64,000 nucleotides of DNA. It comes from Alphaproteobacteria bacterium (GTDB lineage: Bacteria; Pseudomonadota; Alphaproteobacteria; ATCC43930; CGMCC-115725). The translations under genes and the position numbers were made by a program. Within the stretch, counting starts at the first letter, position 1, and each line of letters begins with the position of its first letter. Below the pieces are notes generated by a model. It did not search any database. It had not been told where the DNA came from and saw only the letters and a program-made list of their open reading frames with translations. The stretch spans positions 1 through 64,000 of the forward strand of contig JAGWNF010000011.1 of the NCBI GenBank assembly GCA_028871455.1, given 5' to 3'. Positions 1-64,000 of the stretch are shown here, one piece after another.

Positions 1-1
1 G

Positions 2-154
2 CCCCTCTCCAAGAGCCTGGTCGAACTCCACGGCGGTCAGTTCGCCATATCCAGCACCCCCGGCCACGGCACCACCGTCACCGTCACTCTCCCCGCCGCC
101 GCCGATACCGCCAATATCACCGACCACGCCACACAATGGCGCGGAGTCGCCTAG
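2..154 (+). CDS. Histidine kinase, C-terminal fragment (cut by window edge)
   Basis: Only the last 50 codons are present, in frame from base 2. They read as the end of a HATPase_c ATP-binding domain: a helix ending in SLVELHGG, then a strand with STPGHGTTVTVTLP, which is the G2 box and final beta strand of two-component sensor kinases. A short Ala/Thr-rich tail follows before TAG at 152-154. The sensor domain and phosphoacceptor histidine lie outside the window, so neither signal nor partner can be named. The cpdR-type receiver at 4.3 kb is too far away to be called its partner. Confidence 0.75.
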   Translation, partial: PLSKSLVELHGGQFAISSTPGHGTTVTVTLPAAADTANITDHATQWRGVA

Positions 155-157
155 CCC

Positions 158-318
158 CTAGGATTTGGTGAGCGTCAGCGAATAGCGCGGGTCCGCCGCG
201 AGGCACTCGGCTTCCGGCAGGCCGAGCTCTTTGCGCACGATGTTGGTGCCTTGGACCATCGCGACCATCTTGTAGGTAGCGTGGCGGCCCAACCCGCAAA
301 TTCGCCCACCGATCTAGG
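158..318 (-). pseudogene. Short decayed C-terminal coding remnant
   Basis: A minus-strand frame opens after a TAG near 318 and ends at TAG 158-160. It encodes a protein-like C-terminus running through KMVAMVQGTNIVRKELG and ending in TLTKS. The only ATG with a usable length (268) would give 36 residues. It has the look of a real protein tail (amphipathic, no low-complexity sequence) but lacks the body of any domain. I do not recognise the family. The best reading is the 3' remnant of a deleted gene between the kinase and the beta-CASP gene, though a short real gene cannot be excluded. Confidence 0.3.
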
Positions 319-354
319 CGACGCGCGCCGTGGGATGTGGCATAGACCGTCAAC

Positions 355-1746
355 ATGCGGCTCTCGTTTCACGGCGCGGATCGCGAGGTTACCGGCTCGT
401 GCCATCTGCTCGAGGCCGCCGGCAAACGCGTGCTGGTCGATTGTGGGCTGCTGCAGGGCAGCCGCGAGCTCGATGCGGAGAACGCGGCGCCATTCGGCTT
501 CGACCCGAAGGCCATCGATTTCCTGCTGCTGACGCATGCGCATCTCGACCATTGCGGACGGTTGCCGCTGCTCTATCGCCAGGGCTTCCGCGGCGAGGTG
601 ATTGCGACTGCGGCGACGCAGGAACTCGCGCGGCTCGTGATCATGGATGCGGCGCATCTGCAGGACGAGGAGGCCCAGCGTCGCGCGCGGGCCAGCGAAC
701 GGCGTGGTGAACAACGGCAATCGCAACCGCCGCTTTATCGGCTGGTCGACGCTGTGAACAGCCTCGAGCTCTTCGGACGCGTGGCCGAATACGGGAAGCC
801 ACTTACGGTTGCGCCCGGCATCGTCGCGACGTGCTTCGATGCGGGCCATATTCTCGGCTCGGCCAGCATCCTCGTCGCCGTGGAGGAGGGCACAGACCGC
901 AAGACCGTGCTATTCTCGGGCGACATCGGCAACCGCGGCCGGCCGTTGCTGTCGCCGCCGTCGACGCCAGCCCAGGCCGATTTCGTCGTCATGGAATCGA
1001 CCTACGGCGACCGGCCCCACCGCAACATCGAGCGGTCGGTCATCGAGCTGCTGGACGCCGTCACGGCAACCTTCACGCGCGGCGGCAATGTCATCATCCC
1101 AACCTTTGCGCTCGAGCGTGCGCAGGAAATTCTGTATGTATTCCACCGCGCCGTCACCGAGAGCCGGTTGCCGCCGAGCATGAAGGTTTTCCTCGACTCG
1201 CCGATGGCAATCTCGGCGGTTGATATCTTCGAGCGCTATCCGAAAAGTCTTCAGCCGCCGATCGCGGCCATGATTGCGCGCGGCGAAGACCCGTTCGGCG
1301 TTCCCAATTTGCGGTGCACGCGTGACCGCACCGATTCGATGGCGATCAACGACGTGAGTGGCGGCGCCGTCATCATGGCTGGCTCGGGCATGTGTACCGG
1401 CGGTCGCGTTCGCCATCATCTTCGTCTGAACCTGCCGCGGCCGGAGGCGAGCGTGATTTTCGTCGGTTATGCCGGAATGGGTACGCCCGCGCGCGCGATC
1501 ATCGATGGCGCCAGGAGTATCCATCTTTTCGGCGAGAAGATTCCAGTTCGGGCCAGCATTCACACGCTCAACGGGTTTTCGGCCCACGCGGGCCAACCGG
1601 AGCTGATCGCATGGCACGATGGCATTCAGGGTAAGCGGCGCACTTTCATCGTGCATGGCGAAGAGCGGGCGATGACCGCGCTGGCCACCTTGCTGCGCGA
1701 CACCAGCGTCGAGATTCCGCAATTGCACAGCGCCTACGAGCTCTGA
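355..1746 (+). CDS. Metallo-beta-lactamase/beta-CASP family RNA-processing nuclease
   Basis: This 463-residue protein belongs to the beta-CASP group of the metallo-beta-lactamase superfamily, whose bacterial members act on RNA using two zinc ions. The zinc motif HAHLDH is at residues 61-66. The beta-CASP insert and the C-terminal RMMBL region follow, and the late histidine motif GFSAHAGQPEL is present. The length fits the single-chain CPSF73-like bacterial family rather than RNase J, which carries an extra C-terminal domain. The ATG at 355 directly precedes the conserved first strand (MRLSFHGA), so the start is secure. The gene stands alone between decayed fragments. The actual substrate is unknown. 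Confidence 0.88.
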   Translation: MRLSFHGADREVTGSCHLLEAAGKRVLVDCGLLQGSRELDAENAAPFGFDPKAIDFLLLTHAHLDHCGRLPLLYRQGFRGEVIATAATQELARLVIMDAAHLQDEEAQRRARASERRGEQRQSQPPLYRLVDAVNSLELFGRVAEYGKPLTVAPGIVATCFDAGHILGSASILVAVEEGTDRKTVLFSGDIGNRGRPLLSPPSTPAQADFVVMESTYGDRPHRNIERSVIELLDAVTATFTRGGNVIIPTFALERAQEILYVFHRAVTESRLPPSMKVFLDSPMAISAVDIFERYPKSLQPPIAAMIARGEDPFGVPNLRCTRDRTDSMAINDVSGGAVIMAGSGMCTGGRVRHHLRLNLPRPEASVIFVGYAGMGTPARAIIDGARSIHLFGEKIPVRASIHTLNGFSAHAGQPELIAWHDGIQGKRRTFIVHGEERAMTALATLLRDTSVEIPQLHSAYEL

Positions 1747-1827
1747 AGCGCTACCCCGCCGTGCGGTGCTCTGCCATACTCGCCTAGCGCTGGCCGCAGC
1801 CGTCGACCTTACGGATCTCTCTGCCGA

Positions 1828-2259
1828 ATGCGTCCACCCAATTTACGCTATGCCGTCGATGAGCGGCCGCCGCCGTTGACCTGCGCGCTCAACGCGGCGC
1901 AGCACGTCATCATCCTGTCACCAGCACTGATCTATGTGCTGTTCGTGCTCGAGGCTGCACACGCCGGCAAGGCCGAGACGCTGCACGCCATCAGTCTGTC
2001 GCTCGTTGCGCTCGGGATCGGGGCGATCCTGCAGTGCCAGAAGCGTCGCTATTTCGGGTCGGGTTATCTGACGACCTTCGTCTTCGACGCGCCCTATCTG
2101 TCCGCCAGCGTTCTCGCCGCCCAGATCGCTCCGCCGCGAATTCGCTTGATGGGCGCTCTCGCATTTGTGCAATGCAGAAATGTCGGCTTGGTATACCACG
2201 GATTTGCCGTGCCCTGTGGCGAAATAGCGCGGGAAAATCATGGGCCCCAAGCCAACTGA
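1828..2259 (+). pseudogene. Truncated NCS2-type xanthine/uracil permease
   Basis: The first ~105 of 143 residues look like the N-terminus of NCS2 nucleobase permeases. There is a charged DERPPPLTC segment, then a first membrane helix with QHVIILSPALIYVLF, a second hydrophobic stretch, and a GSGYLTTF loop. Full NCS2 proteins have about 450 residues and 14 helices. Here the reading frame drifts into unrelated residues after about codon 105 and stops. A transporter of this size could not work, so this is a 5' fragment left after deletion of the rest. The sRNA gene begins about 50 bases downstream of its stop codon. Confidence 0.6.
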
Positions 2260-2271
2260 CAGGCTTTTGGC

Positions 2272-2305
2272 ATTGCATTGTGCGGCGCAATAGGCAATAT
2301 ATTGC
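2272..2305 (+). promoter_or_regulatory. Promoter and dyad region of the sRNA gene
   Basis: A sigma-70-like pair, TTGCAT (2273-2278) and CAATAT (2295-2300) with a 16-base spacer, would start transcription near 2308. The -10 box lies inside a perfect 12-base palindrome, GCAATATATTGC (2294-2305). The 9-mer ATTGCATTG occurs twice, at 2272-2280 and 2301-2309. A dyad over a -10 element suggests a repressor site, but no regulator can be named from sequence. Confidence 0.45.
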
Positions 2306-2307
2306 AT

Positions 2308-2397
2308 TGCGACACGGCCGTCGCCCGACGGTGTGTCGTACGTCTTCTAGGCGTTTCCTCCCTAAACTTGGGCCGCACTTGGTGCGGCCCTTTTTCT
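2308..2397 (+). ncRNA. MmgR/alpha-r8-like trans-acting small RNA
   Basis: Three parts sit in the order expected for the alphaproteobacterial alpha-r8 (MmgR) sRNA family. First is a 5' hairpin, CGACAC..GTGTCG with an inner CCGTCG/CGACGG stem (2310-2338). Next is an unpaired linker holding TTTCCTCCCT (2354-2363), the 10-base core reported as conserved in that family. Last is a Rho-independent terminator with stem GGCCGCAC/GTGCGGCC (2371-2389) and a T tract. The predicted length is about 88 nt; S. meliloti MmgR is about 77 nt. The CCUCCC core can pair with Shine-Dalgarno sequences. MmgR limits polyhydroxybutyrate accumulation in Sinorhizobium; the role here is inferred only. No reading frame covers it on the plus strand. 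Confidence 0.72.
2371..2396 (+). terminator. Rho-independent terminator of the sRNA
   Basis: A perfect 8-bp stem, GGCCGCAC (2371-2378) and GTGCGGCC (2382-2389), with a three-base loop is followed by C and five T. It forms the 3' hairpin of the sRNA. Confidence 0.85.
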
Positions 2398-2661
2398 TGG
2401 CGATATTATACTTCGCAAACCACGGTCAATTAGCAGGGCGTAGTCACGCCTCATGCCAGATGCCGGGTATGCCATCCAGTTCGTAAAGAACATCTCCGCC
2501 GTGGTAGTAGCCGATCCGCTTTACTCGCGCAGTTTTGTCGGCATGCGCCAACTGCTCGGCTGCCAATTTGTGATGAAACCGCTAGCTATCGCGAAACCGC
2601 TCTATTTCAGAGGCTGGGGCGATTCTGACGGCCGCGCCCTCAGGATAGCGGGCGCCGTACC
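2398..2661. other. Intergenic stretch without a recognisable gene
   Basis: About 260 bases between the sRNA terminator and the convergent GNAT stop codon. Composition is less GC-rich than in the neighbouring genes. A plus-strand open frame from 2453 runs through it into the GNAT gene, but it has no ribosome-binding site and no domain-like sequence. I see no RNA gene or repeat here. Confidence 0.4.
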
Positions 2662-3294
2662 TCATTCTTTAGCTTTTGGAGACGACTGCGGCTTCGCCTT
2701 AGCGATCTTCTTTAGCTTCGCTTCAAATGCTTCCTCGGATTCATCGGCCGCGACCTTGGGCAACGTCGCCGCGCCGGCACCGAGCGTGCGCTGCATCAAC
2801 ACGCAGTCGACCCAACGCCCGTGCTTGAAGCCGACCGCTGGCTGCACGCCGATCGGCGCGAAACCTGCGGTCTCGTGCAGCCGGATCGAGGCCGTGTTTG
2901 CGCTATCGCCGATCACCGCCACCATCTGGCGATAGCCCAGTGCGCTGCACCTCTCGATCAGCCGCGTCAGTAGCGCGCGGCCGATGCCGCGCCGCGCGAA
3001 ATCGGGTGCGATATAGATCGAATCCTCGACGGTGAAACGATATGCCGAGCGCATCCTATATAGCGCGGCATAGGCGTAGCCGACGACGCGTCCCACCGCC
3101 ACAGCGACCATGAAGGGCAGGCCTAGGGCCAGAACCGCTTCGCGACGGCGACGCATTTCCTCTGCCGGTGGCGGCACCTCTTTGAACGTGCCGAGGCCGA
3201 CCCGCACGTGATGCGCATAGATCGCTGCAATATTCTCGTCGTCGCCCGGTGCGGAGTCACATAGCATGAACCGGAACGAAGCGGCGTCGCTCAT
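2662..3294 (-). CDS. GNAT-family N-acetyltransferase (phosphinothricin-acetyltransferase-like)
   Basis: The 210-residue product has the order typical of PAT-type GNAT enzymes. An N-terminal strand leads to a conserved segment around IAAIYAHHV, the middle strand contains VVGYAYAALYR, the acetyl-CoA loop reads RRGIGRALL, and an NTASIRLHETAGF motif lies near the C-terminus. Such enzymes acetylate small amines such as methionine sulfoximine or phosphinothricin. About 35 residues beyond the usual 170-175 form a Lys/Ala/Ser-rich tail (FEAKLKKIAKAKPQSS), possibly nucleic-acid or membrane interacting. Its start overlaps the stop of the upstream amidohydrolase gene by 4 bases, so the two are probably translated together. 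Confidence 0.82.
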   Translation of the reverse strand: MSDAASFRFMLCDSAPGDDENIAAIYAHHVRVGLGTFKEVPPPAEEMRRRREAVLALGLPFMVAVAVGRVVGYAYAALYRMRSAYRFTVEDSIYIAPDFARRGIGRALLTRLIERCSALGYRQMVAVIGDSANTASIRLHETAGFAPIGVQPAVGFKHGRWVDCVLMQRTLGAGAATLPKVAADESEEAFEAKLKKIAKAKPQSSPKAKE

Positions 3295-4169
3295 GCCGGC
3301 CGCAGCAACTCCGGATCTATCGCGGACAGCTCCTCGACCAAGTCGCGCATGTCCTGTTCGAGCCGGCCCAGGAACGTCTTCCGCTCGAAGCTGCGCTCAT
3401 CCATGTACAGTGCCCGGTTTATCTCGATCTGCAGACAATGGCTGCCGACCGACGGTCGACCATAATGGGCCGTGGTGAAACCGCCGGCATAGGGCGTATT
3501 GAGTGCAGTGGAATAGCCTTTGGTATTGAGGACGCGGTGCGCGGTCTCGGTGATCGCGGGATGGCAGGCGGTGCCGTGACAGTCGCCGAGCACCATGTCG
3601 GCGCGGGAGGAACGGTCACGCCGGTCGCGATCGCCGCCGGCCGACGGCATTGAGTGGCAGTCAAGCACGATCGCGAAACCATAGCGCTCCTGTGTCGCGT
3701 CGAGCAGGTGCTTCAGCACGCGGTGGTACGGGCGATACAGCGTCTCGATCCGATGTGCCGCCTCGCTGAACCGGAGCTTGCGCGCGTAAATCTCCTCGCC
3801 CGAGGCTACCACGCGGGCGATGGTACCGAGGCCGACGCGCACGCGCGGCGAATGGCTGTTGACGAAGTTCGGCAGCAAGTCCTCGAACATGGTCGGATCG
3901 AGTTCGAAAGGCTCGCGGTTGGCGTCGACATAAGCGCGCGGAAAGCGGGCGCGCAGCAACGGCGCGCCGAGCGCGGGCGCGCCGCCGAAAATCTCGTCGA
4001 CATAGCTGTCTTCGGAACGTCGCAGCGTCAGGGCGTCGAGCCGCGACGCGGCCAGGAATGTGGCCGGATATTCGGCGCCAGAGTGCGGCGATGCGAGGAC
4101 AAGGGGTATTGCTTGTCCGCCATTGGCAAGAACTTCGACCGGTTCAGTCGCCGTCAACAGGCCGTGCAT
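3291..4169 (-). CDS. N-formylglutamate amidohydrolase family protein
   Basis: This 292-residue protein matches the FGase family (HutG-like), zinc hydrolases that split N-formyl-L-glutamate at the end of one histidine degradation route. Features seen are LASPHSGAEYP near residues 27-37, an NREPFELDP segment, the core VLDCHSMPS, and a C-terminal HCLQIEINRALYM. No hut genes lie nearby, so assignment to histidine catabolism is not supported by context. Members outside hut operons act on other formylated or N-acyl amino acids. It is the first gene of a two-gene unit with the GNAT protein. A second, more divergent family member lies at 21.0 kb. Confidence 0.8.
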   Translation of the reverse strand: MHGLLTATEPVEVLANGGQAIPLVLASPHSGAEYPATFLAASRLDALTLRRSEDSYVDEIFGGAPALGAPLLRARFPRAYVDANREPFELDPTMFEDLLPNFVNSHSPRVRVGLGTIARVVASGEEIYARKLRFSEAAHRIETLYRPYHRVLKHLLDATQERYGFAIVLDCHSMPSAGGDRDRRDRSSRADMVLGDCHGTACHPAITETAHRVLNTKGYSTALNTPYAGGFTTAHYGRPSVGSHCLQIEINRALYMDERSFERKTFLGRLEQDMRDLVEELSAIDPELLRPA

Positions 4170-4310
4170 ATCGGCAACATTAACGAAGAATGGGCGATTC
4201 TGTCACGTGGGAACCCGCTGTTTTCCGGGAAAGCCGCCGGCTATGGGCAGGCCGTTGGCGATAAACCCTTCCTTTAAATCTTGCCGCCTATGCTCGCCCC
4301 CGGAGACCCC

Positions 4311-4670
4311 ATGGCCCGTATTCTGCTCGCCGAGGACGACGACAGCATTCGCGTGTTCCTGGCCCGCGCCCTGCGCCGGGCCGGGCATGATGTCTGCGCG
4401 CTGGGTGACGGCGATACGGCGCTGTCCTGGGTGACCAGCCACCCGATCGATCTCCTGTTGGCAGACGTGGTGATGCCGGGAATCGACGGGATCGAGCTGG
4501 CGCGGCGGGCCAGCGACATGCATCCGCTCCTCCGCGTCATCTTCATCACCGGCTTCGCCGCGGTGGCGCTGGGCGAGGCCGAGACGCTGCCGCGCGACGC
4601 GGCGGTGCTCGCCAAGCCGTTCCACCTCCGTCAACTGGTCGGCGAGATCGAGCGGTTCCTCGCTGCCTGA
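4311..4670 (+). CDS. cpdR: CpdR-like single-domain response regulator
   Basis: A free-standing receiver domain of 119 residues, the size of Caulobacter CpdR. The acidic pocket EDD (8-10), the phosphoacceptor Asp52 in LLADVVMPGIDG, Thr80 and the invariant Lys102 (AKPF) are all present. In Caulobacter, unphosphorylated CpdR sends ClpXP to the cell pole to degrade CtrA, and phosphate arrives through CckA-ChpT. I chose the ATG at 4311 because CGGAG lies 5 bases upstream and the protein then starts at the first strand (MARILLAEDD). A TTG at 4281 would add ten unconserved residues. SspB and tmRNA of the same protease system occur at 31 kb. Confidence 0.82.
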   Translation: MARILLAEDDDSIRVFLARALRRAGHDVCALGDGDTALSWVTSHPIDLLLADVVMPGIDGIELARRASDMHPLLRVIFITGFAAVALGEAETLPRDAAVLAKPFHLRQLVGEIERFLAA

Positions 4671-4687
4671 AGCGACCGGCGGCGTCC

Positions 4688-4716
4688 TTGCCAACCAGCC
4701 GGCAGTTGGTCTAAAT
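4688..4716 (+). promoter_or_regulatory. Promoter of tRNA-Val
   Basis: TTGCCA (4688-4693) and CTAAAT (4711-4716) are separated by exactly 17 bases and end 13 bases before the mature tRNA 5' end. Confidence 0.55.
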
Positions 4717-4729
4717 CCGCCATTCGCGC

Positions 4730-4804
4730 GGGCGTGTAGCTCAGTGGGAGAGCACTTCCTTGACATGGAAGGGGTCGTAGGTTCAATCCCTGCCACGCCC
4801 ACCA
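4730..4804 (+). tRNA. tRNA-Val (anticodon GAC)
   Basis: A complete cloverleaf: acceptor arm GGGCGTG (4730-4736) pairs with CACGCCC (4794-4800). The anticodon stem CTTCC/GGAAG encloses the loop TTGACAT with anticodon GAC, which reads GUC/GUU valine codons. The T arm carries GGTTCAATCC. The discriminator A is followed by an encoded CCA (4802-4804). Confidence 0.96.
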
Positions 4805-4990
4805 TTCTTCCCGATTAGTTCGTCATCACCGCTTACGACGGCAGCGGCATCCGGCCACCGCCGATGATCGTCGCCGAAAAATCGGGCGATTCCGAGGGGC
4901 CGAGCCCGAAAATCGGTTCGAACGCCGATATCGTCACCCGCCATCGTCGGCGACGTGGTCGGATGATTGTCCTCGATCCATAATCGCCCG

Positions 4991-5770
4991 ATGTTTCCGC
5001 CGCGGCGCATCGTCTGCCTCACCGAGGAGACCGTCGAAACGCTCTATTTGCTCGGCGAGCAAGATCGCATCGTCGGCATTTCGGGCTATACCGTGCGGCC
5101 GCCGCAGGCACGGCGCGAGAAGCCACGTGTATCCGCCTTTCGCACCGCCGATACCGAGAGGATCGTCGCGCTGGCGCCTGACTTGGTTCTGGCCTTTTCG
5201 GATATCCAGGCCGATATCTTCGCCGCGCTGGTGCGGCGCGGCATCGCGGTCTACACCTTCAACCAGCGCACCCTCGCCGGGATTTTCGACATGATCCGCA
5301 CCCTGGGCGCGCTGGTTGGCGCGAGCGCGCAGGCCGAAACCTTGGCGATTTCACTCGAACAACGGGTCGCGGCAGCGCGCGCGGTGCGTCCGGCGCGCCA
5401 GCCGAAAGTGTTCTTCGAGGAATGGGACGATCCACTTATTTCCGGCATCGGCTGGGTTTCGGAGCTGGTCGAGGCCTCAGGCGCCGTCGACGTGTTTGCC
5501 GAGCTGGCCGCCGGCCGGTCGGCGACGGATCGAATCGTGACGCCGGCTGACGTTGTGGCGCGCGCACCCGACATCATCATCGGCTCATGGTGCGGCAAGA
5601 AATTCCGCCCGGAAAAAGTGACGGCGCGTCCGGGTTTCGATGCAGTTCCGGCCGTGCGGACAGGTGCGCTGCACGAGATCAAGTCGTCCATCATCCTGCA
5701 GCCGGGGCCGGCGGCGCTGACCGACGGCCTCGACGCGATTCGGCGTATCGTCGCGGCCTGGCCGGGCTGA
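4991..5770 (+). CDS. BtuF-like cobalamin/siderophore-binding family protein without signal peptide
   Basis: The 259-residue protein has the two-lobed fold signature of class III periplasmic binding proteins (BtuF/FhuD type). The first lobe contains RIVCLTEETVETLYLLG and the ERIVALAPDLVLAFSD segment, a long connecting helix follows, and the second lobe ends in PGFDAVPAVRTGALHEI. Family members feed vitamin B12 or ferric siderophores to ABC importers. No signal peptide, permease or ATPase is visible, so it may be a cytoplasmic or orphan form. The ATG at 4991 starts just before the first conserved strand; a TTG at 4967 would add eight residues without creating an export signal. Confidence 0.72.
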   Translation: MFPPRRIVCLTEETVETLYLLGEQDRIVGISGYTVRPPQARREKPRVSAFRTADTERIVALAPDLVLAFSDIQADIFAALVRRGIAVYTFNQRTLAGIFDMIRTLGALVGASAQAETLAISLEQRVAAARAVRPARQPKVFFEEWDDPLISGIGWVSELVEASGAVDVFAELAAGRSATDRIVTPADVVARAPDIIIGSWCGKKFRPEKVTARPGFDAVPAVRTGALHEIKSSIILQPGPAALTDGLDAIRRIVAAWPG

Positions 5771-5874
5771 GCCGTCATCAAATCGACTCCAAAGCGGAAC
5801 AATTCGGTCATGGCCGCGTGCTAGCTAGGCGGCATGTTGAGATTCGTGCTCGCGTCCGGGGAATAAGCGGCGCG

Positions 5875-6687
5875 ATGGATCACATCGACGGCATCCATCG
5901 CTACCGATCGATCTGGATCTCCGACATTCATTTGGGCACGCGCGGCTGCAAGGCCGAGTTCCTGCTCGACTTCCTGCGTCATACCGATTCGGAGTTCCTC
6001 TACCTCGTCGGCGACATCGTCGACGGCTGGCGACTGCGCAAGAGCTGGTACTGGGTGCAAAGCCACAACGACGTCATCCAGAAGATCCTGCGCAAGGCGC
6101 GTAAGGGGACCAAGGTCTTCTACATTCCCGGCAACCACGACGAATGGCTGCGCAACTGGGTCGATGTGCAGCTCGGCGGCGTCGAGTTGGTGCAGGATGC
6201 CCTGCACGTTACTGCCGATGGGCGCCGTCTGCTGGTGCTCCATGGCGATGATTTCGATGGCATTGTGCGGTACGCTAAGTGGCTCGCGCTGCTCGGCGAT
6301 GGCGCCTACGAGCTGTCGCTCAAACTCAACCATTATTACAACCTCGCGCGGCGGCACTTCGGCTATCCGTACTGGTCGCTCTCGGCCTATCTGAAGAGCA
6401 AGGTCAAGAACGCAGTGCAGTTCGTCAGCGATTACGCCGACGCGATCGTCGCCGAGGCGCGCCGCCGCCACGTCGACGGCGTCGTCTGCGGCCACATTCA
6501 CCAGGCCGAGATTCGTACCATCGGCGGCGTGCTTTATTGCAACGACGGCGATTGGGTCGAAAGCTGCTCGGCGCTCGTCGAGCATTTCGACGGTCGGCTC
6601 GAGATCGTCCGCTGGGTCGAGCTCAACGCCCTCGATCCGCTACGCCCGGCGGCGCGGGCGGAGGGCGCGTTCGAACCAGCCGCGTGA
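5875..6687 (+). CDS. UDP-2,3-diacylglucosamine diphosphatase-like metallophosphoesterase
   Basis: This 270-residue calcineurin-like phosphoesterase belongs to the LpxH-like group (DUF/COG2908) common in alphaproteobacteria. The metal-binding motifs occur in order: SDIHLG (16-21), GDIVDGW (46-52), GNHDE (86-90), LHGDDFD, and GHIHQAE near the C-terminus. LpxH hydrolyses UDP-diacylglucosamine in lipid A synthesis, and the E. coli enzyme is about 240 residues. Many alphaproteobacteria use LpxI instead, so this paralogue may act on another nucleotide-linked lipid. The ATG at 5875 begins just before the first motif. Its stop overlaps the start of the next glycosyltransferase (GTGA), which suggests a shared envelope glycolipid pathway. 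Confidence 0.78.
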   Translation: MDHIDGIHRYRSIWISDIHLGTRGCKAEFLLDFLRHTDSEFLYLVGDIVDGWRLRKSWYWVQSHNDVIQKILRKARKGTKVFYIPGNHDEWLRNWVDVQLGGVELVQDALHVTADGRRLLVLHGDDFDGIVRYAKWLALLGDGAYELSLKLNHYYNLARRHFGYPYWSLSAYLKSKVKNAVQFVSDYADAIVAEARRRHVDGVVCGHIHQAEIRTIGGVLYCNDGDWVESCSALVEHFDGRLEIVRWVELNALDPLRPAARAEGAFEPAA

Positions 6688-7685
6688 GAATCCTCATCGC
6701 CAGCGACGCCTGGCCGCCGCAGGTCAACGGTGTCGTCCGCACCCTCAAGTCGATCCTGCCCGAGCTCGAAGCGACGGGACATGCCGTGACGACGCTCACG
6801 CCCGATATGTTCGCGAACGTACCGTGTCCGTTCTACCCGGAAATCCGGCTGGCATTCGGTGTAGCGCGACCCGCAGCCGCGCTGATCGAGCGGGCACAGC
6901 CCGATGCGATCCACATCGTCACCGAAGGGCCACTCGGCTTCGCGGTACGGCGCTGGTGCGTCGACCATGGGGTCGGCTTCACTACCGCCTATCACACGCG
7001 CTTCCCGGAGTACCTTGCGGCGCGCTGTGCGATCCCGTCGCGCGTTACCTACGGCGTCCTGCGGTATTTCCATGCACCGGCACGCGGCATCATGGTGGCG
7101 ACCGAATCCATGCGCGCCGCGCTGGCGGCTAAGGGCTTCCGCAATCTCCGGCCGTGGAGCCGCGGCGTCGATCCGGCGAAATTCAATCCCGATTACCGAC
7201 AGGAGGATATCGGCTTCCCGCGGCCGATTTTCCTGTCGGTCGGCCGCGTCGCACTCGAGAAGAACCTGCCGGCGTTCCTCGATCTGGACTTGCCCGGATC
7301 CAAGCTCGTCGTCGGCGAGGGACCACAGCTCGAGCGGCTGAAGCGCAAATACCCCGAAGTGCATTTCCTCGGCCGCATCGAGAACGGCGCGCTCGCACGG
7401 CTCTACGCTTCCGCCGACGTCTTCGTCTTTCCAAGCCGCACCGACACCTTTGGTCTGGTGCTCCTCGAAGCGCTCGCGTCGGGATTGGCCGTTGCCGCCT
7501 TTCCGGTTCCCGGACCGCTCGATGTCATCGGCGACAGCGGCGTCGGTGTGCTGAGCGAAGACCTGGGTTCGGCGGCCTTGGCGGCGCTCGACGTTCGGCG
7601 CGACGCCTGCCGCGCGTACGCGCTGAAATTCACCTGGGCGCATTGCGCACGGCAATTCGTCGAATTGCTCAGCGTCGGCCGATGA
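6684..7685 (+). CDS. GT4-family glycosyltransferase
   Basis: The 333-residue protein has a GT-B fold. The N-terminal lobe begins RILIASDAWPPQVNGVV, the acceptor-side motif typical of GT4 mannosyl/glucosyltransferases, and the C-terminal lobe carries the donor-binding FPSRTDTFGLVLLEALASG segment. Such enzymes add sugars from nucleotide donors to lipids or glycans at the cytoplasmic membrane face. The GTG at 6684 overlaps the TGA of the phosphoesterase gene by three bases, and the conserved N-terminus starts at once. The frame stays open far upstream, but that part lies inside the preceding gene. The lipid acceptor cannot be told from sequence. Confidence 0.85.
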   Translation: MRILIASDAWPPQVNGVVRTLKSILPELEATGHAVTTLTPDMFANVPCPFYPEIRLAFGVARPAAALIERAQPDAIHIVTEGPLGFAVRRWCVDHGVGFTTAYHTRFPEYLAARCAIPSRVTYGVLRYFHAPARGIMVATESMRAALAAKGFRNLRPWSRGVDPAKFNPDYRQEDIGFPRPIFLSVGRVALEKNLPAFLDLDLPGSKLVVGEGPQLERLKRKYPEVHFLGRIENGALARLYASADVFVFPSRTDTFGLVLLEALASGLAVAAFPVPGPLDVIGDSGVGVLSEDLGSAALAALDVRRDACRAYALKFTWAHCARQFVELLSVGR

Positions 7686-7690
7686 CGGCC

Positions 7691-7945
7691 TTACGGACCG
7701 CAGCTGATCCGAGTGTATTGGCCGGTGCGTGGGTCGTTGTAGGCGAGGGCGGTGGCCATGACGGTGCAGACACTGTGCAGCGTATGCGCGGTGAAGGCTC
7801 GTGGTGCGGCCATGCCGCGCGTATGGAAGCGGACATGCATCAGCGTCACGTGATCGCCTGGAATCGACATGAACGGAATCGCCAATGCCACGAGCACCAG
7901 AAACGAGATCGCCAGATCACGTCCCGTCGACCATTTGACCTGCAT
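7691..7945 (-). CDS. Small single-span membrane protein, unknown function
   Basis: An 84-residue protein with one clear hydrophobic helix at about residues 10-27 (DLAISFLVLVALAIPFMSI), followed by a polar, probably periplasmic region with two cysteines. The ATG at 7945 has a strong ribosome-binding site (GGAGGAGCC) directly upstream, which sets the start; longer upstream reading is not supported. It is convergent with the glycosyltransferase gene, separated by only five bases. I do not recognise the family. Confidence 0.6.
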   Translation of the reverse strand: MQVKWSTGRDLAISFLVLVALAIPFMSIPGDHVTLMHVRFHTRGMAAPRAFTAHTLHSVCTVMATALAYNDPRTGQYTRISCGP

Positions 7946-8222
7946 GGCTCCTCCGCGCGTCGGCTCGGGGTTGCCGGGCCTTGCACCTAACCGCACAAAT
8001 CCTAGGCTACGTCGCAGCAGGCCATCCCCCGCGTCGAGTTCAAAGCGGTAAAAAGACTGGGTTAACCGGCATTTAGGCCTGTGCCGTAACCGCGAAAGCC
8101 ATAGCATTGGTGCGAGGCGGGACGCTAGGATGGCGCGCAGTCGCGCCGCGCTCGCCGGGTTTCCGTTTCCTGCCTAGAATGGCTGCGCCCGAAGCGCACG
8201 CGCCGCCATTCCGAGACGCCGC
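7946..8222. other. Divergent intergenic region
   Basis: About 280 bases separate the small membrane protein (minus) from the aminotransferase (plus). The sequence GGTTAACCGGCATTTAGG near 8063 resembles a CtrA half-box pair (TTAA-N7-TTAR), but one site alone is weak evidence. No gene or terminator is seen. Confidence 0.3.
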
Positions 8223-9455
8223 ATGGATGAATTCTATCGCCTCAAGAGACTGCCGCCTTATGTCTTTGCCGAAGTCAACGCCCTGAAGGCGAAGGCGCGC
8301 GTCGACGGCCGCGACGTCATCGACCTCGGCATGGGCAATCCCGACGGACCGACGCCGCCGCACATCGTCCAGAAGCTGGTCGAATCGGTGCAGAATCCGC
8401 GCGCCCATGGCTATTCGGTATCGCGCGGCATCATGGGTCTGCGGCGCGCCCAGGCGAAGTATTACGCACGGCGCTTCAACGTCGAGCTCGATCCCGATCG
8501 CGAGATCATTGTCACGCTCGGCTCGAAGGAGGGCTTGGCGAACCTGGCGCAGGCGATCACCGCGCCGGGCGACATCGTGTTGGTGCCGAACCCGTGTTAT
8601 CCGATCCACGCCTTCGGCTTCATCATGGCCGGCGCATCGGTGCGCAGCGTGCCGATCGGTCCCGGTGTCGATTTCTTGAAGGAGCTGAAGCAGGCGGTCG
8701 AGCAGAGTTCGCCAGCGCCGATCGCGCTGGTGCTGAACTTCCCCGCCAATCCGACGGCACAAGTCGTCGGTCTCGACTTCTACGGCGAGATCGTCGAGTT
8801 CTGCCGCTCGCGCGGCATCTACCTGCTGTCCGATCTCGCCTATGCCGAGATTTATTTTGATAGCAATCCGCCGCCGTCCGTGCTGCAGATTCCCGGCGCG
8901 CGCGACATCACGGTCGAGTTCACCTCGCTTAGCAAGACCTACAACATGGCGGGCTGGCGCATCGGTTTCGCCGTCGGCAACGCGCGGCTCATCGCGGCAC
9001 TGTCGCGCATCAAGTCGTATCTCGATTACGGTGCTTTCACGCCCGTGCAGGTCGCGGCGACGGCCGCGCTCAACGGGCCACAGGACTGCATTAAGGACAT
9101 CCGCGCGCGCTACAAGAAACGGCGCGATGTCCTCGTCGAAGGCCTGCGTCAGGCCGGCTGGCTGATCCCGGCACCGCCGGCGTCGATGTTCGCCTGGGCG
9201 CCGATTCCCGAGCGGTTTCGCGAGATCGGCACGCTCGCCTTCTCGAAGCTGCTGCTCGAAAAGGCCAACGTCGCGGTATCGCCCGGAGTCGGCTTCGGCG
9301 AGTACGGCGAGGGCTTTGTCCGGATCGCGCTGGTCGAAAACGAGCAGCGCCTCCGTCAGGCGACGCGCAACATCAAGCATTTCCTCTCTGGTCGGAACAC
9401 CGCCGGCGGCCGTCCGCGCGGCGAAAAGGTGCTGGCCGCGCCGCCTCGGGATTAG
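8223..9455 (+). CDS. Class I aminotransferase (AlaC / LL-diaminopimelate aminotransferase-like)
   Basis: A 410-residue fold-type I PLP enzyme. The substrate-domain start DLGMGNPDGPTPPHIV, the NFPANPTAQ loop, SDLAYAEI with the PLP-contacting Asp/Tyr, the Schiff-base Lys238 in SLSKTYNMAGWR, and a C-terminal FVRIALVENEQR arginine are all present. Closest in style are the AlaC/YfdZ enzymes that make alanine from pyruvate, often annotated as LL-DAP aminotransferase. In many alphaproteobacteria this gene is followed by homoserine dehydrogenase, which is not the case here. A ~20-residue Arg/Gly tail extends beyond the usual end. Start codon 8223 is well placed for the family N-terminus. Confidence 0.85.
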   Translation: MDEFYRLKRLPPYVFAEVNALKAKARVDGRDVIDLGMGNPDGPTPPHIVQKLVESVQNPRAHGYSVSRGIMGLRRAQAKYYARRFNVELDPDREIIVTLGSKEGLANLAQAITAPGDIVLVPNPCYPIHAFGFIMAGASVRSVPIGPGVDFLKELKQAVEQSSPAPIALVLNFPANPTAQVVGLDFYGEIVEFCRSRGIYLLSDLAYAEIYFDSNPPPSVLQIPGARDITVEFTSLSKTYNMAGWRIGFAVGNARLIAALSRIKSYLDYGAFTPVQVAATAALNGPQDCIKDIRARYKKRRDVLVEGLRQAGWLIPAPPASMFAWAPIPERFREIGTLAFSKLLLEKANVAVSPGVGFGEYGEGFVRIALVENEQRLRQATRNIKHFLSGRNTAGGRPRGEKVLAAPPRD

Positions 9456-9488
9456 ACTCGGCGGGCGCGGCCGCATTCGCGGCGGCGG

Positions 9489-9518
9489 TTGACTCTGTCG
9501 CCGTTTGTCCCCTATTTT
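9489..9518 (+). promoter_or_regulatory. Promoter of rpmJ
   Basis: TTGACT (9489-9494) and CTATTT (9512-9517) are spaced by 17 bases, about 38 bases before the rpmJ start. This is a good housekeeping-sigma match. Confidence 0.6.
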
Positions 9519-9555
9519 CCCGGCCTTCAAAAGTGCTTGGCAGTCCGGCCCGACC

Positions 9556-9681
9556 ATGAAAATCAAGAACTCGCTCAAATCGCTCAAGGCGCGCGACAAG
9601 AATTGCCGCATCGTGCGCCGCAAGGGCCGCGTCTACGTCATCAACAAAGCCAATCCGCGTTACAAGGCCCGACAGGGCTGA
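9556..9681 (+). CDS. rpmJ: 50S ribosomal protein L36, zinc-less (C-minus) form
   Basis: This 41-residue basic protein begins [14 protein letters not shown] and ends PRYKARQG, the characteristic L36 pattern. L36 binds 23S rRNA in the large subunit. Only one cysteine (NCRIVRR) of the usual zinc-binding CCCH set remains. This is the C-minus variant that is normal in alphaproteobacteria. It is monocistronic, with its own promoter upstream and a strong terminator 25 bases downstream. Confidence 0.95.
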
Positions 9682-9703
9682 CAGCCGCTGGTGCCGCCGC
9701 TTG

Positions 9704-9732
9704 AGAAAACCGCGCTCCGGCGCGGTTTTTTG
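9704..9732 (+). terminator. Rho-independent terminator after rpmJ
   Basis: Stem AACCGCGC (9708-9715) and GCGCGGTT (9720-9727) with a four-base loop, flanked by an A run on the left and six T on the right. The A/T symmetry could let it work in both directions. Confidence 0.88.
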
Positions 9733-9774
9733 TTGTTGGCAGCGATGCCGACCACGCCCAACATGGGGGCCATC

Positions 9775-11265
9775 ATGCGGATGCCTGAGCCCGAAGCCGC
9801 GGTGATTGCGCGACGAAGCGCGATCGCCGCCGACTTGCGCCGACTGTGTGCCGCGCCGGACGCGGTGATCGAGTCCGAGAACGAGCGCCGCGCCTATGAG
9901 AGCGATGGCCTCACCGCGTATCGCACTGTGCCGTTGCTGGTGGTGCTGCCGTCAACGACGGAAGAGGTGTCGCGGATTCTCGCTTACTGCCACAAGTCGG
10001 CGCTCAAGGTTGTGCCGCGTGGTGCCGGCACCTCGCTGTCCGGTGGTGCGCTGCCGCTGGCCGATGGCATCATCTTGGGTCTCGCTAAATTCAACCGCAT
10101 TCTCGAGATCGACTATGACAATCGCTGTGCCGTGGTACAGCCAGGCGTTACCAATCTCGCCATCACCGATGCGGTGCAGCACGCGGGTTTCTATTACGCA
10201 CCCGACCCCTCGAGCCAGATCGCCTGCTCGATCGGCGGCAATGTTGCCGAAAATTCGGGCGGCGTGCATTGCCTCAAGTACGGACTGACCACGAACAACG
10301 TGCTCGGCATCGAGATGGTGCTGATGGACGGCACGGTGCTGCGGCTCGGCGGTAAGCATCTCGATGGCGGCGGTTACGATCTCTTGGGCGTCATGGTCGG
10401 CTCCGAAGGGCTGCTCGGCATCGTCACCGAAGTGACGGTGCGGCTCCTGCGCAAACCGGCAAGTGCGCGCGCCGTGTTGATCGGGTTCCTCTCGAACGAA
10501 AGCGCCGGCGCTTGCGTCGCCGCGATCATCGGCTCTGGCATCATTCCCGGTGGCATGGAGATGATGGACAAGCCGGCGATCCATGCGGTCGAGGATTTCG
10601 TGCACGCCGGCTATCCTCTCGACATCCAAGCGCTGCTGATCGTCGAGCTCGACGGTCCGCCCGCTGAAGTCGATCATCTGATCGACAGGGTCGAGCAGAT
10701 CGCCAAGCGATGCGGCGCAGTCAACTGTCGCGTCTCAGCCACCGAGGAGGAGCGGCAGGTGTTCTGGGCGGGCCGCAAGGCGGCGTTCCCGGCGGTCGGC
10801 CGCATCTCGCCCGACTATTATTGTGTCGATCCGACAATTCCGCGCGGCAAGTTGCCCGACGTGCTCAGACATATGGTGGCGCTTTCGGCCAAATACGGCT
10901 TACGGGTCGCTAATGTTTTCCATGCCGGTGATGGCAATCTCCATCCGTTGATTCTCTATGACGCCAATCAGCCGGGCGAGCTTGAGCGCACTGAGCAGTT
11001 TGGCGCCGACATCATGCGATATTGCGTCGAGGTCGGGGGCTGCCTCAGCGGCGAGCATGGCATCGGCGTCGAGAAGCGCGACCTCATGGGCGCGATGTTC
11101 AGCGAGGACGATCTCACACAACAGCAGCGGCTCAAATGCGCTTTCGATCCGCAAGGGCTGCTCAATCCGGGCAAGATGTTCCCGCAGCTCCATCGTTGCG
11201 CCGAGTTGGGCCGCCTGCACGTCCATCGCGGCCAGCTGCGGTTTCCCGATCTGCCGCGGTTCTGA
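9775..11265 (+). CDS. glcD: Glycolate oxidase subunit GlcD (FAD-linked)
   Basis: This FAD_binding_4 plus FAD-oxidase C-terminal protein is the flavin subunit of the glycolate oxidase complex, which oxidises glycolate to glyoxylate. Seen are the FAD loop PRGAGTSLSGGALP, the IGGNVAENSGGVHCLKYG segment, VGSEGLLGIVTEVTV, and the C-terminal catalytic region VFHAGDGNLHP and SGEHGIGVEKR. With the ATG at 9775, preceded by GGGGG, it has 496 residues (E. coli GlcD has 499); in-frame ATGs at 9745 and 9781 are alternatives. glcE begins about ten bases after its stop, so glcD-glcE-glcF form one operon. Confidence 0.93.
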   Translation: MRMPEPEAAVIARRSAIAADLRRLCAAPDAVIESENERRAYESDGLTAYRTVPLLVVLPSTTEEVSRILAYCHKSALKVVPRGAGTSLSGGALPLADGIILGLAKFNRILEIDYDNRCAVVQPGVTNLAITDAVQHAGFYYAPDPSSQIACSIGGNVAENSGGVHCLKYGLTTNNVLGIEMVLMDGTVLRLGGKHLDGGGYDLLGVMVGSEGLLGIVTEVTVRLLRKPASARAVLIGFLSNESAGACVAAIIGSGIIPGGMEMMDKPAIHAVEDFVHAGYPLDIQALLIVELDGPPAEVDHLIDRVEQIAKRCGAVNCRVSATEEERQVFWAGRKAAFPAVGRISPDYYCVDPTIPRGKLPDVLRHMVALSAKYGLRVANVFHAGDGNLHPLILYDANQPGELERTEQFGADIMRYCVEVGGCLSGEHGIGVEKRDLMGAMFSEDDLTQQQRLKCAFDPQGLLNPGKMFPQLHRCAELGRLHVHRGQLRFPDLPRF

Positions 11266-11273
11266 GCTCGCGC

Positions 11274-12452
11274 TTGAGCCGTTTCCGTCCCACCGATGAG
11301 AAGCAGCTGGCCGACATCGTCGCGGCCGCCATAGCCGGCGAAGAGCCGCTTGAGGTGATCGCCGGCGGCAGTAAACAGGCGCTCGGCCGGCCGTTGCAGC
11401 TGCCGCACGCGCTGGACGTCGGCGCATTCGGCGGCATCCGCCAGTACGAACCAGAAGAGCTTGTCCTGACAGCCGGCGCCGCGACGCCGCTTGCCGGGAT
11501 CGAACAGGCGCTCGCCACCAAACACCAAATGCTTGCCTTTGAGCCAGCCGACTGGCGGCCGCTGCTCGGTTCGGCCGCGGCCGGCCAGACTCTCGGCGGC
11601 GTGATCGCCTGCAACCTATCGGGACCGCGTCGTATCCGCCAGGGCGCCGCGCGCGATCATTTTCTCGGCGTGGCGGCGGTGAGCGGCCGTGGCGAGGCGT
11701 TCAAGGCGGGCGGCCGCGTGGTCAAGAACGTCACCGGCTACGACCTCTGCAAGCTGCTGGCGGGCTCCTACGGCACGCTGGCGGTGATGACCGAGATCAC
11801 GGTCAAGGTGTTGCCGGCGCCGGAAGCGACGCGCACCGTCGTCCTTTCGGGCCTGGACGAAGCCCGCGCGGTCGCGGCCATGACCCACGCGCTCAACGCG
11901 CCACACGAGCTGTCGGGCGCGGCGCATCTGCCGAAACGCGGTGGCCGGCCGTGCACGCTCTTGCGCCTCGAGGGACCGGTACCGTCGGTCGAGGCGCGCG
12001 CGGCCGCGTTGCGCGACGAGCTGCGGCCGTTCGGTCCCGCGGATATTCTCGGCGACGATGAATCTGTGAAGCTGTGGCTCGCCGTGCGCGACGCGACGCC
12101 GCTCGTGGCCGGCGAGGGCGCGGTTTGGCGCGTCTCACTGGCGCCGACCGCTGCACCGGCGTTCCTCGCCGCCCTCCGCGACGCATTGGCGATCGATTAT
12201 CTGCTCGACTGGGGTGGTGGTCTGGTTTGGCTGGCGATCGGCGGCGCGGATGACGGCGGCGCCGGCGCCATCCGCGCCGCTCTGGGCGGCAACGGCCACG
12301 CGACCCTGGTACGCGCGCCGCCTGCCGTGCGCGCGGCCGTTCCAGTGTTCGAGCCGCTAGCGCCAGCGGTCGCCGCGCTCACGGCGCGCGTCAAGGACAG
12401 CTTTGATCCGAAGCGCATCCTTAATCGCGGCCGGATGTATCCCGATCTCTGA
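11274..12452 (+). CDS. glcE: Glycolate oxidase subunit GlcE
   Basis: This is the second FAD-binding subunit of glycolate oxidase, 392 residues, shorter than GlcD because it lacks the large C-terminal oxidase domain. It starts RFRPTDEKQLADIV, has the binding loops IAGGSKQALG and GGVIACNLSGPRR, the YDLCKLLAGSYGTLAVMTEITVK motif, and a C-terminal DSFDPKRILNRGRMYP. No ATG is available at the right place. TTG at 11274 (or CTG at 11262, which overlaps the glcD stop) is the likely start, consistent with translational coupling. Five bases separate its stop from glcF. Confidence 0.9.
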   Translation: MSRFRPTDEKQLADIVAAAIAGEEPLEVIAGGSKQALGRPLQLPHALDVGAFGGIRQYEPEELVLTAGAATPLAGIEQALATKHQMLAFEPADWRPLLGSAAAGQTLGGVIACNLSGPRRIRQGAARDHFLGVAAVSGRGEAFKAGGRVVKNVTGYDLCKLLAGSYGTLAVMTEITVKVLPAPEATRTVVLSGLDEARAVAAMTHALNAPHELSGAAHLPKRGGRPCTLLRLEGPVPSVEARAAALRDELRPFGPADILGDDESVKLWLAVRDATPLVAGEGAVWRVSLAPTAAPAFLAALRDALAIDYLLDWGGGLVWLAIGGADDGGAGAIRAALGGNGHATLVRAPPAVRAAVPVFEPLAPAVAALTARVKDSFDPKRILNRGRMYPDL

Positions 12453-12457
12453 TTCCG

Positions 12458-13738
12458 ATGCAGACGCATTTCTCGCTCGCTCAATTGACCGACCCGGACA
12501 TCGCCGAGGCGAACAAGATCCTGCGCACCTGCGTTCATTGCGGCTTCTGCAATGCGACGTGCCCGACCTACGTGCTGCTCGGCGACGAGCTTGATGGACC
12601 GCGTGGCCGCATCTATCTCATTAAGGACATGCTCGAGAACGGGCGGCCGGCGACCCGACAGACGGCGCTTCATATCGACCGCTGCCTGTCGTGTCTCGCC
12701 TGCATGACGACGTGTCCGTCGGGTGTCCATTACATGCATCTGATCGACGAGGGCCGGCGTCATGTCGAGAAGACATATCGCCGGCCGCTCTTCGAGCGGG
12801 TGCTGCGCGACATTTTCGCTCTCATCATGCCGCGCATCGGTCACTTCCGCCGCCTCATGCAAGTCGGGCGCTTGGCCAAACCCATTCTGAGCGTGTTTCC
12901 GGGCCGCCTCGGCGCCATGGGCAAGCTCATGCCGGGCAGGCTGCCGGCGCCCGGCATGACCGAGTGGCCGCGCGTCTTTCCGGCCGCCGGTCCGCGCCGC
13001 AAACGCGTGGCGCTGCTGGCCGGCTGCGTCCAGCAGGTGCTCGATCCCGCCATCAACGACGCCACTGTGCGCCTGCTGACGCGGCATGGCTGTGAGGTGG
13101 TGGTGGCCGCCGGCGGCTGCTGCGGATCCCTGACGCATCACATGGGGCGCGACGCGCGCGATTATGCCCGGGCCAACATCGACGCCTGGATGCGCGAAAT
13201 CGAAGGCACCGGACTCGACGCGATCGTGATCAATGCCTCCGGCTGCGGCACGACGGTCAAGGATTACGGCTTCATGCTGCGCGAGGATCCCGCCTATGCC
13301 GCCAAAGCGGTCAGAATCTCGGCGCTGACGAAGGACGTGAGCGAGTTCGTCGCAACACTAGCGCTGATGCCGCTTTCGGCCGGCGCGGCGGGCCGGCGCG
13401 TCGCCTATCACGCGGCCTGTTCGCTGCAACATGGCCAGCACGTGGTCGCCCAGCCGAAGGCGTTGCTGACGAAAGCCGGCTTCACCGTGCTCGATCCGCC
13501 GGAGGGACATCTCTGTTGCGGTTCGGCCGGCACTTATAACCTGCTCCAGCCGGCGATCGCGGATCGACTGCGTCGGCGCAAGGTGACGAACATCGAGAGC
13601 GTGAAGCCCGAGATTGTCGCCACCGGTAACATCGGCTGCATCACACAGATCGCCGCCGGCACGGCGCTGCCGGTGGTGCACACGGTCGAACTGCTCGATT
13701 GGGCGACCGGCGGGCCGAAACCGCCCGCCATGGTCTAG
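12458..13738 (+). CDS. glcF: Glycolate oxidase iron-sulfur subunit GlcF
   Basis: This 426-residue protein passes electrons from the GlcDE flavins to the quinone pool. It has two [4Fe-4S] motifs: Cys25-x2-Cys28-x2-Cys31-x3-Cys35 and Cys76-x2-Cys79-x2-Cys82-x3-Cys86. Two CCG domains follow, with AGGCCGSLTHH and GHLCCGSAGTYNLLQP. Length and order match E. coli GlcF (407 residues). It ends the glcDEF operon. The TAG overlaps the convergent TVP38 gene stop in the shared sequence CTAG. Confidence 0.94.
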   Translation: MQTHFSLAQLTDPDIAEANKILRTCVHCGFCNATCPTYVLLGDELDGPRGRIYLIKDMLENGRPATRQTALHIDRCLSCLACMTTCPSGVHYMHLIDEGRRHVEKTYRRPLFERVLRDIFALIMPRIGHFRRLMQVGRLAKPILSVFPGRLGAMGKLMPGRLPAPGMTEWPRVFPAAGPRRKRVALLAGCVQQVLDPAINDATVRLLTRHGCEVVVAAGGCCGSLTHHMGRDARDYARANIDAWMREIEGTGLDAIVINASGCGTTVKDYGFMLREDPAYAAKAVRISALTKDVSEFVATLALMPLSAGAAGRRVAYHAACSLQHGQHVVAQPKALLTKAGFTVLDPPEGHLCCGSAGTYNLLQPAIADRLRRRKVTNIESVKPEIVATGNIGCITQIAAGTALPVVHTVELLDWATGGPKPPAMV

Positions 13739-14409
13739 CGCTTCCAGAGCCGCGGCAGCGCGATCGAGACCGCCAGCGCCGCGGCGCCGATCACCACGGG
13801 TGCCACCCAATCGACGCGGCCGCTGGCGAGCCTGCCACCTGCCGCGGCCAAATCGACATAGGCGACCGTCATCGGCAACTGACCGAGCAGCGAGCCGAAG
13901 GCATAGGGTCCGAGGCCGATCCGAGTGAGGCCGAGCGCGTAATTCGACAGGCTGTGTGGAATGACTGGAATCAGGCGCAAGGCGGCCACCGCGCGCCAGC
14001 CGCCGGCCTCGGCTTTGATCAAAAGGGGACCGACGCGCGGCAGACTCTCAAGATCGAGCCAGCCGCTGTTGACGTAGCGCGCGACCAGAAAGCCGACGAT
14101 CGCGCCGAGCATGGCGCCGAGCGCCGCCCAAAACAGCCCCCACCAGGCGCCAAACAGCAGCGCCGCGACGATGGCGAGCAGGGCGCGCGGAATGAACAGC
14201 AGACTGGCAACCACCTGCATCGCCAGAAAAATCAGCGGCGCCGCCGGATAGCCGGCGATCGCGTTGCGGATTGCCACTGGATCGAGCGAGGCGCGCTCGT
14301 ACCACGCCGCCACCAACCCAATGGCGATCATCAGGAGCCAAAGCACGCGGCCCACGATGCGGACGCGGCGGAACGGCGGCGCCGTACTGGGAAGATCGTC
14401 CCGCATCAT
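13735..14409 (-). CDS. TVP38/TMEM64 (DedA-superfamily) membrane protein
   Basis: A 224-residue polytopic protein with about six hydrophobic segments. The central signature of the SNARE-associated/VTT domain is present: IPRALLAIVAALLFGAWWG, GAMLGAIVGFLVARY, and LRLIPVIPHSLSNYALGL (near residues 140-160). VTT-domain proteins are linked to lipid scrambling and transport and to membrane homeostasis. Its ATG at 14409 overlaps the TGA of the upstream glycosyltransferase, so the two are co-translated; together they suggest handling of a lipid-linked sugar. The longer open frame upstream belongs to the other gene in a different phase. Confidence 0.82.
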   Translation of the reverse strand: MMRDDLPSTAPPFRRVRIVGRVLWLLMIAIGLVAAWYERASLDPVAIRNAIAGYPAAPLIFLAMQVVASLLFIPRALLAIVAALLFGAWWGLFWAALGAMLGAIVGFLVARYVNSGWLDLESLPRVGPLLIKAEAGGWRAVAALRLIPVIPHSLSNYALGLTRIGLGPYAFGSLLGQLPMTVAYVDLAAAGGRLASGRVDWVAPVVIGAAALAVSIALPRLWKR

Positions 14410-15119
14410 TCCTCGGATACGTCGGGATTGACGGCGCGCTGTTTCAGCCACAACACGCCGATCAGGTCGACGATGCCGACCCAGAGACGGTCGAAGATCT
14501 TGTAATTCGACATGCCGCCGGCGCGCGGCCGGTGGTTGACCGCAATCGACCGGACCTCGCCGCCCTGGCGCAGCGCCAGAGCCGGCAAGAAGCGGTGATT
14601 GTGATCGAAGAACGGCAGGTCGAGGTAAAGCGCGCGAGGAAATAGCTTCAGACCGCAGCCGGTATCGGGCGTGCCGTCGTCCAACAGGCGCGAGCGCACG
14701 CCGTTGGCGATGCGCGAGGCGAGGCGCTTGACGCCGCTGTCGCGCCGCTTTTGGCGCATGCCGGCGATCATCAGTGGCGCGTTCGGCGTCGCGCGCACGA
14801 GCTCCCACAGCCGTGGAATATCGGCCGGATCGTTCTGGCCGTCGCCGTCGAGTGTAGCGATCCACGGGCTCCGCGCCGCCTTGACGCCCGAACGGATCGC
14901 TGCGCTCTGGCCGGTTCGCCGCGCATGGCGCAACAGCCACAGCCGACTGAAATCTGTTTTCAAGCCGCGCACCGTCTCGGCGGTGCCGTCGGTGCTGCCG
15001 TCGTCGACGACGATGACCTCGTAATCGAGCCGACCGTCGAGCGCGGCGCGGATCTCCGCGACCAGAGGTCCGATATTCGCTGCTTCATTGCGGACGGGGA
15101 TGACGATCGAAAGGTCCAT
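14406..15119 (-). CDS. GT2-family glycosyltransferase (dolichyl/polyprenyl-phosphate sugar synthase-like)
   Basis: A 237-residue GT-A enzyme. It opens with LSIVIPVRNEAANIGPL, then VIVVDDGSTDGT (UDP/GDP-sugar binding), the metal-binding Asp motif ATLDGDGQNDPADI and the TDTGCGLKLF-like acceptor loop (seen as DTGCGLKLFPR). It resembles DPM1/ArnC-type synthases that charge polyprenyl phosphate with one sugar, but lacks C-terminal membrane helices; the TVP38-like protein coupled to it could supply the membrane partner. The ATG at 15119 starts at the conserved first strand. The sugar and target are unknown. Confidence 0.85.
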   Translation of the reverse strand: MDLSIVIPVRNEAANIGPLVAEIRAALDGRLDYEVIVVDDGSTDGTAETVRGLKTDFSRLWLLRHARRTGQSAAIRSGVKAARSPWIATLDGDGQNDPADIPRLWELVRATPNAPLMIAGMRQKRRDSGVKRLASRIANGVRSRLLDDGTPDTGCGLKLFPRALYLDLPFFDHNHRFLPALALRQGGEVRSIAVNHRPRAGGMSNYKIFDRLWVGIVDLIGVLWLKQRAVNPDVSEE

Positions 15120-15212
15120 GGATGGTTAACCGCGGGGCGGCGAGGGGATGTAGCACAGGTCACGGCGCTCCGACCATGGAAACAGGGATGTTTTAGGGCT
15201 TGGCTTCGTACC

Positions 15213-16556
15213 ATGGTCATCATGGTCGCGTCCGCCGTCCTCGACGCCGTCACCGCTTCGACCCGCTTCGGGTATGTGGCGCGGGGCGACGAGCTGCGGA
15301 CCATCGCCGCCGATCCGCGGCGCTGGGTTCTGCACCAGGTCGAGCGGCCCGAGACGCCGGCTTTTCCGGCCGATTTGCCGCCGTCCTCGCGCATGGTGGA
15401 AATGTTGCTCGAGATGCGGCGCGACAAGCAGCAGGTCGACCGCAAGGCCTACAACCAGCAGGTACGGGCGGGTTACCTGGCGGAGCTGGCGGCGCGCCAA
15501 AACGCTGCCGTCGCGAGTTCGACGCCGTTCGTCGAGCGGCTGGTGCATTTCTGGAGCAATCATTTCACGGTCTCGGCCTTTCGGCCGTTCGAGCGCGGCT
15601 TCGCCTTCGCCTTCGAGCGCGAGGCCATCCGGCCGCACGTTACCGGCCGCTTCGTCGACATGCTGCTCGCGGTGGGGCGTCATCCGGCGATGCTGCTCTA
15701 TCTCGACAACGCGCTATCGATCGGTCCCGATTCCCTCGTCGGTCAGCGCCGCGACAAAGGTATCAATGAGAATTTCGGTCGTGAAATGCTCGAGCTGCAC
15801 ACGATCGGTGTCGATGGCGGCTATACCCAAGCCGACGTTGATGCGCTGGCCGATATCCTGACCGGCTGGTCGGTGGCACGCCTCAACGACGCTGAGCCGG
15901 GTACGTTCAAATTCTATCCGCAGATCCACGAGCCGGGTCGGAAACGCCTCCTTGGCAAGGTCTATACCGAAGCCGGCGAACAGGAAGGGATCGCAGCACT
16001 GCGTGACCTTGCGGCCCATCCCGCCACCGCGCATCACATTGCCTTCAAGCTGGCGCGCCATTTCATCGCCGACGAGCCGCCCACGGCCGAGGTCGACCGC
16101 ATCGCGCGGGTGTTCCGCAGCACCGATGGCGATCTCGCGGCAGTGAGCCGGGCAGTCGTGGCTTCAGCGGCCGCGTGGTCCAGGCCTTTCAGCAAGGTGC
16201 GCACTCCGGACGATATGGTCATCGCGGCGTGCCGGGCGACCGGCTTCACGCCGCCGACACCCATGCTGGCATTCAGCCTGCGCACCTTGAATCAAATGCC
16301 GTTCTTTGCCCCGTCGCCTGCCGGCTGGCCCGACGACGCCGCACACTGGATTTCGCCGGAGGCGGTGCTGCACCGTGCTGAATGGTGTGAAGCGTTTTCC
16401 AATCGCGTTCCCAACCCGCCCGATCCGATCGAGCTTGCCAGCGCGACGCTCGGCGAGGCCCTGCCGGCGGATACGCTTCAGGCCATCCGGCGCGCGCCGT
16501 CGCGGCGGACCGGCATGGCGCTGCTTCTGGCCGCTCCCGAATTCCAGAGACGGTGA
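15213..16556 (+). CDS. DUF1800 family protein
   Basis: The 447-residue product matches DUF1800: LVHFWSNHFTVS near residues 110-120, NFGREMLELHTIGVDGGYTQADV in the middle, GWSVARLNDAE, and a C-terminal NRVPNPPDPIELA. Function is not established for the family. It is almost always paired with a DUF1501 gene, as here, where the stop overlaps the next start (GTGA). No signal peptide is visible in this member, so it may act in the cytoplasm on the exported partner. Two in-frame ATGs (15213, 15222) are possible starts. Confidence 0.82.
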   Translation: MVIMVASAVLDAVTASTRFGYVARGDELRTIAADPRRWVLHQVERPETPAFPADLPPSSRMVEMLLEMRRDKQQVDRKAYNQQVRAGYLAELAARQNAAVASSTPFVERLVHFWSNHFTVSAFRPFERGFAFAFEREAIRPHVTGRFVDMLLAVGRHPAMLLYLDNALSIGPDSLVGQRRDKGINENFGREMLELHTIGVDGGYTQADVDALADILTGWSVARLNDAEPGTFKFYPQIHEPGRKRLLGKVYTEAGEQEGIAALRDLAAHPATAHHIAFKLARHFIADEPPTAEVDRIARVFRSTDGDLAAVSRAVVASAAAWSRPFSKVRTPDDMVIAACRATGFTPPTPMLAFSLRTLNQMPFFAPSPAGWPDDAAHWISPEAVLHRAEWCEAFSNRVPNPPDPIELASATLGEALPADTLQAIRRAPSRRTGMALLLAAPEFQRR

Positions 16557-17782
16557 ATTCCATGGTCTGCTGCACGTCCTCGCGCCGCCGGTTTTTCGGT
16601 CTCGTTGCCGGTGGTGCCGGCGTCTTTGCGCTCGCTGCCCTGCCCGGCGCCGTCTTCGCTGCGGTTCCAGGCGACCGTCGCTTCGTCGTTGTGCTGCTGC
16701 GCGGCGCGCTCGACGGCATGGCCGCAGTCGCGCCGGTCGGCGATCCGCTCTATCAGGAAAAGCGCGGCGCTCTCGCCCTCAAGTCGCCGGGCGACGGTGG
16801 CGGAACGATCGCGCTCGACCGCTTTTTCGCGCTGCATCCATCGCTGGCGGCGATCGAACCCTATTATCGGCGCGGCGAGCTGCTCTTCGTGCATGCGGCG
16901 GCCAACGGCTACCGCACACGGTCCCATTTCGACGCCCAGGACTTGATGGAGAGCGGCCTGACGGCGAAGGAAGGCGAGAGCGACGGCTGGCTTAATCGGG
17001 CGATCGTTCTGCTGCAGGGAGGCGACCGCGCCCGGCTCGGCCTTGCCGTCGGCGGCGCCGTGCCGCTCATCCTGCGCGGCAAGGCCGAGGTCGCCAGCTG
17101 GGAGCCACGCGGTATCGGCACGCTCGACAGCGACCTGATCGCGGCGCTCAAGCCGATTTACGCGCGCGACTCGCTGTTCGGCCCGGCACTGGCTGAAGGC
17201 ATCAAGGCGCAGGTGTTCTCGAACGCGGTACTCGGCGACGAGGCCATGGGGAAGGGCATGGGCTTCGGGCCCAAGGCCTTCGCCGCCCTGGCCGACGCGG
17301 CCGGCAAGCTGATCGCCGCGCCCAACGGTCCGCGCATCGCGGCGCTCGACATGGGCGGCTGGGACACGCACGTCAACCAGGGTGCCGAGACGGGGCGCCT
17401 GGCGCAGAACCTCGAAGGCTTCGCCGCCGGTCTCGACGCCCTAGCGAAAGCGATGGGTCCTGCTTGGCGCAAGACGGCGGTCGTTGCCGTCACCGAGTTC
17501 GGTCGGACGGTCGCGGTCAACGGCAATAACGGCACCGACCACGGCACCGCCTCGGTCCTGTTCATCATGGGCGGCGCGGTCCGTGGCGGCCGTGTCGCCG
17601 GCGACTGGCCGGGCTTGGCGAAGCTTCAAGACGACCGCGACCTGCATATGACCACGGACTCGCGCGCGGTGATGAAGGCCGTGCTGCGCGACCATTTCGG
17701 CGTCGACCGCAAGGCGCTCGACACCCGGATCTTTCCGGCCACCGCCGGGCTCAGGCCGTTCGACGGATTGCTGCGCGCCTGA
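16553..17782 (+). CDS. DUF1501 family protein with Tat signal
   Basis: This 409-residue DUF1501 protein belongs to the alkaline-phosphatase-like superfamily. The N-terminus has a twin-arginine signal (SSRRRFFGLVAGGAG, then a hydrophobic stretch ending PGAVFA near residue 36), so it is exported folded. Conserved features are VVVLLRGALDGMAAV, MGGWDTHVNQGAETGRL, AVVAVTEFGRTV and GTDHGTASVLFIMGG, which supply metal-ligand Asp/His residues. Function is unknown, though the fold suggests a metal-dependent hydrolase acting in the periplasm with the DUF1800 partner. GTG at 16553 overlaps the upstream stop; an ATG at 16562 is an alternative start that keeps the twin arginine. Confidence 0.85.
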   Translation: MNSMVCCTSSRRRFFGLVAGGAGVFALAALPGAVFAAVPGDRRFVVVLLRGALDGMAAVAPVGDPLYQEKRGALALKSPGDGGGTIALDRFFALHPSLAAIEPYYRRGELLFVHAAANGYRTRSHFDAQDLMESGLTAKEGESDGWLNRAIVLLQGGDRARLGLAVGGAVPLILRGKAEVASWEPRGIGTLDSDLIAALKPIYARDSLFGPALAEGIKAQVFSNAVLGDEAMGKGMGFGPKAFAALADAAGKLIAAPNGPRIAALDMGGWDTHVNQGAETGRLAQNLEGFAAGLDALAKAMGPAWRKTAVVAVTEFGRTVAVNGNNGTDHGTASVLFIMGGAVRGGRVAGDWPGLAKLQDDRDLHMTTDSRAVMKAVLRDHFGVDRKALDTRIFPATAGLRPFDGLLRA

Positions 17783-17804
17783 CCGCCGGATGTAAGATGC
17801 GCCG

Positions 17805-18205
17805 ATGTCGGCGCCGCGTCGCCTTACTGCCGTTCTGGTCTGCGGCCTGCTGGCCGGCTGCGCCCGTGACTATCATCCGGCGGTCGATCTGACCGGCGTC
17901 GACGCCGCCAAATCCACCGCGACTTGGCCGACTGCGCGGGGCGCGCCCAGGCAGCCTACCCCGGCGGCGCCATGGTCGTCGGCGCCGTGGCGGGCGCCAC
18001 GGTCGGCGCCGGCATGGGATCGCTACTCGGCAGCGACTGGGCCGGCTTCGCTTCGAATGCTGGCCTGGCCGAAAGCTACGGCGCGATCGCCGGTAGTGTT
18101 GCCGGCACCGCCGCCGGCACGGTTGTCGGCACCCGCAATCAGCGCGCGGTGATCGACGACTGCCTCATCCGGGACGGCTACAAGTTGACCGCGTCGGGGA
18201 CTTAG
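17805..18205 (+). pseudogene. Glycine-zipper lipoprotein gene with apparent one-base frameshift
   Basis: The first frame gives a lipoprotein signal (MSAPRRLTAVLVCGLLAGC, lipobox LAGC) and DYHPAVDLTGVDAAK. The glycine-zipper region with GAMVVGAVAGATVGAGMG, the SYGAIAGSVAGTAAG segment and a natural C-terminus (IDDCLIRDGYKL) lie in another frame. Restoring one base near 17913 joins them into a continuous protein of about 133 residues, of the kind that ends in C..RGY. Either the gene carries a real deletion or the assembly lost a base. Such outer-membrane glycine-zipper lipoproteins are common, with no fixed role. The TAG overlaps the convergent pyk stop. Confidence 0.65.
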
Positions 18206-19620
18206 CTTTCGACCCAGGCGATGCGCAGCACGTTGGTGGCGCCCGGTGTGCCGAAGGGGACGCCGGCCGTGATCACGACGCGTTCGCCCTTCTCGGCGAA
18301 TCCCTCGCCATGCGCCGTATGGGTCGCTTTCTGCACCATATCGGTGAAGTTGTTGACGTCGGCGGTATGCACGCAATGCAGGCCCCAGGCGAGCGCGAGC
18401 CGCCGCGCCGTCTGTAGGCTGGACGTCAGCGCGATGATCGGCACGTCGGGCCGCTCACGCGCGGCGCGCAGCGCGGTCGTGCCCGAGGTCGTGTAGGACA
18501 TGATCGCGGCGGCGCCGATGGTATGCGCCACCAGCCCGGCCGCGGCGCTGATCGCATCGGATGGCGTGTGATCGCTTGCCGCCGTGGTGGCATGCAGCGA
18601 CGGGAAATAGGCCGGGTCCGCCTGCACGCGCCGGATGATCCGATTCATCATCTTCACCGCCTCGACCGGGTATTCACCTGACGCGGTCTCGGCCGACAGC
18701 ATCACGGCGTCGGCGCCCTCATAGACCGCCGTGGCGACGTCCGAGGCCTCGGCGCGGGTCGGCACGGGCAGCCGCATCATCGATTCGAGCATCTGGGTCG
18801 CGACCACGACGGGCTTTCCCGCCACGCGACAGGCGGCGATGATGCGCCGCTGAAGCGGCGGCACATCCTCCGGCGGCATCTCGACACCGAGATCGCCGCG
18901 CGCCACCATGACCGCTTCGCTCAGTTCGATGATCTCGTCGAGCTTGGTGATCGCCGCCGGCTTTTCCAGCTTGACCAGGACGCCGGCGCGGCCGCCGATG
19001 AGCTTGCGCGCCTCGGCGACGTCCTCGGGACGCTGCACGAAGGACAACGCGATCCAGTCGGCACCCATGTCGAGTGCGAAAGCGAGGTCGGAGCGATCCT
19101 TGGCCGTAAGCGGCGATAAGGGCAGGACGGCGTTGGGCACGTTGACGCCCTTGCGATCCGACAGGTTGCCGCCGGTGATCACGCGCGTCTGGGCGAAATC
19201 CTTGCCGCACGCCTCGACCCGTAAGCGGATATTGCCGTCGTCGAGCAGAAGGTCCGTATCGCGCGCCAGCGCCGCAAAAACCTCCGGATGCGGCAGGCTG
19301 GCGCGCTGTGTGTCGCCCGGCGTCTTGTCAAGGTCGAGCCGAAACGCCGCGCCCTCTTGAAGCCGAACGCGGCCCCCGGCGAAAGTGCCCACGCGCAGCT
19401 TCGGACCCTGCAGATCGGCCATCACCCCGATTGGACGGCCGGTCGTTCGTTCGAGCGCACGCACGGTCTCAAACCGTGCCTTGTGGTCGGCCTGAGCCCC
19501 ATGGCTGAAGTTGAGGCGAAAGACGTCAACGCCCGCCTCGAACAGCGCCGCGATCTTGTCGGGCGACGCGGTCGCGGGTCCGAGCGTCGCGACAATCTTG
19601 GTGGCACGTCGGCGTCGCAT
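18202..19620 (-). CDS. pyk: Pyruvate kinase
   Basis: A 472-residue enzyme converting phosphoenolpyruvate and ADP to pyruvate and ATP. The N-terminal TKIVATLGPATASPDKI, FRLNFSHGA, LQGPKLRVG, the active-site KLEKPAA with VMVARGDLGVEMP, ATQMLESMM, and DAVMLSAETASGEYPVEAV are all in order, followed by the C-terminal allosteric domain. Full length compared with E. coli PykF (470). It lies directly downstream (1 base) of glycerate 2-kinase on the same strand, which links production of 2-phosphoglycerate to pyruvate formation. Confidence 0.96.
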   Translation of the reverse strand: MRRRRATKIVATLGPATASPDKIAALFEAGVDVFRLNFSHGAQADHKARFETVRALERTTGRPIGVMADLQGPKLRVGTFAGGRVRLQEGAAFRLDLDKTPGDTQRASLPHPEVFAALARDTDLLLDDGNIRLRVEACGKDFAQTRVITGGNLSDRKGVNVPNAVLPLSPLTAKDRSDLAFALDMGADWIALSFVQRPEDVAEARKLIGGRAGVLVKLEKPAAITKLDEIIELSEAVMVARGDLGVEMPPEDVPPLQRRIIAACRVAGKPVVVATQMLESMMRLPVPTRAEASDVATAVYEGADAVMLSAETASGEYPVEAVKMMNRIIRRVQADPAYFPSLHATTAASDHTPSDAISAAAGLVAHTIGAAAIMSYTTSGTTALRAARERPDVPIIALTSSLQTARRLALAWGLHCVHTADVNNFTDMVQKATHTAHGEGFAEKGERVVITAGVPFGTPGATNVLRIAWVES

Positions 19621-19621
19621 C

Positions 19622-20914
19622 TTAATGTTCCTTCAAGACGAGAATAGCGCGAAAGTCGTTAACGTTGGTGCGGGTTGGACCGGTCACGATCAGATCGCCG
19701 AGTGCATCGAACGCGGCCCATGAATCGTCCGCTGCCAGCAGCGCCTTGAGATCGACACGGCGCCGGATCGCGCGCGCCAGGGTATCGGGGGTAATGATTG
19801 CGCCGGCGTTGTCCTCGGTGCCGTCGGTGCCGTCGGTGTCGCAAGCGAGACCGTAGATTCCGGGCGCGCCTTTGAGCGCCAACGCCAACGCCAGAGCGAA
19901 GACGCTGTTGCGTCCGCCGCGGCCGTCGTGCGTTACCGTGACCGTGGTCTCGCCGCCCGACAGCAACACCAGCGGCGGCCGCGGCACGACCGATCCGATC
20001 CGGAAATGGCCATGCGCCGCGGCCTGGGCAATGCCGGCGTGGACTATCGCGGTGTCACGCGCCTCGCCCTCGATCGCGTCACCGAGAATGACCGGCGTGA
20101 CGCCGCGTTTGCGGGCCGCGTCGGCCGCTGCTTGCAACGCGGCTTGCGGTGTCGCGATCATCACGTAGCGCGCGCCGGCCAGGCGCCGGTCGCCGGGTTT
20201 CGGCGTCTCGTCGGTTGCGGCCTCGAGATGACGCGCGATCGGCGCAGGCGGCACGATCCCGTATTTCGCCAGGATCGCCCGTGCCTCGGCGAAGGTCGAG
20301 GGGTCGGCCACGGTCGGTCCCGAACCGATCACGGCGGGATCGTCGCCGGGCACGTCCGAGATCGCGAGGGTGACCACTTTCGCGGGCGCGGCGGCGGCGG
20401 CAAGGCGTCCGCCTTTGATCGCCGAAAGATGCTTGCGGACACAATTGAGCTCGGAGATCGAGGCGCCGCAGCGCAGCAGGTCCTGCGTCAGCGCCCGCTT
20501 GTCGGCAAGGGAAATTCCCGGCGCCGGCAGTGCCAATAGCGCTGAGGCACCGCCGGAGATCAGGCACAGCACGAGATCGTCGCGCGTCAGCCCCTTCACG
20601 CTGTCGAGAATGCGCTCAGCCGCGGCCAAGCCGGCGGCATCGGGCACTGGATGGCTCGCCTCGACGACCTCGATGCGCCTGCAGCGCATGCCGTAGCCAT
20701 AGCGCGTGACCACGACGCCCGAAAGGTCGCCGCGCCAATGGTCTTCGACCGCCTTCGCCATTGCGGCCGCAGCCTTGCCCGCGCCGACGACGAGGGTGCG
20801 GCCCTTCGGCGCCTTCGGCAGATGCGACGGCAACACGCGCGCCGGAATGGAGGCGGCGAGGGCGGCGTCGAGCAGGAAGCGCAGGAAATCGCGCGGCTTT
20901 CGCGGGGCGGGCAA
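19622..20914 (-). CDS. gckA: Glycerate 2-kinase (MOFRL / GckA-TtuD type)
   Basis: This protein phosphorylates D-glycerate to 2-phosphoglycerate, the final step after glyoxylate carboligase or the serine cycle. Domain order: a GckA N-terminal domain starting RDFLRFLLDAALAA with VVGAGKAAAAMA, ISGGASALLALP and SDVPGDDPAVIGSGPT, then a MOFRL domain with LLSGGETTVTV, GGRNSVFALALAL and DGTDGTEDNAGA. TTG at 20914 follows GAAAGG by 8 bases and gives 430 residues, like known family members. The ATG at 21004 would add 30 unconserved residues and abut the divergent gene. It sits one base upstream of pyk. Confidence 0.9.
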   Translation of the reverse strand: MPAPRKPRDFLRFLLDAALAASIPARVLPSHLPKAPKGRTLVVGAGKAAAAMAKAVEDHWRGDLSGVVVTRYGYGMRCRRIEVVEASHPVPDAAGLAAAERILDSVKGLTRDDLVLCLISGGASALLALPAPGISLADKRALTQDLLRCGASISELNCVRKHLSAIKGGRLAAAAAPAKVVTLAISDVPGDDPAVIGSGPTVADPSTFAEARAILAKYGIVPPAPIARHLEAATDETPKPGDRRLAGARYVMIATPQAALQAAADAARKRGVTPVILGDAIEGEARDTAIVHAGIAQAAAHGHFRIGSVVPRPPLVLLSGGETTVTVTHDGRGGRNSVFALALALALKGAPGIYGLACDTDGTDGTEDNAGAIITPDTLARAIRRRVDLKALLAADDSWAAFDALGDLIVTGPTRTNVNDFRAILVLKEH

Positions 20915-21004
20915 GTCTGCAACCTTTCGCCGGACAAGATAGGATGGCTTATGAGACCGCCTCAACCCCGGTCTCGCGTCTTGATGACGCACCGAAGCGG
21001 TCAA

Positions 21005-21793
21005 ATGGTTTCATCGAACGTGATCAGTTTTGTGGCTCCAGACCCCGTCGAGATGCATGTCGCGGACGGGTCGCGCGTCATTCTGACCTGCGATCACGCG
21101 AGCAACCGCGTGCCGCGCGCGCTATCCCGGCTAGGCCTCGACGATGGAGTGCTGGCGCAGCACATCGGCTGGGATATCGGCGCCGCCGCGGTAACGCGGC
21201 ACCTGGCGACACGCCTCGGTGCGTCGGCGGTGCTCGCCGGTTATTCGCGGCTGGTGATTGATTGCAATCGCGATCCCGACGATCCGTCGTCGATTCCGGC
21301 CGTCAGCGACGACGTGGCGATACCCGGCAATCGCGGCTTGGCGGACGATGAACGTCACGCCCGGCAGACCGCGATCTTCGAGCCCTATCACAGGGCGGTC
21401 GCCCGATTGATCGATGCGGCGATGGTGCGGCATATCGTGCCGGCGCTGATCTCGGTTCACAGCTTTACGCCTTCGCTCGGCGGCCAGGTACGGCCGTGGC
21501 ATGTCGGAATCCTGTGGGACGGTGACGGTCGCATCCCGACGCCGCTCTTGGCGGCTTTGCGCGATGACGCGGCGCTGATGGTCGGAGACAACGAGCCCTA
21601 TTCCGCACGCGAACCGGCCGGCTATACGGTGCGCCATCACGCGCTCGAGCACGGTCTGCCGCACGTCGCGATCGAGATCCGCCAGGACGAGATCGCGGAC
21701 GCCGCCGGCGCGACGGCGTGGGCCGAACGGCTTGCCGCCGCGCTCGAACCGATTCTTGCAATGGATTCGCTCTATCGCCTCTGGCAAAAGTGA
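21005..21793 (+). CDS. N-formylglutamate amidohydrolase-like protein (second copy)
   Basis: A 262-residue FGase-family protein. It shows SRVILTCDHASNRVP near residues 20-35, LVIDCNRDPDDPSSIP, the zinc-region PALISVHSFTPSLGGQVRPW, and a C-terminal HVAIEIRQDEIA. It is shorter and diverged from the copy at 3.3 kb; this version (CDHASN start motif) is the subgroup often found alone in alphaproteobacteria. Its substrate is not known beyond formylated or acylated amino acids. It is divergent from glycerate kinase and 44 bases upstream of the DUF1244 gene, so it may be the first gene of a small operon. Confidence 0.8.
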   Translation: MVSSNVISFVAPDPVEMHVADGSRVILTCDHASNRVPRALSRLGLDDGVLAQHIGWDIGAAAVTRHLATRLGASAVLAGYSRLVIDCNRDPDDPSSIPAVSDDVAIPGNRGLADDERHARQTAIFEPYHRAVARLIDAAMVRHIVPALISVHSFTPSLGGQVRPWHVGILWDGDGRIPTPLLAALRDDAALMVGDNEPYSAREPAGYTVRHHALEHGLPHVAIEIRQDEIADAAGATAWAERLAAALEPILAMDSLYRLWQK

Positions 21794-21837
21794 CCGAGCG
21801 GCTCCACAATAAAACCTGATCCGAACGGAGATCCCGC

Positions 21838-22131
21838 ATGGACGACAAGACCCGCACCGAGCTCGAGGCCGCGACCTTCCGTCGCCTAGTCGCGCATCTG
21901 CGCGAGCGCACCAACGTGCAGAACATCGACCTGATGAATCTGGCCGGATTCTGCCGCAATTGCCTGTCGCGCTGGTATCGCGAGGCGGCGGCGGAGAAGG
22001 GCGTCACGATTCCGGATCCGGAGGCGCGCCAGATCGTCTACGGCATGCCGTACGACGAATGGAAGGCGAAGCACCAGAAAGAGGCGTCGCCGGACCAGAA
22101 GACCAAGATGGCCGCCGCGCACAAGCACTGA
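21838..22131 (+). CDS. DUF1244 family protein
   Basis: A 97-residue protein matching DUF1244, a compact helical family in proteobacteria. The diagnostic segment NLAGFCRNCLSRWY (residues 34-47) holds two cysteines three apart, followed by GMPYDEWKAKHQKEA. Structures are known for the family but no function is. It has AACGGAG before the ATG and lies 23 bases before gapR. Confidence 0.88.
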   Translation: MDDKTRTELEAATFRRLVAHLRERTNVQNIDLMNLAGFCRNCLSRWYREAAAEKGVTIPDPEARQIVYGMPYDEWKAKHQKEASPDQKTKMAAAHKH

Positions 22132-22154
22132 ACATCAGAGGTTGGGGGTTGCAA

Positions 22155-22430
22155 ATGGCGAATGTCGGCGGCATCGCGGGCGACCGGCTGCGCTCGTTCA
22201 TCGAGCGAATCGAGCGGCTTGAGGATGAGCGGCGGGCGCTCGGCGAGGACATCCGCGAGGTCTATTCCGAGGCCAAGGGCGCCGGTTTCGACGTGAAGGT
22301 CATGCGCCAGATCGTGCGCATCCGAAAACTCGACGAGAACGAGCGCGACGAGCAGGAAGCGCTGCTTGAGACTTACATGGCCGCACTCGACATGGGCGCC
22401 GCCGCCGCGAAAAAGCGGGCCGCCAGCTAG
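22155..22430 (+). CDS. gapR: GapR-family nucleoid-associated protein (DUF2312)
   Basis: This 91-residue protein has the GapR/DUF2312 pattern: LRSFIERIERLEDERRAL, then IREVYSEAKGAGFDVKVMRQ and IVRIRKLDENE. Helical regions build the dimer/tetramer that clamps around DNA. Caulobacter GapR (89 residues) encircles overtwisted DNA ahead of polymerases and is needed for normal replication and cell cycle. Relative to that protein this copy ends with a short Ala/Lys tail (AAAAKKRAAS). ATG at 22155 follows the G-rich GGGGGTTGC. It is co-directional with DUF1244, a common pairing in the class. Confidence 0.88.
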   Translation: MANVGGIAGDRLRSFIERIERLEDERRALGEDIREVYSEAKGAGFDVKVMRQIVRIRKLDENERDEQEALLETYMAALDMGAAAAKKRAAS

Positions 22431-22500
22431 GCGCGTGGCGGCTTTCGGCGATCGCGCCGGCCGCTGGCAGGCGCCTGGGCGGCAGGAGTAAAATCCCCAT

Positions 22501-23898
22501 ATGACGGTCGTCGCACCGGTCCGCACGGGCAACGCCAGGCTTTTCGACGAGCTGCGCGCACGTTTCGGCGAGCGCTTCTCCACCGCCGCGGCGGTGCGCG
22601 AGCACCACGGCAAGGACGCGTCGTATCACGAGCTCGTGCCGCCCGATGCGGTGCTCTACGCCCGCACCACGGCCGAAGTTGCCGAGGCCGTGCGGCTGTG
22701 CGCGGCGGCCAAGGTACCGGTCATCGCCTTTGGCTCCGGCACCGGCCTCGAAGGCAATGTCGCGGCGACCTATGGCGGCCTTTGTATCGACTTGTCGCAG
22801 ATGAATCGCATTCTGCGCGTTTCGGTCGACGATCTTGACTGCACCGTCGAGGCCGGCGTCACCCGCAAGCAGCTCAACCAGCATCTGCGCGATACCGGCT
22901 TGTTCTTTCCGATCGATCCCGGCGCCGATGCGTCGCTCGGCGGCATGGCGGCGACCCGCGCTTCCGGCACCAACGCCGTGCGCTATGGCACCATGCGCGA
23001 GAACGTGCTGTCGCTCACGGCGGTGCTCGCCGACGGCCGCGTCATCCGCACCGCGCATCGCGCGCGCAAATCGGCCGCCGGCTACGATCTGACGCGGCTC
23101 TTTGTCGGTTCCGAAGGCACGCTCGGCGTCATCACCGAAGTGAGCCTCCGGCTTTATCCGATTCCCGAGGCGATCCGCGCCGCGGTCTGCGCCTTTCCGA
23201 CGATCGAAGCCGCGGTGGCCACCGTGGTCGCGACCATCCAGGCGGGCGTCCCGGTCGCGCGCATCGAACTCATCGACCGGGTCAGCATGGATGCGGTCAA
23301 CCGTTATTCCAAGCTCGGTTATGCCGTAGCGCCGACGCTGTTCTTCGAGTTCCACGGCAGCGCCGCCGGCGTCGCCGAGCAGGTCGAGACCGTGGGGCCG
23401 CTGGCGGCGGAGAATGGCGGCGGCGAATTCCGCTGGGCGGAGTCGACCGAGGCACGCAACAAGCTGTGGCAAGCGCGACACGACGTCTACTTCGCGGCGC
23501 TCGCGCTACGACCAGGCGCTACCGTGTGGTGGACCGATGTTTGCGTGCCGATCTCGCGCCTGCCACAGTGTATCGCCGAAACCACGGCCGACATCGCCCA
23601 ATCGGGGTTGCTGGCGCCGATCGTCGGCCACGTCGGCGACGGCAACTTCCACGTCGGCTTCGTCCTCGATCCCGGGCAGCCGGACGAATTCACGGCGGCC
23701 AAGGCCGTGAACGCGCGGATGGTCGCGCGCGCCCTGGCGTTGGACGGCACTTGCACCGGTGAGCACGGCATCGGCCAGGGCAAGATGGATTTCCTGATCG
23801 CCGAGCACGGCGAGGCGGTGTCGGTGATGCGCGCGGTGAAGCGCGCGCTCGATCCCGACAACATCATGAATCCGGGCAAGATCCTGCGCATGAACTGA
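22501..23898 (+). CDS. FAD-linked oxidase, D-lactate dehydrogenase (cytochrome)-like
   Basis: A 465-residue member of the same flavoprotein family as GlcD, closest to mitochondrial-type D-lactate dehydrogenases that pass electrons to cytochrome c or quinone. Seen are the PPDAVLYARTTAEVAEAV start, the FAD loop AFGSGTGLEGN, DPGADASLGGMAATRASGTNAVRYG, VGSEGTLGVITEVSLRLYP, and the C-terminal VGHVGDGNFHVGF plus TGEHGIGQGK with catalytic histidines. It stands apart from glcEF, which argues against it being a second GlcD. It is followed five bases later by the macrodomain gene. Other 2-hydroxy acids are possible substrates. Confidence 0.86.
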   Translation: MTVVAPVRTGNARLFDELRARFGERFSTAAAVREHHGKDASYHELVPPDAVLYARTTAEVAEAVRLCAAAKVPVIAFGSGTGLEGNVAATYGGLCIDLSQMNRILRVSVDDLDCTVEAGVTRKQLNQHLRDTGLFFPIDPGADASLGGMAATRASGTNAVRYGTMRENVLSLTAVLADGRVIRTAHRARKSAAGYDLTRLFVGSEGTLGVITEVSLRLYPIPEAIRAAVCAFPTIEAAVATVVATIQAGVPVARIELIDRVSMDAVNRYSKLGYAVAPTLFFEFHGSAAGVAEQVETVGPLAAENGGGEFRWAESTEARNKLWQARHDVYFAALALRPGATVWWTDVCVPISRLPQCIAETTADIAQSGLLAPIVGHVGDGNFHVGFVLDPGQPDEFTAAKAVNARMVARALALDGTCTGEHGIGQGKMDFLIAEHGEAVSVMRAVKRALDPDNIMNPGKILRMN

Positions 23899-23903
23899 CG
23901 ACA

Positions 23904-24413
23904 ATGGCGACGGTAATCGAGGCCATGCAGGGCGACATCACGGCGCTCGATCTCGACGCCATCGTCAATGCGGCCAACTCGACGCTGCTCGGCGGCGGCG
24001 GCGTCGACGGCGCCATCCATCGCGCCGCCGGCCCCGGCCTGCTCGAAGACTGTGAAAAACTCCGCGGCTGTCCGACCGGCGAGGCGCGGATCACCCGCGG
24101 CCATCGCTTGAAGGCCCGTCATGTCATTCACGCCGTCGGTCCGGTCTGGCGCGGTGGCGCGCACGGTGAGGACGAGCTGCTCGCCGGCTGCTATCGCGCC
24201 AGCTTCGCGTTGGCCGCGCGGCACCGCGTCCGCTCCATCGCCTTCCCGGCGATCTCAACCGGTGTCTATCGCTTCCCGCGCGACCGTGCGTGTCGCATCG
24301 CCGTAATCGAGACGCGACGTTTCACGGCAGATTCGCTGGCGCTCGCGCACGTGGTGTTCTGCTGCTTCGACGGCGAGACGCTGGGCCTCTACCGCGCCGA
24401 ACTCGAACGGTAA
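23904..24413 (+). CDS. Macrodomain protein (O-acetyl-ADP-ribose deacetylase, YmdB-like)
   Basis: A single macrodomain of 169 residues. It has the ADP-ribose-binding signatures IVNAANSTLLGGGGVDGAIHR (about residues 20-40), the CPTGEARITRGHRL loop and the phosphate loop IAFPAISTGVYRFP. YmdB-type enzymes hydrolyse O-acetyl-ADP-ribose and can remove mono-ADP-ribose from acidic residues. The size (YmdB has 177) and motif GGGGVDGAIH support catalytic activity. It lies five bases after the flavoprotein gene and converges with the PaiB-like gene. Confidence 0.92.
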   Translation: MATVIEAMQGDITALDLDAIVNAANSTLLGGGGVDGAIHRAAGPGLLEDCEKLRGCPTGEARITRGHRLKARHVIHAVGPVWRGGAHGEDELLAGCYRASFALAARHRVRSIAFPAISTGVYRFPRDRACRIAVIETRRFTADSLALAHVVFCCFDGETLGLYRAELER

Positions 24414-24420
24414 CCCGCGT

Positions 24421-25062
24421 CTAGCGGCGATCCTCGTTGCGCTCGGCAACGATGCGCCCGACCTTGGCCGCGGCGTCGCCCTCGCGCGACAACGCGTCGA
24501 CGATGCCGGGCACGTCCTCGGCCGGCCGGTTCTGGCTCATCTTCCATTTGCCTTCGATCCGCGCGATCGGCAGCTCGAAGCCGACGATCGCCTTGAGCAT
24601 GGCGCGCGTGTACTCCGCCGGAGCGTCGCTGACGCGCCAGCGATTCGTGCGGTTTGCCTCGTGTGTGTCGGTGAGCCGCGTCACCAGCCGCAACAGACGA
24701 TCGGCGTCGTCGTAGAATTTCACCGGGCCATAGGTATGGACGGCGACGTAGTTCCAGGTCGGCACGACCTTGCCCGTTTTGTGCTTGGTCGCGTATGAGG
24801 CGGGCGAGACATATGTGTTGGGACCGAGGAAGATCGCCAAGGCTGCGATGTCCGACGACGCTTCGCGCCAATGCGGATTGGCGCGCGCGACATGGCCGCT
24901 GAGCGTGCCGAACGGTGTCGGTTCGGGGTCGATCAGCATGGGCACGTGGCTCGCGGTCAGGCCGGTCGGGCCGAATGTGACCAGGGTGCCGAGCTTGATC
25001 CGGCGGATCGTCTCGTGCAGCACGCCGACATCGGTCTCGCTGAAATGGTCGGGCACGTACAT
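24421..25062 (-). CDS. PaiB-like FMN-binding protein
   Basis: This 213-residue protein matches the FMN-binding negative transcriptional regulator family named after Bacillus PaiB: it begins MYVPDHFSETD, has GTLSGHVARANPHWRE, and the signature YVSPASYATKHKTGKVVPTWNYVAVHTYG. The fold is a flavin-reductase-like split barrel. Despite the name, DNA binding is not evident in the sequence. The ATG at 25062 is preceded by CCGGAG and begins at the conserved start; an upstream in-frame start at 25086 is not needed. It is the last gene of a long minus-strand run. Confidence 0.88.
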   Translation of the reverse strand: MYVPDHFSETDVGVLHETIRRIKLGTLVTFGPTGLTASHVPMLIDPEPTPFGTLSGHVARANPHWREASSDIAALAIFLGPNTYVSPASYATKHKTGKVVPTWNYVAVHTYGPVKFYDDADRLLRLVTRLTDTHEANRTNRWRVSDAPAEYTRAMLKAIVGFELPIARIEGKWKMSQNRPAEDVPGIVDALSREGDAAAKVGRIVAERNEDRR

Positions 25063-25106
25063 CGCTAGCTCCGGGGCAAGACGCACGCTATCAGCCGATA
25101 GCCGGC

Positions 25107-25295
25107 CTAGTCATCGTCTTCGCGTTCGAGTTTTTTGCGGTCGAGCGCCCGCGCCGCTCTTTCGGCCTCGAGACGCTCGATCTCGCGCTCGGTCTTGGTG
25201 CGGCCGAAGGCGACACGATTCTCCGCCGCCTGTTTCTTTGCGGCCTCACGCCGTTTCGCTTTGCGGAAACGGTTGAGGTTGATCGGGTCAGCCAT
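25107..25295 (-). CDS. DUF4169 family small protein
   Basis: A 62-residue, strongly charged helical protein that starts MADPINLNRFRKAKRR and continues with AAENRVAFGRTKTEREIERLE, the DUF4169 pattern of alphaproteobacteria. Function is unknown; the charge pattern suggests an RNA/ribosome or coiled-coil role, which is inference. Its start overlaps the end of the RHH_4 gene by 8 bases. The set fumC, RHH_4 and DUF4169 recurs together in this class. Confidence 0.85.
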   Translation of the reverse strand: MADPINLNRFRKAKRREAAKKQAAENRVAFGRTKTEREIERLEAERAARALDRKKLEREDDD

Positions 25296-25515
25296 GGCCC
25301 AATTCGCCGTTACGGTAGCTTTCGAGCACCAGCAGGCGCAGCGCGCTCGACAAATTGCCGGCGCGCTTGGCGTCAACTTCGGCGACCAGCGCGTTAATCG
25401 AAAGGCCGCGCTTCTTCGCCAGAACGCGGAGCTCGCGCCAGAACGGCTCCTCCAACGTCAGGCTGGTCGCGTGGCCGGCGATGGTCACCGAGCGCTTGCG
25501 CAGTGGACCGGGCAT
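25288..25515 (-). CDS. Ribbon-helix-helix domain protein (RHH_4)
   Basis: This 75-residue protein has the alphaproteobacterial RHH_4 layout: a strand with KRSVTIAGHATSLTLEEPFW, then helix RELRVLAKKRGLSINALVAEVD and helix NLSSALRLLVLESY. RHH proteins bind DNA as dimers through the paired N-terminal strands. The ATG at 25515 shares bases with the fumC stop (ATGA), so translation is probably coupled. It may regulate its own operon, but no operator is evident. Confidence 0.85.
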   Translation of the reverse strand: MPGPLRKRSVTIAGHATSLTLEEPFWRELRVLAKKRGLSINALVAEVDAKRAGNLSSALRLLVLESYRNGELGHG

Positions 25516-26912
25516 CAGCGCGGTCCGATCATCGCCTGGGGATCGACCCAGCGGTCGAAGTCGCGGCCGCTGACGTGACCGAGGGCGATCGCCGCTTCGC
25601 GCAGCGTCGTGCCATCCTTGAGCGCCTTCTTGGCCACTTCGGCCGCCTTGTCGTAGCCGATATGCGGACTCAACGCGGTGACCAGCATGAGCGAGCGGTT
25701 GAGCAGCTCGGCGATTCGCCCGATGTCGGCTTCGATGCCCTCGACGCAATGCTCGGCGAAGCTCGCCGCCGCGTCGCCGATCAGCCGGATCGATTGCAGC
25801 AGGTTGTAGATGATCACCGGTTTGAAGACGTTGAGCTCGAAATGACCTTGGCTGCCGGCGATCGAGATCGCGACATGGTTGCCCATGACTTGGGCCGCGA
25901 CCATTGTCACCGCCTCACACTGCGTCGGATTGACCTTGCCGGGCATGATCGACGAGCCGGGCTCGTTCTCGGGTAAGTGCAGCTCGCCTAGGCCGCAACG
26001 CGGTCCCGAGCCCATCAACCGGATGTCGTTGGCGATCTTCATCAGCGAGGCGGCGATCACGTTGAGCGCGCCCGATAGCTCGACCAGCGCGTCATGCGTT
26101 GCCAACGCCTCGAACTTGTCGGTCGCCGAGGTGAAGGGCAGGCTGGTGAGCGCCTTGAGCCGCCTGACGAAGGCGCCGGCGAAGGCTTTCGGGGCGTTAA
26201 GCCCGGTGCCGACCGCCGTGCCACCCTGCGCTACGGCATAGAGTCGCGACAGACAGCCTTTGACGCGCGCGATGCCCTGCTTCATCTGGTGCGCGTAAGC
26301 ACCGAATTCCGCGCCGAGCGGCAGGGGCGTCGCGTCCTGAAGGTGCGTGCGGCCAATTTTCACAATCGACGCGAATGCCCGCGCCTTGGCGGCGAGCGCG
26401 TGCTCGAGCCGCCGGAGGCCGGGCATCAACCGGTCGCGAATCTCGAGCGCGGCGGCGATGTGCATCGCGGTCGGAAAGCTGTCGTTCGACGATTGGCTGA
26501 GATTGACCTGGTCGTTCGTATGGATTGGCGCCTTGGCGCCACGCTTGCCGCCGAGCGCCTCGTTGGCCAGCGCCGCGATCACCTCGTTGGCGTTCATGTT
26601 GGTCTGGGTGCCCGAGCCGGTCTGCCAGACCACCAGCGGAAACTCGTCGTCGTAACGACCGGCGGCAACCGCGGCGGCGGCGGCGGCGATGGCGCGACCG
26701 CGCCGCTTGTCGATGGCGCCGATCGCCATGTTCGCTTCGGCCGCGGCCTGCTTCTGAAGGCCGAAGGCGTGTATCAGCGCCAGCGGCATACGCTCGCCGC
26801 CGATCTTGAAGTTCTCGAGCGAGCGTTGCGTCTGCGCGCCCCAGAGCCGTGCCGCCGGCACCGCCACCGGCCCCATGCTGTCGCGCTCGGTCCGGGTCGG
26901 ATTTCTAGCCAT
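25515..26912 (-). CDS. fumC: Fumarate hydratase class II
   Basis: A 465-residue member of the fumarase/aspartase superfamily, interconverting fumarate and L-malate without iron. It starts with [24 protein letters not shown], has [19 protein letters not shown]-type substrate residues, [10 protein letters not shown], and the family signature [13 protein letters not shown] with the catalytic serine loop. E. coli FumC has 467 residues. A class I fumarase lies 2 kb away on the same strand. fumC heads the fumC-RHH_4-DUF4169 unit. Confidence 0.96.
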
Positions 26913-26990
26913 GGCCTGTCTCCTCGCCTGCGCTAGGGGATAGACAGGCGAGCAGGGGTGGTCAAGGCGCGGCCGGATCGTTCGGTCTAC

Positions 26991-27473
26991 TCAGCGCGGC
27001 GGCGGGTGCCACTTGGCCAGTTCGGCGAATTGCGCGCGCTGTTGGGGGCTGAGCGTTGTCAGAAAGGACTCGACTGCGGCCGTCGCGTCCTTCTGGAACG
27101 CGACATGGTTGGTGTCGGCGCGGACAATCAAGCCAGCGATCGTCTGGTCGTTGGGCTGCGGCTTGGCGAGCTGATCCCAGATGCTGTCGAATATCGGCCG
27201 GTTCGCCTGAAACATGGCGCGCCGGCGTTCGCGCATGGTCGTGACCATCTGGTGAAGCGCGATCTGTTGGGCGCCGTTCAGGTTCATCTCGCGGCCGATA
27301 TGCTCGAACCGCAGGATCGGCCCCGCTTGTCGCTCGAAAAAGGGGTGGAACCGCATGTGGCTCCAGACTGCCCCTCCAAGGAAAAAGACGTTCAGCGTGA
27401 GCGACAGCGCCAACGCGACGATCAGACCGCGGCTCCGGCGTGGAGCGCGGCCGTTCGGCTCGGCGGTGGTCAT
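26991..27473 (-). CDS. CnrX/CpxP-like periplasmic metal-sensor protein
   Basis: A 160-residue membrane-anchored protein. A short basic cytoplasmic start is followed by one membrane helix (GLIVALALSLTLNVFFLGGAVW, about residues 16-38) and a helical periplasmic domain of the heavy-metal-resistance family (CnrX/NccX, CpxP/Spy relatives). Periplasmic histidines occur in HMRFHPFFERQ, FEHIGREM, HQMVTTMRERR and the C-terminal KWHPPPR. CnrX binds Co/Ni and frees an ECF sigma factor from its anti-sigma factor. Its ATG overlaps the stop of the anti-sigma gene (ATGA). No metal efflux genes are adjacent, so the signal is uncertain and may be misfolded protein rather than metal. Confidence 0.7.
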   Translation of the reverse strand: MTTAEPNGRAPRRSRGLIVALALSLTLNVFFLGGAVWSHMRFHPFFERQAGPILRFEHIGREMNLNGAQQIALHQMVTTMRERRRAMFQANRPIFDSIWDQLAKPQPNDQTIAGLIVRADTNHVAFQKDATAAVESFLTTLSPQQRAQFAELAKWHPPPR

Positions 27474-27979
27474 ATCGCGGAATCCTCGGAGGTGAAGACG
27501 CCGCTGGACTGGTCGAAGAGGCCGCCGGTGACGGACGCGGCCGGACCGAAGAGGCTGGCGTAGCTTTCGGTTCCGAGCGTGAAGCCGATCAGGCCGGTCA
27601 GCACCAGGCTCGCGGCCACCGCGACCCGCGCCATGTGCACGCGCCAGCCGTAGGACGGCGCCGCTGGACGGCGGAACGGGATGATCCGCGCTCCCGCCGG
27701 ATCAGGCTCAACCAAGGCTGCGGCGCGTTCGACGACTTCGTGCGGCGCCGGCAATTCATGGCCGCTGCGCGCCGCGACCACGTCGTCCAGCGCCTCGCGA
27801 TGGCCGTGGAGCCACGTCTCGATGCGCTCGGCAGCAGCCTCGTCCAGCCGGCCTTCCGTGTAGGCGGCCAGCTCCAGCGCCGTCGGTGCCTCCTGGCTCG
27901 CGTCCGAGCGTTCGAGCGCGCGGAAACGCCCCCAGAGGGCGGCCTCCGCGGCCGATTTCATGTCCCCCGGTCGGGTCAT
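27470..27979 (-). CDS. Membrane anti-sigma factor for the adjacent ECF sigma factor
   Basis: A 169-residue protein with an N-terminal helical region (LELAAYTEGRLDEAAAERIE, about residues 35-55) like anti-sigma domains, but without the HxxxCxxC zinc motif. One membrane helix follows (VAVAASLVLTGLIGFTLG, near residues 120-138) and then a short periplasmic tail. Location between the sigma gene and the CnrX-like gene, with a 4-base overlap to the latter, gives the main support. The second ATG of the pair, at 27979, is chosen because AGGAG is six bases upstream of it. Confidence 0.65.
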   Translation of the reverse strand: MTRPGDMKSAAEAALWGRFRALERSDASQEAPTALELAAYTEGRLDEAAAERIETWLHGHREALDDVVAARSGHELPAPHEVVERAAALVEPDPAGARIIPFRRPAAPSYGWRVHMARVAVAASLVLTGLIGFTLGTESYASLFGPAASVTGGLFDQSSGVFTSEDSAI

Positions 27980-28018
27980 GGTCATCTCCTGCTCAATTGT
28001 AGGCATGATTGCACCAAT

Positions 28019-28570
28019 TCATCCCCGCCCGGAGCCCGATTTTGGCGGGTTTTCCGGGGAAAAATGCTCCCGCAGCTTCAGCATCGCCTTGTGGTGGGTG
28101 CTGCGAATCGTTTGCGGATCGACCTTGAGGACGGCCGCCACCTCGGCGACCTCCATGTCGCGGTCATAGAGCATCGTGAGCACCAGCTTCTGCCGCGGCG
28201 ACAGCAGTCCATCCGGCAGCTTGATGCGCTCGGTCGGCTCGGCTGTCACCGCCAGGGCCGATTCCGGCACCGCTTCGTAAGGCGTGGTCTGCGGCTGGCG
28301 TCGGCGCATGACGTCGCGGGCGGTCGAACGCGCCACGATGGTGAGCCAGGTGGAAAGCCCGGCGCGTGTCGCGTCGTAGGTCTTGAGCAGGCGGTAGTCG
28401 TCCTTGCACAGCCGGACGAAGACCTCCTGCGCCAGGTCTTCGATCTCGCCGGTCTCGCGCGCCTGGCCGCGCACCGCCGACAGGATCAGGCCGGTATAGC
28501 GCCGCACGAAGGCGTCCCATTGGGCCTTGCTGCCGCGGATCAGTGCGGTGAGATCGATGCTATCGGCCAC
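28019..28570 (-). CDS. ECF-family RNA polymerase sigma factor
   Basis: A 183-residue sigma-70 family protein with only regions 2 and 4. Region 2 includes WDAFVRRYTGLILSAV, EIEDLAQEVFVRLCKDDY and TWLTIVARSTARDVMRRR. Region 4 includes LSPRQKLVLTMLYDRDMEVAEVAAVL and the helix-turn-helix DPQTIRSTHHKAMLKLRE. GTG at 28570 has GAAAGG seven bases upstream and gives the expected length. The start overlaps the TfoX-like gene by 11 bases. It is followed by its anti-sigma factor and a CnrX-like sensor, an arrangement like Cnr-type signalling. Confidence 0.85.
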   Translation of the reverse strand: MADSIDLTALIRGSKAQWDAFVRRYTGLILSAVRGQARETGEIEDLAQEVFVRLCKDDYRLLKTYDATRAGLSTWLTIVARSTARDVMRRRQPQTTPYEAVPESALAVTAEPTERIKLPDGLLSPRQKLVLTMLYDRDMEVAEVAAVLKVDPQTIRSTHHKAMLKLREHFSPENPPKSGSGRG

Positions 28571-28967
28571 GCGCCGCCTTTCGATGGCGGGGTGCGGTCC
28601 GCTTCCGGCCGCGTGCCGCTTTTCGCACGGCGGCGGCATAGGCCTTGTCGGCCCAGGCGGCCAGCGTCTCGCCGTCGTCCAGCGCTTCGGCCGGCACCGC
28701 GTGATAGCCGAGTGCGACGCGCTTGCGGCCGCGCTGATAGCGGAATGGTGCCATGCCTGCGGCCTCGTAATCGCCGCGGTTCTCGTCGTCGGTCTTGAAG
28801 TGGACCGCGTCGCGAATGACGATGCCGAACATCAAGCCGTCGCGGAACAAGCCGGTGCCGCTGAACATGCGCCGCGCGTCGACCGCCGACCAGCCGCGCA
28901 GCAGGTCGAGCACATACGCGACGCTTTCGTCCGGTTCGGTTCTCGCAGTGCCGCGACGCGCCGCCAT
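28560..28967 (-). CDS. TfoX N-terminal domain protein
   Basis: This 135-residue protein has the TfoX_N pattern: AYVLDLLRGWSAVDARRMFSGTGLFRDGLMFGIV followed by VHFKTDDENRGDYEAAGMAPF. In gamma-proteobacteria the full TfoX/Sxy protein controls competence; stand-alone N-terminal domains in alphaproteobacteria have no fixed role. The C-terminus is a basic tail (KAARGRKRTAPRHRKAARGR). It lies 7 bases after the fumarase stop and overlaps the sigma gene, so it appears embedded in one transcript. Confidence 0.82.
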   Translation of the reverse strand: MAARRGTARTEPDESVAYVLDLLRGWSAVDARRMFSGTGLFRDGLMFGIVIRDAVHFKTDDENRGDYEAAGMAPFRYQRGRKRVALGYHAVPAEALDDGETLAAWADKAYAAAVRKAARGRKRTAPRHRKAARGR

Positions 28968-28974
28968 TTCATGT

Positions 28975-30585
28975 TCACGTCAGCTTAGCGAAGAAATCGT
29001 TGCCCTTGTCGTCGATGACGATGAAGGCCGGGAAGTCCTTCACATCGATACGCCACACCGCCTCCATGCCGAGCTCGGGATATTCGACGACCTCGACCTT
29101 CTTGATGCAGTCCTGCGCCAGCCGGGCCGCCGGGCCGCCGATCGAGCCGAGATAGAATCCCCCGTGCTTCTTGCACGCCTCGCGCACCTCGGCGCCGCGG
29201 TTGCCCTTGGCCAGTGTCACGAAGCTGCCGCCCGCGGCCATGAATTGGTCGACATAGGAATCCATCCGGCCGGCGGTGGTCGGGCCGAACGAGCCCGAGG
29301 CATAGCCCTTCGGCGTTTTGGCCGGGCCGGCATAGTAGATCGCATGGTCCTTCACGTATGGCGGCAGGCCCTCGCCGCGCTCGAGCCGTTCCCGGAGTCG
29401 CGCATGCGCCATGTCGCGCGCGACGATCAGCGATCCCGAAAGCGACAGCCGCGTCCTGATCGGATATTGCGATAGCGTCTTGCGGATCTGTGCCATCGGC
29501 TGGTTGAGGTCGATCCGCACCACGGCGCCGCCGAGCTTTTCCTCGTCGATGTCGGGCAGGTATTGCGCCGGATTGGTTTCGAGCTGCTCGAGGAACACGC
29601 CGTCGGCGGTGATCTTGCCGAGGATCTGGCGGTCGGCGGCGCACGACACGCCGATGCCGATGGGGAGGCTGGCGCCGTGCCGGGGCAGGCGGATCACCCG
29701 CACGTCGTGACAGAAATACTTGCCGCCGAACTGCGCGCCGATGCCCATGGCGCGCGTCAGGCCGAGCACCTCTTGCTCGAATCCGGTGTCGCGGAAGGCC
29801 TGGCCGAACTTGTTGCCCTCGGTCGGCAGCGTGTCGAGATAGCGGCAGCTCGCCAGCTTCACGGTCTTCAGGTTGAGCTCGGCGGAGGTGCCACCGATGA
29901 CGATCGCCAGGTGATAGGGCGGGCAGGCGGCGGTGCCGAGCGTGCGAATCCTCTCGTCGAGGAACTTGAGCAGCGCCTTGGGATTGAGCGTCGCCGGTGT
30001 CGCCTGGTAGAGGAATGCCTTGTTGGCCGAGCCGCCGCCCTTGGCGATGAACAGAAATTTATAGGCGTCACCATCGGCGGCATAGATCTCGATCTGCGCC
30101 GGCAAATTGTCGCCGGTGTTGACCTCGTCGAACATGCCGAGCGGCGCCACCTGGCTGTAGCGCAGATTGGTCTCGGTATAGGTGCGCCGCACGCCGGCCG
30201 AGATCGCCGCCTCGTCACCGCCGCCGGTCCAGACGCGCTGGCCCTTCTTGCCCATGACGATGGCCGTGCCGGTGTCCTGGCACATCGGCAGCACCTTGCC
30301 GGCGGCGATGTTGGCGTTCTTCAGCATGTCGAAAGCAACGAACTTGTCGTTGGCCGAGGCCTCGGTGTCGTCGAGGATGGCGCGGAGCTGTCGGAGATGT
30401 CCGGGCCGCAGCAGGTGGGCGCAGTCGATGAACGCCTGTCGCGTCAGCTCGGTGAGGGCCGGTAGCGCGACGGTAATGACGCGCTGGCCGTCGAAGGCGG
30501 CGGTGCCGACATGATCGGCGGTGAGCTTGCGGTAGGGCGCATAGTCCTCGCCCAGCGGGAACATCTCGTGGAAAGCGGGATCCAT
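28975..30585 (-). CDS. fumA: Fumarate hydratase class I (iron-sulfur)
   Basis: A 536-residue single-chain class I fumarase with an oxygen-sensitive [4Fe-4S] cluster. The N-terminal catalytic domain has [29 protein letters not shown] and the conserved cysteines in MCQDTG, SCRYLD-like ACPPYH and GVSCAAD. The C-terminal beta domain has [28 protein letters not shown] and [17 protein letters not shown] at 30585 ([12 protein letters not shown]) matches the family start; an ATG-less longer frame upstream is not needed. It converts the same substrate as FumC; holding both lets cells cope with iron or oxygen changes. Confidence 0.93.
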
Positions 30586-30653
30586 GCGGCGCTCGCAGAC
30601 CGGGAAAAACGCGCGGCAGATTCGGCCCAATCCGCGGCCGTGGTCAAGCCCGG

Positions 30654-31163
30654 CTACTTCTTCCGGAACTGGTCGAGGGTGACGACGTCGGCGCCCTTGT
30701 CGGCCGTCTTGTCGGACTTGGCCGCTTTGCCCGCCTTCTCGGATTTGCCGGCGCGCGGCTTGTCGGTGCCGCCCGGCGGCTCCTCGGCATCGGCCTGCTC
30801 GTTAGCGGCGGTGACCTGCTGGAACTGGAGCCCGAACTTCACCGCCGGATCGGCGAAGGACAGGATCGCCTCGAACGGAATCACCACCCGCTCCGGCCGG
30901 CCGGAGAAGCTCAGCGTCACGCCGAAGCGCTCCTCCTCGACGTCGAGGTCCCAGAACTGATGCTCGAGCACCACCGTCATGTCCTCGGGATGTTTGGCGC
31001 GCAGGCTCGCCGGCATCTCGACGCCGGCAAAGTCGGTCTTGAAGGTGATGTAGAAGTGATGCGCGCCGGGCAAACCGTTCGCCGCGGTGCGGGCCAGGGC
31101 CTCGCGCACGACGCCGCGGAGCGCGGCTTCGACCATCTTGTCGTAACGCAGAAGGTCCTTCAT
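30654..31163 (-). CDS. sspB: SspB, ClpXP adaptor (alpha-type)
   Basis: This 169-residue adaptor binds ssrA-tagged proteins and tethers them to ClpX. The substrate-binding domain (residues 1 to about 115) has [45 protein letters not shown] and the [15 protein letters not shown] segment. A flexible Lys/Ala/Asp-rich linker follows, and then the C-terminal [10 protein letters not shown], which matches the ClpX-binding tail of alphaproteobacterial SspB. The ATG lies about 20 bases after the predicted end of the tmRNA coding piece, on the same strand. That places tag template and tag adaptor in one transcription unit. Confidence 0.93.
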
Positions 31164-31182
31164 GCGCGCTCCCGCAAAATCA

Positions 31183-31465
31183 GTGGGGGGCTTCTGTTGC
31201 CCGGTGCCCCCCGGACCGCGCTTACTTAGAGACTAAGCAGCGAGTGCGACAGTGTTATCGTTCGCACTTAGGTTTTGGCCCGATAACGGCGGTACCATGC
31301 CGGGCGAAAGACGCATCTTTATCACGCGCGTCGATCCTAGTTCGCCCCCGTGACGGTGCGGAGACGATCGCTCCGCGAAACTGGTGGAGGCGCCGGGTAC
31401 TGCCCCCGGGTCCGCAACGCTTATTTCATACGCTGTTTATCGCCATAGCCGGTTGCCCGGCACCC
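31183..31465 (-). ncRNA. ssrA: Permuted two-piece tmRNA
   Basis: On the minus strand the order is reversed compared with one-piece tmRNA. The acceptor piece comes first (about 31462-31382), with the T-arm CCGGG-GGCAGTA-CCCGG and a 3' end CGCCTCCACCA. An excised spacer follows (31381-31350) with a GCGGAG/CTCCGC hairpin. The coding piece (31349 to about 31185) begins GGGGGCG, which pairs with CGCCTCC of the acceptor end. Inside it, 31265-31233 read GCG AAC GAT AAC ACT GTC GCA CTC GCT GCT TAG. This gives the tag ANDNTVALAA, plus the alanine charged on the RNA. tmRNA rescues stalled ribosomes and marks products for ClpXP. A G6/C6 stem closes the 3' end. Confidence 0.9.
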
Positions 31466-31467
31466 TC

Positions 31468-31494
31468 AATATAGGCGCTTTCATTGCGGCTCAA
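31468..31494 (-). promoter_or_regulatory. Promoter of ssrA
   Basis: Reading the minus strand, TATATT (31473-31468) is a near-consensus -10 box about seven bases before the GGGTGCC 5' end. TTTGAG/TTGAGC (31495-31489) is a weaker -35 with a 15-16 base spacer. Confidence 0.55.
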
Positions 31495-31550
31495 AAGGGG
31501 CGGCGAGTCGGCCTTTGCGCGCCTTTCCCGCGCGGCTAGAGTCGCCGCCC

Positions 31551-32489
31551 ATGCCGCTCACGCCCGAACAGCAGGCCGAGATCGACCGGCAACGCGCCGA
31601 GACGCAGCCGACGCGCCGCGCGGTCGCGCCCGGCCTCGAAGAGATTCTTTACCAAGCCATACCCGTGCTCGATCACGGCTTCGTCCGCGTCATCGACTAC
31701 ATGGGCGACGACGCCGCGGTGGTTCAGGCGGCCCGCGTCTCCTATGGCAAGGGGACGAAGAAGGTGAACGAGGACCGCGGCCTCATTCACTACCTGATGC
31801 GCCACCGGCACACGACGCCGTTCGAGATGTGCGAGATCAAATATCACGTGAAGCTGCCGATCTTCGTCGCGCGGCAATGGATTCGCCATCGCACCGCGAA
31901 CGTGAACGAATACTCGGCGCGCTATTCGATCCTCGACAACGAATTCTATGTGCCGGCGCCCGAGAATCTCGCGGTACAATCGTCGACCAACCGGCAGGGC
32001 AGGGGCGACATGCTGGCGCCGAACGAGGCTGCGCGCGTGCTCTACCTGTTAAAGCGCGACGCCGAGACCGCCTATCGCGGCTATGTCGAAATGCTGAACG
32101 AGGACGATGCTGGCAAGCCGATCGACCCGAAGCGCACCGGTCTCGCGCGCGAGCTCGCGCGCATGAACCTGTCGCTCAATTTCTATACCCAGTGGTACTG
32201 GAAGACCGATCTGCACAACCTGCTCAATTTTTTGAGCCTGCGCGCCGATGCCCACGCGCAATACGAGATCCGCGTCTATGCTGAGGCGATGATCGCCACG
32301 CTCGAGAAGTGGGTGCCGATCACCGCCGAGGCCTTCCGGCAGCATCGGCTGGGCGGCGCGCATCTTTCGGCCAGCGCGCTCGCGGTGGTGACGAAGCTGC
32401 TCGCCGGCGAAAAGGTGACGCAGGAATCGAGCGGCCTGTCGAAGCGCGAGTGGACCGAGCTGATGGAGCTTTTGGGGAAGGATAGCTAA
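31551..32489 (+). CDS. thyX: FAD-dependent thymidylate synthase ThyX
   Basis: A 312-residue ThyX that makes dTMP from dUMP using methylene-tetrahydrofolate and NAD(P)H. The signature RHRx7S is seen as [11 protein letters not shown] (112-122). Flanking motifs are [19 protein letters not shown] and, near the C-terminus, [21 protein letters not shown]. It is longer than Thermotoga ThyX (220) because of N- and C-terminal extensions typical of alphaproteobacteria. ATG at 31551 is preferred; an upstream in-frame ATG at 31515 adds Arg/Pro residues without similarity. It is divergent from ssrA; no thyA is present in the window. Confidence 0.94.
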
Positions 32490-32562
32490 GCCGATTTCAA
32501 ACGCTTCTGGTAAAGCGCGCCAAACGATTCCCCCTCCCCTGAGGCCGTTAGGCTGAAAGGGT

Positions 32563-33672
32563 TTACTGCACCACGATCCGCGGCGTCTTCCGTTCCGCGC
32601 CGCTGAGCTTCTCCCAAATCCGCGTCGCGATCTGTTTGTAGACCTTGGCATGTGGGCTGTCGGGCTGGCTCGCCACGATCGGCCGGCCGCTGTCCGAAGT
32701 CTCGCGGATTACAACGTCTAAGGGTAGCTCACCCAAAAATTCGGTGCCGAGCTTTTCCGCCTCCTTGCGCGCGCCGCCGTGGCTGAAAATGTCCGTGCGC
32801 TCGCCGCATTTGGGACAGAGGAAATAGCTCATGTTCTCGATGAAGCCCAAGACCGGCACGTTGACCTTGCGGAACATGTTGAGGCCTTTTCGCGCGTCCA
32901 GTAGTGCGATGTCCTGCGGCGTCGAGACGATCACCGCGCCGGCGAGCGGCACCTGCTGTGCCATGGTGAGTTGCGCGTCGCCGGTTCCGGGGGGCATGTC
33001 GACCACCATCACGTCGAGCTCGCCCCAGTTGACGTCACGCAGCATCTGGCTGAGCGCGCTTTGCACCATCGGCCCGCGCCAGATCATCGGCGTGTCCTCG
33101 GCGACCAGGAATCCCATCGACATGCAGGCGAGGCCGAAGTTGCGCATCGGTTCGAGCGTCTTGCCGTCGCGCGTCGTCGGCTTGCCGGTGATGCCGAGCA
33201 TGCGCGGCATCGACGGACCATAGATATCGGCGTCGAGCACGCCGACCTTGCGGCCGATGGCCGCCAGCGCCAGCGCCAGGTTCGCGGCCGTCGTCGACTT
33301 GCCGACGCCGCCTTTACCCGAAGCGACGGCGATGATGTGCTTGACGCCGGGCACGGCGGGCTTCTCGGCCTGCGGCGCACCGTGCGCGTGGCCGTGCGCC
33401 GGCTGAGCGGCGGGACGCGGCGGTGCTTCGGCGGTCAGCACCGCGCTGACCGACAGCACGCCCGGCAATGCTTCGACAGCCTTCTCGGCGGCACGGCGCA
33501 GCGGCTCGAGCTTCGGTCCGCGTGCGCGATCGACTTCGATGGCGAAGCCGACATGGCCTTCGCGGATCGACAGGCCGGTGATCATGCCGAGCGAGACGAT
33601 ATCCTGGCCGCGCTCGGGATCGTTCACCTGCTTCAACGCAGCCATCACGTCCGTTTCTAAAACGTCTGTCAC
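32563..33672 (-). CDS. apbC: Mrp/ApbC/NBP35-family iron-sulfur cluster carrier ATPase
   Basis: A 369-residue protein with an N-terminal MIP18-type domain (LKQVNDPERGQDIVSLGM), a His/Pro-rich linker, and a P-loop ATPase with the deviant Walker A ASGKGGVGKST, VVDMPPGTGD, and the cluster-binding CPKC in MSYFLCPKCGERTDIF. It carries [4Fe-4S] clusters to target proteins such as the iron-sulfur enzymes encoded here (class I fumarase, GlcF). GTG at 33672 has GAGGG six bases upstream; TTG at 33684 and an internal ATG are alternatives. It is divergent from hflK. Confidence 0.92.
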   Translation of the reverse strand: MTDVLETDVMAALKQVNDPERGQDIVSLGMITGLSIREGHVGFAIEVDRARGPKLEPLRRAAEKAVEALPGVLSVSAVLTAEAPPRPAAQPAHGHAHGAPQAEKPAVPGVKHIIAVASGKGGVGKSTTAANLALALAAIGRKVGVLDADIYGPSMPRMLGITGKPTTRDGKTLEPMRNFGLACMSMGFLVAEDTPMIWRGPMVQSALSQMLRDVNWGELDVMVVDMPPGTGDAQLTMAQQVPLAGAVIVSTPQDIALLDARKGLNMFRKVNVPVLGFIENMSYFLCPKCGERTDIFSHGGARKEAEKLGTEFLGELPLDVVIRETSDSGRPIVASQPDSPHAKVYKQIATRIWEKLSGAERKTPRIVVQ

Positions 33673-33749
33673 AATGGCCCTCAATTCCTTGACAATAGCG
33701 GCCTCTCGGTCCGCTTATACCGGGGCAGCGGGGATATGGACAGCAGACG

Positions 33750-34871
33750 ATGAGTTGGCAACCTCCGGGCGGTGGCGGCGGCGGGCCGTGGGGTGGCGGC
33801 GGTTCACCGTGGGGCCGTCCGGGCGGCGGCATGAAGCCGCCCGATTTCGAGAACTTGATGCGCCAGGCGCAGGAGCGCATCCGCAAGCTGCTGCCCGGCG
33901 GCACTGGCCGCGGCAAGGGCTTCATCCTCGTCATCGCGGCCGTGGTGGTGCTGTGGCTGGCGAGCGGCTTCTATGTCGTCGATCCCGACGAAGTCGGCGT
34001 GGTGCTGCGTTTCGGTGCCTATAACCGCACGGCGACGCCGGGACTCAACTACCATCTGCCCACGCCGATCGAGAAGGTCCTGATCCCCAAGGTCACGCGC
34101 GTCAACCGCATCGAGATCGGCTACCGCAGTGAAGGGCCGGTCCAGCAGGTGCCGGCGGAATCTCTGATGCTGACCGGCGACGAGAACATCGTCGACATCA
34201 ACTTCACCGTCTTCTGGCTGATAAAGAACGCCAGGGACTACGTGTTCAACATCCGCAATCCCGACGGCACGGTGAAGGTCGCTGCCGAAAGCGCCATGCG
34301 CGAGATCATCGGCCACACGCCGATCGCCAGTGCGCTCGCCGAAGGCCGCGCCAAGATCGAGACCGGTACAGAGACCCTGCTGCAGCAGATTCTCGACAGC
34401 TATCACAGCGGCATCCAGATCACCCAGGTCCAACTCCAGAGGGTCGATCCGCCGGGACCGGTGATCGACGCCTTCCGCGACGTGCAGAGCGCCAAGATCG
34501 ACCAGCAGCGCTACATCAACGAGGCGCAGACCTATGCCAACAACCTGGTGCCTGTGGCGCAGGGCGACGCCGCGCAGATCATCCAGCAGGCGCAAGCCTA
34601 CAAGGCGAAGGCCGTGCTTCAGGCGCAAGGCGACGCGGCGCGCTTCCTTTCAGTCTACAATGCCTACAAGGCGGCGCCGGACGTGACCGCACGGCGACTT
34701 TACATCGAGACGCTCGAAGGCATCCTCGCCAACGCCAACAAGGTGATGATCGACAAGTCGGCTAGCGGCGCCGGCGTCATACCGTACCTGCCGCTGCCCA
34801 AGCTCGAGGCGCCGCATCCGTCGGCGCCGGCGAGCTCCGCCGCGACCTCGAGTAGCGGGAGCCAGCCATGA
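33750..34871 (+). CDS. hflK: HflK, SPFH membrane protease regulator subunit
   Basis: A 373-residue protein with a Gly/Pro/Trp-rich N-terminus, one membrane helix (FILVIAAVVVLWLASGFYVV, about residues 57-76), and an SPFH/band-7 domain starting VDPDEVGVVLRFG. The long coiled helix includes INEAQTYANNLVPVAQGDAAQI. HflK and HflC assemble into a large periplasmic cage around FtsH and limit its degradation of membrane proteins. Its TGA overlaps the hflC ATG. The acidic C-terminal tail of Ala/Ser is variable in the family. Confidence 0.94.
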   Translation: MSWQPPGGGGGGPWGGGGSPWGRPGGGMKPPDFENLMRQAQERIRKLLPGGTGRGKGFILVIAAVVVLWLASGFYVVDPDEVGVVLRFGAYNRTATPGLNYHLPTPIEKVLIPKVTRVNRIEIGYRSEGPVQQVPAESLMLTGDENIVDINFTVFWLIKNARDYVFNIRNPDGTVKVAAESAMREIIGHTPIASALAEGRAKIETGTETLLQQILDSYHSGIQITQVQLQRVDPPGPVIDAFRDVQSAKIDQQRYINEAQTYANNLVPVAQGDAAQIIQQAQAYKAKAVLQAQGDAARFLSVYNAYKAAPDVTARRLYIETLEGILANANKVMIDKSASGAGVIPYLPLPKLEAPHPSAPASSAATSSSGSQP

Positions 34872-35770
34872 GCACGCGGCTTGGCGCGGTCGTCGCGGCC
34901 TTGGTCGTCATCGGACTGGCGCTGATTTACACTACCTTCTACACGGTCGATCAGACGCAGGAAGCGCTCGTCCTGCAGTTCGGCAACCCAGTCGGTCCGC
35001 CGGTCGAGATTCCGGGGCTGCACGTCAAGCTGCCCTATCAGGATGTGATCCTTTACGACCGTCGCATCCTCGATCTCGAACCGCCGCAAGAGGAGGTCAT
35101 CGGCTCCGACCAGAAGCGGCTGGTCGTCGATACCTATGCGCGTTGGCAAATCGTCAACCCGCTGCAATTCTTCCAGACTGTCGGCACCGAGCAGGTTGCG
35201 GATGCACGGCTGAGCGCGCTGATCAGCGCCAGCCTGCGGCGCATCATCGGTACCGTCGAGCTGCAGGCGGTCGTGGCGCAGAAGCGCGCTGAGATCATGC
35301 AGCAGGTGCGCAACGAGGTCGCGACGCAAGCCAAGCCCTTCGGCATCGACGTCGTGGACGTGCGTATCCGCCGCGCCGACTTGCCCGAGGAGAACAGCCA
35401 GGCGGTCTATGCGCGCATGAAATCCGAGCGCCAACGCGAAGCCGCATCCTACCGGGCCGACGGCAAGCGTCAGGCGACGGCGATCCGCGCCGACGCCGAC
35501 CGCCAGCGCATCCAAATCCTCGCCGACGCGCAGAAGCAGTCACAGATCCTGCGCGGTCAGGGGGATGCCGAGGCGATCAAGATCTATGCCGACGCCTACA
35601 ATCAGGACAAACACTTTTTCGCCTTCTATCGCTCGCTGCAGGCGTACAAGGACGCGCTCGGCGGCTCGAACACCACCTTCGTCCTGTCACCGCAGAACGA
35701 CTTCTTCAAATACCTCGAGGCCGGTCCCGAAGGCCTGAGCGGCGTGGGCAAGGCGGAACACGCACGCTGA
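34868..35770 (+). CDS. hflC: HflC, SPFH membrane protease regulator subunit
   Basis: This 300-residue partner of HflK has an N-terminal membrane helix (LGAVVAALVVIGLALIYTTFYTV), an SPFH domain with QEALVLQFGNP, DVILYDRRILDLEPP, DVVDVRIRRADLPEENSQAVYARM, and a coiled region with RADADRQRIQILADAQKQSQ. It ends with a FFKYLE segment typical of HflC. The ATG overlaps the hflK stop, so the two subunits are made in equal amounts. DUF2065 and degP follow on the same strand. Confidence 0.95.
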   Translation: MSTRLGAVVAALVVIGLALIYTTFYTVDQTQEALVLQFGNPVGPPVEIPGLHVKLPYQDVILYDRRILDLEPPQEEVIGSDQKRLVVDTYARWQIVNPLQFFQTVGTEQVADARLSALISASLRRIIGTVELQAVVAQKRAEIMQQVRNEVATQAKPFGIDVVDVRIRRADLPEENSQAVYARMKSERQREAASYRADGKRQATAIRADADRQRIQILADAQKQSQILRGQGDAEAIKIYADAYNQDKHFFAFYRSLQAYKDALGGSNTTFVLSPQNDFFKYLEAGPEGLSGVGKAEHAR

Positions 35771-35777
35771 TTTTCGC

Positions 35778-35963
35778 ATGATCGCCTTCGCCACGGCGCT
35801 CGCGCTGGCCGTCGTCATCGAGGGCGTCCTGCTGGCGCTGTTCACCCGGCCGATGCAGAAGCTGATGGCCGAGACCGCGCTGTTGCCGGGGCACGTCGTC
35901 CGCTGGGTGGGCGTAATCGCAACCGGCTTGGGCGTAGCAGCGATCTGGCTCATTCGTCGGTAA
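35778..35963 (+). CDS. DUF2065 family small membrane protein
   Basis: A 61-residue protein with two membrane helices: FATALALAVVIEGVLLALF and a second one ending GVAAIWLIRR, joined by a PMQKLMAE loop. This matches DUF2065, which sits between hflC and htrA/degP in many alphaproteobacteria and near hflKC elsewhere. It starts seven bases after hflC. Its function is unknown; by context it may belong to the HflKC-FtsH complex. Confidence 0.88.
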   Translation: MIAFATALALAVVIEGVLLALFTRPMQKLMAETALLPGHVVRWVGVIATGLGVAAIWLIRR

Positions 35964-36049
35964 GTGCCGGGACGCCGCCAGGGCTGGCTTGGCGAATGGA
36001 TTGTGCCTAAACTATCGGTTTAGCTTCCCCTCTCCGTTCGGAGTGTTTC

Positions 36050-37525
36050 GTGACTGCTGCCCATCGTCTCGTGTTTGCGAGCCGCGTGCTTGCCCTCATC
36101 CTGGCAGTCGCTGTGGCAACACCGGCGTTCGCGCGCCCGGCGCCCGACAGCTTCGCCGATCTGGCCGCGCGCCTGCTGCCTGCGGTCGTCAATATCTCGA
36201 CGACGCAAACGCTGCCGAGCAAGGGCGACCAGGACGGCCGCGGTCCCGACATGCCGCAATTCCCACCGGGCTCGCCGTTCGAGGAGTTCTTCAAGGACTT
36301 TCTCAACAAGAACCGTCCCGGCGGTCAGCCGCAAGCATTGCCGCGCCACGCCACTTCGCTCGGCTCGGGCTTCATCATCGACCCATCGGGCCTCGTCGTG
36401 ACCAACAATCACGTCATCGCCGATGCCGATCAGATCACCGTCACCTTGCAGGACGACACGAGCTTCAGGGCCGAGGTCGTCGGCAAGGACAGCAAGACCG
36501 ACCTGGCGCTGCTGCGCATCAAGTCGTCGAAGCCGCTGCCGTTCGTGCGGTTCGGCGACAGCGACAAGGCGCGCGTCGGCGACTGGGTGCTGGCGATCGG
36601 CAATCCCTTTGGTCTGGGCGGCAGCGTCACGGCGGGCATCCTCTCGGCGCGCGCACGAGAGATCAATTCCGGGCCCTACGACGACTTCCTGCAGACCGAT
36701 GCCGCGATCAACCGCGGCAACTCCGGCGGTCCGATGTTCGACATGGACGGCAACGTCATCGGCATCAACACCGCGATCTTCTCGCCGTCGGGCGGTTCGA
36801 TCGGCATCGGCTTCGCCATTCCGTCGAACGAGGCGAAACCGGTCATCGAGCAGCTTCAGAAATACGGCCACGCGCGGCGCGGCTGGCTCGGCGTCAACAT
36901 CCAGAGCGTGAGCGACGAGATCGCCGAGAGCCTCGGTCTCGACAAGCCGAAGGGCGCGCTGATCGCCAGCGTTCACGACGGCGGCCCGGCCCAGAAGGCC
37001 GGCGTTCAGGCCGGCGACGTCGTGCTGACCTTCGACGGCAATCCGATCGCCGATATGCGGCACCTGCCGCGCATCGTCGCCGAGACACCGATCGGCAAGG
37101 TCGTGAAGGTGACAGTATGGCGCAAGCGCAAGGAGCTGACGCTCGAGGTCAAGGTCGGCGAGCTCAAGGACAACGTCGAGCGGGCTACGGCGGCGACCAA
37201 GCAGCCGCCGGCGCCGATAGGAACTGCCGTGAAGTTGCTCGGCCTGTCGGTAGCCGACCTGACGCCGGAGCTGCGCGAGCGCTACCAGCTGGCCGAGGAC
37301 AGCGCGGGCGTCGTCGTCACCGACGTCGCCAAAGACGGGCCAGCGGCAGAGAAGGGCATGCGCGCCGGTGACGTCATCACCGAGGTCGCCCAGGAAGAGG
37401 TCAAAACGCCGGCCGACGTCGTCAGGAAAATCGATGCTGCCACCAAGGCGGGCCGCAAGTCGGTGCTGTTGCTGGTCGATCGCCAGGGCGATCTACGGTT
37501 CTATGCGTTGAAACTCGGCGGCTGA
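36050..37525 (+). CDS. degP: DegP/HtrA-type periplasmic serine endoprotease
   Basis: A 491-residue protein with a cleavable signal (ending ATPAFA near residue 28), a trypsin-like domain and two PDZ domains. The triad is His121 (TNNHVIADAD), Asp151 (KTDLALLRI) and Ser225 (NRGNSGGPMF). The first PDZ region has RRGWLGVNIQSV, the second VVVTDVAKDGPAAEKGMRAGDVI. It degrades or refolds damaged envelope proteins. GTG at 36050 gives the full signal peptide. Upstream is an inverted repeat TAAAC-tatcg-GTTTA (36008-36022), a possible regulator site. It ends the hflK-hflC-DUF2065-degP group. Confidence 0.94.
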   Translation: MTAAHRLVFASRVLALILAVAVATPAFARPAPDSFADLAARLLPAVVNISTTQTLPSKGDQDGRGPDMPQFPPGSPFEEFFKDFLNKNRPGGQPQALPRHATSLGSGFIIDPSGLVVTNNHVIADADQITVTLQDDTSFRAEVVGKDSKTDLALLRIKSSKPLPFVRFGDSDKARVGDWVLAIGNPFGLGGSVTAGILSARAREINSGPYDDFLQTDAAINRGNSGGPMFDMDGNVIGINTAIFSPSGGSIGIGFAIPSNEAKPVIEQLQKYGHARRGWLGVNIQSVSDEIAESLGLDKPKGALIASVHDGGPAQKAGVQAGDVVLTFDGNPIADMRHLPRIVAETPIGKVVKVTVWRKRKELTLEVKVGELKDNVERATAATKQPPAPIGTAVKLLGLSVADLTPELRERYQLAEDSAGVVVTDVAKDGPAAEKGMRAGDVITEVAQEEVKTPADVVRKIDAATKAGRKSVLLLVDRQGDLRFYALKLGG

Positions 37526-37532
37526 ACGGAAT

Positions 37533-38138
37533 TTACCTCGAGAAACCGAAGGCTTGCTCGAGCGCATCGAGGATGTACTGCGTCGCCAACGCGGCGAGGA
37601 GCAAGCCCATCACGCGGCTGATGATGTGGACGCCGGTATCCCGCAGCAACCGGTGCGCCCAGCGCGCGCCTAGCAGGCAGCCCAGCGTCAACGCCAGAAC
37701 GAGCACCACCAGGCCCGCGATTTGAAGCTGGTTTTGCAGGGAATACGTGTCGCTGTCGGTCAGCAGCAGCACCGTCATGATCGATTTCGGGCCCGCGAGA
37801 TACGGGATCGCGAGCGGGTAGACTGCCGGATGGCGGCCGTGTGCGCTCTCGTGGTGCGCCGCTTCCTCCAGCACCATGCGCAGTGACATCAGCAGTAGGA
37901 TCAAACCGGCAGCGATCTGGAATGCATGGAGCTCGATATTGAGGCCGGCGAGCACAACCTGACCGATCGCGACGAACGCCAGCAGCACGCCGCCAGCGAT
38001 CAGGATCGCCTCGATCGCGATCCGGCGCTTTACCGGGGCGCCGAACTTGGCGGTGACGACGACGAATTCCGGCACCACTAGCGCCGGATTGACCGCCACC
38101 AGCAGCAACACAAAATCCTGCAGCAGCCTATGCGCCAT
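37533..38138 (-). CDS. MarC-family integral membrane protein
   Basis: A 201-residue protein with six hydrophobic segments, matching the MarC family (UPF0056). Motifs include FVLLLVAVNPALVVPEFV at the N-terminus, the LLMSLRMVLEEAAHHES loop, PLAIPYLAGPKSIMTVLLL and RVMGLLLAALATQYILDAL. Despite its name, MarC is not a proven antibiotic exporter and its role is unknown. The gene converges with degP with seven bases between stops. Confidence 0.85.
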   Translation of the reverse strand: MAHRLLQDFVLLLVAVNPALVVPEFVVVTAKFGAPVKRRIAIEAILIAGGVLLAFVAIGQVVLAGLNIELHAFQIAAGLILLLMSLRMVLEEAAHHESAHGRHPAVYPLAIPYLAGPKSIMTVLLLTDSDTYSLQNQLQIAGLVVLVLALTLGCLLGARWAHRLLRDTGVHIISRVMGLLLAALATQYILDALEQAFGFSR

Positions 38139-38192
38139 CCGCTTCCCCCGCGCGGCTGCCGCCCGACCGCGGCGCCGGCGCCACGCACCACA

Positions 38193-39098
38193 CTAGCCGA
38201 CTATTTCGTCCCGGCGATAGCCCTGCGCATAAAGCGCCGCAGTCAAGTCGGCATGGTCAATGCGATGGCGTGCGCGGGGCGCAACGTTTGGATGTGAATG
38301 GAACGCGATGCCGAGGCCGGCTGCGCCGATCATCGGCAAATCGTTTGCGCCGTCGCCGATTGCGAGCGTGTCGGCCAGCGCGAGGCCGCGCGTGGCCGCT
38401 GTCTGCGTCAGCGTCTCGAGCTTGCTGTCGCGGGTGAGGATCGGTTCCGCCACGCCGGCGATTTTGCCGTCATCAATCAGCAACTGGTTGGCGAAGGCGC
38501 GGTCGAAGCCGAGCGCATGCGCCACCGGGTCGGCAAATACCGTGAAACCGCCGGAAATCAACACGGCGAACGCGCCGTGTCGGCGCATGGTCGCGACCAT
38601 CGCCTGAGCACCATCCATGATACGGATCCGCTTCGCTGCATCGTCAAGAAGCCGGGCCGGGCGCTCGCGCAGCAGCCGAACGCGCTCCTTCAGCGCGGTG
38701 GCGAAGTCGAGTTCGTCGTTCATAGTGCGGCGCGTGATCTCGGCAACCGGCTTCTCGATACCTGCCAGCTTCGCAATCTCGACCAGCATCTCGTTGGCGA
38801 TCACGGTCGATTCCATGTCGGACAGCAGCAACCGCTTCCGCCGGTTGGCCGTCGGCTGCGCCAGCGCATCAACGAGCGGCCCGTCGAAACCGAGCTTCAA
38901 CTTCATTCGTACGGCGGCTTCCGCCTGGTCGGGATCGAGGTCATCGAACGGAAGGTCGACGGCGTGATTCGGCGCCAGCCAGTCGGCCGTCCCGAGTCGC
39001 GCACCCAACCGCTCAAGCGCGCGCGCGGCGACGTCCGCCCAGGATTGAACGTCTCCTCCGGGGTCGGCCGAGATCAGAGTCAGGACGCTGGCTGCCAT
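38193..39098 (-). CDS. serB: Phosphoserine phosphatase
   Basis: A 301-residue HAD-family enzyme for the last step of serine synthesis. An N-terminal ACT-like region (to about residue 85) precedes the catalytic domain. Motif I is LLSDMESTVIANE; the cap follows with FATALKERVRLL; motif II is FAVLISGGFTVFADPVA; motif III/IV is ADTLAIGDGANDLPMI. Motif I has Glu where many enzymes have Asp (DxDST), a common variant in this class. ATG at 39098 gives the usual start (MAASVLTLISAD). The long upstream frame overlaps the divergent miaA and is not used. Confidence 0.92.
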   Translation of the reverse strand: MAASVLTLISADPGGDVQSWADVAARALERLGARLGTADWLAPNHAVDLPFDDLDPDQAEAAVRMKLKLGFDGPLVDALAQPTANRRKRLLLSDMESTVIANEMLVEIAKLAGIEKPVAEITRRTMNDELDFATALKERVRLLRERPARLLDDAAKRIRIMDGAQAMVATMRRHGAFAVLISGGFTVFADPVAHALGFDRAFANQLLIDDGKIAGVAEPILTRDSKLETLTQTAATRGLALADTLAIGDGANDLPMIGAAGLGIAFHSHPNVAPRARHRIDHADLTAALYAQGYRRDEIVG

Positions 39099-39165
39099 GC
39101 GCGTCCTTATCGCTCGTTGGCGTCGACGAAGGCAAGACGGCGTGGAGCGTGTTAGAACCCCCGCC

Positions 39166-40125
39166 ATGAGGTCGGCCGAACCGCCCCTCGTCGTTGTTGC
39201 CGGCCCGACGGCGAGCGGTAAGTCGCGCCTAGCGCTCGCGCTGGCTGGCGAATTCCGCGGTACGATCATCAACGCCGACAGCATGCAAATTTATCACGAT
39301 CTGTGCGTGCTGACCGCGCGGCCATCGGCGCACGATATGGCGGTCGCGCCGCATCGGCTTTACGGCACGATCGACGCGGCGGAGAGCTGCTCCGCCGGAC
39401 GCTGGCGCAATCTGGCGCTGGTCGAAATCGCCGTGGCGCGTGCGGCGGGGCGCGTGCCGATCCTAGTCGGCGGCACCGGCCTTTATCTCTTGGCCCTGCT
39501 TGACGGTATTGCGGAGATTCCGCCGGTGCCGGCGCCGATTGTCGCGGCGACGCGCGCGTTGCATGCCGAACTCGGCGGCGAAAAGTTCCGCGCAGCACTA
39601 GCCGCGCTTGATCCGATCACGGCGGCAAAACTGCCGGCGGCCGACACGCAACGCCTGATCCGCGCTTATGCCGTGGCGCGCACCACGGGAATTGCCCTGA
39701 GCGAATGGCAGAAGCAGCAGAAACCGCACAGCGGACCCGAGGCCAAAGCGGTCGTGCTGCTTCCGCCACGCGGGCCTCTTTATGCCGAGATCGATCGGCG
39801 ACTCGAATGGATGTTCGAAAACGGCGCGATCGACGAAGTGCATGCGCTGCTCGCGCGGCGGCTGCCAATGCTGCCAGCGATGAAGGCCGTCGGGGTGCGC
39901 GAGATCGGTCGCTACCTCGCCGGTGAATGGTCGCGTGATGTCGCACTCGCTGCGGCGCAGCAAGCAACCCGCCGCTACGCCAAGCGCCAATATACTTGGC
40001 TCCGGCACCGGCTAGGAGCTGGCAAGAAACTGCGAAAGCAGGTCATTGAAACGCAATTTTCAGAAAGCTTGCTGCCCGAAATATTTTCATTTATTCGTCC
40101 GTTTCTGTTGACCGAGTCTAAGTAG
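39166..40125 (+). CDS. miaA: tRNA dimethylallyltransferase MiaA
   Basis: This 319-residue enzyme puts a dimethylallyl group on A37 of tRNAs reading UNN codons. Seen are the P-loop VVAGPTASGKSRLAL, INADSMQIYHDL (DSxQxY), the APHRLYG motif, ILVGGTGLYLLALLDG, and MKAVGVREIGRYLAG near the C-terminus followed by RRYAKRQYTWLRHR. Length is normal for the family (about 310). It is divergent from serB and precedes the ilv operon, a common order in Rhodospirillales. Confidence 0.94.
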   Translation: MRSAEPPLVVVAGPTASGKSRLALALAGEFRGTIINADSMQIYHDLCVLTARPSAHDMAVAPHRLYGTIDAAESCSAGRWRNLALVEIAVARAAGRVPILVGGTGLYLLALLDGIAEIPPVPAPIVAATRALHAELGGEKFRAALAALDPITAAKLPAADTQRLIRAYAVARTTGIALSEWQKQQKPHSGPEAKAVVLLPPRGPLYAEIDRRLEWMFENGAIDEVHALLARRLPMLPAMKAVGVREIGRYLAGEWSRDVALAAAQQATRRYAKRQYTWLRHRLGAGKKLRKQVIETQFSESLLPEIFSFIRPFLLTESK

Positions 40126-40238
40126 GCCTCTAGGCTCAGCTTTTTCGCGGCAAAGCGGCCCATTCACGGCCCTTCCCCTGGATTCGCCGGGGTTCAGAGG
40201 GACGGAAGGGACGCGTGTTCTTTGTGCGGAGCGCAACG

Positions 40239-42017
40239 ATGGCGGTGCAACCGGCGGTTCGTGAATTGAGCGGGGCGGAGATGGTGATCCGCGCCCTGGT
40301 CGATCAGAACGTCGATGTCGTCTTCGGCTATCCCGGCGGCGCCGTCCTGCCGATCTATGACGCGCTGTTCAAGCAGAACCAGCTACGCCACATCCTGGTG
40401 CGGCACGAACAGGGCGCCGTTCACGCCGCTGAAGGCTACGCGCGCTCGTCTGGCAAGGTCGGCGTCGTACTCGTCACCAGTGGGCCGGGTGCGACCAACG
40501 CCGTCACCGGCCTGACCGATGCACTGATGGATTCGGTGCCGATCGTCTGCCTGACCGGCCAGGTGCCGACCCACCTGATCGGCAACGACGCGTTCCAGGA
40601 AGCCGATACCACGGGAATCACCCGGCCTTGCACCAAGCACAACTATCTGGTGAAGGACGTGAACGACCTGGCGCGGACTCTGCACGAGGCGTTTCACGTC
40701 GCGCGCACCGGCCGCCCGGGTCCGGTGGTCGTCGACCTGCCGAAGGACGTGCTGTTCGCGACCGGTCTTTATGTCGCGCCTGACGCGACGCCACTGCGCA
40801 AATCCTATCGGCCGCAGACCAAGCCGGAGGCGACGCGCATTGCCGCTGCCGCGCAGCTGATCGCGGTGGCGAAGAAACCCTTGTTCTATGGCGGCGGCGG
40901 CCTGATCAATTCCGGACCGCGTGCCTGCACGCTCTTCACGGAATTGGCCCGCTTGACGGGTTTTCCGGTCACGCTGACGTTGATGGGTCTTGGCGCCTAT
41001 CCCGCATCGGACAAGCAGTATCTAGGTCTCGTCGGCATGCACGGCACGTTCGAGTCCAATAACGCGATGCACGATTGTGACCTGATGATTAATATCGGCG
41101 CGCGCTTCGACGATCGGGTCACCGGCAAGATCGCTGCCTTCGCGCCACATTCGCGCAAGATTCATGTCGACATCGATCCGTCATCGATCAACAAGAACGT
41201 GCGCGTCGATCTGGCCATCGTCGGCGACTGCGCCGAGGTACTCACGGCGTTGATCGCCGAACTCAAGGCGCAAAAGTACAAGCCTGATGCCGCGCGTATC
41301 GCGCCGTGGTGGCGGCAGATCGAAACTTGGCGCAAGCGTGAGTCGCTCCGCTACGAGAAATCGGACACCATCATCAAACCGCAATATGCGATCGAGCGGC
41401 TTTACGCACTGACGCGCGACCGGGACGTCTTCATCACGACCGAGGTCGGTCAGCATCAGATGTGGGCCGCGCAGCTCTTCAAGTTCGAACAGCCGTTCCA
41501 CTGGATGACTTCGGGCGGTCTCGGCACCATGGGCTACGGCCTGCCGGCGGCGATGGGCGTGCAACTGGCTCATTCCGATGCGCTCGTCATCGACATCGCC
41601 GGTGAAGCCTCGATCTTGATGAACATCCAGGAGATGTCGACCGTCTGTCAGTATCGGTTGCCAGTGAAGGTTTTCATTCTGAACAACCAGTACATGGGCA
41701 TGGTGCGGCAGTGGCAGGAGTTGCTGCACGGCGGTCGCTATTCAGAGAGCTACACCGCGGCGTTGCCGGATTTCGTGAGGCTCGCCGAAGCTTTCGGGGC
41801 GGTCGGCCTGCGCGCCGAGAAGCCCGCCGACGTCGATCGCGTGATCAAGGAAATGATCGCCGTCGATCGGCCGGTGATTGTCGACGTTCAGGTCGATCCC
41901 AAGGAGAATTGTTTCCCCATGATCCCGTCGGGCGCGGCGCACAACGAGATGCTGCTCGGCCCGAGCGACAGGCAATCGTCCGGCCCGGTGTCGGAAGAGG
42001 GCATGGTCCTGGTCTGA
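40239..42017 (+). CDS. ilvI: Acetolactate synthase, large catalytic subunit
   Basis: A 592-residue ThDP enzyme making acetolactate (valine/leucine) and acetohydroxybutyrate (isoleucine). The N-terminal domain has VDVVFGYPGGAVLPIYDAL with HEQGAVHAAEGYARSSG (catalytic Glu), the FAD-binding middle domain contains GLGAYPASDKQYLGLVGMHG, and the C-terminal ThDP site shows DIAGEASILMNIQEM and LNNQYMGMVRQWQEL. ATG at 40239 (MAVQPAVREL) is chosen because GCGGAG precedes it; the upstream ATG at 40215 lacks a site. No leader-peptide ORF is present in the 113-base upstream stretch. ilvH follows after 5 bases. Confidence 0.95.
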   Translation: MAVQPAVRELSGAEMVIRALVDQNVDVVFGYPGGAVLPIYDALFKQNQLRHILVRHEQGAVHAAEGYARSSGKVGVVLVTSGPGATNAVTGLTDALMDSVPIVCLTGQVPTHLIGNDAFQEADTTGITRPCTKHNYLVKDVNDLARTLHEAFHVARTGRPGPVVVDLPKDVLFATGLYVAPDATPLRKSYRPQTKPEATRIAAAAQLIAVAKKPLFYGGGGLINSGPRACTLFTELARLTGFPVTLTLMGLGAYPASDKQYLGLVGMHGTFESNNAMHDCDLMINIGARFDDRVTGKIAAFAPHSRKIHVDIDPSSINKNVRVDLAIVGDCAEVLTALIAELKAQKYKPDAARIAPWWRQIETWRKRESLRYEKSDTIIKPQYAIERLYALTRDRDVFITTEVGQHQMWAAQLFKFEQPFHWMTSGGLGTMGYGLPAAMGVQLAHSDALVIDIAGEASILMNIQEMSTVCQYRLPVKVFILNNQYMGMVRQWQELLHGGRYSESYTAALPDFVRLAEAFGAVGLRAEKPADVDRVIKEMIAVDRPVIVDVQVDPKENCFPMIPSGAAHNEMLLGPSDRQSSGPVSEEGMVLV

Positions 42018-42022
42018 CGCCC

Positions 42023-42535
42023 ATGGCCGCTCCGGAAGCCGTCGAAAAGCACACCATGGCCGTGCTCGTGGATAACGAGCCGGGCGTGCTGGCGCGCGTC
42101 ATCGGCCTCTTCTCGGGTCGCGGATATAACATCGAAAGTCTCACCGTCGCCGAGACCGATCCCAATAACAGGCTTTCGCGCATCACCATCGTCACCTCGG
42201 GTACGCCGATGATCATCGAGCAGATCAAAGCACAGTTGAACCGTATCGTGCCGGTTCACGGCGTCCACGATCTGAGCGAGGAAGGCCCGTTCGTGGAGCG
42301 CGAGCTGGCACTGGTCAAAGTGACCGGCAGCGCCGAGAGCCGAGCGGAGACGCTGCGTCTCGCCGACATCTTCCATGCGCGCGTGGTCGACACCACACCC
42401 GAGAGTTACGTCTTCGAGATGACCGGTTCGACCGAGAAACTCGACGCCTTCATCAGCTTGATGGCGCCGCTCGGCGTGGTCGACATTTCACGCACCGGCG
42501 TCGCCGCGATCTCGCGCGGCGCCGGCAAGTTCTGA
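42023..42535 (+). CDS. ilvH: Acetolactate synthase, small regulatory subunit
   Basis: A 170-residue regulatory subunit with an N-terminal ACT domain (HTMAVLVDNEPGVLARVIGLFSGRGYNI) that binds valine for feedback control, then the C-terminal domain with FVERELALVKV, FHARVVDTTPESYVFEMTGS and GVVDISRTGVAAISRG. Full-length for the family. It lies between ilvI and ilvC in one operon. Confidence 0.95.
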   Translation: MAAPEAVEKHTMAVLVDNEPGVLARVIGLFSGRGYNIESLTVAETDPNNRLSRITIVTSGTPMIIEQIKAQLNRIVPVHGVHDLSEEGPFVERELALVKVTGSAESRAETLRLADIFHARVVDTTPESYVFEMTGSTEKLDAFISLMAPLGVVDISRTGVAAISRGAGKF

Positions 42536-43588
<1,053 letters not shown>

Positions 43589-43937
43589 TGCCTCGGCGCG
43601 ACCGTAGGCGCCACAGAAGGCTTGCGATTCTTCCGCAAGCCGGGCTAAACATAGTGCTGGCCTCGATTTTTCGCCTTACCAGCGAATCGGCTGGCGATTC
43701 TAGGCGGCGCCGGTCGAGGGAAAGCGGGCAAAAATGGCCGTGACGTTCTCAGCTACGGTTAACCGGGCGTTTCAACGCCGGTTTGGCCGCGTCTGCCGTC
43801 AGGCCGATCGGGCGCGGGGGAACGGCGGCACGCTGCGACTTAGCTGCCCCTGAGCGCGGGCGCGATTGAGCCCGCTCGCGTTCGAGGGGCATCGGCCACG
43901 GCTCACGTTATTTCCCCGAGACATGAGGAATCGCGCC
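43589..43937. other. Intergenic region between ilvC and leuA with two hairpins
   Basis: A perfect hairpin GGCTTGCG/CGCAAGCC (43619-43641) follows ilvC but lacks a T tract, so it may act as an mRNA 3' barrier or a Rho-linked end. A second bulged hairpin AACCG-g-GCGTT/AACGC-CGGTT lies at 43760-43782. A 39-codon ORF from 43734 contains few leucines, so a leucine attenuator is not supported. No other gene is seen. Confidence 0.5.
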
Positions 43938-46603
<2,666 letters not shown>

Positions 46604-46750
46604 CCACGATTACTGCCCCGGTTTCATGACACAGAGCGTGTACTCAGCCTCGATTTCAGTGTAAAAAGTGCCGGTAAGAGCCGGAGTTCATGGGGGAAGG
46701 CGCCGGCGCGTGGCGGAAGCGATCGGGACCATGACCAGCGGTCGGCGCCA

Positions 46751-47632
46751 ATGAGAGTCTCTGCTCCGGTTCGTGCGACAGTCCAACGGCTGACGCTGCC
46801 GTTTCTTATCTTCATGTCGGCGCTCTTGGCGGTTCTCGGCAAGGCCGATGTGCTGTTGTTCGACCGTGTGCGCGTGGTACTCGCCGATGTTCTGGCTCCA
46901 GTTCTCCAGGTTGCAGGTGAGCCCATTGCGTCAGTTTCGAGGGCGGTCGGCACTGTCGAGAACGTGATCACCGTCTATCATCAGAACCAGGAGCTCAAGC
47001 TGGAAAACCAGCGGCTGCTTCAATGGCAAGAGGTCGCGCGGCGCCTCCAATCCGAAAACGAGGAGCTGCGTAATCTAGTCAAATTCGCGCCGCAGGGGGC
47101 GGTATCATCGGTCGCCGCGCAAGTGATCGCAGATTCCGGCGGTGCCTTCCTGCACAACATCCTGGTCAATGTCGGGAGCCGGGAGGGCGTTGCACGGGGC
47201 CAGCCGGCGATGACCGGCGACGGATTGGTGGGTCGCGTCATCGAGGTCGGTGGTCGCACCGCGCGAATCCTGCTGCTGACTGACATCAATTCGCATATTC
47301 CTGTTGCCATCGAAGGCACGCATGACCATGCGATGCTCAACGGTGATAATTCCGATGAGCCGCGGCTGGTCTATGTCCAGCCCAAAACGCCGGTGAAGTC
47401 AGGTGACCGCATCGTAACCAGCGGCAGTGGCGGCATGTTTCCACCTGATCTGCCGGTCGGCGTCGTCGCGTCGGTCGGCGGCGTTATCCGCGTCGAGACT
47501 TACGCTGACTTGGCGCGGCTTGAGATGGTGCGGATCGTCAACTATGGCCTCGATGGCATCCTGCCCGATGGCTGGGTTCCGACGCCGCAAGCTGGGCGGC
47601 GGTCGCATGCGCGGGCCGCGTCGTCGCCGTAG
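46751..47632 (+). CDS. mreC: Cell shape protein MreC
   Basis: A 293-residue bitopic protein. One membrane helix (LPFLIFMSALLAVLGKADVLLF) is followed by a coiled coil (NQELKLENQRLLQWQEVARRL) and two beta domains with QVIADSGGAFLHNILVN and GVARGQPAMTGDGLVGRV, KSGDRIVTSGSGGMFPP. It links MreB filaments with the periplasmic synthase PBP2. The 147-base gap after mreB is the longest in the operon and could hold a secondary promoter. mreD follows after five bases. Confidence 0.94.
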   Translation: MRVSAPVRATVQRLTLPFLIFMSALLAVLGKADVLLFDRVRVVLADVLAPVLQVAGEPIASVSRAVGTVENVITVYHQNQELKLENQRLLQWQEVARRLQSENEELRNLVKFAPQGAVSSVAAQVIADSGGAFLHNILVNVGSREGVARGQPAMTGDGLVGRVIEVGGRTARILLLTDINSHIPVAIEGTHDHAMLNGDNSDEPRLVYVQPKTPVKSGDRIVTSGSGGMFPPDLPVGVVASVGGVIRVETYADLARLEMVRIVNYGLDGILPDGWVPTPQAGRRSHARAASSP

Positions 47633-47637
47633 CTCTC

Positions 47638-48159
47638 ATGCCGTATTCGAGGAATCGCGATTACGTCGGCTTCGTTGCTCGCATGGTGCCCGGGACGACG
47701 ACCTTCCTGTTCACGCTGCTGTCACTATTGCCGTTCCCGGTTCCGAGCTTTGGCTCGATTGCGCCGAGCTTCGCGTTGATGGCGGTTTTTCACTGGACGG
47801 TCTACCGGCCGGACCTGTTGCCACCCGGTGCGGTATTCGTTGCTGGCCTTTTGCTCGATCTGCTCAACGGCACGCCCTATGTTGGGCTGTCGGCATTGGC
47901 GCTTTTGCTGGTACGCACGGCTGTGCTTAACCAACGACGCATCTTCAGCCACCGGCCGTTTTCGGTGTTGTGGCTCGGATTCTTCGGGGCCACCGCTGGT
48001 GCATTCGCCCTCGAATGGGCCTTCGTCAGTTTGATGCAGGTGGAATTCCTGGCGCCACGGCCGTTCGTGTTCCAGACTCTCATCACGGCCGCCTGCTTCC
48101 CGATCGGCAGCTATGTCCTGGCGCTGGCGCATCGCGCCATGCCGGCTTTGAGTGCGTGA
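47638..48159 (+). CDS. mreD: Cell shape membrane protein MreD
   Basis: A 173-residue polytopic protein with about five hydrophobic helices, including LFTLLSLLPFPVPSF, HWTVYRPDLLPPGAVFVAGLLLDLLNGTPYVGLSALAL and a C-terminal FPIGSYVLALAHRAM. The PGAVFVAGLLLDLL region is the family hallmark. The sequence conserves little beyond hydrophobicity, so position between mreC and mrdA is important support. Confidence 0.88.
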   Translation: MPYSRNRDYVGFVARMVPGTTTFLFTLLSLLPFPVPSFGSIAPSFALMAVFHWTVYRPDLLPPGAVFVAGLLLDLLNGTPYVGLSALALLLVRTAVLNQRRIFSHRPFSVLWLGFFGATAGAFALEWAFVSLMQVEFLAPRPFVFQTLITAACFPIGSYVLALAHRAMPALSA

Positions 48160-48160
48160 C

Positions 48161-50062
48161 ATGAAGCGCCGGAACGCCCGCGGCAAGATCATGACGCGCC
48201 GAGCGCTTGTGGTGGCAGGCGGCAAAGTGGCGCTGTTGGCCGCGCTGGCGGGGCGGCTCTACTACCTTCAGGTCGTTCAGGCACCGAAATTTGCGATGCT
48301 TGCGGACGAGAATCGGATCAACATCCGCTTGCTGGTGCCGCCGCGCGGTTTGATCGTCGATCGCTTCGGCGTGCCATTGGCCACCAACCGGCCAACCTAC
48401 CAAGCGGTGATGATCCCTGAGCAGGCTGGCAACATCGCCGAGACGCTCGGCGCGGTAGCTCAACTCGTGCCGCTCACCGAAACCGATCGTCGCCGTGTCG
48501 TGCGCGATATGCACAATCGTCACAGCTATGTGCCGGTCGTTCTGCGCGAGGACATGAACTGGGACGAGATGTCGCGCATCGATGTCAACGCGGTCGATTT
48601 GCCGGGCGTATCGATCGATCAGGGCCTGATCCGGCATTACCCGTTCGGTGACGAGACCTCGCATGCCGTCGGATATGTCGGACCCGTCTCGGAGGAGGAA
48701 CTTGACAGCGACGATCCGCTGGTCGAACTGCCGGATTTCCGCGTCGGCAAGAGCGGCGTCGAGAAGGAATACGATCTCGAACTTCGGGGTAGCGCTGGTA
48801 CCAGCGAGATCGAGGTCAACGCATTCGGTCGTGTGGTGCGCGAGCTGGCGCGCGAAGATGGCATTCCCGGCGAGCAGATCGTCCTCGGGATCGACATGGC
48901 ATTGCAGGACTTGGCGATGCACCGGTGCAATGCGCAGGGCTCCGCCTCTGCGGTTGTTCTCGATTCATGGACCGGAGAGGTGCTAGCGCTTGCTTCGGCG
49001 CCGGGTTTCGATCCGGGTGCCTTTGCCAGTGGCTTGAGTCCGGCCCAATGGAAGGCGCTGATCGACAGTCCCTACAACCCGCTGACCAACAAAGCGATTG
49101 CGGGTACCTATGCTCCCGGCTCGACCTTCAAGCCACTGGTCGCGACGGCCGCACTCGAGGCCGGTGTCATAACACCGGACACCGAGTTCTTTTGCTCGGG
49201 TGAACTCCACCTAGGCAACGCCGTGTTCCACTGCTGGAAGAAGGGCGGTCACGGTTTGATTTCGCTCGATCGCGCAATCCGTGAGTCGTGCGACGTCTTC
49301 TTCTACCATACGGCCGATCTGGTCGGGATCGATCGCATCGCGGCGATGGCAAACCGCTTTGGTCTCGGCCTGCCGACCGGAATCGACATCCCCGGCGAGA
49401 AGCCGGGGTTGATTCCGACACGGGCGTGGAAGAAAGCGACGACCGGCGTTGCTTGGCAACGCGGCGAGACCTTGAGCTGTGGCATCGGCCAGAGTTATGT
49501 CTCGGTCACGCCGCTGCAGCTTGCGATCTACGTTGCCCGCATTGCCACCGGACACACCGTGAAGCCGGTCCTGGCGCGCAGTGCCGGAATCATGATGCCG
49601 ACGAGCCCGGTCGCCGAGAGCATCAGCCGCGCTTTCGCGCTGATTGGCGTCCACGAGAAGACGCTCGACGTCGTGCGGCAGGGCATGTATGGCGCGGTCA
49701 ACGAATTGCACGGCACCGCTTACCGCGCCCGCATCACCGATCCGAGCATGGCCATGGCGGGCAAGACCGGCACGGCACAGGTCCATCACATCGCGCGCGA
49801 GGTCCGCGACCGTGGCGTCGTTACCGGCACAAAGATCCCCTGGAAGGAGCGCGATCATGCGCTGTTCATCGCCTTCGCACCGGTGAGCGCGCCGCGTTAT
49901 GTCTGCGCGGTGGTGGTTGAGCACGGTGGCACGACCGGCGGCGAAGGCGGCGCAGTCGCAGCGCCGATCGCCCACGACCTCTTACTACGGGCGCAACAGC
50001 GCGATCCCGCTCGTCGCGTGCCGCCTGAACCGTTCGGCGCTGCCAAACTGGCCCAGGGCTGA
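48161..50062 (+). CDS. mrdA: Penicillin-binding protein 2 (elongation transpeptidase)
   Basis: A 633-residue class B PBP. A membrane anchor (ALVVAGGKVALLAALAGRLYYLQV) precedes the dimerisation region with ENRINIRLLVPPRGLIVDRFG. The transpeptidase domain contains active Ser in YAPGSTFKPLVA (SxxK), the SxN-like SCDVFFYHTADLVG, and KTG in MAGKTGTAQVHH. It cross-links side-wall peptidoglycan with RodA. ATG at 48161 is chosen; a GTG at 48152 overlaps mreD more deeply. Confidence 0.95.
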   Translation: MKRRNARGKIMTRRALVVAGGKVALLAALAGRLYYLQVVQAPKFAMLADENRINIRLLVPPRGLIVDRFGVPLATNRPTYQAVMIPEQAGNIAETLGAVAQLVPLTETDRRRVVRDMHNRHSYVPVVLREDMNWDEMSRIDVNAVDLPGVSIDQGLIRHYPFGDETSHAVGYVGPVSEEELDSDDPLVELPDFRVGKSGVEKEYDLELRGSAGTSEIEVNAFGRVVRELAREDGIPGEQIVLGIDMALQDLAMHRCNAQGSASAVVLDSWTGEVLALASAPGFDPGAFASGLSPAQWKALIDSPYNPLTNKAIAGTYAPGSTFKPLVATAALEAGVITPDTEFFCSGELHLGNAVFHCWKKGGHGLISLDRAIRESCDVFFYHTADLVGIDRIAAMANRFGLGLPTGIDIPGEKPGLIPTRAWKKATTGVAWQRGETLSCGIGQSYVSVTPLQLAIYVARIATGHTVKPVLARSAGIMMPTSPVAESISRAFALIGVHEKTLDVVRQGMYGAVNELHGTAYRARITDPSMAMAGKTGTAQVHHIAREVRDRGVVTGTKIPWKERDHALFIAFAPVSAPRYVCAVVVEHGGTTGGEGGAVAAPIAHDLLLRAQQRDPARRVPPEPFGAAKLAQG

Positions 50063-50070
50063 GCGAGCCG

Positions 50071-51216
50071 ATGCGCTGGCTTTACGATCCCGCCCGACCT
50101 CAGCAGACCGTCACCGTGAAGTTGCTGAGCGTGAACTGGCCGCTGGTCGCGCTGATTACGACCATCGCTGCGGTCGGTTTCGCGATGCTCTATTCCGCAG
50201 GCAACGGTAGCTGGCATCCCTGGGCGTCGCGCCAAACTGTTCGGTATGCCGTCGCGATGCTGATTATGCTCGCGGTTGCGGTCGTCGACATCCGGCTATG
50301 GATGCGCGTCGCGTACGGCTTCTATGCCGCGACAATGGTGTTGCTGATTGCCGTCGAGGTACGTGGCGCGATCGGCATGGGTGCGCAGCGCTGGATCGAT
50401 CTCGGCGTGATCCAAATACAGCCGTCGGAGCTCATGAAGATCGCGCTCGTGATGGTGCTCGCGCGCTATTTCACCAACCTGCCACCGGAGGATATCGGCG
50501 ATCCGTTGAAGTTGATCGTGCCGGCCGGTTTGATTCTGGTGCCGGCGGCGATGGTGTTGAGGCAGCCTGACCTCGGTACCGCTACGATGCTGGTGCTCTG
50601 CGGCGCCGCGATGTTCTTTCTGGCCGGCGTGCGTGTGTGGATGTTCGGGGTGATTATCGCGGCGGCGGGTGCGATCGTACCGTTCGCCTGGCATCACTTG
50701 CGCGATTATCAAAAGAATCGGATCCTGACTTTCCTCAATCCCGAGCGCGATCCGCTTGGCGCGGGCTACCACGCGCTACAGGCCAAGATCGCCGTCGGTT
50801 CGGGAGGGATCTTTGGCAAAGGCTACTTGTCCGGGACCCAGGCGCATCTGTCGTTCCTGCCGGAGCGGCAAACCGACTTTATCTTCACGATCATGGCCGA
50901 GGAATTCGGCCTCGTCGGCGGTCTGCTCCTGCTCGCGCTCTATGCGGTCGTCTTCGTTTACGGCTATGCCATTGCTTTCCGGTCGCGCAGCCATTTCGGC
51001 CGGCTTCTGGCTTTCGGCATCACCACCAACTTGTTCCTGTACGTCTTCATCAACGTCGCCATGGTGATCGGCTTGCTGCCTGTGGTCGGCGTGCCGCTGC
51101 CGCTGGTGTCCTATGGCGGCACCTCGATGCTGACGGTGATGTTCGGCTTCGGTCTGCTGATCAGCGTCTACGTTCACCGCGACGTACGCTTCGGACGTGG
51201 CGACGCCGAAGGCTGA
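50071..51216 (+). CDS. rodA: RodA, SEDS peptidoglycan glycosyltransferase
   Basis: A 381-residue SEDS protein with about ten membrane helices that polymerises lipid II. Conserved pieces are AMLYSAGNGSWHPWASRQ, GAQRWIDLGVIQIQPSELMKIALVMVLA, LRQPDLGTATM, the catalytic-loop region DFIFTIMAEEFGLVGG and the C-terminal LPLVSYGGTSMLTVMFGFG. It starts nine bases after mrdA and ends the elongasome operon. Confidence 0.96.
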   Translation: MRWLYDPARPQQTVTVKLLSVNWPLVALITTIAAVGFAMLYSAGNGSWHPWASRQTVRYAVAMLIMLAVAVVDIRLWMRVAYGFYAATMVLLIAVEVRGAIGMGAQRWIDLGVIQIQPSELMKIALVMVLARYFTNLPPEDIGDPLKLIVPAGLILVPAAMVLRQPDLGTATMLVLCGAAMFFLAGVRVWMFGVIIAAAGAIVPFAWHHLRDYQKNRILTFLNPERDPLGAGYHALQAKIAVGSGGIFGKGYLSGTQAHLSFLPERQTDFIFTIMAEEFGLVGGLLLLALYAVVFVYGYAIAFRSRSHFGRLLAFGITTNLFLYVFINVAMVIGLLPVVGVPLPLVSYGGTSMLTVMFGFGLLISVYVHRDVRFGRGDAEG

Positions 51217-51227
51217 ACCGAGCCCGC

Positions 51228-51255
51228 TCGACAAGGCGGCAGCAGGTTGTTATAT
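51228..51255 (+). promoter_or_regulatory. Promoter of tRNA-Lys
   Basis: TCGACA (51228-51233) and TTATAT (51250-51255) with a 16-base spacer, 18 bases before the tRNA 5' end. Confidence 0.55.
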
Positions 51256-51272
51256 ACGGCGCCTTCCCGCAC

Positions 51273-51348
<76 letters not shown>

Positions 51349-51403
51349 TTTTTCCGCATCACGCGCTTGGCCTGAGTGCCGAAAGGGCGCCGAACTTGGT
51401 CGG

Positions 51404-51618
51404 CTAACGCCCCTTGAAGACCGACTTGCGCTTCTCAACGAAAGCGCGCCGTCCCTCGACGTAGTCCTCGTTGGCGTAGCAGCTGACAGTGATCTGTTTG
51501 CAGAGCGCGCGATCGATCTCGGATAGGGGCTTCACGAACTCGGCAGGCTCCTTGATTGGCGACTCTAGCGGCACGAAGACGCCGGCCGGTGATAATGCGG
51601 GGCGATGACGAATTTGCT
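51404..51618 (-). pseudogene. Enoyl-CoA hydratase C-terminal remnant
   Basis: The frame ending at TAG 51404-51406 encodes about 65 residues, finishing SCYANEDYVEGRRAFVEKRK and FKGR. This is the C-terminal pattern of crotonase-family enoyl-CoA hydratases (helix with NEDYVEGRRAF). It lacks the CoA-binding and catalytic regions and has no usable start codon. In another phase, a strong ribosome-binding site (GAGGAAACG) precedes ATG 51618, which reads MSKFVIAPHYHRP and stops after 18 codons. The overlap of two gene ends suggests a deletion scar. Confidence 0.6.
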
Positions 51619-51772
51619 CATCGTTTCCTCAATCCTTGGATGGTGCTCATCAGCTTGTGTCGGCCGCTCGCTGCTAATGTCAACATTGGTGGCGGCGCGC
51701 GCACGCTCAGCGTAATACATTGAGTCTGCATTGGGCAGACGCCGTTCGATCGTGAGGAATGCGGGGTTCGAC

Positions 51773-52018
51773 ATGAGCAAGCTTGGTATTGCCGTCGCCG
51801 CTGTCCTCGCGTTGGCTGCCGCGTCGGTGGCGATTTGGGCCTGGATTTCGCTGGGTGCCGTGCAGATGTCGGCCTCCGGCTACATCGCTCTCGTCCTCGG
51901 AGGTGTGGCGACGCTGGGCTTGGCCGGCGGCCTGATCGCCCTGCTGTTCTATTCGCACAACAAGGGCTTCGACGACGCGGCGGGTGGGCGCCGTATCGAC
52001 GACGACAAGCCGCGCTAA
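51773..52018 (+). CDS. Small two-helix membrane protein, unknown function
   Basis: An 81-residue protein with two membrane helices, IAVAAVLALAAASVAIWAWI and ALVLGGVATLGLAGGLIALLFYS, and a charged C-terminal tail (FDDAAGGRRIDDDKPR). GTGAGGA lies upstream of the ATG. No domain is recognised. It is upstream of the ABC transporter genes, but an 85-base gap makes a shared role uncertain. Confidence 0.65.
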   Translation: MSKLGIAVAAVLALAAASVAIWAWISLGAVQMSASGYIALVLGGVATLGLAGGLIALLFYSHNKGFDDAAGGRRIDDDKPR

Positions 52019-52103
52019 CTCCCGCAGCGGGTGCTGCGCGCCAGTTCAACGCCGCTCTGTCACCTAGATCTGGGTTGGGCTAAGAAAGCGCGGCGAGGTA
52101 GGG

Positions 52104-53102
52104 ATGCGATACGACATATTTGGACGCGCGTGGTTGGTCTTGCTTGCCTTGGTGGCGAGTCAACCCGCTTGGGCGCTCGATCACGTCGTTTTCGGCACCG
52201 ACTGGCGTGCCGAGGCCGAGCACGGCGGCTATTACGAAGCGATCGCTCAAGGCATCTATGCGCGGCACGGCATTGAGGTCGATTTGCGCCAGGGTGGACC
52301 GCAGATCAACCAGACGCAGCTTCTCGCGGCCGGCCGTCTCGACTTCGCGATTGTCTCGAACAGCTTTCTGCCGTTGAACGCGGTACAGCAAAAGATTCCC
52401 CTGGTAGCCGTGGGGGCACTCTTTCAGAAGGATCCGACGGTACTCATTGCGCACCGCGGTGCCGGTTACAAGGATCTGGCGAGCCTTAAGGGTAAGCCGA
52501 TCATGATCGGCGGCGACACACGTGTGGGTTGGTGGTTGTTCCTGAAGGCGAAGTTCGGCTACACCGACGCGCAGATTCGGCCCTATACCTTCAACCTGGC
52601 GCCGTTCCTGACGAATTCGGAGGCGATCCAACAGGGATATCTTACCAGCGAGCCGTTTCTGATCAGGCAAGCCGGCGGCGACCCGCGGGTCTTCCTCCTC
52701 GCCGATGCCGGCTATGCGAGCTACGGCTCCCTCATAGAGACGTCGGCGAAACTGATCCACGACAACCCCGATCTGGTTAAGCGTTTCGTCGATGCTTCGA
52801 TCGAAGGTTGGTACGCCTATCTCTATGGCGACCCGGCGCCGGCGAACGCTCTCATCAAGAGGGGCAATCCCGAGCAGACTCATGCGCTTCTCGCGTATGC
52901 GCGCGCCACCATGATCAGCCACGGCATCGTCGATAGCGGCGATTCCAAGAAGCTGGGTATCGGCGCCATGACCGATGCGCGCTGGCATGCCTTCTTCACC
53001 GTCATGTCGAAGCAAGGGCTCTATCCCGCTTCCCTGGATTATCGCCAGGCTTACACGCCGCGGTTCGTCGATCGCGGCGTTGGTCTCAAGGCGCAACGCT
53101 AG
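52104..53102 (+). CDS. ABC transporter substrate-binding protein, SsuA/NMT1 type
   Basis: A 332-residue exported protein with a signal peptide (residues 1-25, ending PAWA). The mature part is an NMT1/SsuA/ThiY-type fold: TDWRAEAEHGGYYEAIAQGIYARHGIEVDLRQGG at the start, AAGRLDFAIVSNSFL and ASLKGKPIMIGG. Relatives bind sulfonates, nitrate, taurine or pyrimidine (thiamine-precursor) compounds; the ligand here cannot be chosen. An ATPase and a permease follow, making a complete importer. Confidence 0.86.
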   Translation: MRYDIFGRAWLVLLALVASQPAWALDHVVFGTDWRAEAEHGGYYEAIAQGIYARHGIEVDLRQGGPQINQTQLLAAGRLDFAIVSNSFLPLNAVQQKIPLVAVGALFQKDPTVLIAHRGAGYKDLASLKGKPIMIGGDTRVGWWLFLKAKFGYTDAQIRPYTFNLAPFLTNSEAIQQGYLTSEPFLIRQAGGDPRVFLLADAGYASYGSLIETSAKLIHDNPDLVKRFVDASIEGWYAYLYGDPAPANALIKRGNPEQTHALLAYARATMISHGIVDSGDSKKLGIGAMTDARWHAFFTVMSKQGLYPASLDYRQAYTPRFVDRGVGLKAQR

Positions 53103-53113
53103 ACGGATCCAAC

Positions 53114-53860
53114 GTGGTTGAGACGATCGTCGCTGCCGTCGCCGTGGCGAAATCCTTTCCCAATGGCGTGATCGCGTTGTCGGGTGTCGATCTCGCTGTG
53201 GCGCGCGGTGAATTCGTTGGCGTGCTGGGCCCAAGCGGCTGCGGAAAGAGCACGCTGCTGCGCATCCTCGCCGGCTTGGCCGAACCGACTTCCGGCCGGA
53301 TCGAGCGAGATGGCGATCTCGCCGGTCGTGTCGGCTTTGTCTTTCAGGAGCCGACATTGATGCCCTGGGCGACGGTATGGAACAACGTCTATCTGCCGCT
53401 CCGCCTGCGTGGCGTCGACAGAGCCGCAGCGGCGTCGCGTATCGGCGCAATGCTGGATTCTCTCGGTCTCAGCGAATTTGGTTTCGCCTATCCGCGGCAG
53501 CTTTCGGGTGGCATGCGGATGCGCGTCTCGATCGCGCGAGCGCTTGTTACCGAGCCCGATCTGCTGTTGCTGGACGAGCCGTTTGCTGCCCTGGACGAGA
53601 TTACCCGCTTCAAGCTCAACGAGGAACTCCGTGCGCTTTGGCAGATGCACCGCTGCACGATCGTCTTCGTAACGCATAGCGTCTTCGAATCTGTGTTCCT
53701 GACCAACCGCATCGTGGTGATGACAAGACGGCCCGGGCGGATCGTCGCTGATTTGCCGGTCGAACTACCCGAGGCACGCAGCGCGTTCTTGCGGATGAGC
53801 CCGCCTTACGTCGAGGCCTGCCGCGCGGTATCGGCCAAGCTCGCCGAGGCCATGGCATGA
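53114..53860 (+). CDS. ABC transporter ATPase, nitrate/sulfonate/taurine type
   Basis: A 248-residue nucleotide-binding subunit. Walker A GPSGCGKST (about residues 35-43), Q-loop VFQEPTLMPWATVWNNVYLP, signature LSGGMRMRVSIARAL, Walker B LLLLDEPFAALDEITR and the switch histidine VTHSVFESVFL are present. This motif style is that of SsuB/TauB/ThiZ. GTG start 11 bases after the binding-protein gene; it overlaps the permease start. Confidence 0.93.
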   Translation: MVETIVAAVAVAKSFPNGVIALSGVDLAVARGEFVGVLGPSGCGKSTLLRILAGLAEPTSGRIERDGDLAGRVGFVFQEPTLMPWATVWNNVYLPLRLRGVDRAAAASRIGAMLDSLGLSEFGFAYPRQLSGGMRMRVSIARALVTEPDLLLLDEPFAALDEITRFKLNEELRALWQMHRCTIVFVTHSVFESVFLTNRIVVMTRRPGRIVADLPVELPEARSAFLRMSPPYVEACRAVSAKLAEAMA

Positions 53861-54645
53861 ATGGCCACCGGTTTGCGCGCATTCTCGGACCGGTCGTCGT
53901 GGCCGCGCTGATGATCGGCGGCTGGTATGCGATCATAGGATGGTTTGCAATCCCGCCCTACGTCCTGCCGACGCCCGGCGCGATCGTGCGAACACTATGG
54001 AATGATGGGCCGAGCCTGCTCGCCTCGCTTCTGGTGACGCTGCGGATCACGGTAGCCGCGCTGGCCGTGGCGGTGGCGCTGGGCGGCACGATCGCAGTGC
54101 TGTTCTCGCTGTCCAGGACCATCGAGATCAGCTTCTTCCCCTATGCCGTGATTCTCCAGGTGACGCCGGTGGTGTCGATCGCACCGCTGATCATCATCTG
54201 GTGCAACGACGTATTCCTGTCGCTGCTCGTCTGCGCCACGATCGTCGCCTTCTTCCCGATCCTGGCCAACACGACGCTGGGTCTGAACAGCGCCGACCGC
54301 AACTTGGTGGATCTGTTCCGCCTTTACGGTGCGGGAAGGATTGCGACGTTGCGCCTGCTTCGCCTTCCTTCGGCCCTGCCACTATTCCTCGCCGGTCTCA
54401 GGATCAGCGGAGGCCTCGCGCTGATCGGCGCGGTGGTGGCGGAGTTCGTTGCCGGCACCAGTGGCGCCGAGACCGGCCTAGCGTCGCGCATCCTTGAGGC
54501 GGGATACCGGCTCGAGATCGCGCGCATGTTTGCGGCGTTGCTGCTGCTGTCCCTGACCGGCATCGCGATTTTTGCGGTACTCTCCTGGCTGTCGCGTCGC
54601 CTCCTGCGCCATTGGCACGAAAGCGCACTCGAACCATCGGACTAA
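53857..54645 (+). CDS. ABC transporter permease, SsuC/TauC type
   Basis: A 262-residue permease with about six helices. The cytoplasmic EAA-type loop is LNSADRNLVDLFRLYGAGRIATLRLLRLPSALP, which contacts the ATPase. The N-terminus (ARILGPVVVAALMIGGWYAIIGW) and C-terminus (LLSLTGIAIFAVLSWLSRRLL) fit the family. Its ATG overlaps the ATPase stop (ATGA). The stop overlaps the convergent MaoC gene by four bases. Confidence 0.92.
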   Translation: MNGHRFARILGPVVVAALMIGGWYAIIGWFAIPPYVLPTPGAIVRTLWNDGPSLLASLLVTLRITVAALAVAVALGGTIAVLFSLSRTIEISFFPYAVILQVTPVVSIAPLIIIWCNDVFLSLLVCATIVAFFPILANTTLGLNSADRNLVDLFRLYGAGRIATLRLLRLPSALPLFLAGLRISGGLALIGAVVAEFVAGTSGAETGLASRILEAGYRLEIARMFAALLLLSLTGIAIFAVLSWLSRRLLRHWHESALEPSD

Positions 54646-55097
54646 ATCGGCACCAGAACCGCGACTAGCTCGGCAATGCAGGCTGGCCGTTGCACGCCTT
54701 CGATCTCGAAGTATGCCTCGGTCGTCACGCGCACACCCTTCGGCGTCGGGTCGATACTCAGCAGCTTGAGCGTCATACGCACGCGCGCGCCGCTCTTCAC
54801 CGGCTCGGTGAAACGCACCCGGTTGAGGCCATAGTTGATCCGCAGCCGCACGCCGTCGACCTTGTAGATCTGATTCATCAGCCGCGGCGCAAGCGCGAGC
54901 GTGAGATAGCCATGCGCGACCGTAGTGCCGAAAGGCGACGTTCTTGCACGTTCGCGATCGACGTGGATCCATTGAAAGTCACCGGTCGCTTCGGCGAATT
55001 TATCGATGGCTTCTTGCGTCACCGTGACCCAGTCGCTGGTGCCGAGCGTTTCGCCCGCTGCTCTGGCAAGCATGTCGATTGATGCGAAATGACGCAT
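54642..55097 (-). CDS. MaoC-family (R)-specific hydratase
   Basis: A 151-residue hotdog-fold protein. The hydratase 2 motif is ATGDFQWIHVDRERARTSPFG followed by TVAHGYLTLALAP, which contains the catalytic Asp/His pair. This is the type acting on (R)-3-hydroxyacyl-CoA or similar thioesters. NRVRFTEPVKSGARVRM completes the fold. The metZ riboswitch lies about 75 bases upstream on the opposite strand. Confidence 0.9.
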   Translation of the reverse strand: MRHFASIDMLARAAGETLGTSDWVTVTQEAIDKFAEATGDFQWIHVDRERARTSPFGTTVAHGYLTLALAPRLMNQIYKVDGVRLRINYGLNRVRFTEPVKSGARVRMTLKLLSIDPTPKGVRVTTEAYFEIEGVQRPACIAELVAVLVPI

Positions 55098-55170
55098 ATG
55101 TTCTCCCCCCGCGTGGCCAGCATCTCACTTGACGAGGCTGGCAAGGAAGAGGTAGGCAATGACCGTTGAT

Positions 55171-55228
55171 TCGTGGCGATTTGACAGCCGACCGGCTTGC
55201 GGCCACGTAAAAAATCCCGCTAAAAGGT
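55171..55228 (+). promoter_or_regulatory. SAM-II riboswitch upstream of metZ
   Basis: The sequence fits the SAM-II aptamer. P1 is CGTGGC (55172-55177) with GCCACG (55202-55207). GATTTGA starts the first loop, the conserved TTGC (55197-55200) closes P1, and an A-rich linker leads to GCTAAAAGG (55219-55227), the pseudoknot strand that pairs with the loop. SAM-II binds S-adenosylmethionine and shuts off methionine genes in alphaproteobacteria. The next gene is metZ. Confidence 0.85.
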
Positions 55229-55230
55229 CG

Positions 55231-55272
55231 GAGGCTCGTCGGAGCCCTGACCCCTGCGGACAGGGCTTTTTT
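55231..55272 (+). terminator. Attenuator of metZ with alternative antiterminator
   Basis: Terminator stem AGCCCTG (55243-55249) and CAGGGCT (55261-55267) ends in six T. A competing hairpin GGCTC (55233-55237) / GAGCC (55242-55246) uses the left arm of the terminator, so the two cannot form together. Lying right after the SAM-II aptamer, it indicates control at transcription termination. Confidence 0.75.
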
Positions 55273-55324
55273 GTTGCCCCGGATTTTTTGCGCAGACGCG
55301 GCCGGCGATCGATGGAGATCAGCG

Positions 55325-56524
55325 ATGCCTTTGACGCCTCCGCCGCCGCCCGCCTCGTGGCGCCCGCGCACCGTCGCCACGCGCGGCGGCTTGCAGCGCA
55401 GCCAGTTCCTCGAGACCGACGAGGCGCTCTTCATGACCTCGGGCTTCGTCTACCAGACGGCCGAGGAAGCCGAAGCCGCCTTCGCCGGCGACGGCCTGCG
55501 CTTCGTCTACAGTCGCTACGCCAACCCGACGGTTTCGATGTTCGAGGAGCGGCTGCGGCTGATCGAGGGCGCCGAGGCCTGCCGCGCGACGGCGAGCGGC
55601 ATGGCCGCGGTGTTCGCGTCGCTCGCGTGCTTTCTCAAGGCCGGCGATCGCGTCGTCGCGTCGCGCGCGCTGTTCGGCTCGTGTCTCCAAATTCTCACGC
55701 AGGTCCTACCGCGCTTCGGCGTCACGACCGAGTTGGTCGACGGCCGCGATCTTGCCGCCTGGAAGCAGGCGCTCGCCAAGGGCGCGCGCGCGGTCTTCGT
55801 CGAGAGCCCGTCCAATCCGACGCTCGAGATCATCGACCTCGCTTCCGTGGCCGGTCTCGCGCACGCGCAGGGCGCGTTGCTGATCGTCGACAACGTCTTC
55901 GCCTCGCCGCTGTTGCAGAAGCCGCTCGCGCTCGGCGCCGACGTCGTGGTCTATTCGGCGACCAAGCACATCGACGGCCAGGGCCGCAGCCTCGGCGGCG
56001 CGGTGCTCGGGTCGAAGAAGTTTTTCGACGACCATCTGCTGCTGTTCCTCCGCCACACCGGTCCGGCGCTGTCGCCGTTCAACGCCTGGCTCCTGCTCAA
56101 GGGCCTCGAGACCATGGAGCTGCGCGTCCGGCGCCAATGCGAGGTCGCGCTGGCGATTGCGCAATTTCTGGAAAAGCATCCGAAAGTGCGTCGCGTGCTC
56201 TATCCCGGCCTCAAATCCCATCCGCAGCACGCGCTGGCGGCGAAGCAGATGAGCGGCTTCGGCACCGTCGTCTGCTTCGAGGCGGGAGCGACCAAGGCCG
56301 AGGCGTTCCGCGTCATGGACGCGCTCAAGATCATCGATATCTCGAATAATCTGGGTGACACCAAGAGCCTCACCACCCATCCGGCGACCACGACGCATCA
56401 GCGCGTGCCGCCGGCGGACCGTGCCGCGCTCGGCATTTCCGACGGCCTGATCCGCGTTTCGGCGGGGCTGGAGGATGAAGCCGATCTGATCGGCGATCTC
56501 GATCAGGCGCTGAAGCAGCTCTGA
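55325..56524 (+). CDS. metZ: O-succinylhomoserine sulfhydrylase
   Basis: This 399-residue Cys/Met-metabolism PLP enzyme makes homocysteine from O-succinylhomoserine and sulfide. Seen are TSGFVYQTAEEAE, YSRYANPTVSMFEERL, the PLP region VFVESPSNPTLEIIDL, the Schiff-base Lys in VYSATKHIDGQGRSLGG, and the C-terminal SLGD-like NLGDTKSLTTHPATTTHQ. These are MetZ features. ATG at 55325 with GGAG upstream gives the normal start. It is controlled by the SAM-II riboswitch just upstream. Confidence 0.94.
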   Translation: MPLTPPPPPASWRPRTVATRGGLQRSQFLETDEALFMTSGFVYQTAEEAEAAFAGDGLRFVYSRYANPTVSMFEERLRLIEGAEACRATASGMAAVFASLACFLKAGDRVVASRALFGSCLQILTQVLPRFGVTTELVDGRDLAAWKQALAKGARAVFVESPSNPTLEIIDLASVAGLAHAQGALLIVDNVFASPLLQKPLALGADVVVYSATKHIDGQGRSLGGAVLGSKKFFDDHLLLFLRHTGPALSPFNAWLLLKGLETMELRVRRQCEVALAIAQFLEKHPKVRRVLYPGLKSHPQHALAAKQMSGFGTVVCFEAGATKAEAFRVMDALKIIDISNNLGDTKSLTTHPATTTHQRVPPADRAALGISDGLIRVSAGLEDEADLIGDLDQALKQL

Positions 56525-56539
56525 CGCCGTCGCTCCGAT

Positions 56540-57253
56540 CTAGAGCCAGCGCCACTGGCCGATGACGCGGCCCTGGATATAGGCCTCGGAGAGCGTGCGC
56601 TCGTAGGCGTCGTATTTCGTATTGTCGGAGGTGATGCGCACGCGCGGCGGTTCGCTGTGCGGCACCATCTGGCACCGCTTCACCACGAGCCCGAGCCCGT
56701 CCCACACCACGAATACGCCGGGTGGGCTGGGGTTGCGGTCGCCGGTGTCGACCAGCACGCGCTGGCCGGGCTGCAGGGTCGGCTCCATGCTGTCGCCCAT
56801 CACCGTGATGATGCGCAGGTCGCTCGCCGGCGCGGTCGAATAGTGGCGCACCATGCCGCTCGGCAGGGCCCATTCGTCGATAATCTTCGCGCCCTCGCCG
56901 GTCAAGCCGTCGCCGGCCGCGGCGCGCACGTCGAGCTCGGGGATCCGCAGGATCCGGCCCGCCGTGTCGCCTTTGGCGCCGCCGCCGGCCACGGCCGGCC
57001 GCTCGCCCGTCGCGTCGACGCCGGCGCCGGCGAGGGCATAGAGCTCGGCCGCCTCGATGCCGGCCGGCGCGAAGATCGGCACCAGCTTGAGCACCAGTTC
57101 CAGCGGCAGCAGCGGCTTCTTGTAGCGGTCCTCGTAGTGCTGATACGAGCTGCCGTATTCCATGCCCAGCGCCTGCGCCACCTGGCGGATCGACAGGCCG
57201 GCGCGCTGGCGCAGCAGCTTCAATTTGCGCGAGGCGGCGGAGATCGCGGGCAT
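56540..57253 (-). CDS. XRE-S24 self-cleaving repressor (LexA/CI-like)
   Basis: A 237-residue regulator. The N-terminal helix-turn-helix (residues ~7-45: LKLLRQRAGLSIRQVAQALG) is followed by a linker and a C-terminal S24 peptidase domain. Catalytic Ser155 lies in VMGDSMEPTLQPGQRVLVD and Lys192 in GLGLVVKRC. A possible self-cleavage site is Ala113-Gly114 (DVRAAAGDGLT). Such repressors cleave themselves when RecA is active and relieve their targets. ATG at 57253 starts at the first helix. Divergent promoters and direct repeats lie upstream. It may be a prophage relic or a stand-alone stress switch. Confidence 0.88.
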   Translation of the reverse strand: MPAISAASRKLKLLRQRAGLSIRQVAQALGMEYGSSYQHYEDRYKKPLLPLELVLKLVPIFAPAGIEAAELYALAGAGVDATGERPAVAGGGAKGDTAGRILRIPELDVRAAAGDGLTGEGAKIIDEWALPSGMVRHYSTAPASDLRIITVMGDSMEPTLQPGQRVLVDTGDRNPSPPGVFVVWDGLGLVVKRCQMVPHSEPPRVRITSDNTKYDAYERTLSEAYIQGRVIGQWRWL

Positions 57254-57294
57254 CCGCAAAGTCTGTACGCTTCCGCCGGTCGCCGCTACACGCA

Positions 57295-57330
57295 ATTTAC
57301 GTTGACAGGTCACCGTATTTAGCGTACACG
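57295..57330. promoter_or_regulatory. Divergent promoter with direct-repeat operator candidates
   Basis: On the plus strand TTGACA (57302-57307) and TACACG (57325-57330) are 17 bases apart. The same stretch holds two copies of a related sequence, ATTTACGTTGACA (57295-57307) and ATTTAGCGTACACG (57317-57330), whose starts are 22 bases (two helical turns) apart. The repressor encoded to the left could bind them to control both directions. Confidence 0.45.
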
Positions 57331-57388
57331 AACCCCGACGCGCGTTCGCCCGCCGCGAACGCCGCGTCTTTCCAAGGGAGACCGGTGC

Positions 57389-57787
57389 ATGGCCGAGGGA
57401 ATCGACCGCCATGGTTGCACGCCTGCAAGAGAGAACAAAACCGGTACGAACCTAACCGCTGCCGGCGTCGCTGTCACGATCGCGCCGCGGGCGCCGCGGG
57501 CCGGACGCTGCGGCTATGTGGTCGCGGCCGGTCGGGCGCCGTTCTGCGACCGGCCGGCGCTGCCGGGCGGCTCGTACTGCGCCCGGCACCGCGCGCGTTG
57601 CACGGTCGCGCCGGCGAGTCCCGGCTTCGCCGCACTGGCCGCGCTTCAGGCCCGCGTCGCGTCCGCGCCGCCGCCCGAGCTCGCTGGGTTGCGGGTGCCG
57701 GCGCCGCCGGAGCCGGTGGACGAAGACGACGACGAGCGCCTGGCCGGCCTCGACCTGCCGCCGGCCGCGATCTCCCGCGACGAATGA
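57389..57787 (+). CDS. Protein with GcrA-like C-terminal zinc motif
   Basis: A 132-residue protein. Residues ~48-78 hold a Cys/His cluster, CGYVVAAGRAPFCDRPALPG then GSYCARHRARC, which resembles the conserved C-terminal motif of the cell-cycle regulator GcrA (C-x-W..FC...YC..H). The N-terminal DNA-binding helix-turn-helix of GcrA is missing. The C-terminus is acidic (EPVDEDDDERLAGLDLPP). It is transcribed divergently from the S24 repressor. I infer a sigma-factor- or DNA-associated role; a phage-type zinc protein is the alternative. Confidence 0.6.
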   Translation: MAEGIDRHGCTPARENKTGTNLTAAGVAVTIAPRAPRAGRCGYVVAAGRAPFCDRPALPGGSYCARHRARCTVAPASPGFAALAALQARVASAPPPELAGLRVPAPPEPVDEDDDERLAGLDLPPAAISRDE

Positions 57788-57797
57788 GGGAGCCGCC

Positions 57798-58324
57798 ATG
57801 AGCCGCGCGAAATCCCGGCCGGGCCGCGTCGAGGCGCTGGCGCCCACGCCCCGGAGCGCTGGTCGAAGGGCGATCTCGCCCTGGTGCCGCGCGTCATCGC
57901 CGACGAGCACGGCCGGCCGGCGCGGCCTTATCGCGCCGAGGACACGCTCGCGCGCCTGCAGCGCCTCGGCACCATCTCGGCCGAGATGCGCCAAGCCGGC
58001 GACGATTTCCATGCGCTCTTCCGGCTGGCGCAGCTCGATCCGCTCGGAGCCCCCGATCTGCGCCGCGTGCCGCAAAGCGTGCGCGCGCTGCCGGTGTCGG
58101 CGCGGGCGGACGAGGCGCGCCGCCGCGTCTGGGCGGCGCTCAAGGCACTCGGCGGACCGGCGTCGCCGGCCGGCGCCTGCGTCTGGCATGTCGTCGGCTG
58201 TGGCTGGACGCTGAAGGAATGGGCGCGGCGCGCCGGCTGGAGCGGCCGGCCGGTCACGCCGGAAACCGCCTCCGGCATTCTCGTCGCCGCGCTCGGCGCG
58301 CTCCAGGCGTTCTATGGATTGTGA
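57798..58324 (+). pseudogene. DUF6456 protein gene with apparent frameshift near the start
   Basis: ATG 57798 with GGGAG upstream reads MSRAKSRPGRVEALA, then loses phase. The sequence HAPERWSKGDLALVPRVIA continues in another frame through RPYRAEDTLARLQRLGTI to a DUF6456-like C-terminus (RRRVWAALKALGGP, WTLKEWARRAGWSGRP, ALGALQAFYGL). One missing base near 57841-57846 restores a single ~175-residue product. Translation could also begin at GTG 57884 (146 residues). DUF6456 proteins are small alphaproteobacterial helical proteins often near regulators. The case is either a real indel or an assembly error. Confidence 0.6.
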
Positions 58325-58496
58325 GCCGGCAACCGCCTGTCGGATTTCACGTAAGGGTCTTGTATGAAGGCGATCGAAGCGATTAAGATGCAATCGCAAG
58401 TAGCCATAGGCCAGTTTGCGTCGCGCCGCCGCGGTCGAGGGGAGTCCCGATCGCCAATGAGATGCGCAACGCCTTGCGGCCTGCAGGGGAGGCTGG

Positions 58497-58682
58497 GTGG
58501 CGACACCGAAGGAATTACGTGCCGAAGCGCGCGTCTATCGCGAGGCGGCGGCCGACGAATCGACGCCGACGCTAAAGCTTTATCTCGCCCGTCACGCGCT
58601 CGCCCTGGCGCAGCTCGCCGAGCGGCTCGTCCGCGCTCGGCCGCCGGCGGATCGGAGCCGGTTGGACGTGGACGAAACCTGA
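58497..58682 (+). CDS. Small helical protein, unknown function
   Basis: A 61-residue protein starting at GTG 58497, preceded by GGGGAGG. The sequence is one long helix-forming stretch (ELRAEARVYREAAADES, LKLYLARHALALAQLAERLV). Such short alphaproteobacterial proteins are common and unassigned. It lies 16 bases before the next tiny gene. Confidence 0.55.
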   Translation: MATPKELRAEARVYREAAADESTPTLKLYLARHALALAQLAERLVRARPPADRSRLDVDET

Positions 58683-58698
58683 CCGACGCGGGCGACCG

Positions 58699-58854
58699 AT
58701 GGAGCGTTGGATCGCCCGCATGAACATCGCGCGCTACAAGCGCCAGCTCCAGGGTGCACTCGACGACGCGGAGCGCCGCGCCGTCGAAAAGCTGCTCGCC
58801 GAGGAAGAGGCGCGGCTCAAGGCGCTCGAGCGGTCCGAGCGCATCAAGTCCTAG
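58699..58854 (+). CDS. Short charged helical protein, conserved type
   Basis: A 51-residue protein, MERWIARMNIARYKRQLQG then AERRAVEKLLAEEEARLKAL. The opening M-E-R-W-I-A-R and the KLLAEEEA segment recur in small hypothetical proteins of Rhizobiales and Rhodospirillales. It is too short for most ORF calls but has proper codon usage and sits directly after the preceding small gene. Confidence 0.6.
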   Translation: MERWIARMNIARYKRQLQGALDDAERRAVEKLLAEEEARLKALERSERIKS

Positions 58855-58879
58855 ACCGCGCGACGGCGCTCGCGCCGCG

Positions 58880-58987
58880 CCCCTCACCTGCCGACCGCTC
58901 TTCGCGGTCGGCCTCCCCGCAAGCGGGGAGAGGGTTGCTTTGAGTTGGCGAGCGTAGCGCGAGCCTTACTCAAAGCTGGGTGAGGGG
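58880..58987. repeat. Multi-hairpin palindromic repeat element
   Basis: An outer inverted repeat CCCCTCACC (58880-58888) / GGTGAGGGG (58979-58987) encloses three hairpins: CCGACCGC/GCGGTCGG (58891-58911), CCCCGC/GCGGGG (58915-58928) and GCTTTGAGT/ACTCAAAGC (58937-58976). The arrangement resembles dispersed palindromic (REP/RIP-type) elements. Related shorter copies are at 59954-60002 and 61617-61658. Confidence 0.75.
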
Positions 58988-59104
58988 TGTAGGTCGTCGC
59001 CGGCCGATTGGCAGTTTGCGCCGGCGAGGCTAGGGTGAGGACCGACGGCGTCCGCGTCGCATCGTGAAATCGTCGGCCGGCGCCGATCGGGGGGATTCGT
59101 CGCT

Positions 59105-59191
59105 ATGCTGCCGCACGACCGGCTGGCCCATGCGCCGATCAGCCGACGGCCCGCGCTGAAGCTGCCGAATGGCGCCCGGCCGGCCAAGTAG
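59105..59191 (+). pseudogene. N-terminal remnant of a polysaccharide-deacetylase-like gene
   Basis: A 28-codon frame reads MLPHDRLAHAPISRRPALKL and then PNGARPAK before a stop. This is the N-terminal pattern of allantoinase/chitooligosaccharide-deacetylase-type proteins (RLxYSPIxxRPxLxLPGGAR). The body of the domain is absent. The remnant stops five bases before the GNAT start, so it may now act only as leader sequence. Confidence 0.45.
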
Positions 59192-59195
59192 CGCC

Positions 59196-59678
59196 ATGCA
59201 CATTCGCCCGGCCACCGCCGCCGATGACGACGCCGTCTGGCGCATCATCGGTCCGGTGATCGCCGCCGGCGAGACTTATGCGCTGCCGTGCGACTGGAGC
59301 CGCGCCGACGCGCTGGCTTTCTGGCGCGCCGCCGATCACGAAGTTTTCGTCGCCGAGGACGACGGCACAATCGTCGGCACCTACTACCTCCACGCCAACC
59401 ACCGCGGCGGCGGCGCGCATGTCGCGAATTGCGGCTATGTCACCGCCGCCGAGGCGACCGGCCGCGGCGTGGCAATCGCCATGTGCGCCCATTCGCTCGA
59501 AATCGCCCGCGCGCGCGGCTTCCGCGCCATGCAGTTCAATCTCGTGGTGTCCACCAACGAGCGCGCGATCCGGCTGTGGGAGCGCTGCGGCTTCGCCGTC
59601 GTCGGCCGGCTGCCCGGCGCCTTCGCGCATCCGCGCTTGGGCTTCGTCGACGCGCTGGTGATGTACCGGACGCTCTAG
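59196..59678 (+). CDS. GNAT-family N-acetyltransferase
   Basis: A 160-residue acetyltransferase. It opens with HIRPATAADDDAVWRII, has FVAEDDGTIVGTYYLHANHRGGG, the acetyl-CoA pyrophosphate loop EATGRGVAIAMCAHSLEIAR, and a C-terminal NERAIRLWERCGFAVVGRLPGAF. The NYCYxxxP-type loop (HVANCGYVTAAEATGRG) suggests the RimI-like/L-amino-acid branch. Substrate unknown. Confidence 0.87.
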   Translation: MHIRPATAADDDAVWRIIGPVIAAGETYALPCDWSRADALAFWRAADHEVFVAEDDGTIVGTYYLHANHRGGGAHVANCGYVTAAEATGRGVAIAMCAHSLEIARARGFRAMQFNLVVSTNERAIRLWERCGFAVVGRLPGAFAHPRLGFVDALVMYRTL

Positions 59679-59691
59679 GCGGCGGCCCGGC

Positions 59692-59787
59692 TCACGGATT
59701 GCGCCGGGACTGCCACGCCAGCACGAGCATGAAGGCGACGACGCCTGCGATCACGAGTCCGAGATAAGCGGTTTCACCGGTCGACAT
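59692..59787 (-). CDS. Very small single-helix membrane protein
   Basis: A 31-residue protein, with one membrane helix YLGLVIAGVVAFMLVLAWQ, a polar N-terminus MSTGETA and a basic end SRRNP. The ATG at 59787 has GGGGGAAACG upstream. This topology is common for small subunits or regulators of membrane complexes. It is convergent with the GNAT gene. Confidence 0.5.
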   Translation of the reverse strand: MSTGETAYLGLVIAGVVAFMLVLAWQSRRNP

Positions 59788-60077
59788 TCGTTTCCCCCTT
59801 CGACACGACGCAAGAAATTCTCGCGCGGTCGATCGGGATTCTACCGGCCCGCGCCGCGTCGAGGCGCAAACGCCTTTCACTTTCATGGTCCATGTTGTCG
59901 CGGGCTCAGCCGGCGCACGGGCTGTCGTACGGCGCGACCTCGGCGCCGGCGAAGCTTTGCGCTTGGCGAACGGCGCGGCTTCGTCAAAGCTGGGTGAGGG
60001 GGGCGCGGCCGGGCGGATGCCGCTTTTCGTCGGGCCCGGACCCGCGTTTCGAAACTTGCACCGGAGCCCTGTGTCCC
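59788..60077. other. Intergenic region with a degenerate repeat copy
   Basis: Bases 59954-60002 hold GCTTTG...TTGGCG...CAAAGCTGGGTGAGGGG, an imperfect version of the right half of the repeat at 58880-58987. No convincing gene is present; open frames here lack ribosome-binding sites. Confidence 0.5.
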
Positions 60078-60941
60078 GTGAATCTTGAAAGCGTCAAGCG
60101 CAATCCGACGGTCCGCTTCACGTGGTTGGTGCTGGTCCGTCTGTTCGACGACGAGGGGTTCGAGCTTTCGGGTCACCTCGCCTTCGTGGCGCTGCTGGCG
60201 CTGTTTCCGTTTCTGATTTTCCTCGGCGCGCTCGCCGGCGTGTTGGGCAATTTCGCGACCGGTCAGCGGTTCGTCGCCTTCATGCTCCAGTTCACGCCCG
60301 GCGACATTTCGGCGACGCTCAGTCCGGTGGTCACGCGAATCTTTTCGAGCCGGGATACCGGTATCCTCACCTTCAGCGCCCTGTTCATGCTGTGGGCGGC
60401 GTCGAACGGCATCGAGGCCATGCGCGTCGTGCTCAACCGGGCCTACCGGGTGGCCGAGACGCGCTCTTTTTGGTGGCGGCGGGCGCAGAGCGTCGTCTTC
60501 GTCGCCCTCGGCGCGTTGGCCATGATCCTGTTGTCGCTCGCGGTCGTGCTCGGTCCGCTGCTGTGGAGTCTCGTCACGCAGGTCGTGCCGGCGTCCGCGG
60601 CCGAGGCGGCCTTCTGGCAGGTCGCGCGCTACGGCATCGCCGGCACCGTCACCTTCGTGGTGCTGCTCGCGCTCCACCTCTGGCTGCCGAACACGCGCCA
60701 CCGGATCCGCGATCTGCTGCCGGGCATCGTCGTCACCGTCGCGCTTTTGCTCGGCACTGCGAGCCTGTTTTCCGTCTATCTCACCACCGTGCCGAGCTAC
60801 AGCGCGGTCTACGGCAGCCTCGGCGGCGTTGTCGTCGTGCTCGTCTATCTCTACGTGAACGCACTGACTTTCATTTTCGGCGGCGAACTCAATTCCGCCA
60901 TCTGGCGCGCCCGCGCCGCGCATCGCCAATCCGTCGACTGA
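60078..60941 (+). CDS. YihY/UPF0761 (BrkB-like) membrane protein
   Basis: A 287-residue polytopic protein of the YihY family. Family segments are HLAFVALLALFPFLIFLGALAG (first helices), FMLWAASNGIEAMRVVLNRAY, LHLWLPNTRHRIRDLLPGI, and YSAVYGSLGGVVVVLVYLYV with FIFGGELNSAIWR. The family is wrongly named RNase BN in places; its role is unknown. GTG at 60078 is used because no ATG lies near. Confidence 0.9.
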   Translation: MNLESVKRNPTVRFTWLVLVRLFDDEGFELSGHLAFVALLALFPFLIFLGALAGVLGNFATGQRFVAFMLQFTPGDISATLSPVVTRIFSSRDTGILTFSALFMLWAASNGIEAMRVVLNRAYRVAETRSFWWRRAQSVVFVALGALAMILLSLAVVLGPLLWSLVTQVVPASAAEAAFWQVARYGIAGTVTFVVLLALHLWLPNTRHRIRDLLPGIVVTVALLLGTASLFSVYLTTVPSYSAVYGSLGGVVVVLVYLYVNALTFIFGGELNSAIWRARAAHRQSVD

Positions 60942-60948
60942 CGCCGCG

Positions 60949-61146
60949 CTATCGCCCGCGTTCGATGCGCTGCTGGCCGGCCTCGGTGAGCGCGAGACCG
61001 CCCGCGCGGTCGACCGCATAGCCGAGCGCGATCAGCTTCTCCTCGTGCTGCCAGAGCACGCCGCGGCGCATGAATCCCACGGCGAGATCCGCGAGCGATT
61101 GGAACTCGGCCTCGGTCAGCGGCGGCGCCAAATCGACGTCCGACAT
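60949..61146 (-). CDS. Small hypothetical protein
   Basis: A 65-residue protein, MSDVDLAPPLTEAEFQSLADL to EAGQQRIERGR. The arrangement (helices, then a GYAVDRAGGLALTEAG beta-wing-like piece) recalls a minimal winged-helix fold, but this is inference. It converges with the YihY gene seven bases away. Confidence 0.55.
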   Translation of the reverse strand: MSDVDLAPPLTEAEFQSLADLAVGFMRRGVLWQHEEKLIALGYAVDRAGGLALTEAGQQRIERGR

Positions 61147-61307
61147 GGCGCCAAGGGTATAGGCCCGGCGCCCGCGTGAATCCAAGGGGCGGCGGCCGTG
61201 ATCTTTTGGAGCGTGCGGGCCGCGCGCAGATCGGCGTTGCCGGGCGGCGCGTCCGGCGTCATCGTTCCTTCCGGGAATGCGCCGGCGCGCCGGCGCGGGA
61301 GGTTGCC

Positions 61308-61589
61308 ATGCCGAAAAAATCAGCGCGCCGGCCGCTCCGCCGGCAGACCCACCCATCGCCGCGGAAACCGGCCGTGCCGCCGGCCCACCGGGCCGCCGCG
61401 CCGCCGGCGAAGCCGCCGGTGCCGCCGCCGGCCGCGACCTGGTTCGGCATCAGCATCGACGGCAAGCGCGTGCCCTACACCCTGCCGAGCGTCGAAGACG
61501 CCGCGACCGTGGCCCAAGGCCTGCGCGAGCAGGGCCACAAGGTCGCGATCTACGACCAGCAGACCAATCGGATCGTCAAGCGGCTGTGA
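61308..61589 (+). CDS. Small protein with basic Pro-rich N-terminus
   Basis: A 93-residue protein. The first ~45 residues are basic and Pro/Ala-rich (KSARRPLRRQTHPSPRKP); residues ~48-93 form a compact alpha/beta piece, WFGISIDGKRVPYTLPSVED and VAIYDQQTNRIVKRL. GGGAGG precedes ATG 61308. No known domain was recognised; the basic tail may bind nucleic acid. Confidence 0.55.
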   Translation: MPKKSARRPLRRQTHPSPRKPAVPPAHRAAAPPAKPPVPPPAATWFGISIDGKRVPYTLPSVEDAATVAQGLREQGHKVAIYDQQTNRIVKRL

Positions 61590-61616
61590 GCGCGCGGCCG
61601 GGCGCGTTTCCTTTTT

Positions 61617-61658
61617 CGCCCTCGCCCCCGTCAGGGGGAGAGGGTCGGGGTGAGGGGC
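61617..61658. repeat. Short copy of the palindromic repeat
   Basis: GCCCTCGCCCCCGTCAGGGGG (CCCCC/GGGGG hairpin at 61625-61638), then AGAGGGTCGGGGTGAGGGG. The GAGAGGGT...GGGTGAGGGG part matches the element at 58880-58987, but the third hairpin is absent. Confidence 0.6.
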
Positions 61659-61733
61659 TGCGGCCCACGTCGCCGTCGCCGGCCGCGGGTTGCTGCAGTC
61701 TCGACCGGAGATGGCTGAAGAAAGGCGCGGCGG

Positions 61734-61934
61734 TTATGGCTCGCCGGCCGTGTCCGGCCGGTGCGGCGGCGTACGTGCCTCGGCCGCTTTCTCCTCCAGC
61801 TCGGCCTTCTCGATTTCGTCCTCGATCTTGCGGATCTCGCCGAGGTAGTACCGCGCCACGGTCGACGGCGCGTCGGTCAGCAGCCGGCGATAGGCGTCGA
61901 GCTGGCGATGGAGGAGCTGCACGCGGTCGATCAT
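61734..61934 (-). CDS. Small helical hypothetical protein
   Basis: A 66-residue protein: MIDRVQLLHRQLDAYRRLLT, then ARYYLGEIRKIEDEIEKAELEEKAAEA, predicted as a helical pair or coiled coil. ATG 61934 has AAGGAG six bases before it, which is better than the upstream ATG at 61955. Similar short proteins occur in Rhizobiales next to stress genes; no function is assigned. Confidence 0.6.
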   Translation of the reverse strand: MIDRVQLLHRQLDAYRRLLTDAPSTVARYYLGEIRKIEDEIEKAELEEKAAEARTPPHRPDTAGEP

Positions 61935-62003
61935 GGCCGCTCCTTTCGACTCCATCTGGGCGCGCCGCGCCGGCCCATGTCAAGGGCATGCGCGACGCCG
62001 CGC

Positions 62004-62435
62004 TCAGCGATAGACCAGCACCGGAATCTTGGAATAGGTCAGCACCTTCTGCGTGTGGCTGCCGACCACCAGCGCCGCGGCGCCGCTGCGTCCGTGCGAG
62101 CCCATGACGATGAGGTCGCAGTGCTTCGCCTGCGCGGTTTCGATGATCGAGAGATAGGGCGGGCCTTTCTCGATGTTGATCGTCTCGCACGGCACGCCGG
62201 CCGCCTTCGCCGCCTCGGCCAGCCGGTCGAGAACGGCCGCCGCCTCCTGCCGCGCGGCGTGCACGATGCCGGGCTGCGCGCTGGCGGGAATGTTGGCGTC
62301 GAAGCCGTAGAGCGGCTCGGTGACCTTGACCACCGTCACCTTGCTGCCGAGGCTCTTGGCGAGCGCGATGCCCTGCTTTGCCGCGCCGGTCGCCAGCTCC
62401 GAGCCGTCGGTCGCGATCAAGATGTTCCGATACAT
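62004..62435 (-). CDS. Universal stress protein (UspA family)
   Basis: A 143-residue single Usp domain. It starts MYRNILIATDGSELA, and the ATP-binding motif is VMGSHGRSGAAALVVGSHTQKV (G-2x-G-9x-G-S/T type), so it should bind ATP. It ends SKIPVLVYR. Such proteins help survival under starvation and low oxygen. An FNR/FixK-type box lies 58-71 bases upstream of the ATG. Confidence 0.93.
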   Translation of the reverse strand: MYRNILIATDGSELATGAAKQGIALAKSLGSKVTVVKVTEPLYGFDANIPASAQPGIVHAARQEAAAVLDRLAEAAKAAGVPCETINIEKGPPYLSIIETAQAKHCDLIVMGSHGRSGAAALVVGSHTQKVLTYSKIPVLVYR

Positions 62436-62492
62436 TTCGTTCCTCTCCCGAATTGCCGGCCCGCACCATGCGGCAGCCGCGCCGTTTCGCCC

Positions 62493-62506
62493 TTGACCTA
62501 GATCAA
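62493..62506 (-). promoter_or_regulatory. FNR/FixK-type binding box upstream of the stress protein
   Basis: TTGACCTAGATCAA fits the FNR/FixK consensus TTGAY-N4-RTCAA and is close to a perfect palindrome. If the site is centred at -41.5, transcription would begin near 62458 and leave a leader of about 23 bases before the usp ATG at 62435. No other gene starts nearby in the proper direction. Confidence 0.65.
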
Positions 62507-62586
62507 GCCCGCTTCCGGCGCGGATGAGCTTCCTTTAACCGGGCGGCCGGTCGCGCACGGCCCGGCGGTGGTCGACGATCGTGGCG

Positions 62587-62850
62587 CTATTTTACGCCGT
62601 TCAAAATTTTATCGATCTGACTCGCGGGCATGTCGTGGAAATTTGCGTTGACCTTCGACTCCGGCGCAGCCGCAGCCGAACTCGCCCTGCCGCAGGCTTT
62701 GCTGCATCGATGGGTGTCGAGGTTGTAGATCGCGCTGCAACCGTCTTTGCAGGTGATGCTGCATCCATGTCCCGCGTCGCAGGTTTCGGCGACGGCAGGA
62801 ATGGTTTGCCACGCCAACACCAGCAGCGATGCAGCGATGAGTCTGATCAT
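62587..62850 (-). CDS. Small secreted six-cysteine protein
   Basis: An 87-residue protein with a signal peptide (MIRLIAASLLVLAWQTIPAVA, cut near residue 21). The mature part carries Cys24, 30, 34, 38, 49 and 53, an even number suited to three disulfides, then an Ala/Ser linker and the tail FHDMPASQIDKILNGVK. I do not recognise the family. Confidence 0.6.
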   Translation of the reverse strand: MIRLIAASLLVLAWQTIPAVAETCDAGHGCSITCKDGCSAIYNLDTHRCSKACGRASSAAAAPESKVNANFHDMPASQIDKILNGVK

Positions 62851-62934
62851 AACCTACCTCCCCGGTTGAGCCTGCCGCGGCGGAACTATAGCACGCCTTG
62901 AGCCGTCTCCACGCCGGAACAGGAGGCTACCTCG

Positions 62935-63400
62935 TTACGTCCGCGCTTTCTCGTCGCGGACGAACACGAACAGCAGCATGTCGACGTGCTCGCCGTCGCG
63001 CGCCAGCGGAAACGCCACGCGGCGATAGGGAACGTGCTCGCGCCCGGTCGTCGCGACGATGCCGGCGCGGTATTCCGGCCGGCGCGTGCGGAGGATCTCG
63101 CCGTAGCCTCGCAGGATCGCCGCGACGTCGTTGGTGTCGAGCACCTCCTCGACGTATTTGCCGGTGCCGTCGCTGCCCTGGATGGCGACCACCTCGGTGC
63201 CGACCAGCCGAATACGATAGCGTGTCTCGGCGTCCGGCACCGCGATCACCTCGATCATCATGATCCAGGGCAGGAGCTCGACGATCTCCGTCGGTTCGAC
63301 GTGCTGGCGTCCCGGCAGCTTCCCCGGCGGGCGCCTTGCGGGCAAGATAGTCGGCGAGCTGGCGGAAACGCGGGTGCGCGTCAGTAGACGAGTCGTTCAT
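62935..63400 (-). pseudogene. PAS-domain (PAS_5-like) protein gene with apparent frameshift
   Basis: ATG 63400 reads MNDSSTDAHPRFRQLADYLA then leaves frame after APAG. The PAS_5-type body (VELLPWIMMIEVIA, RYRIRLVGTEVVAIQGSDGTG, RRVAFPLARDGEHVDMLLFVF) is in the next frame down to 62935. Removing one C from the run CCCC at 63322-63325 joins both into a ~154-residue PAS_5-like protein. These are alphaproteobacterial one-domain sensors of unknown ligand. A homopolymer error in assembly is as likely as real decay. Confidence 0.68.
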
Positions 63401-63551
63401 CTAATGAATACTACCAGATTACTCTGGCGATTTGGCAGCGGCGTAATCCGTCGGTGGCGCGATCGGCCGCCCGGAGTTGCGCGCATATCGCTTCCCGTCC
63501 GGCGCGGTTCTGCCCCAAAAAAGCCCAAGGCGGTTTCTAGCCTCGCTGCCC

Positions 63552-64000
63552 ATGGAGTCGTCGCAAGCCGACTGGCTGCCGTTTGGCAAGCCGCCCGTCC
63601 AGTGGGATTGGCGCGCCGTCCGCCGTTGGATAAAGCGCTGGTGGAAGCGCCTGCGCCGAGCGTGGCGCGCGCTCGTCGCGCTGCCGCGCGCTCTGCGCAT
63701 CGGGATCGTCGCCGCCGTGGTCCTCGCGGTCTTCGCGGCGGTCAATCTCGTCTATCATGTCGTGGAGAAGCCGACCGAGCTGTTCTTCGCGCTTGGCGCC
63801 GGCAAGACGCCGGCGGCTACCTGGCGGGAATACGGCGCGCTCTTTCGCGAATATTCGACCAAGGATATTCCGCCCGCACTGCTGGCGGCGCTGGCCGAGG
63901 TCGAAAGCGACGGCGATCCCGTCGCGCGCACCTACTGGCGCTGGCGCTTGGCGTGGAATCCCTTCGCCGTCTACGCGCCGGCCTCGACCTCGGTCGGCAT
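63552..64000 (+). CDS. Lytic-transglycosylase-like protein, N-terminal part (runs off window)
   Basis: At least 149 residues, open at the window end. A basic Trp-rich cytoplasmic start (IKRWWKRLRRAWRALVAL) leads to one membrane helix (IGIVAAVVLAVFAAVNLVYHVV), then FREYSTKDIPPALLAALAEVESDGDPVA with the catalytic-type Glu of SLT domains (ALLAALAEVES). ASTSVG at the edge begins the usual (A)SxVGxxQ motif. It would cut peptidoglycan from the periplasmic membrane face. Confidence 0.7.
   Translation, partial: MESSQADWLPFGKPPVQWDWRAVRRWIKRWWKRLRRAWRALVALPRALRIGIVAAVVLAVFAAVNLVYHVVEKPTELFFALGAGKTPAATWREYGALFREYSTKDIPPALLAALAEVESDGDPVARTYWRWRLAWNPFAVYAPASTSVG

Follow-up and report, generated by a model that had tools for sequence, protein, structure and literature searches.

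The window analysed here, a 64 kb stretch of DNA taken at its full length, carries a small RNA gene of the αR8/MmgR family. A truncated permease gene lies upstream of it on the same strand, and two genes on the opposite strand lie downstream, encoding a GNAT acetyltransferase and a protein of the N-formylglutamate amidohydrolase family (FGase). The features of the locus, in window coordinates, are:

1828–2136, plus strand: 5′ remnant of a xanthine/uracil permease gene, residues 1–103 of 569, 79% identical to the intact protein of sister genome G001
2128–2150, plus strand: junction with a family III CoA-transferase gene, of which the tail (RREFA*) is present; in relatives this gene sits upstream of the RNA
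2273–2278, plus strand: −35 element TTGCAT (TTGACT, TTGACA or TTGATT in relatives), from an alignment of 27 upstream regions
2281–2289, no strand assigned: predicted PhaR-box core TGCGGCGCA, between the two promoter elements, agreeing with the S. meliloti consensus at 18 of 21 positions
2296–2301, plus strand: −10 element AATATA (TAAATT or CATATT in relatives), from the same 27 upstream regions
2303–2311, no strand assigned: predicted PhaR-box core TGCATTGCG, spanning the predicted start, agreeing with the S. meliloti consensus at 19 of 21 positions
2308–2397, plus strand: αR8/MmgR-family small RNA gene, predicted length about 90 nt, start ± 2–3 nt
2309–2338, plus strand: 5′ stem-loop, from fold prediction and compensatory changes
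2340–2354, plus strand: weak second hairpin ACGUCUUCUAGGCGU, −4.3 kcal/mol, identical in all 24 aligned members of the subtype
2354–2363, plus strand: exact 10-mer core UUUCCUCCCU, an anti-Shine-Dalgarno-like seed, predicted single-stranded
2370–2397, plus strand: Rho-independent terminator, a stem of 9 pairs at 2370–2390 followed by a U tract
2662–3294, minus strand: GNAT acetyltransferase gene, separating the RNA from FGase, kept in the genus and in several relatives
3291–4169, minus strand: FGase gene, PF05013, E = 1.7e-73

A scan against all Rfam families matched RF00519 at 2335–2405 on the plus strand with 54 bits, above the curated cut-off (GA) of 41 bits, and the alignment spans the whole model, from 1 to 77. 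The Rfam entry is named suhB and corresponds to MmgR, or αR8. Other Rfam matches at the site fall far under their own cut-offs. They include SorY (RF02651) of Rhodobacter, which likewise has a CCUCCC stretch ahead of its terminator; membership of that family was rejected, at 22.6 bits against a cut-off of 111. The 5′ end of the RNA was inferred from the conserved −10 element and the 3′ end was taken from the terminator, giving about 90 nt as against the 77 nt of S. meliloti MmgR. The length of 77 nt is a property of that RNA and does not define αR8. The DNA 10-mer TTTCCTCCCT at 2354–2363 occurs only this once in the 64 kb, both strands having been searched; its RNA form, when single-stranded, is the defining seed of αR8 (PMC12559287). 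The preliminary description had assigned the RNA to the αR8/MmgR family and proposed a covariance-model search as a check. The match found by that search, the exact 10-mer, the order of the structural elements and the FGase-linked locus described below together support this assignment, the window RNA being the FGase-linked canonical (SisA-like) copy.

The predicted fold of 2311–2397 has an energy of −40.9 kcal/mol (z = −5.1), a value reached by none of 200 shuffled sequences. It consists of three hairpins: the 5′ stem (−15.2 kcal/mol for 2311–2337 folded alone), the weak hairpin immediately 5′ of the core and, after the open core (about 90% unpaired), the terminator. Covariation was assessed in an alignment of 24 related sequences of the same subtype, in which 92% of the cells for the 28 proposed pairs are standard. 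Both sides of a pair had changed in 39 cells, compared with 13.9 in shuffled alignments, and none of 500 shuffles scored as high; no shifted pairing was more than 49% paired. These compensatory changes are located in the 5′ stem and the terminator stem. Neither the weak hairpin nor the core shows any variation, which leaves both uninformative by this measure. The strong 5′ hairpin, exact core and terminator first recognised from the sequence alone are thus all borne out, and the RNA combines a model match with compensatory changes in relatives.

The core starts near nucleotide 33–35 both in MmgR, where a deletion of 33–51 has been described (PMC8401924), and in SisA, where it corresponds to residues 33–45 (PMC12559287). 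In the window it begins about 46 nt past the predicted start, so that the 5′ part is some 12 nt longer. The preliminary description was therefore correct in calling the 5′ stem longer than that of MmgR. Its suggestion that the RNA might represent a divergent branch was rejected, because stems of a comparable kind are found in more distant relatives too; the longer stem is variation within the αR8 family.

αR8 RNAs are widespread in Alphaproteobacteria. We searched a sample of 61 genomes, comprising the genome of the window and its relatives, and found an αR8 RNA above the cut-off in 49. The genomes with a related RNA that carry names are metagenome assemblies called Alphaproteobacteria, Rhodospirillales or Stellaceae bacterium, and we take the host to be an uncultured, Stellaceae-like member of a Rhodospirillales group that is mostly soil-derived, as read from isolate names. 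In most species one αR8 copy adjoins an FGase gene (PMC12559287). In our sample, 35 of the 49 genomes with the RNA have a copy no more than 5 kb from an FGase gene, and the two are convergent in all 35. In the window the FGase gene is also convergent with the RNA and only the GNAT gene intervenes. This is the usual neighbour of the family, and we therefore regard the window copy as the canonical, SisA-like one. Both family and locus are thus known already: the RNA is an ordinary new member at the usual chromosomal location. A second FGase-family gene in the window (21074–21694, plus strand) has no αR8 RNA beside it.

A generic promoter scan upstream of the RNA found nothing. Aligning 27 related loci on the core nevertheless identified the −35 and −10 elements listed above, separated by 17 nt in the window and by 16–17 nt across the related loci. 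As the pair is conserved across these loci, we consider the predicted promoter to be real but weak in the window, and the promoter-like pair noted earlier stands in that form.

The same alignment showed the sequence TGCRNYGCG following the −10 element in related loci. In S. meliloti, PhaR (AniA) recognises WNWDDNYGCRNYGCRNHHWNW and binds the mmgR promoter (PMC12542648), and mmgR is repressed by PhaR (PMC12542648; PMC8401924). Using the core motif YGCRNYGCR and the 21-nt consensus from S. meliloti (PMC12542648), we found the core in all 26 upstream regions of the subtype, compared with a shuffled mean of 2.8, these loci being related rather than independent samples. The core over the start site is at about the same place after the −10 element in all 26. 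The core motif is present in 15 of 23 other αR8 copies and absent from the copies in the genus that are of the type found on contig C9 (see below). The two boxes of the window match the full 21-nt consensus at only 18 and 19 positions, and on its own the core motif is common, at one per 597 bp in the genome of the window. The left half of the start-site box lies outside the RNA stem and is still invariant in the 24-sequence alignment; the right half overlaps the stem, so that part of the conservation of the box may serve RNA structure. The promoter of the window RNA carries likely PhaR sites, a hint that the RNA became connected with storage earlier than one would conclude from the single species studied.

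The genome of the window contains hfq, two phaC genes and four to five phasin genes, and PhaR boxes at its two best-scoring phasin genes match the consensus at 21/21, 20/21 and 20/21. A phasin promoter on its contig C8 (L054) bears two of these boxes (21/21 and 20/21) in an assembly in which phaR was not found. PhaR (PF07879) is present in 49 of the 61 genomes, including all three of the other genus members sampled, and was not found in the assembly of the window, which is 96% complete. In a sister genome phaR has an adjoining gene whose ortholog is likewise not found here; the region could therefore be missing from the assembly, or have been lost as a block. We considered reading this as a loss of PhaR and dropped it, one metagenome assembly being insufficient for such a claim. 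The absence weakens a PhaR step for this organism, and not for the lineage.

From the computed features, namely family, structure, locus, promoter, PhaR-type boxes and the presence of hfq, phaC and phasin genes, we infer a mode of action for the RNA. Its own sigma-70-type promoter would give rise to a transcript of about 90 nt that folds into three hairpins. Acting with Hfq, it would cover Shine-Dalgarno regions with the exposed UUUCCUCCCU and so repress translation of several mRNAs. PhaR would repress its transcription through the start-site box and the second box between −35 and −10. PHB granules bind PhaR and thereby remove it from the DNA, and the level of the RNA would then track the carbon-storage state of the cell. 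We give this reading as a whole, an FGase-linked αR8 RNA acting as an Hfq-aided repressor under control of the storage state through PhaR, a probability of roughly 0.7.

To our knowledge, αR8 RNAs have been studied in only two systems, S. meliloti, in connection with PHB, and Caulobacter, in connection with carbon starvation and a sponge RNA. The window RNA resembles S. meliloti MmgR in its core, terminator, weak hairpin and predicted PhaR-type promoter box, and its genome has PHB genes and hfq. It differs in copy number: S. meliloti has one, and this genome has two that pass the cut-off and a third that scores weakly. The effect on PHB, control by NtrC and binding of PhaR are features of S. 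meliloti MmgR, and a role as a brake on PHB would be carried over from that species by analogy.

The likeness to SisA of C. crescentus is also close: SisA too has several siblings, is the one linked to FGase, and exposes the same 10-mer in a stretch without pairing. The window RNA has the longer 5′ stem and a PhaR-type box at the start site, whereas no shared promoter motif has been reported for sisA–D of C. crescentus. In the principal alternative the RNA is a broad, near-constitutive repressor of transporter and outer-membrane mRNAs, as SisA is, with no PhaR control or special link to storage. SisA represses a large regulon with the core and architecture that the two RNAs share (PMC12559287), and the failure to find PhaR in the assembly fits this alternative, as do near-exact core complements at the start of an acetamidase/formamidase gene, at the start of an SDR gene and in the leader of an outer-membrane efflux gene. 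Against it, all 26 subtype loci have the PhaR-type core at one and the same position in the promoter, and the phasin promoters of the genome itself retain strong PhaR boxes. We consider this alternative improbable, though it deserves to be kept in mind.

Targets were sought by calculating seed duplex energies with 396 start regions sampled from about 450 kb. Averaged over these regions, pairing was no different from that of shuffled seeds. The seed resembles an anti-Shine-Dalgarno sequence, and chance pairing at start regions is therefore expected. The preliminary description had anticipated many mRNA targets, and pairing of CCUCCC with the starts of phaC and phasin mRNAs in particular. No convincing target emerged from the 396 regions. 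Phasin and phaC starts do not stand out: only some could be scored automatically, some of them on a doubtful frame, and those that were scored are no better than average. The best candidate in terms of function, ntrX, pairs over 12 bp in this genome; it was rejected because the pairing is not conserved in the relatives with a findable start (9 loci). A perfect 12-nt complement to the seed directly precedes the ATG of the acetamidase/formamidase gene (contig C30, 6502–6513, minus strand, L090), which makes that gene a candidate target, as a lead only.

Caulobacter has the sponge RNA CrfA. No CrfA-like sponge was found in the whole genome among complements of the core with at most one mismatch; these are the RNA gene itself, start regions, or sites bearing no sign of a small RNA. 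The site at position 90496 of contig C9, which has a hairpin alongside, was rejected as a sponge, being the leader of an efflux-protein gene.

What is new here is the predicted control of an αR8 RNA by PhaR in a third lineage. As an evolutionary reading we propose, at slightly less than even odds, that PhaR control of the FGase-linked αR8 RNA is old in Alphaproteobacteria and not a rhizobial peculiarity, that the box settled over the start in this Rhodospirillales lineage, and that only the canonical copy, and not its siblings, is tied to storage. A conserved PhaR-type box at the FGase-linked copy of a third lineage would link αR8 RNAs with carbon storage more broadly, and may help to explain why genomes retain several siblings that share a seed under different promoters.

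The upstream permease, described earlier as dead, is indeed truncated at residue 103 of 569, and the remainder of the gene is absent from the genome. Its junction with the CoA-transferase gene end marks a rearrangement that took place upstream of the promoter, unless the assembly is at fault there, as is possible. The RNA gene beside it is intact, the remnant forms no part of it, and the truncation is incidental to the RNA. One could suppose that the rearrangement that killed the permease left a decaying, unexpressed RNA copy: the truncated gene has replaced the usual upstream gene, relatives have stronger promoter elements than TTGCAT (−35) and AATATA (−10), and a second copy above the cut-off exists on C9. 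The rearrangement, however, is about 140 bp upstream of the −35 element, conservation from promoter to terminator equals that in three sister genomes, and the core, weak hairpin and terminator are invariant, making decay very unlikely. That the element is merely a terminator or 3′ UTR of an upstream permease or CoA-transferase transcript, as the same-strand gene upstream of the RNA in the genus might suggest, can be practically dismissed, given the conserved −35/−10 spacing directly upstream, the swap of the upstream gene while the element was kept, and the end-to-end match to the Rfam model.

The free-standing, FGase-linked αR8 RNA has siblings. The second copy above the cut-off in the genome, on contig C9, scores 50.7 bits, and copies of this type also occur in two other genus members. 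The weak third match (C16, 31506–31579, minus strand, L003) scores 28.6 bits, under the Rfam cut-off, and has a changed core, TATCCTCCCAAGG; it may be a sibling that has acquired a new seed. A further sibling type, with core CTCCTCCCT, is present in all three other genus members. Sister genome G001 has two near-identical RNA copies in differing surroundings on contigs C250 and C380 (L043 and L035), one at FGase and the other on a contig that also bears a beta-CASP gene; either a segment was duplicated or the bin contains two strains. In sister genome G003 (L042, 4902–5882), a transposase-like gene directly follows the RNA, and may be the reason for the lost FGase link of that copy. Elsewhere in the window a tmRNA gene lies at 31182–31500 (minus strand), where the alphaproteobacterial and permuted Rfam models both match, as is expected of a two-piece tmRNA, and a SAM-alpha riboswitch lies at 55163–55243 (plus strand, 61 bits).
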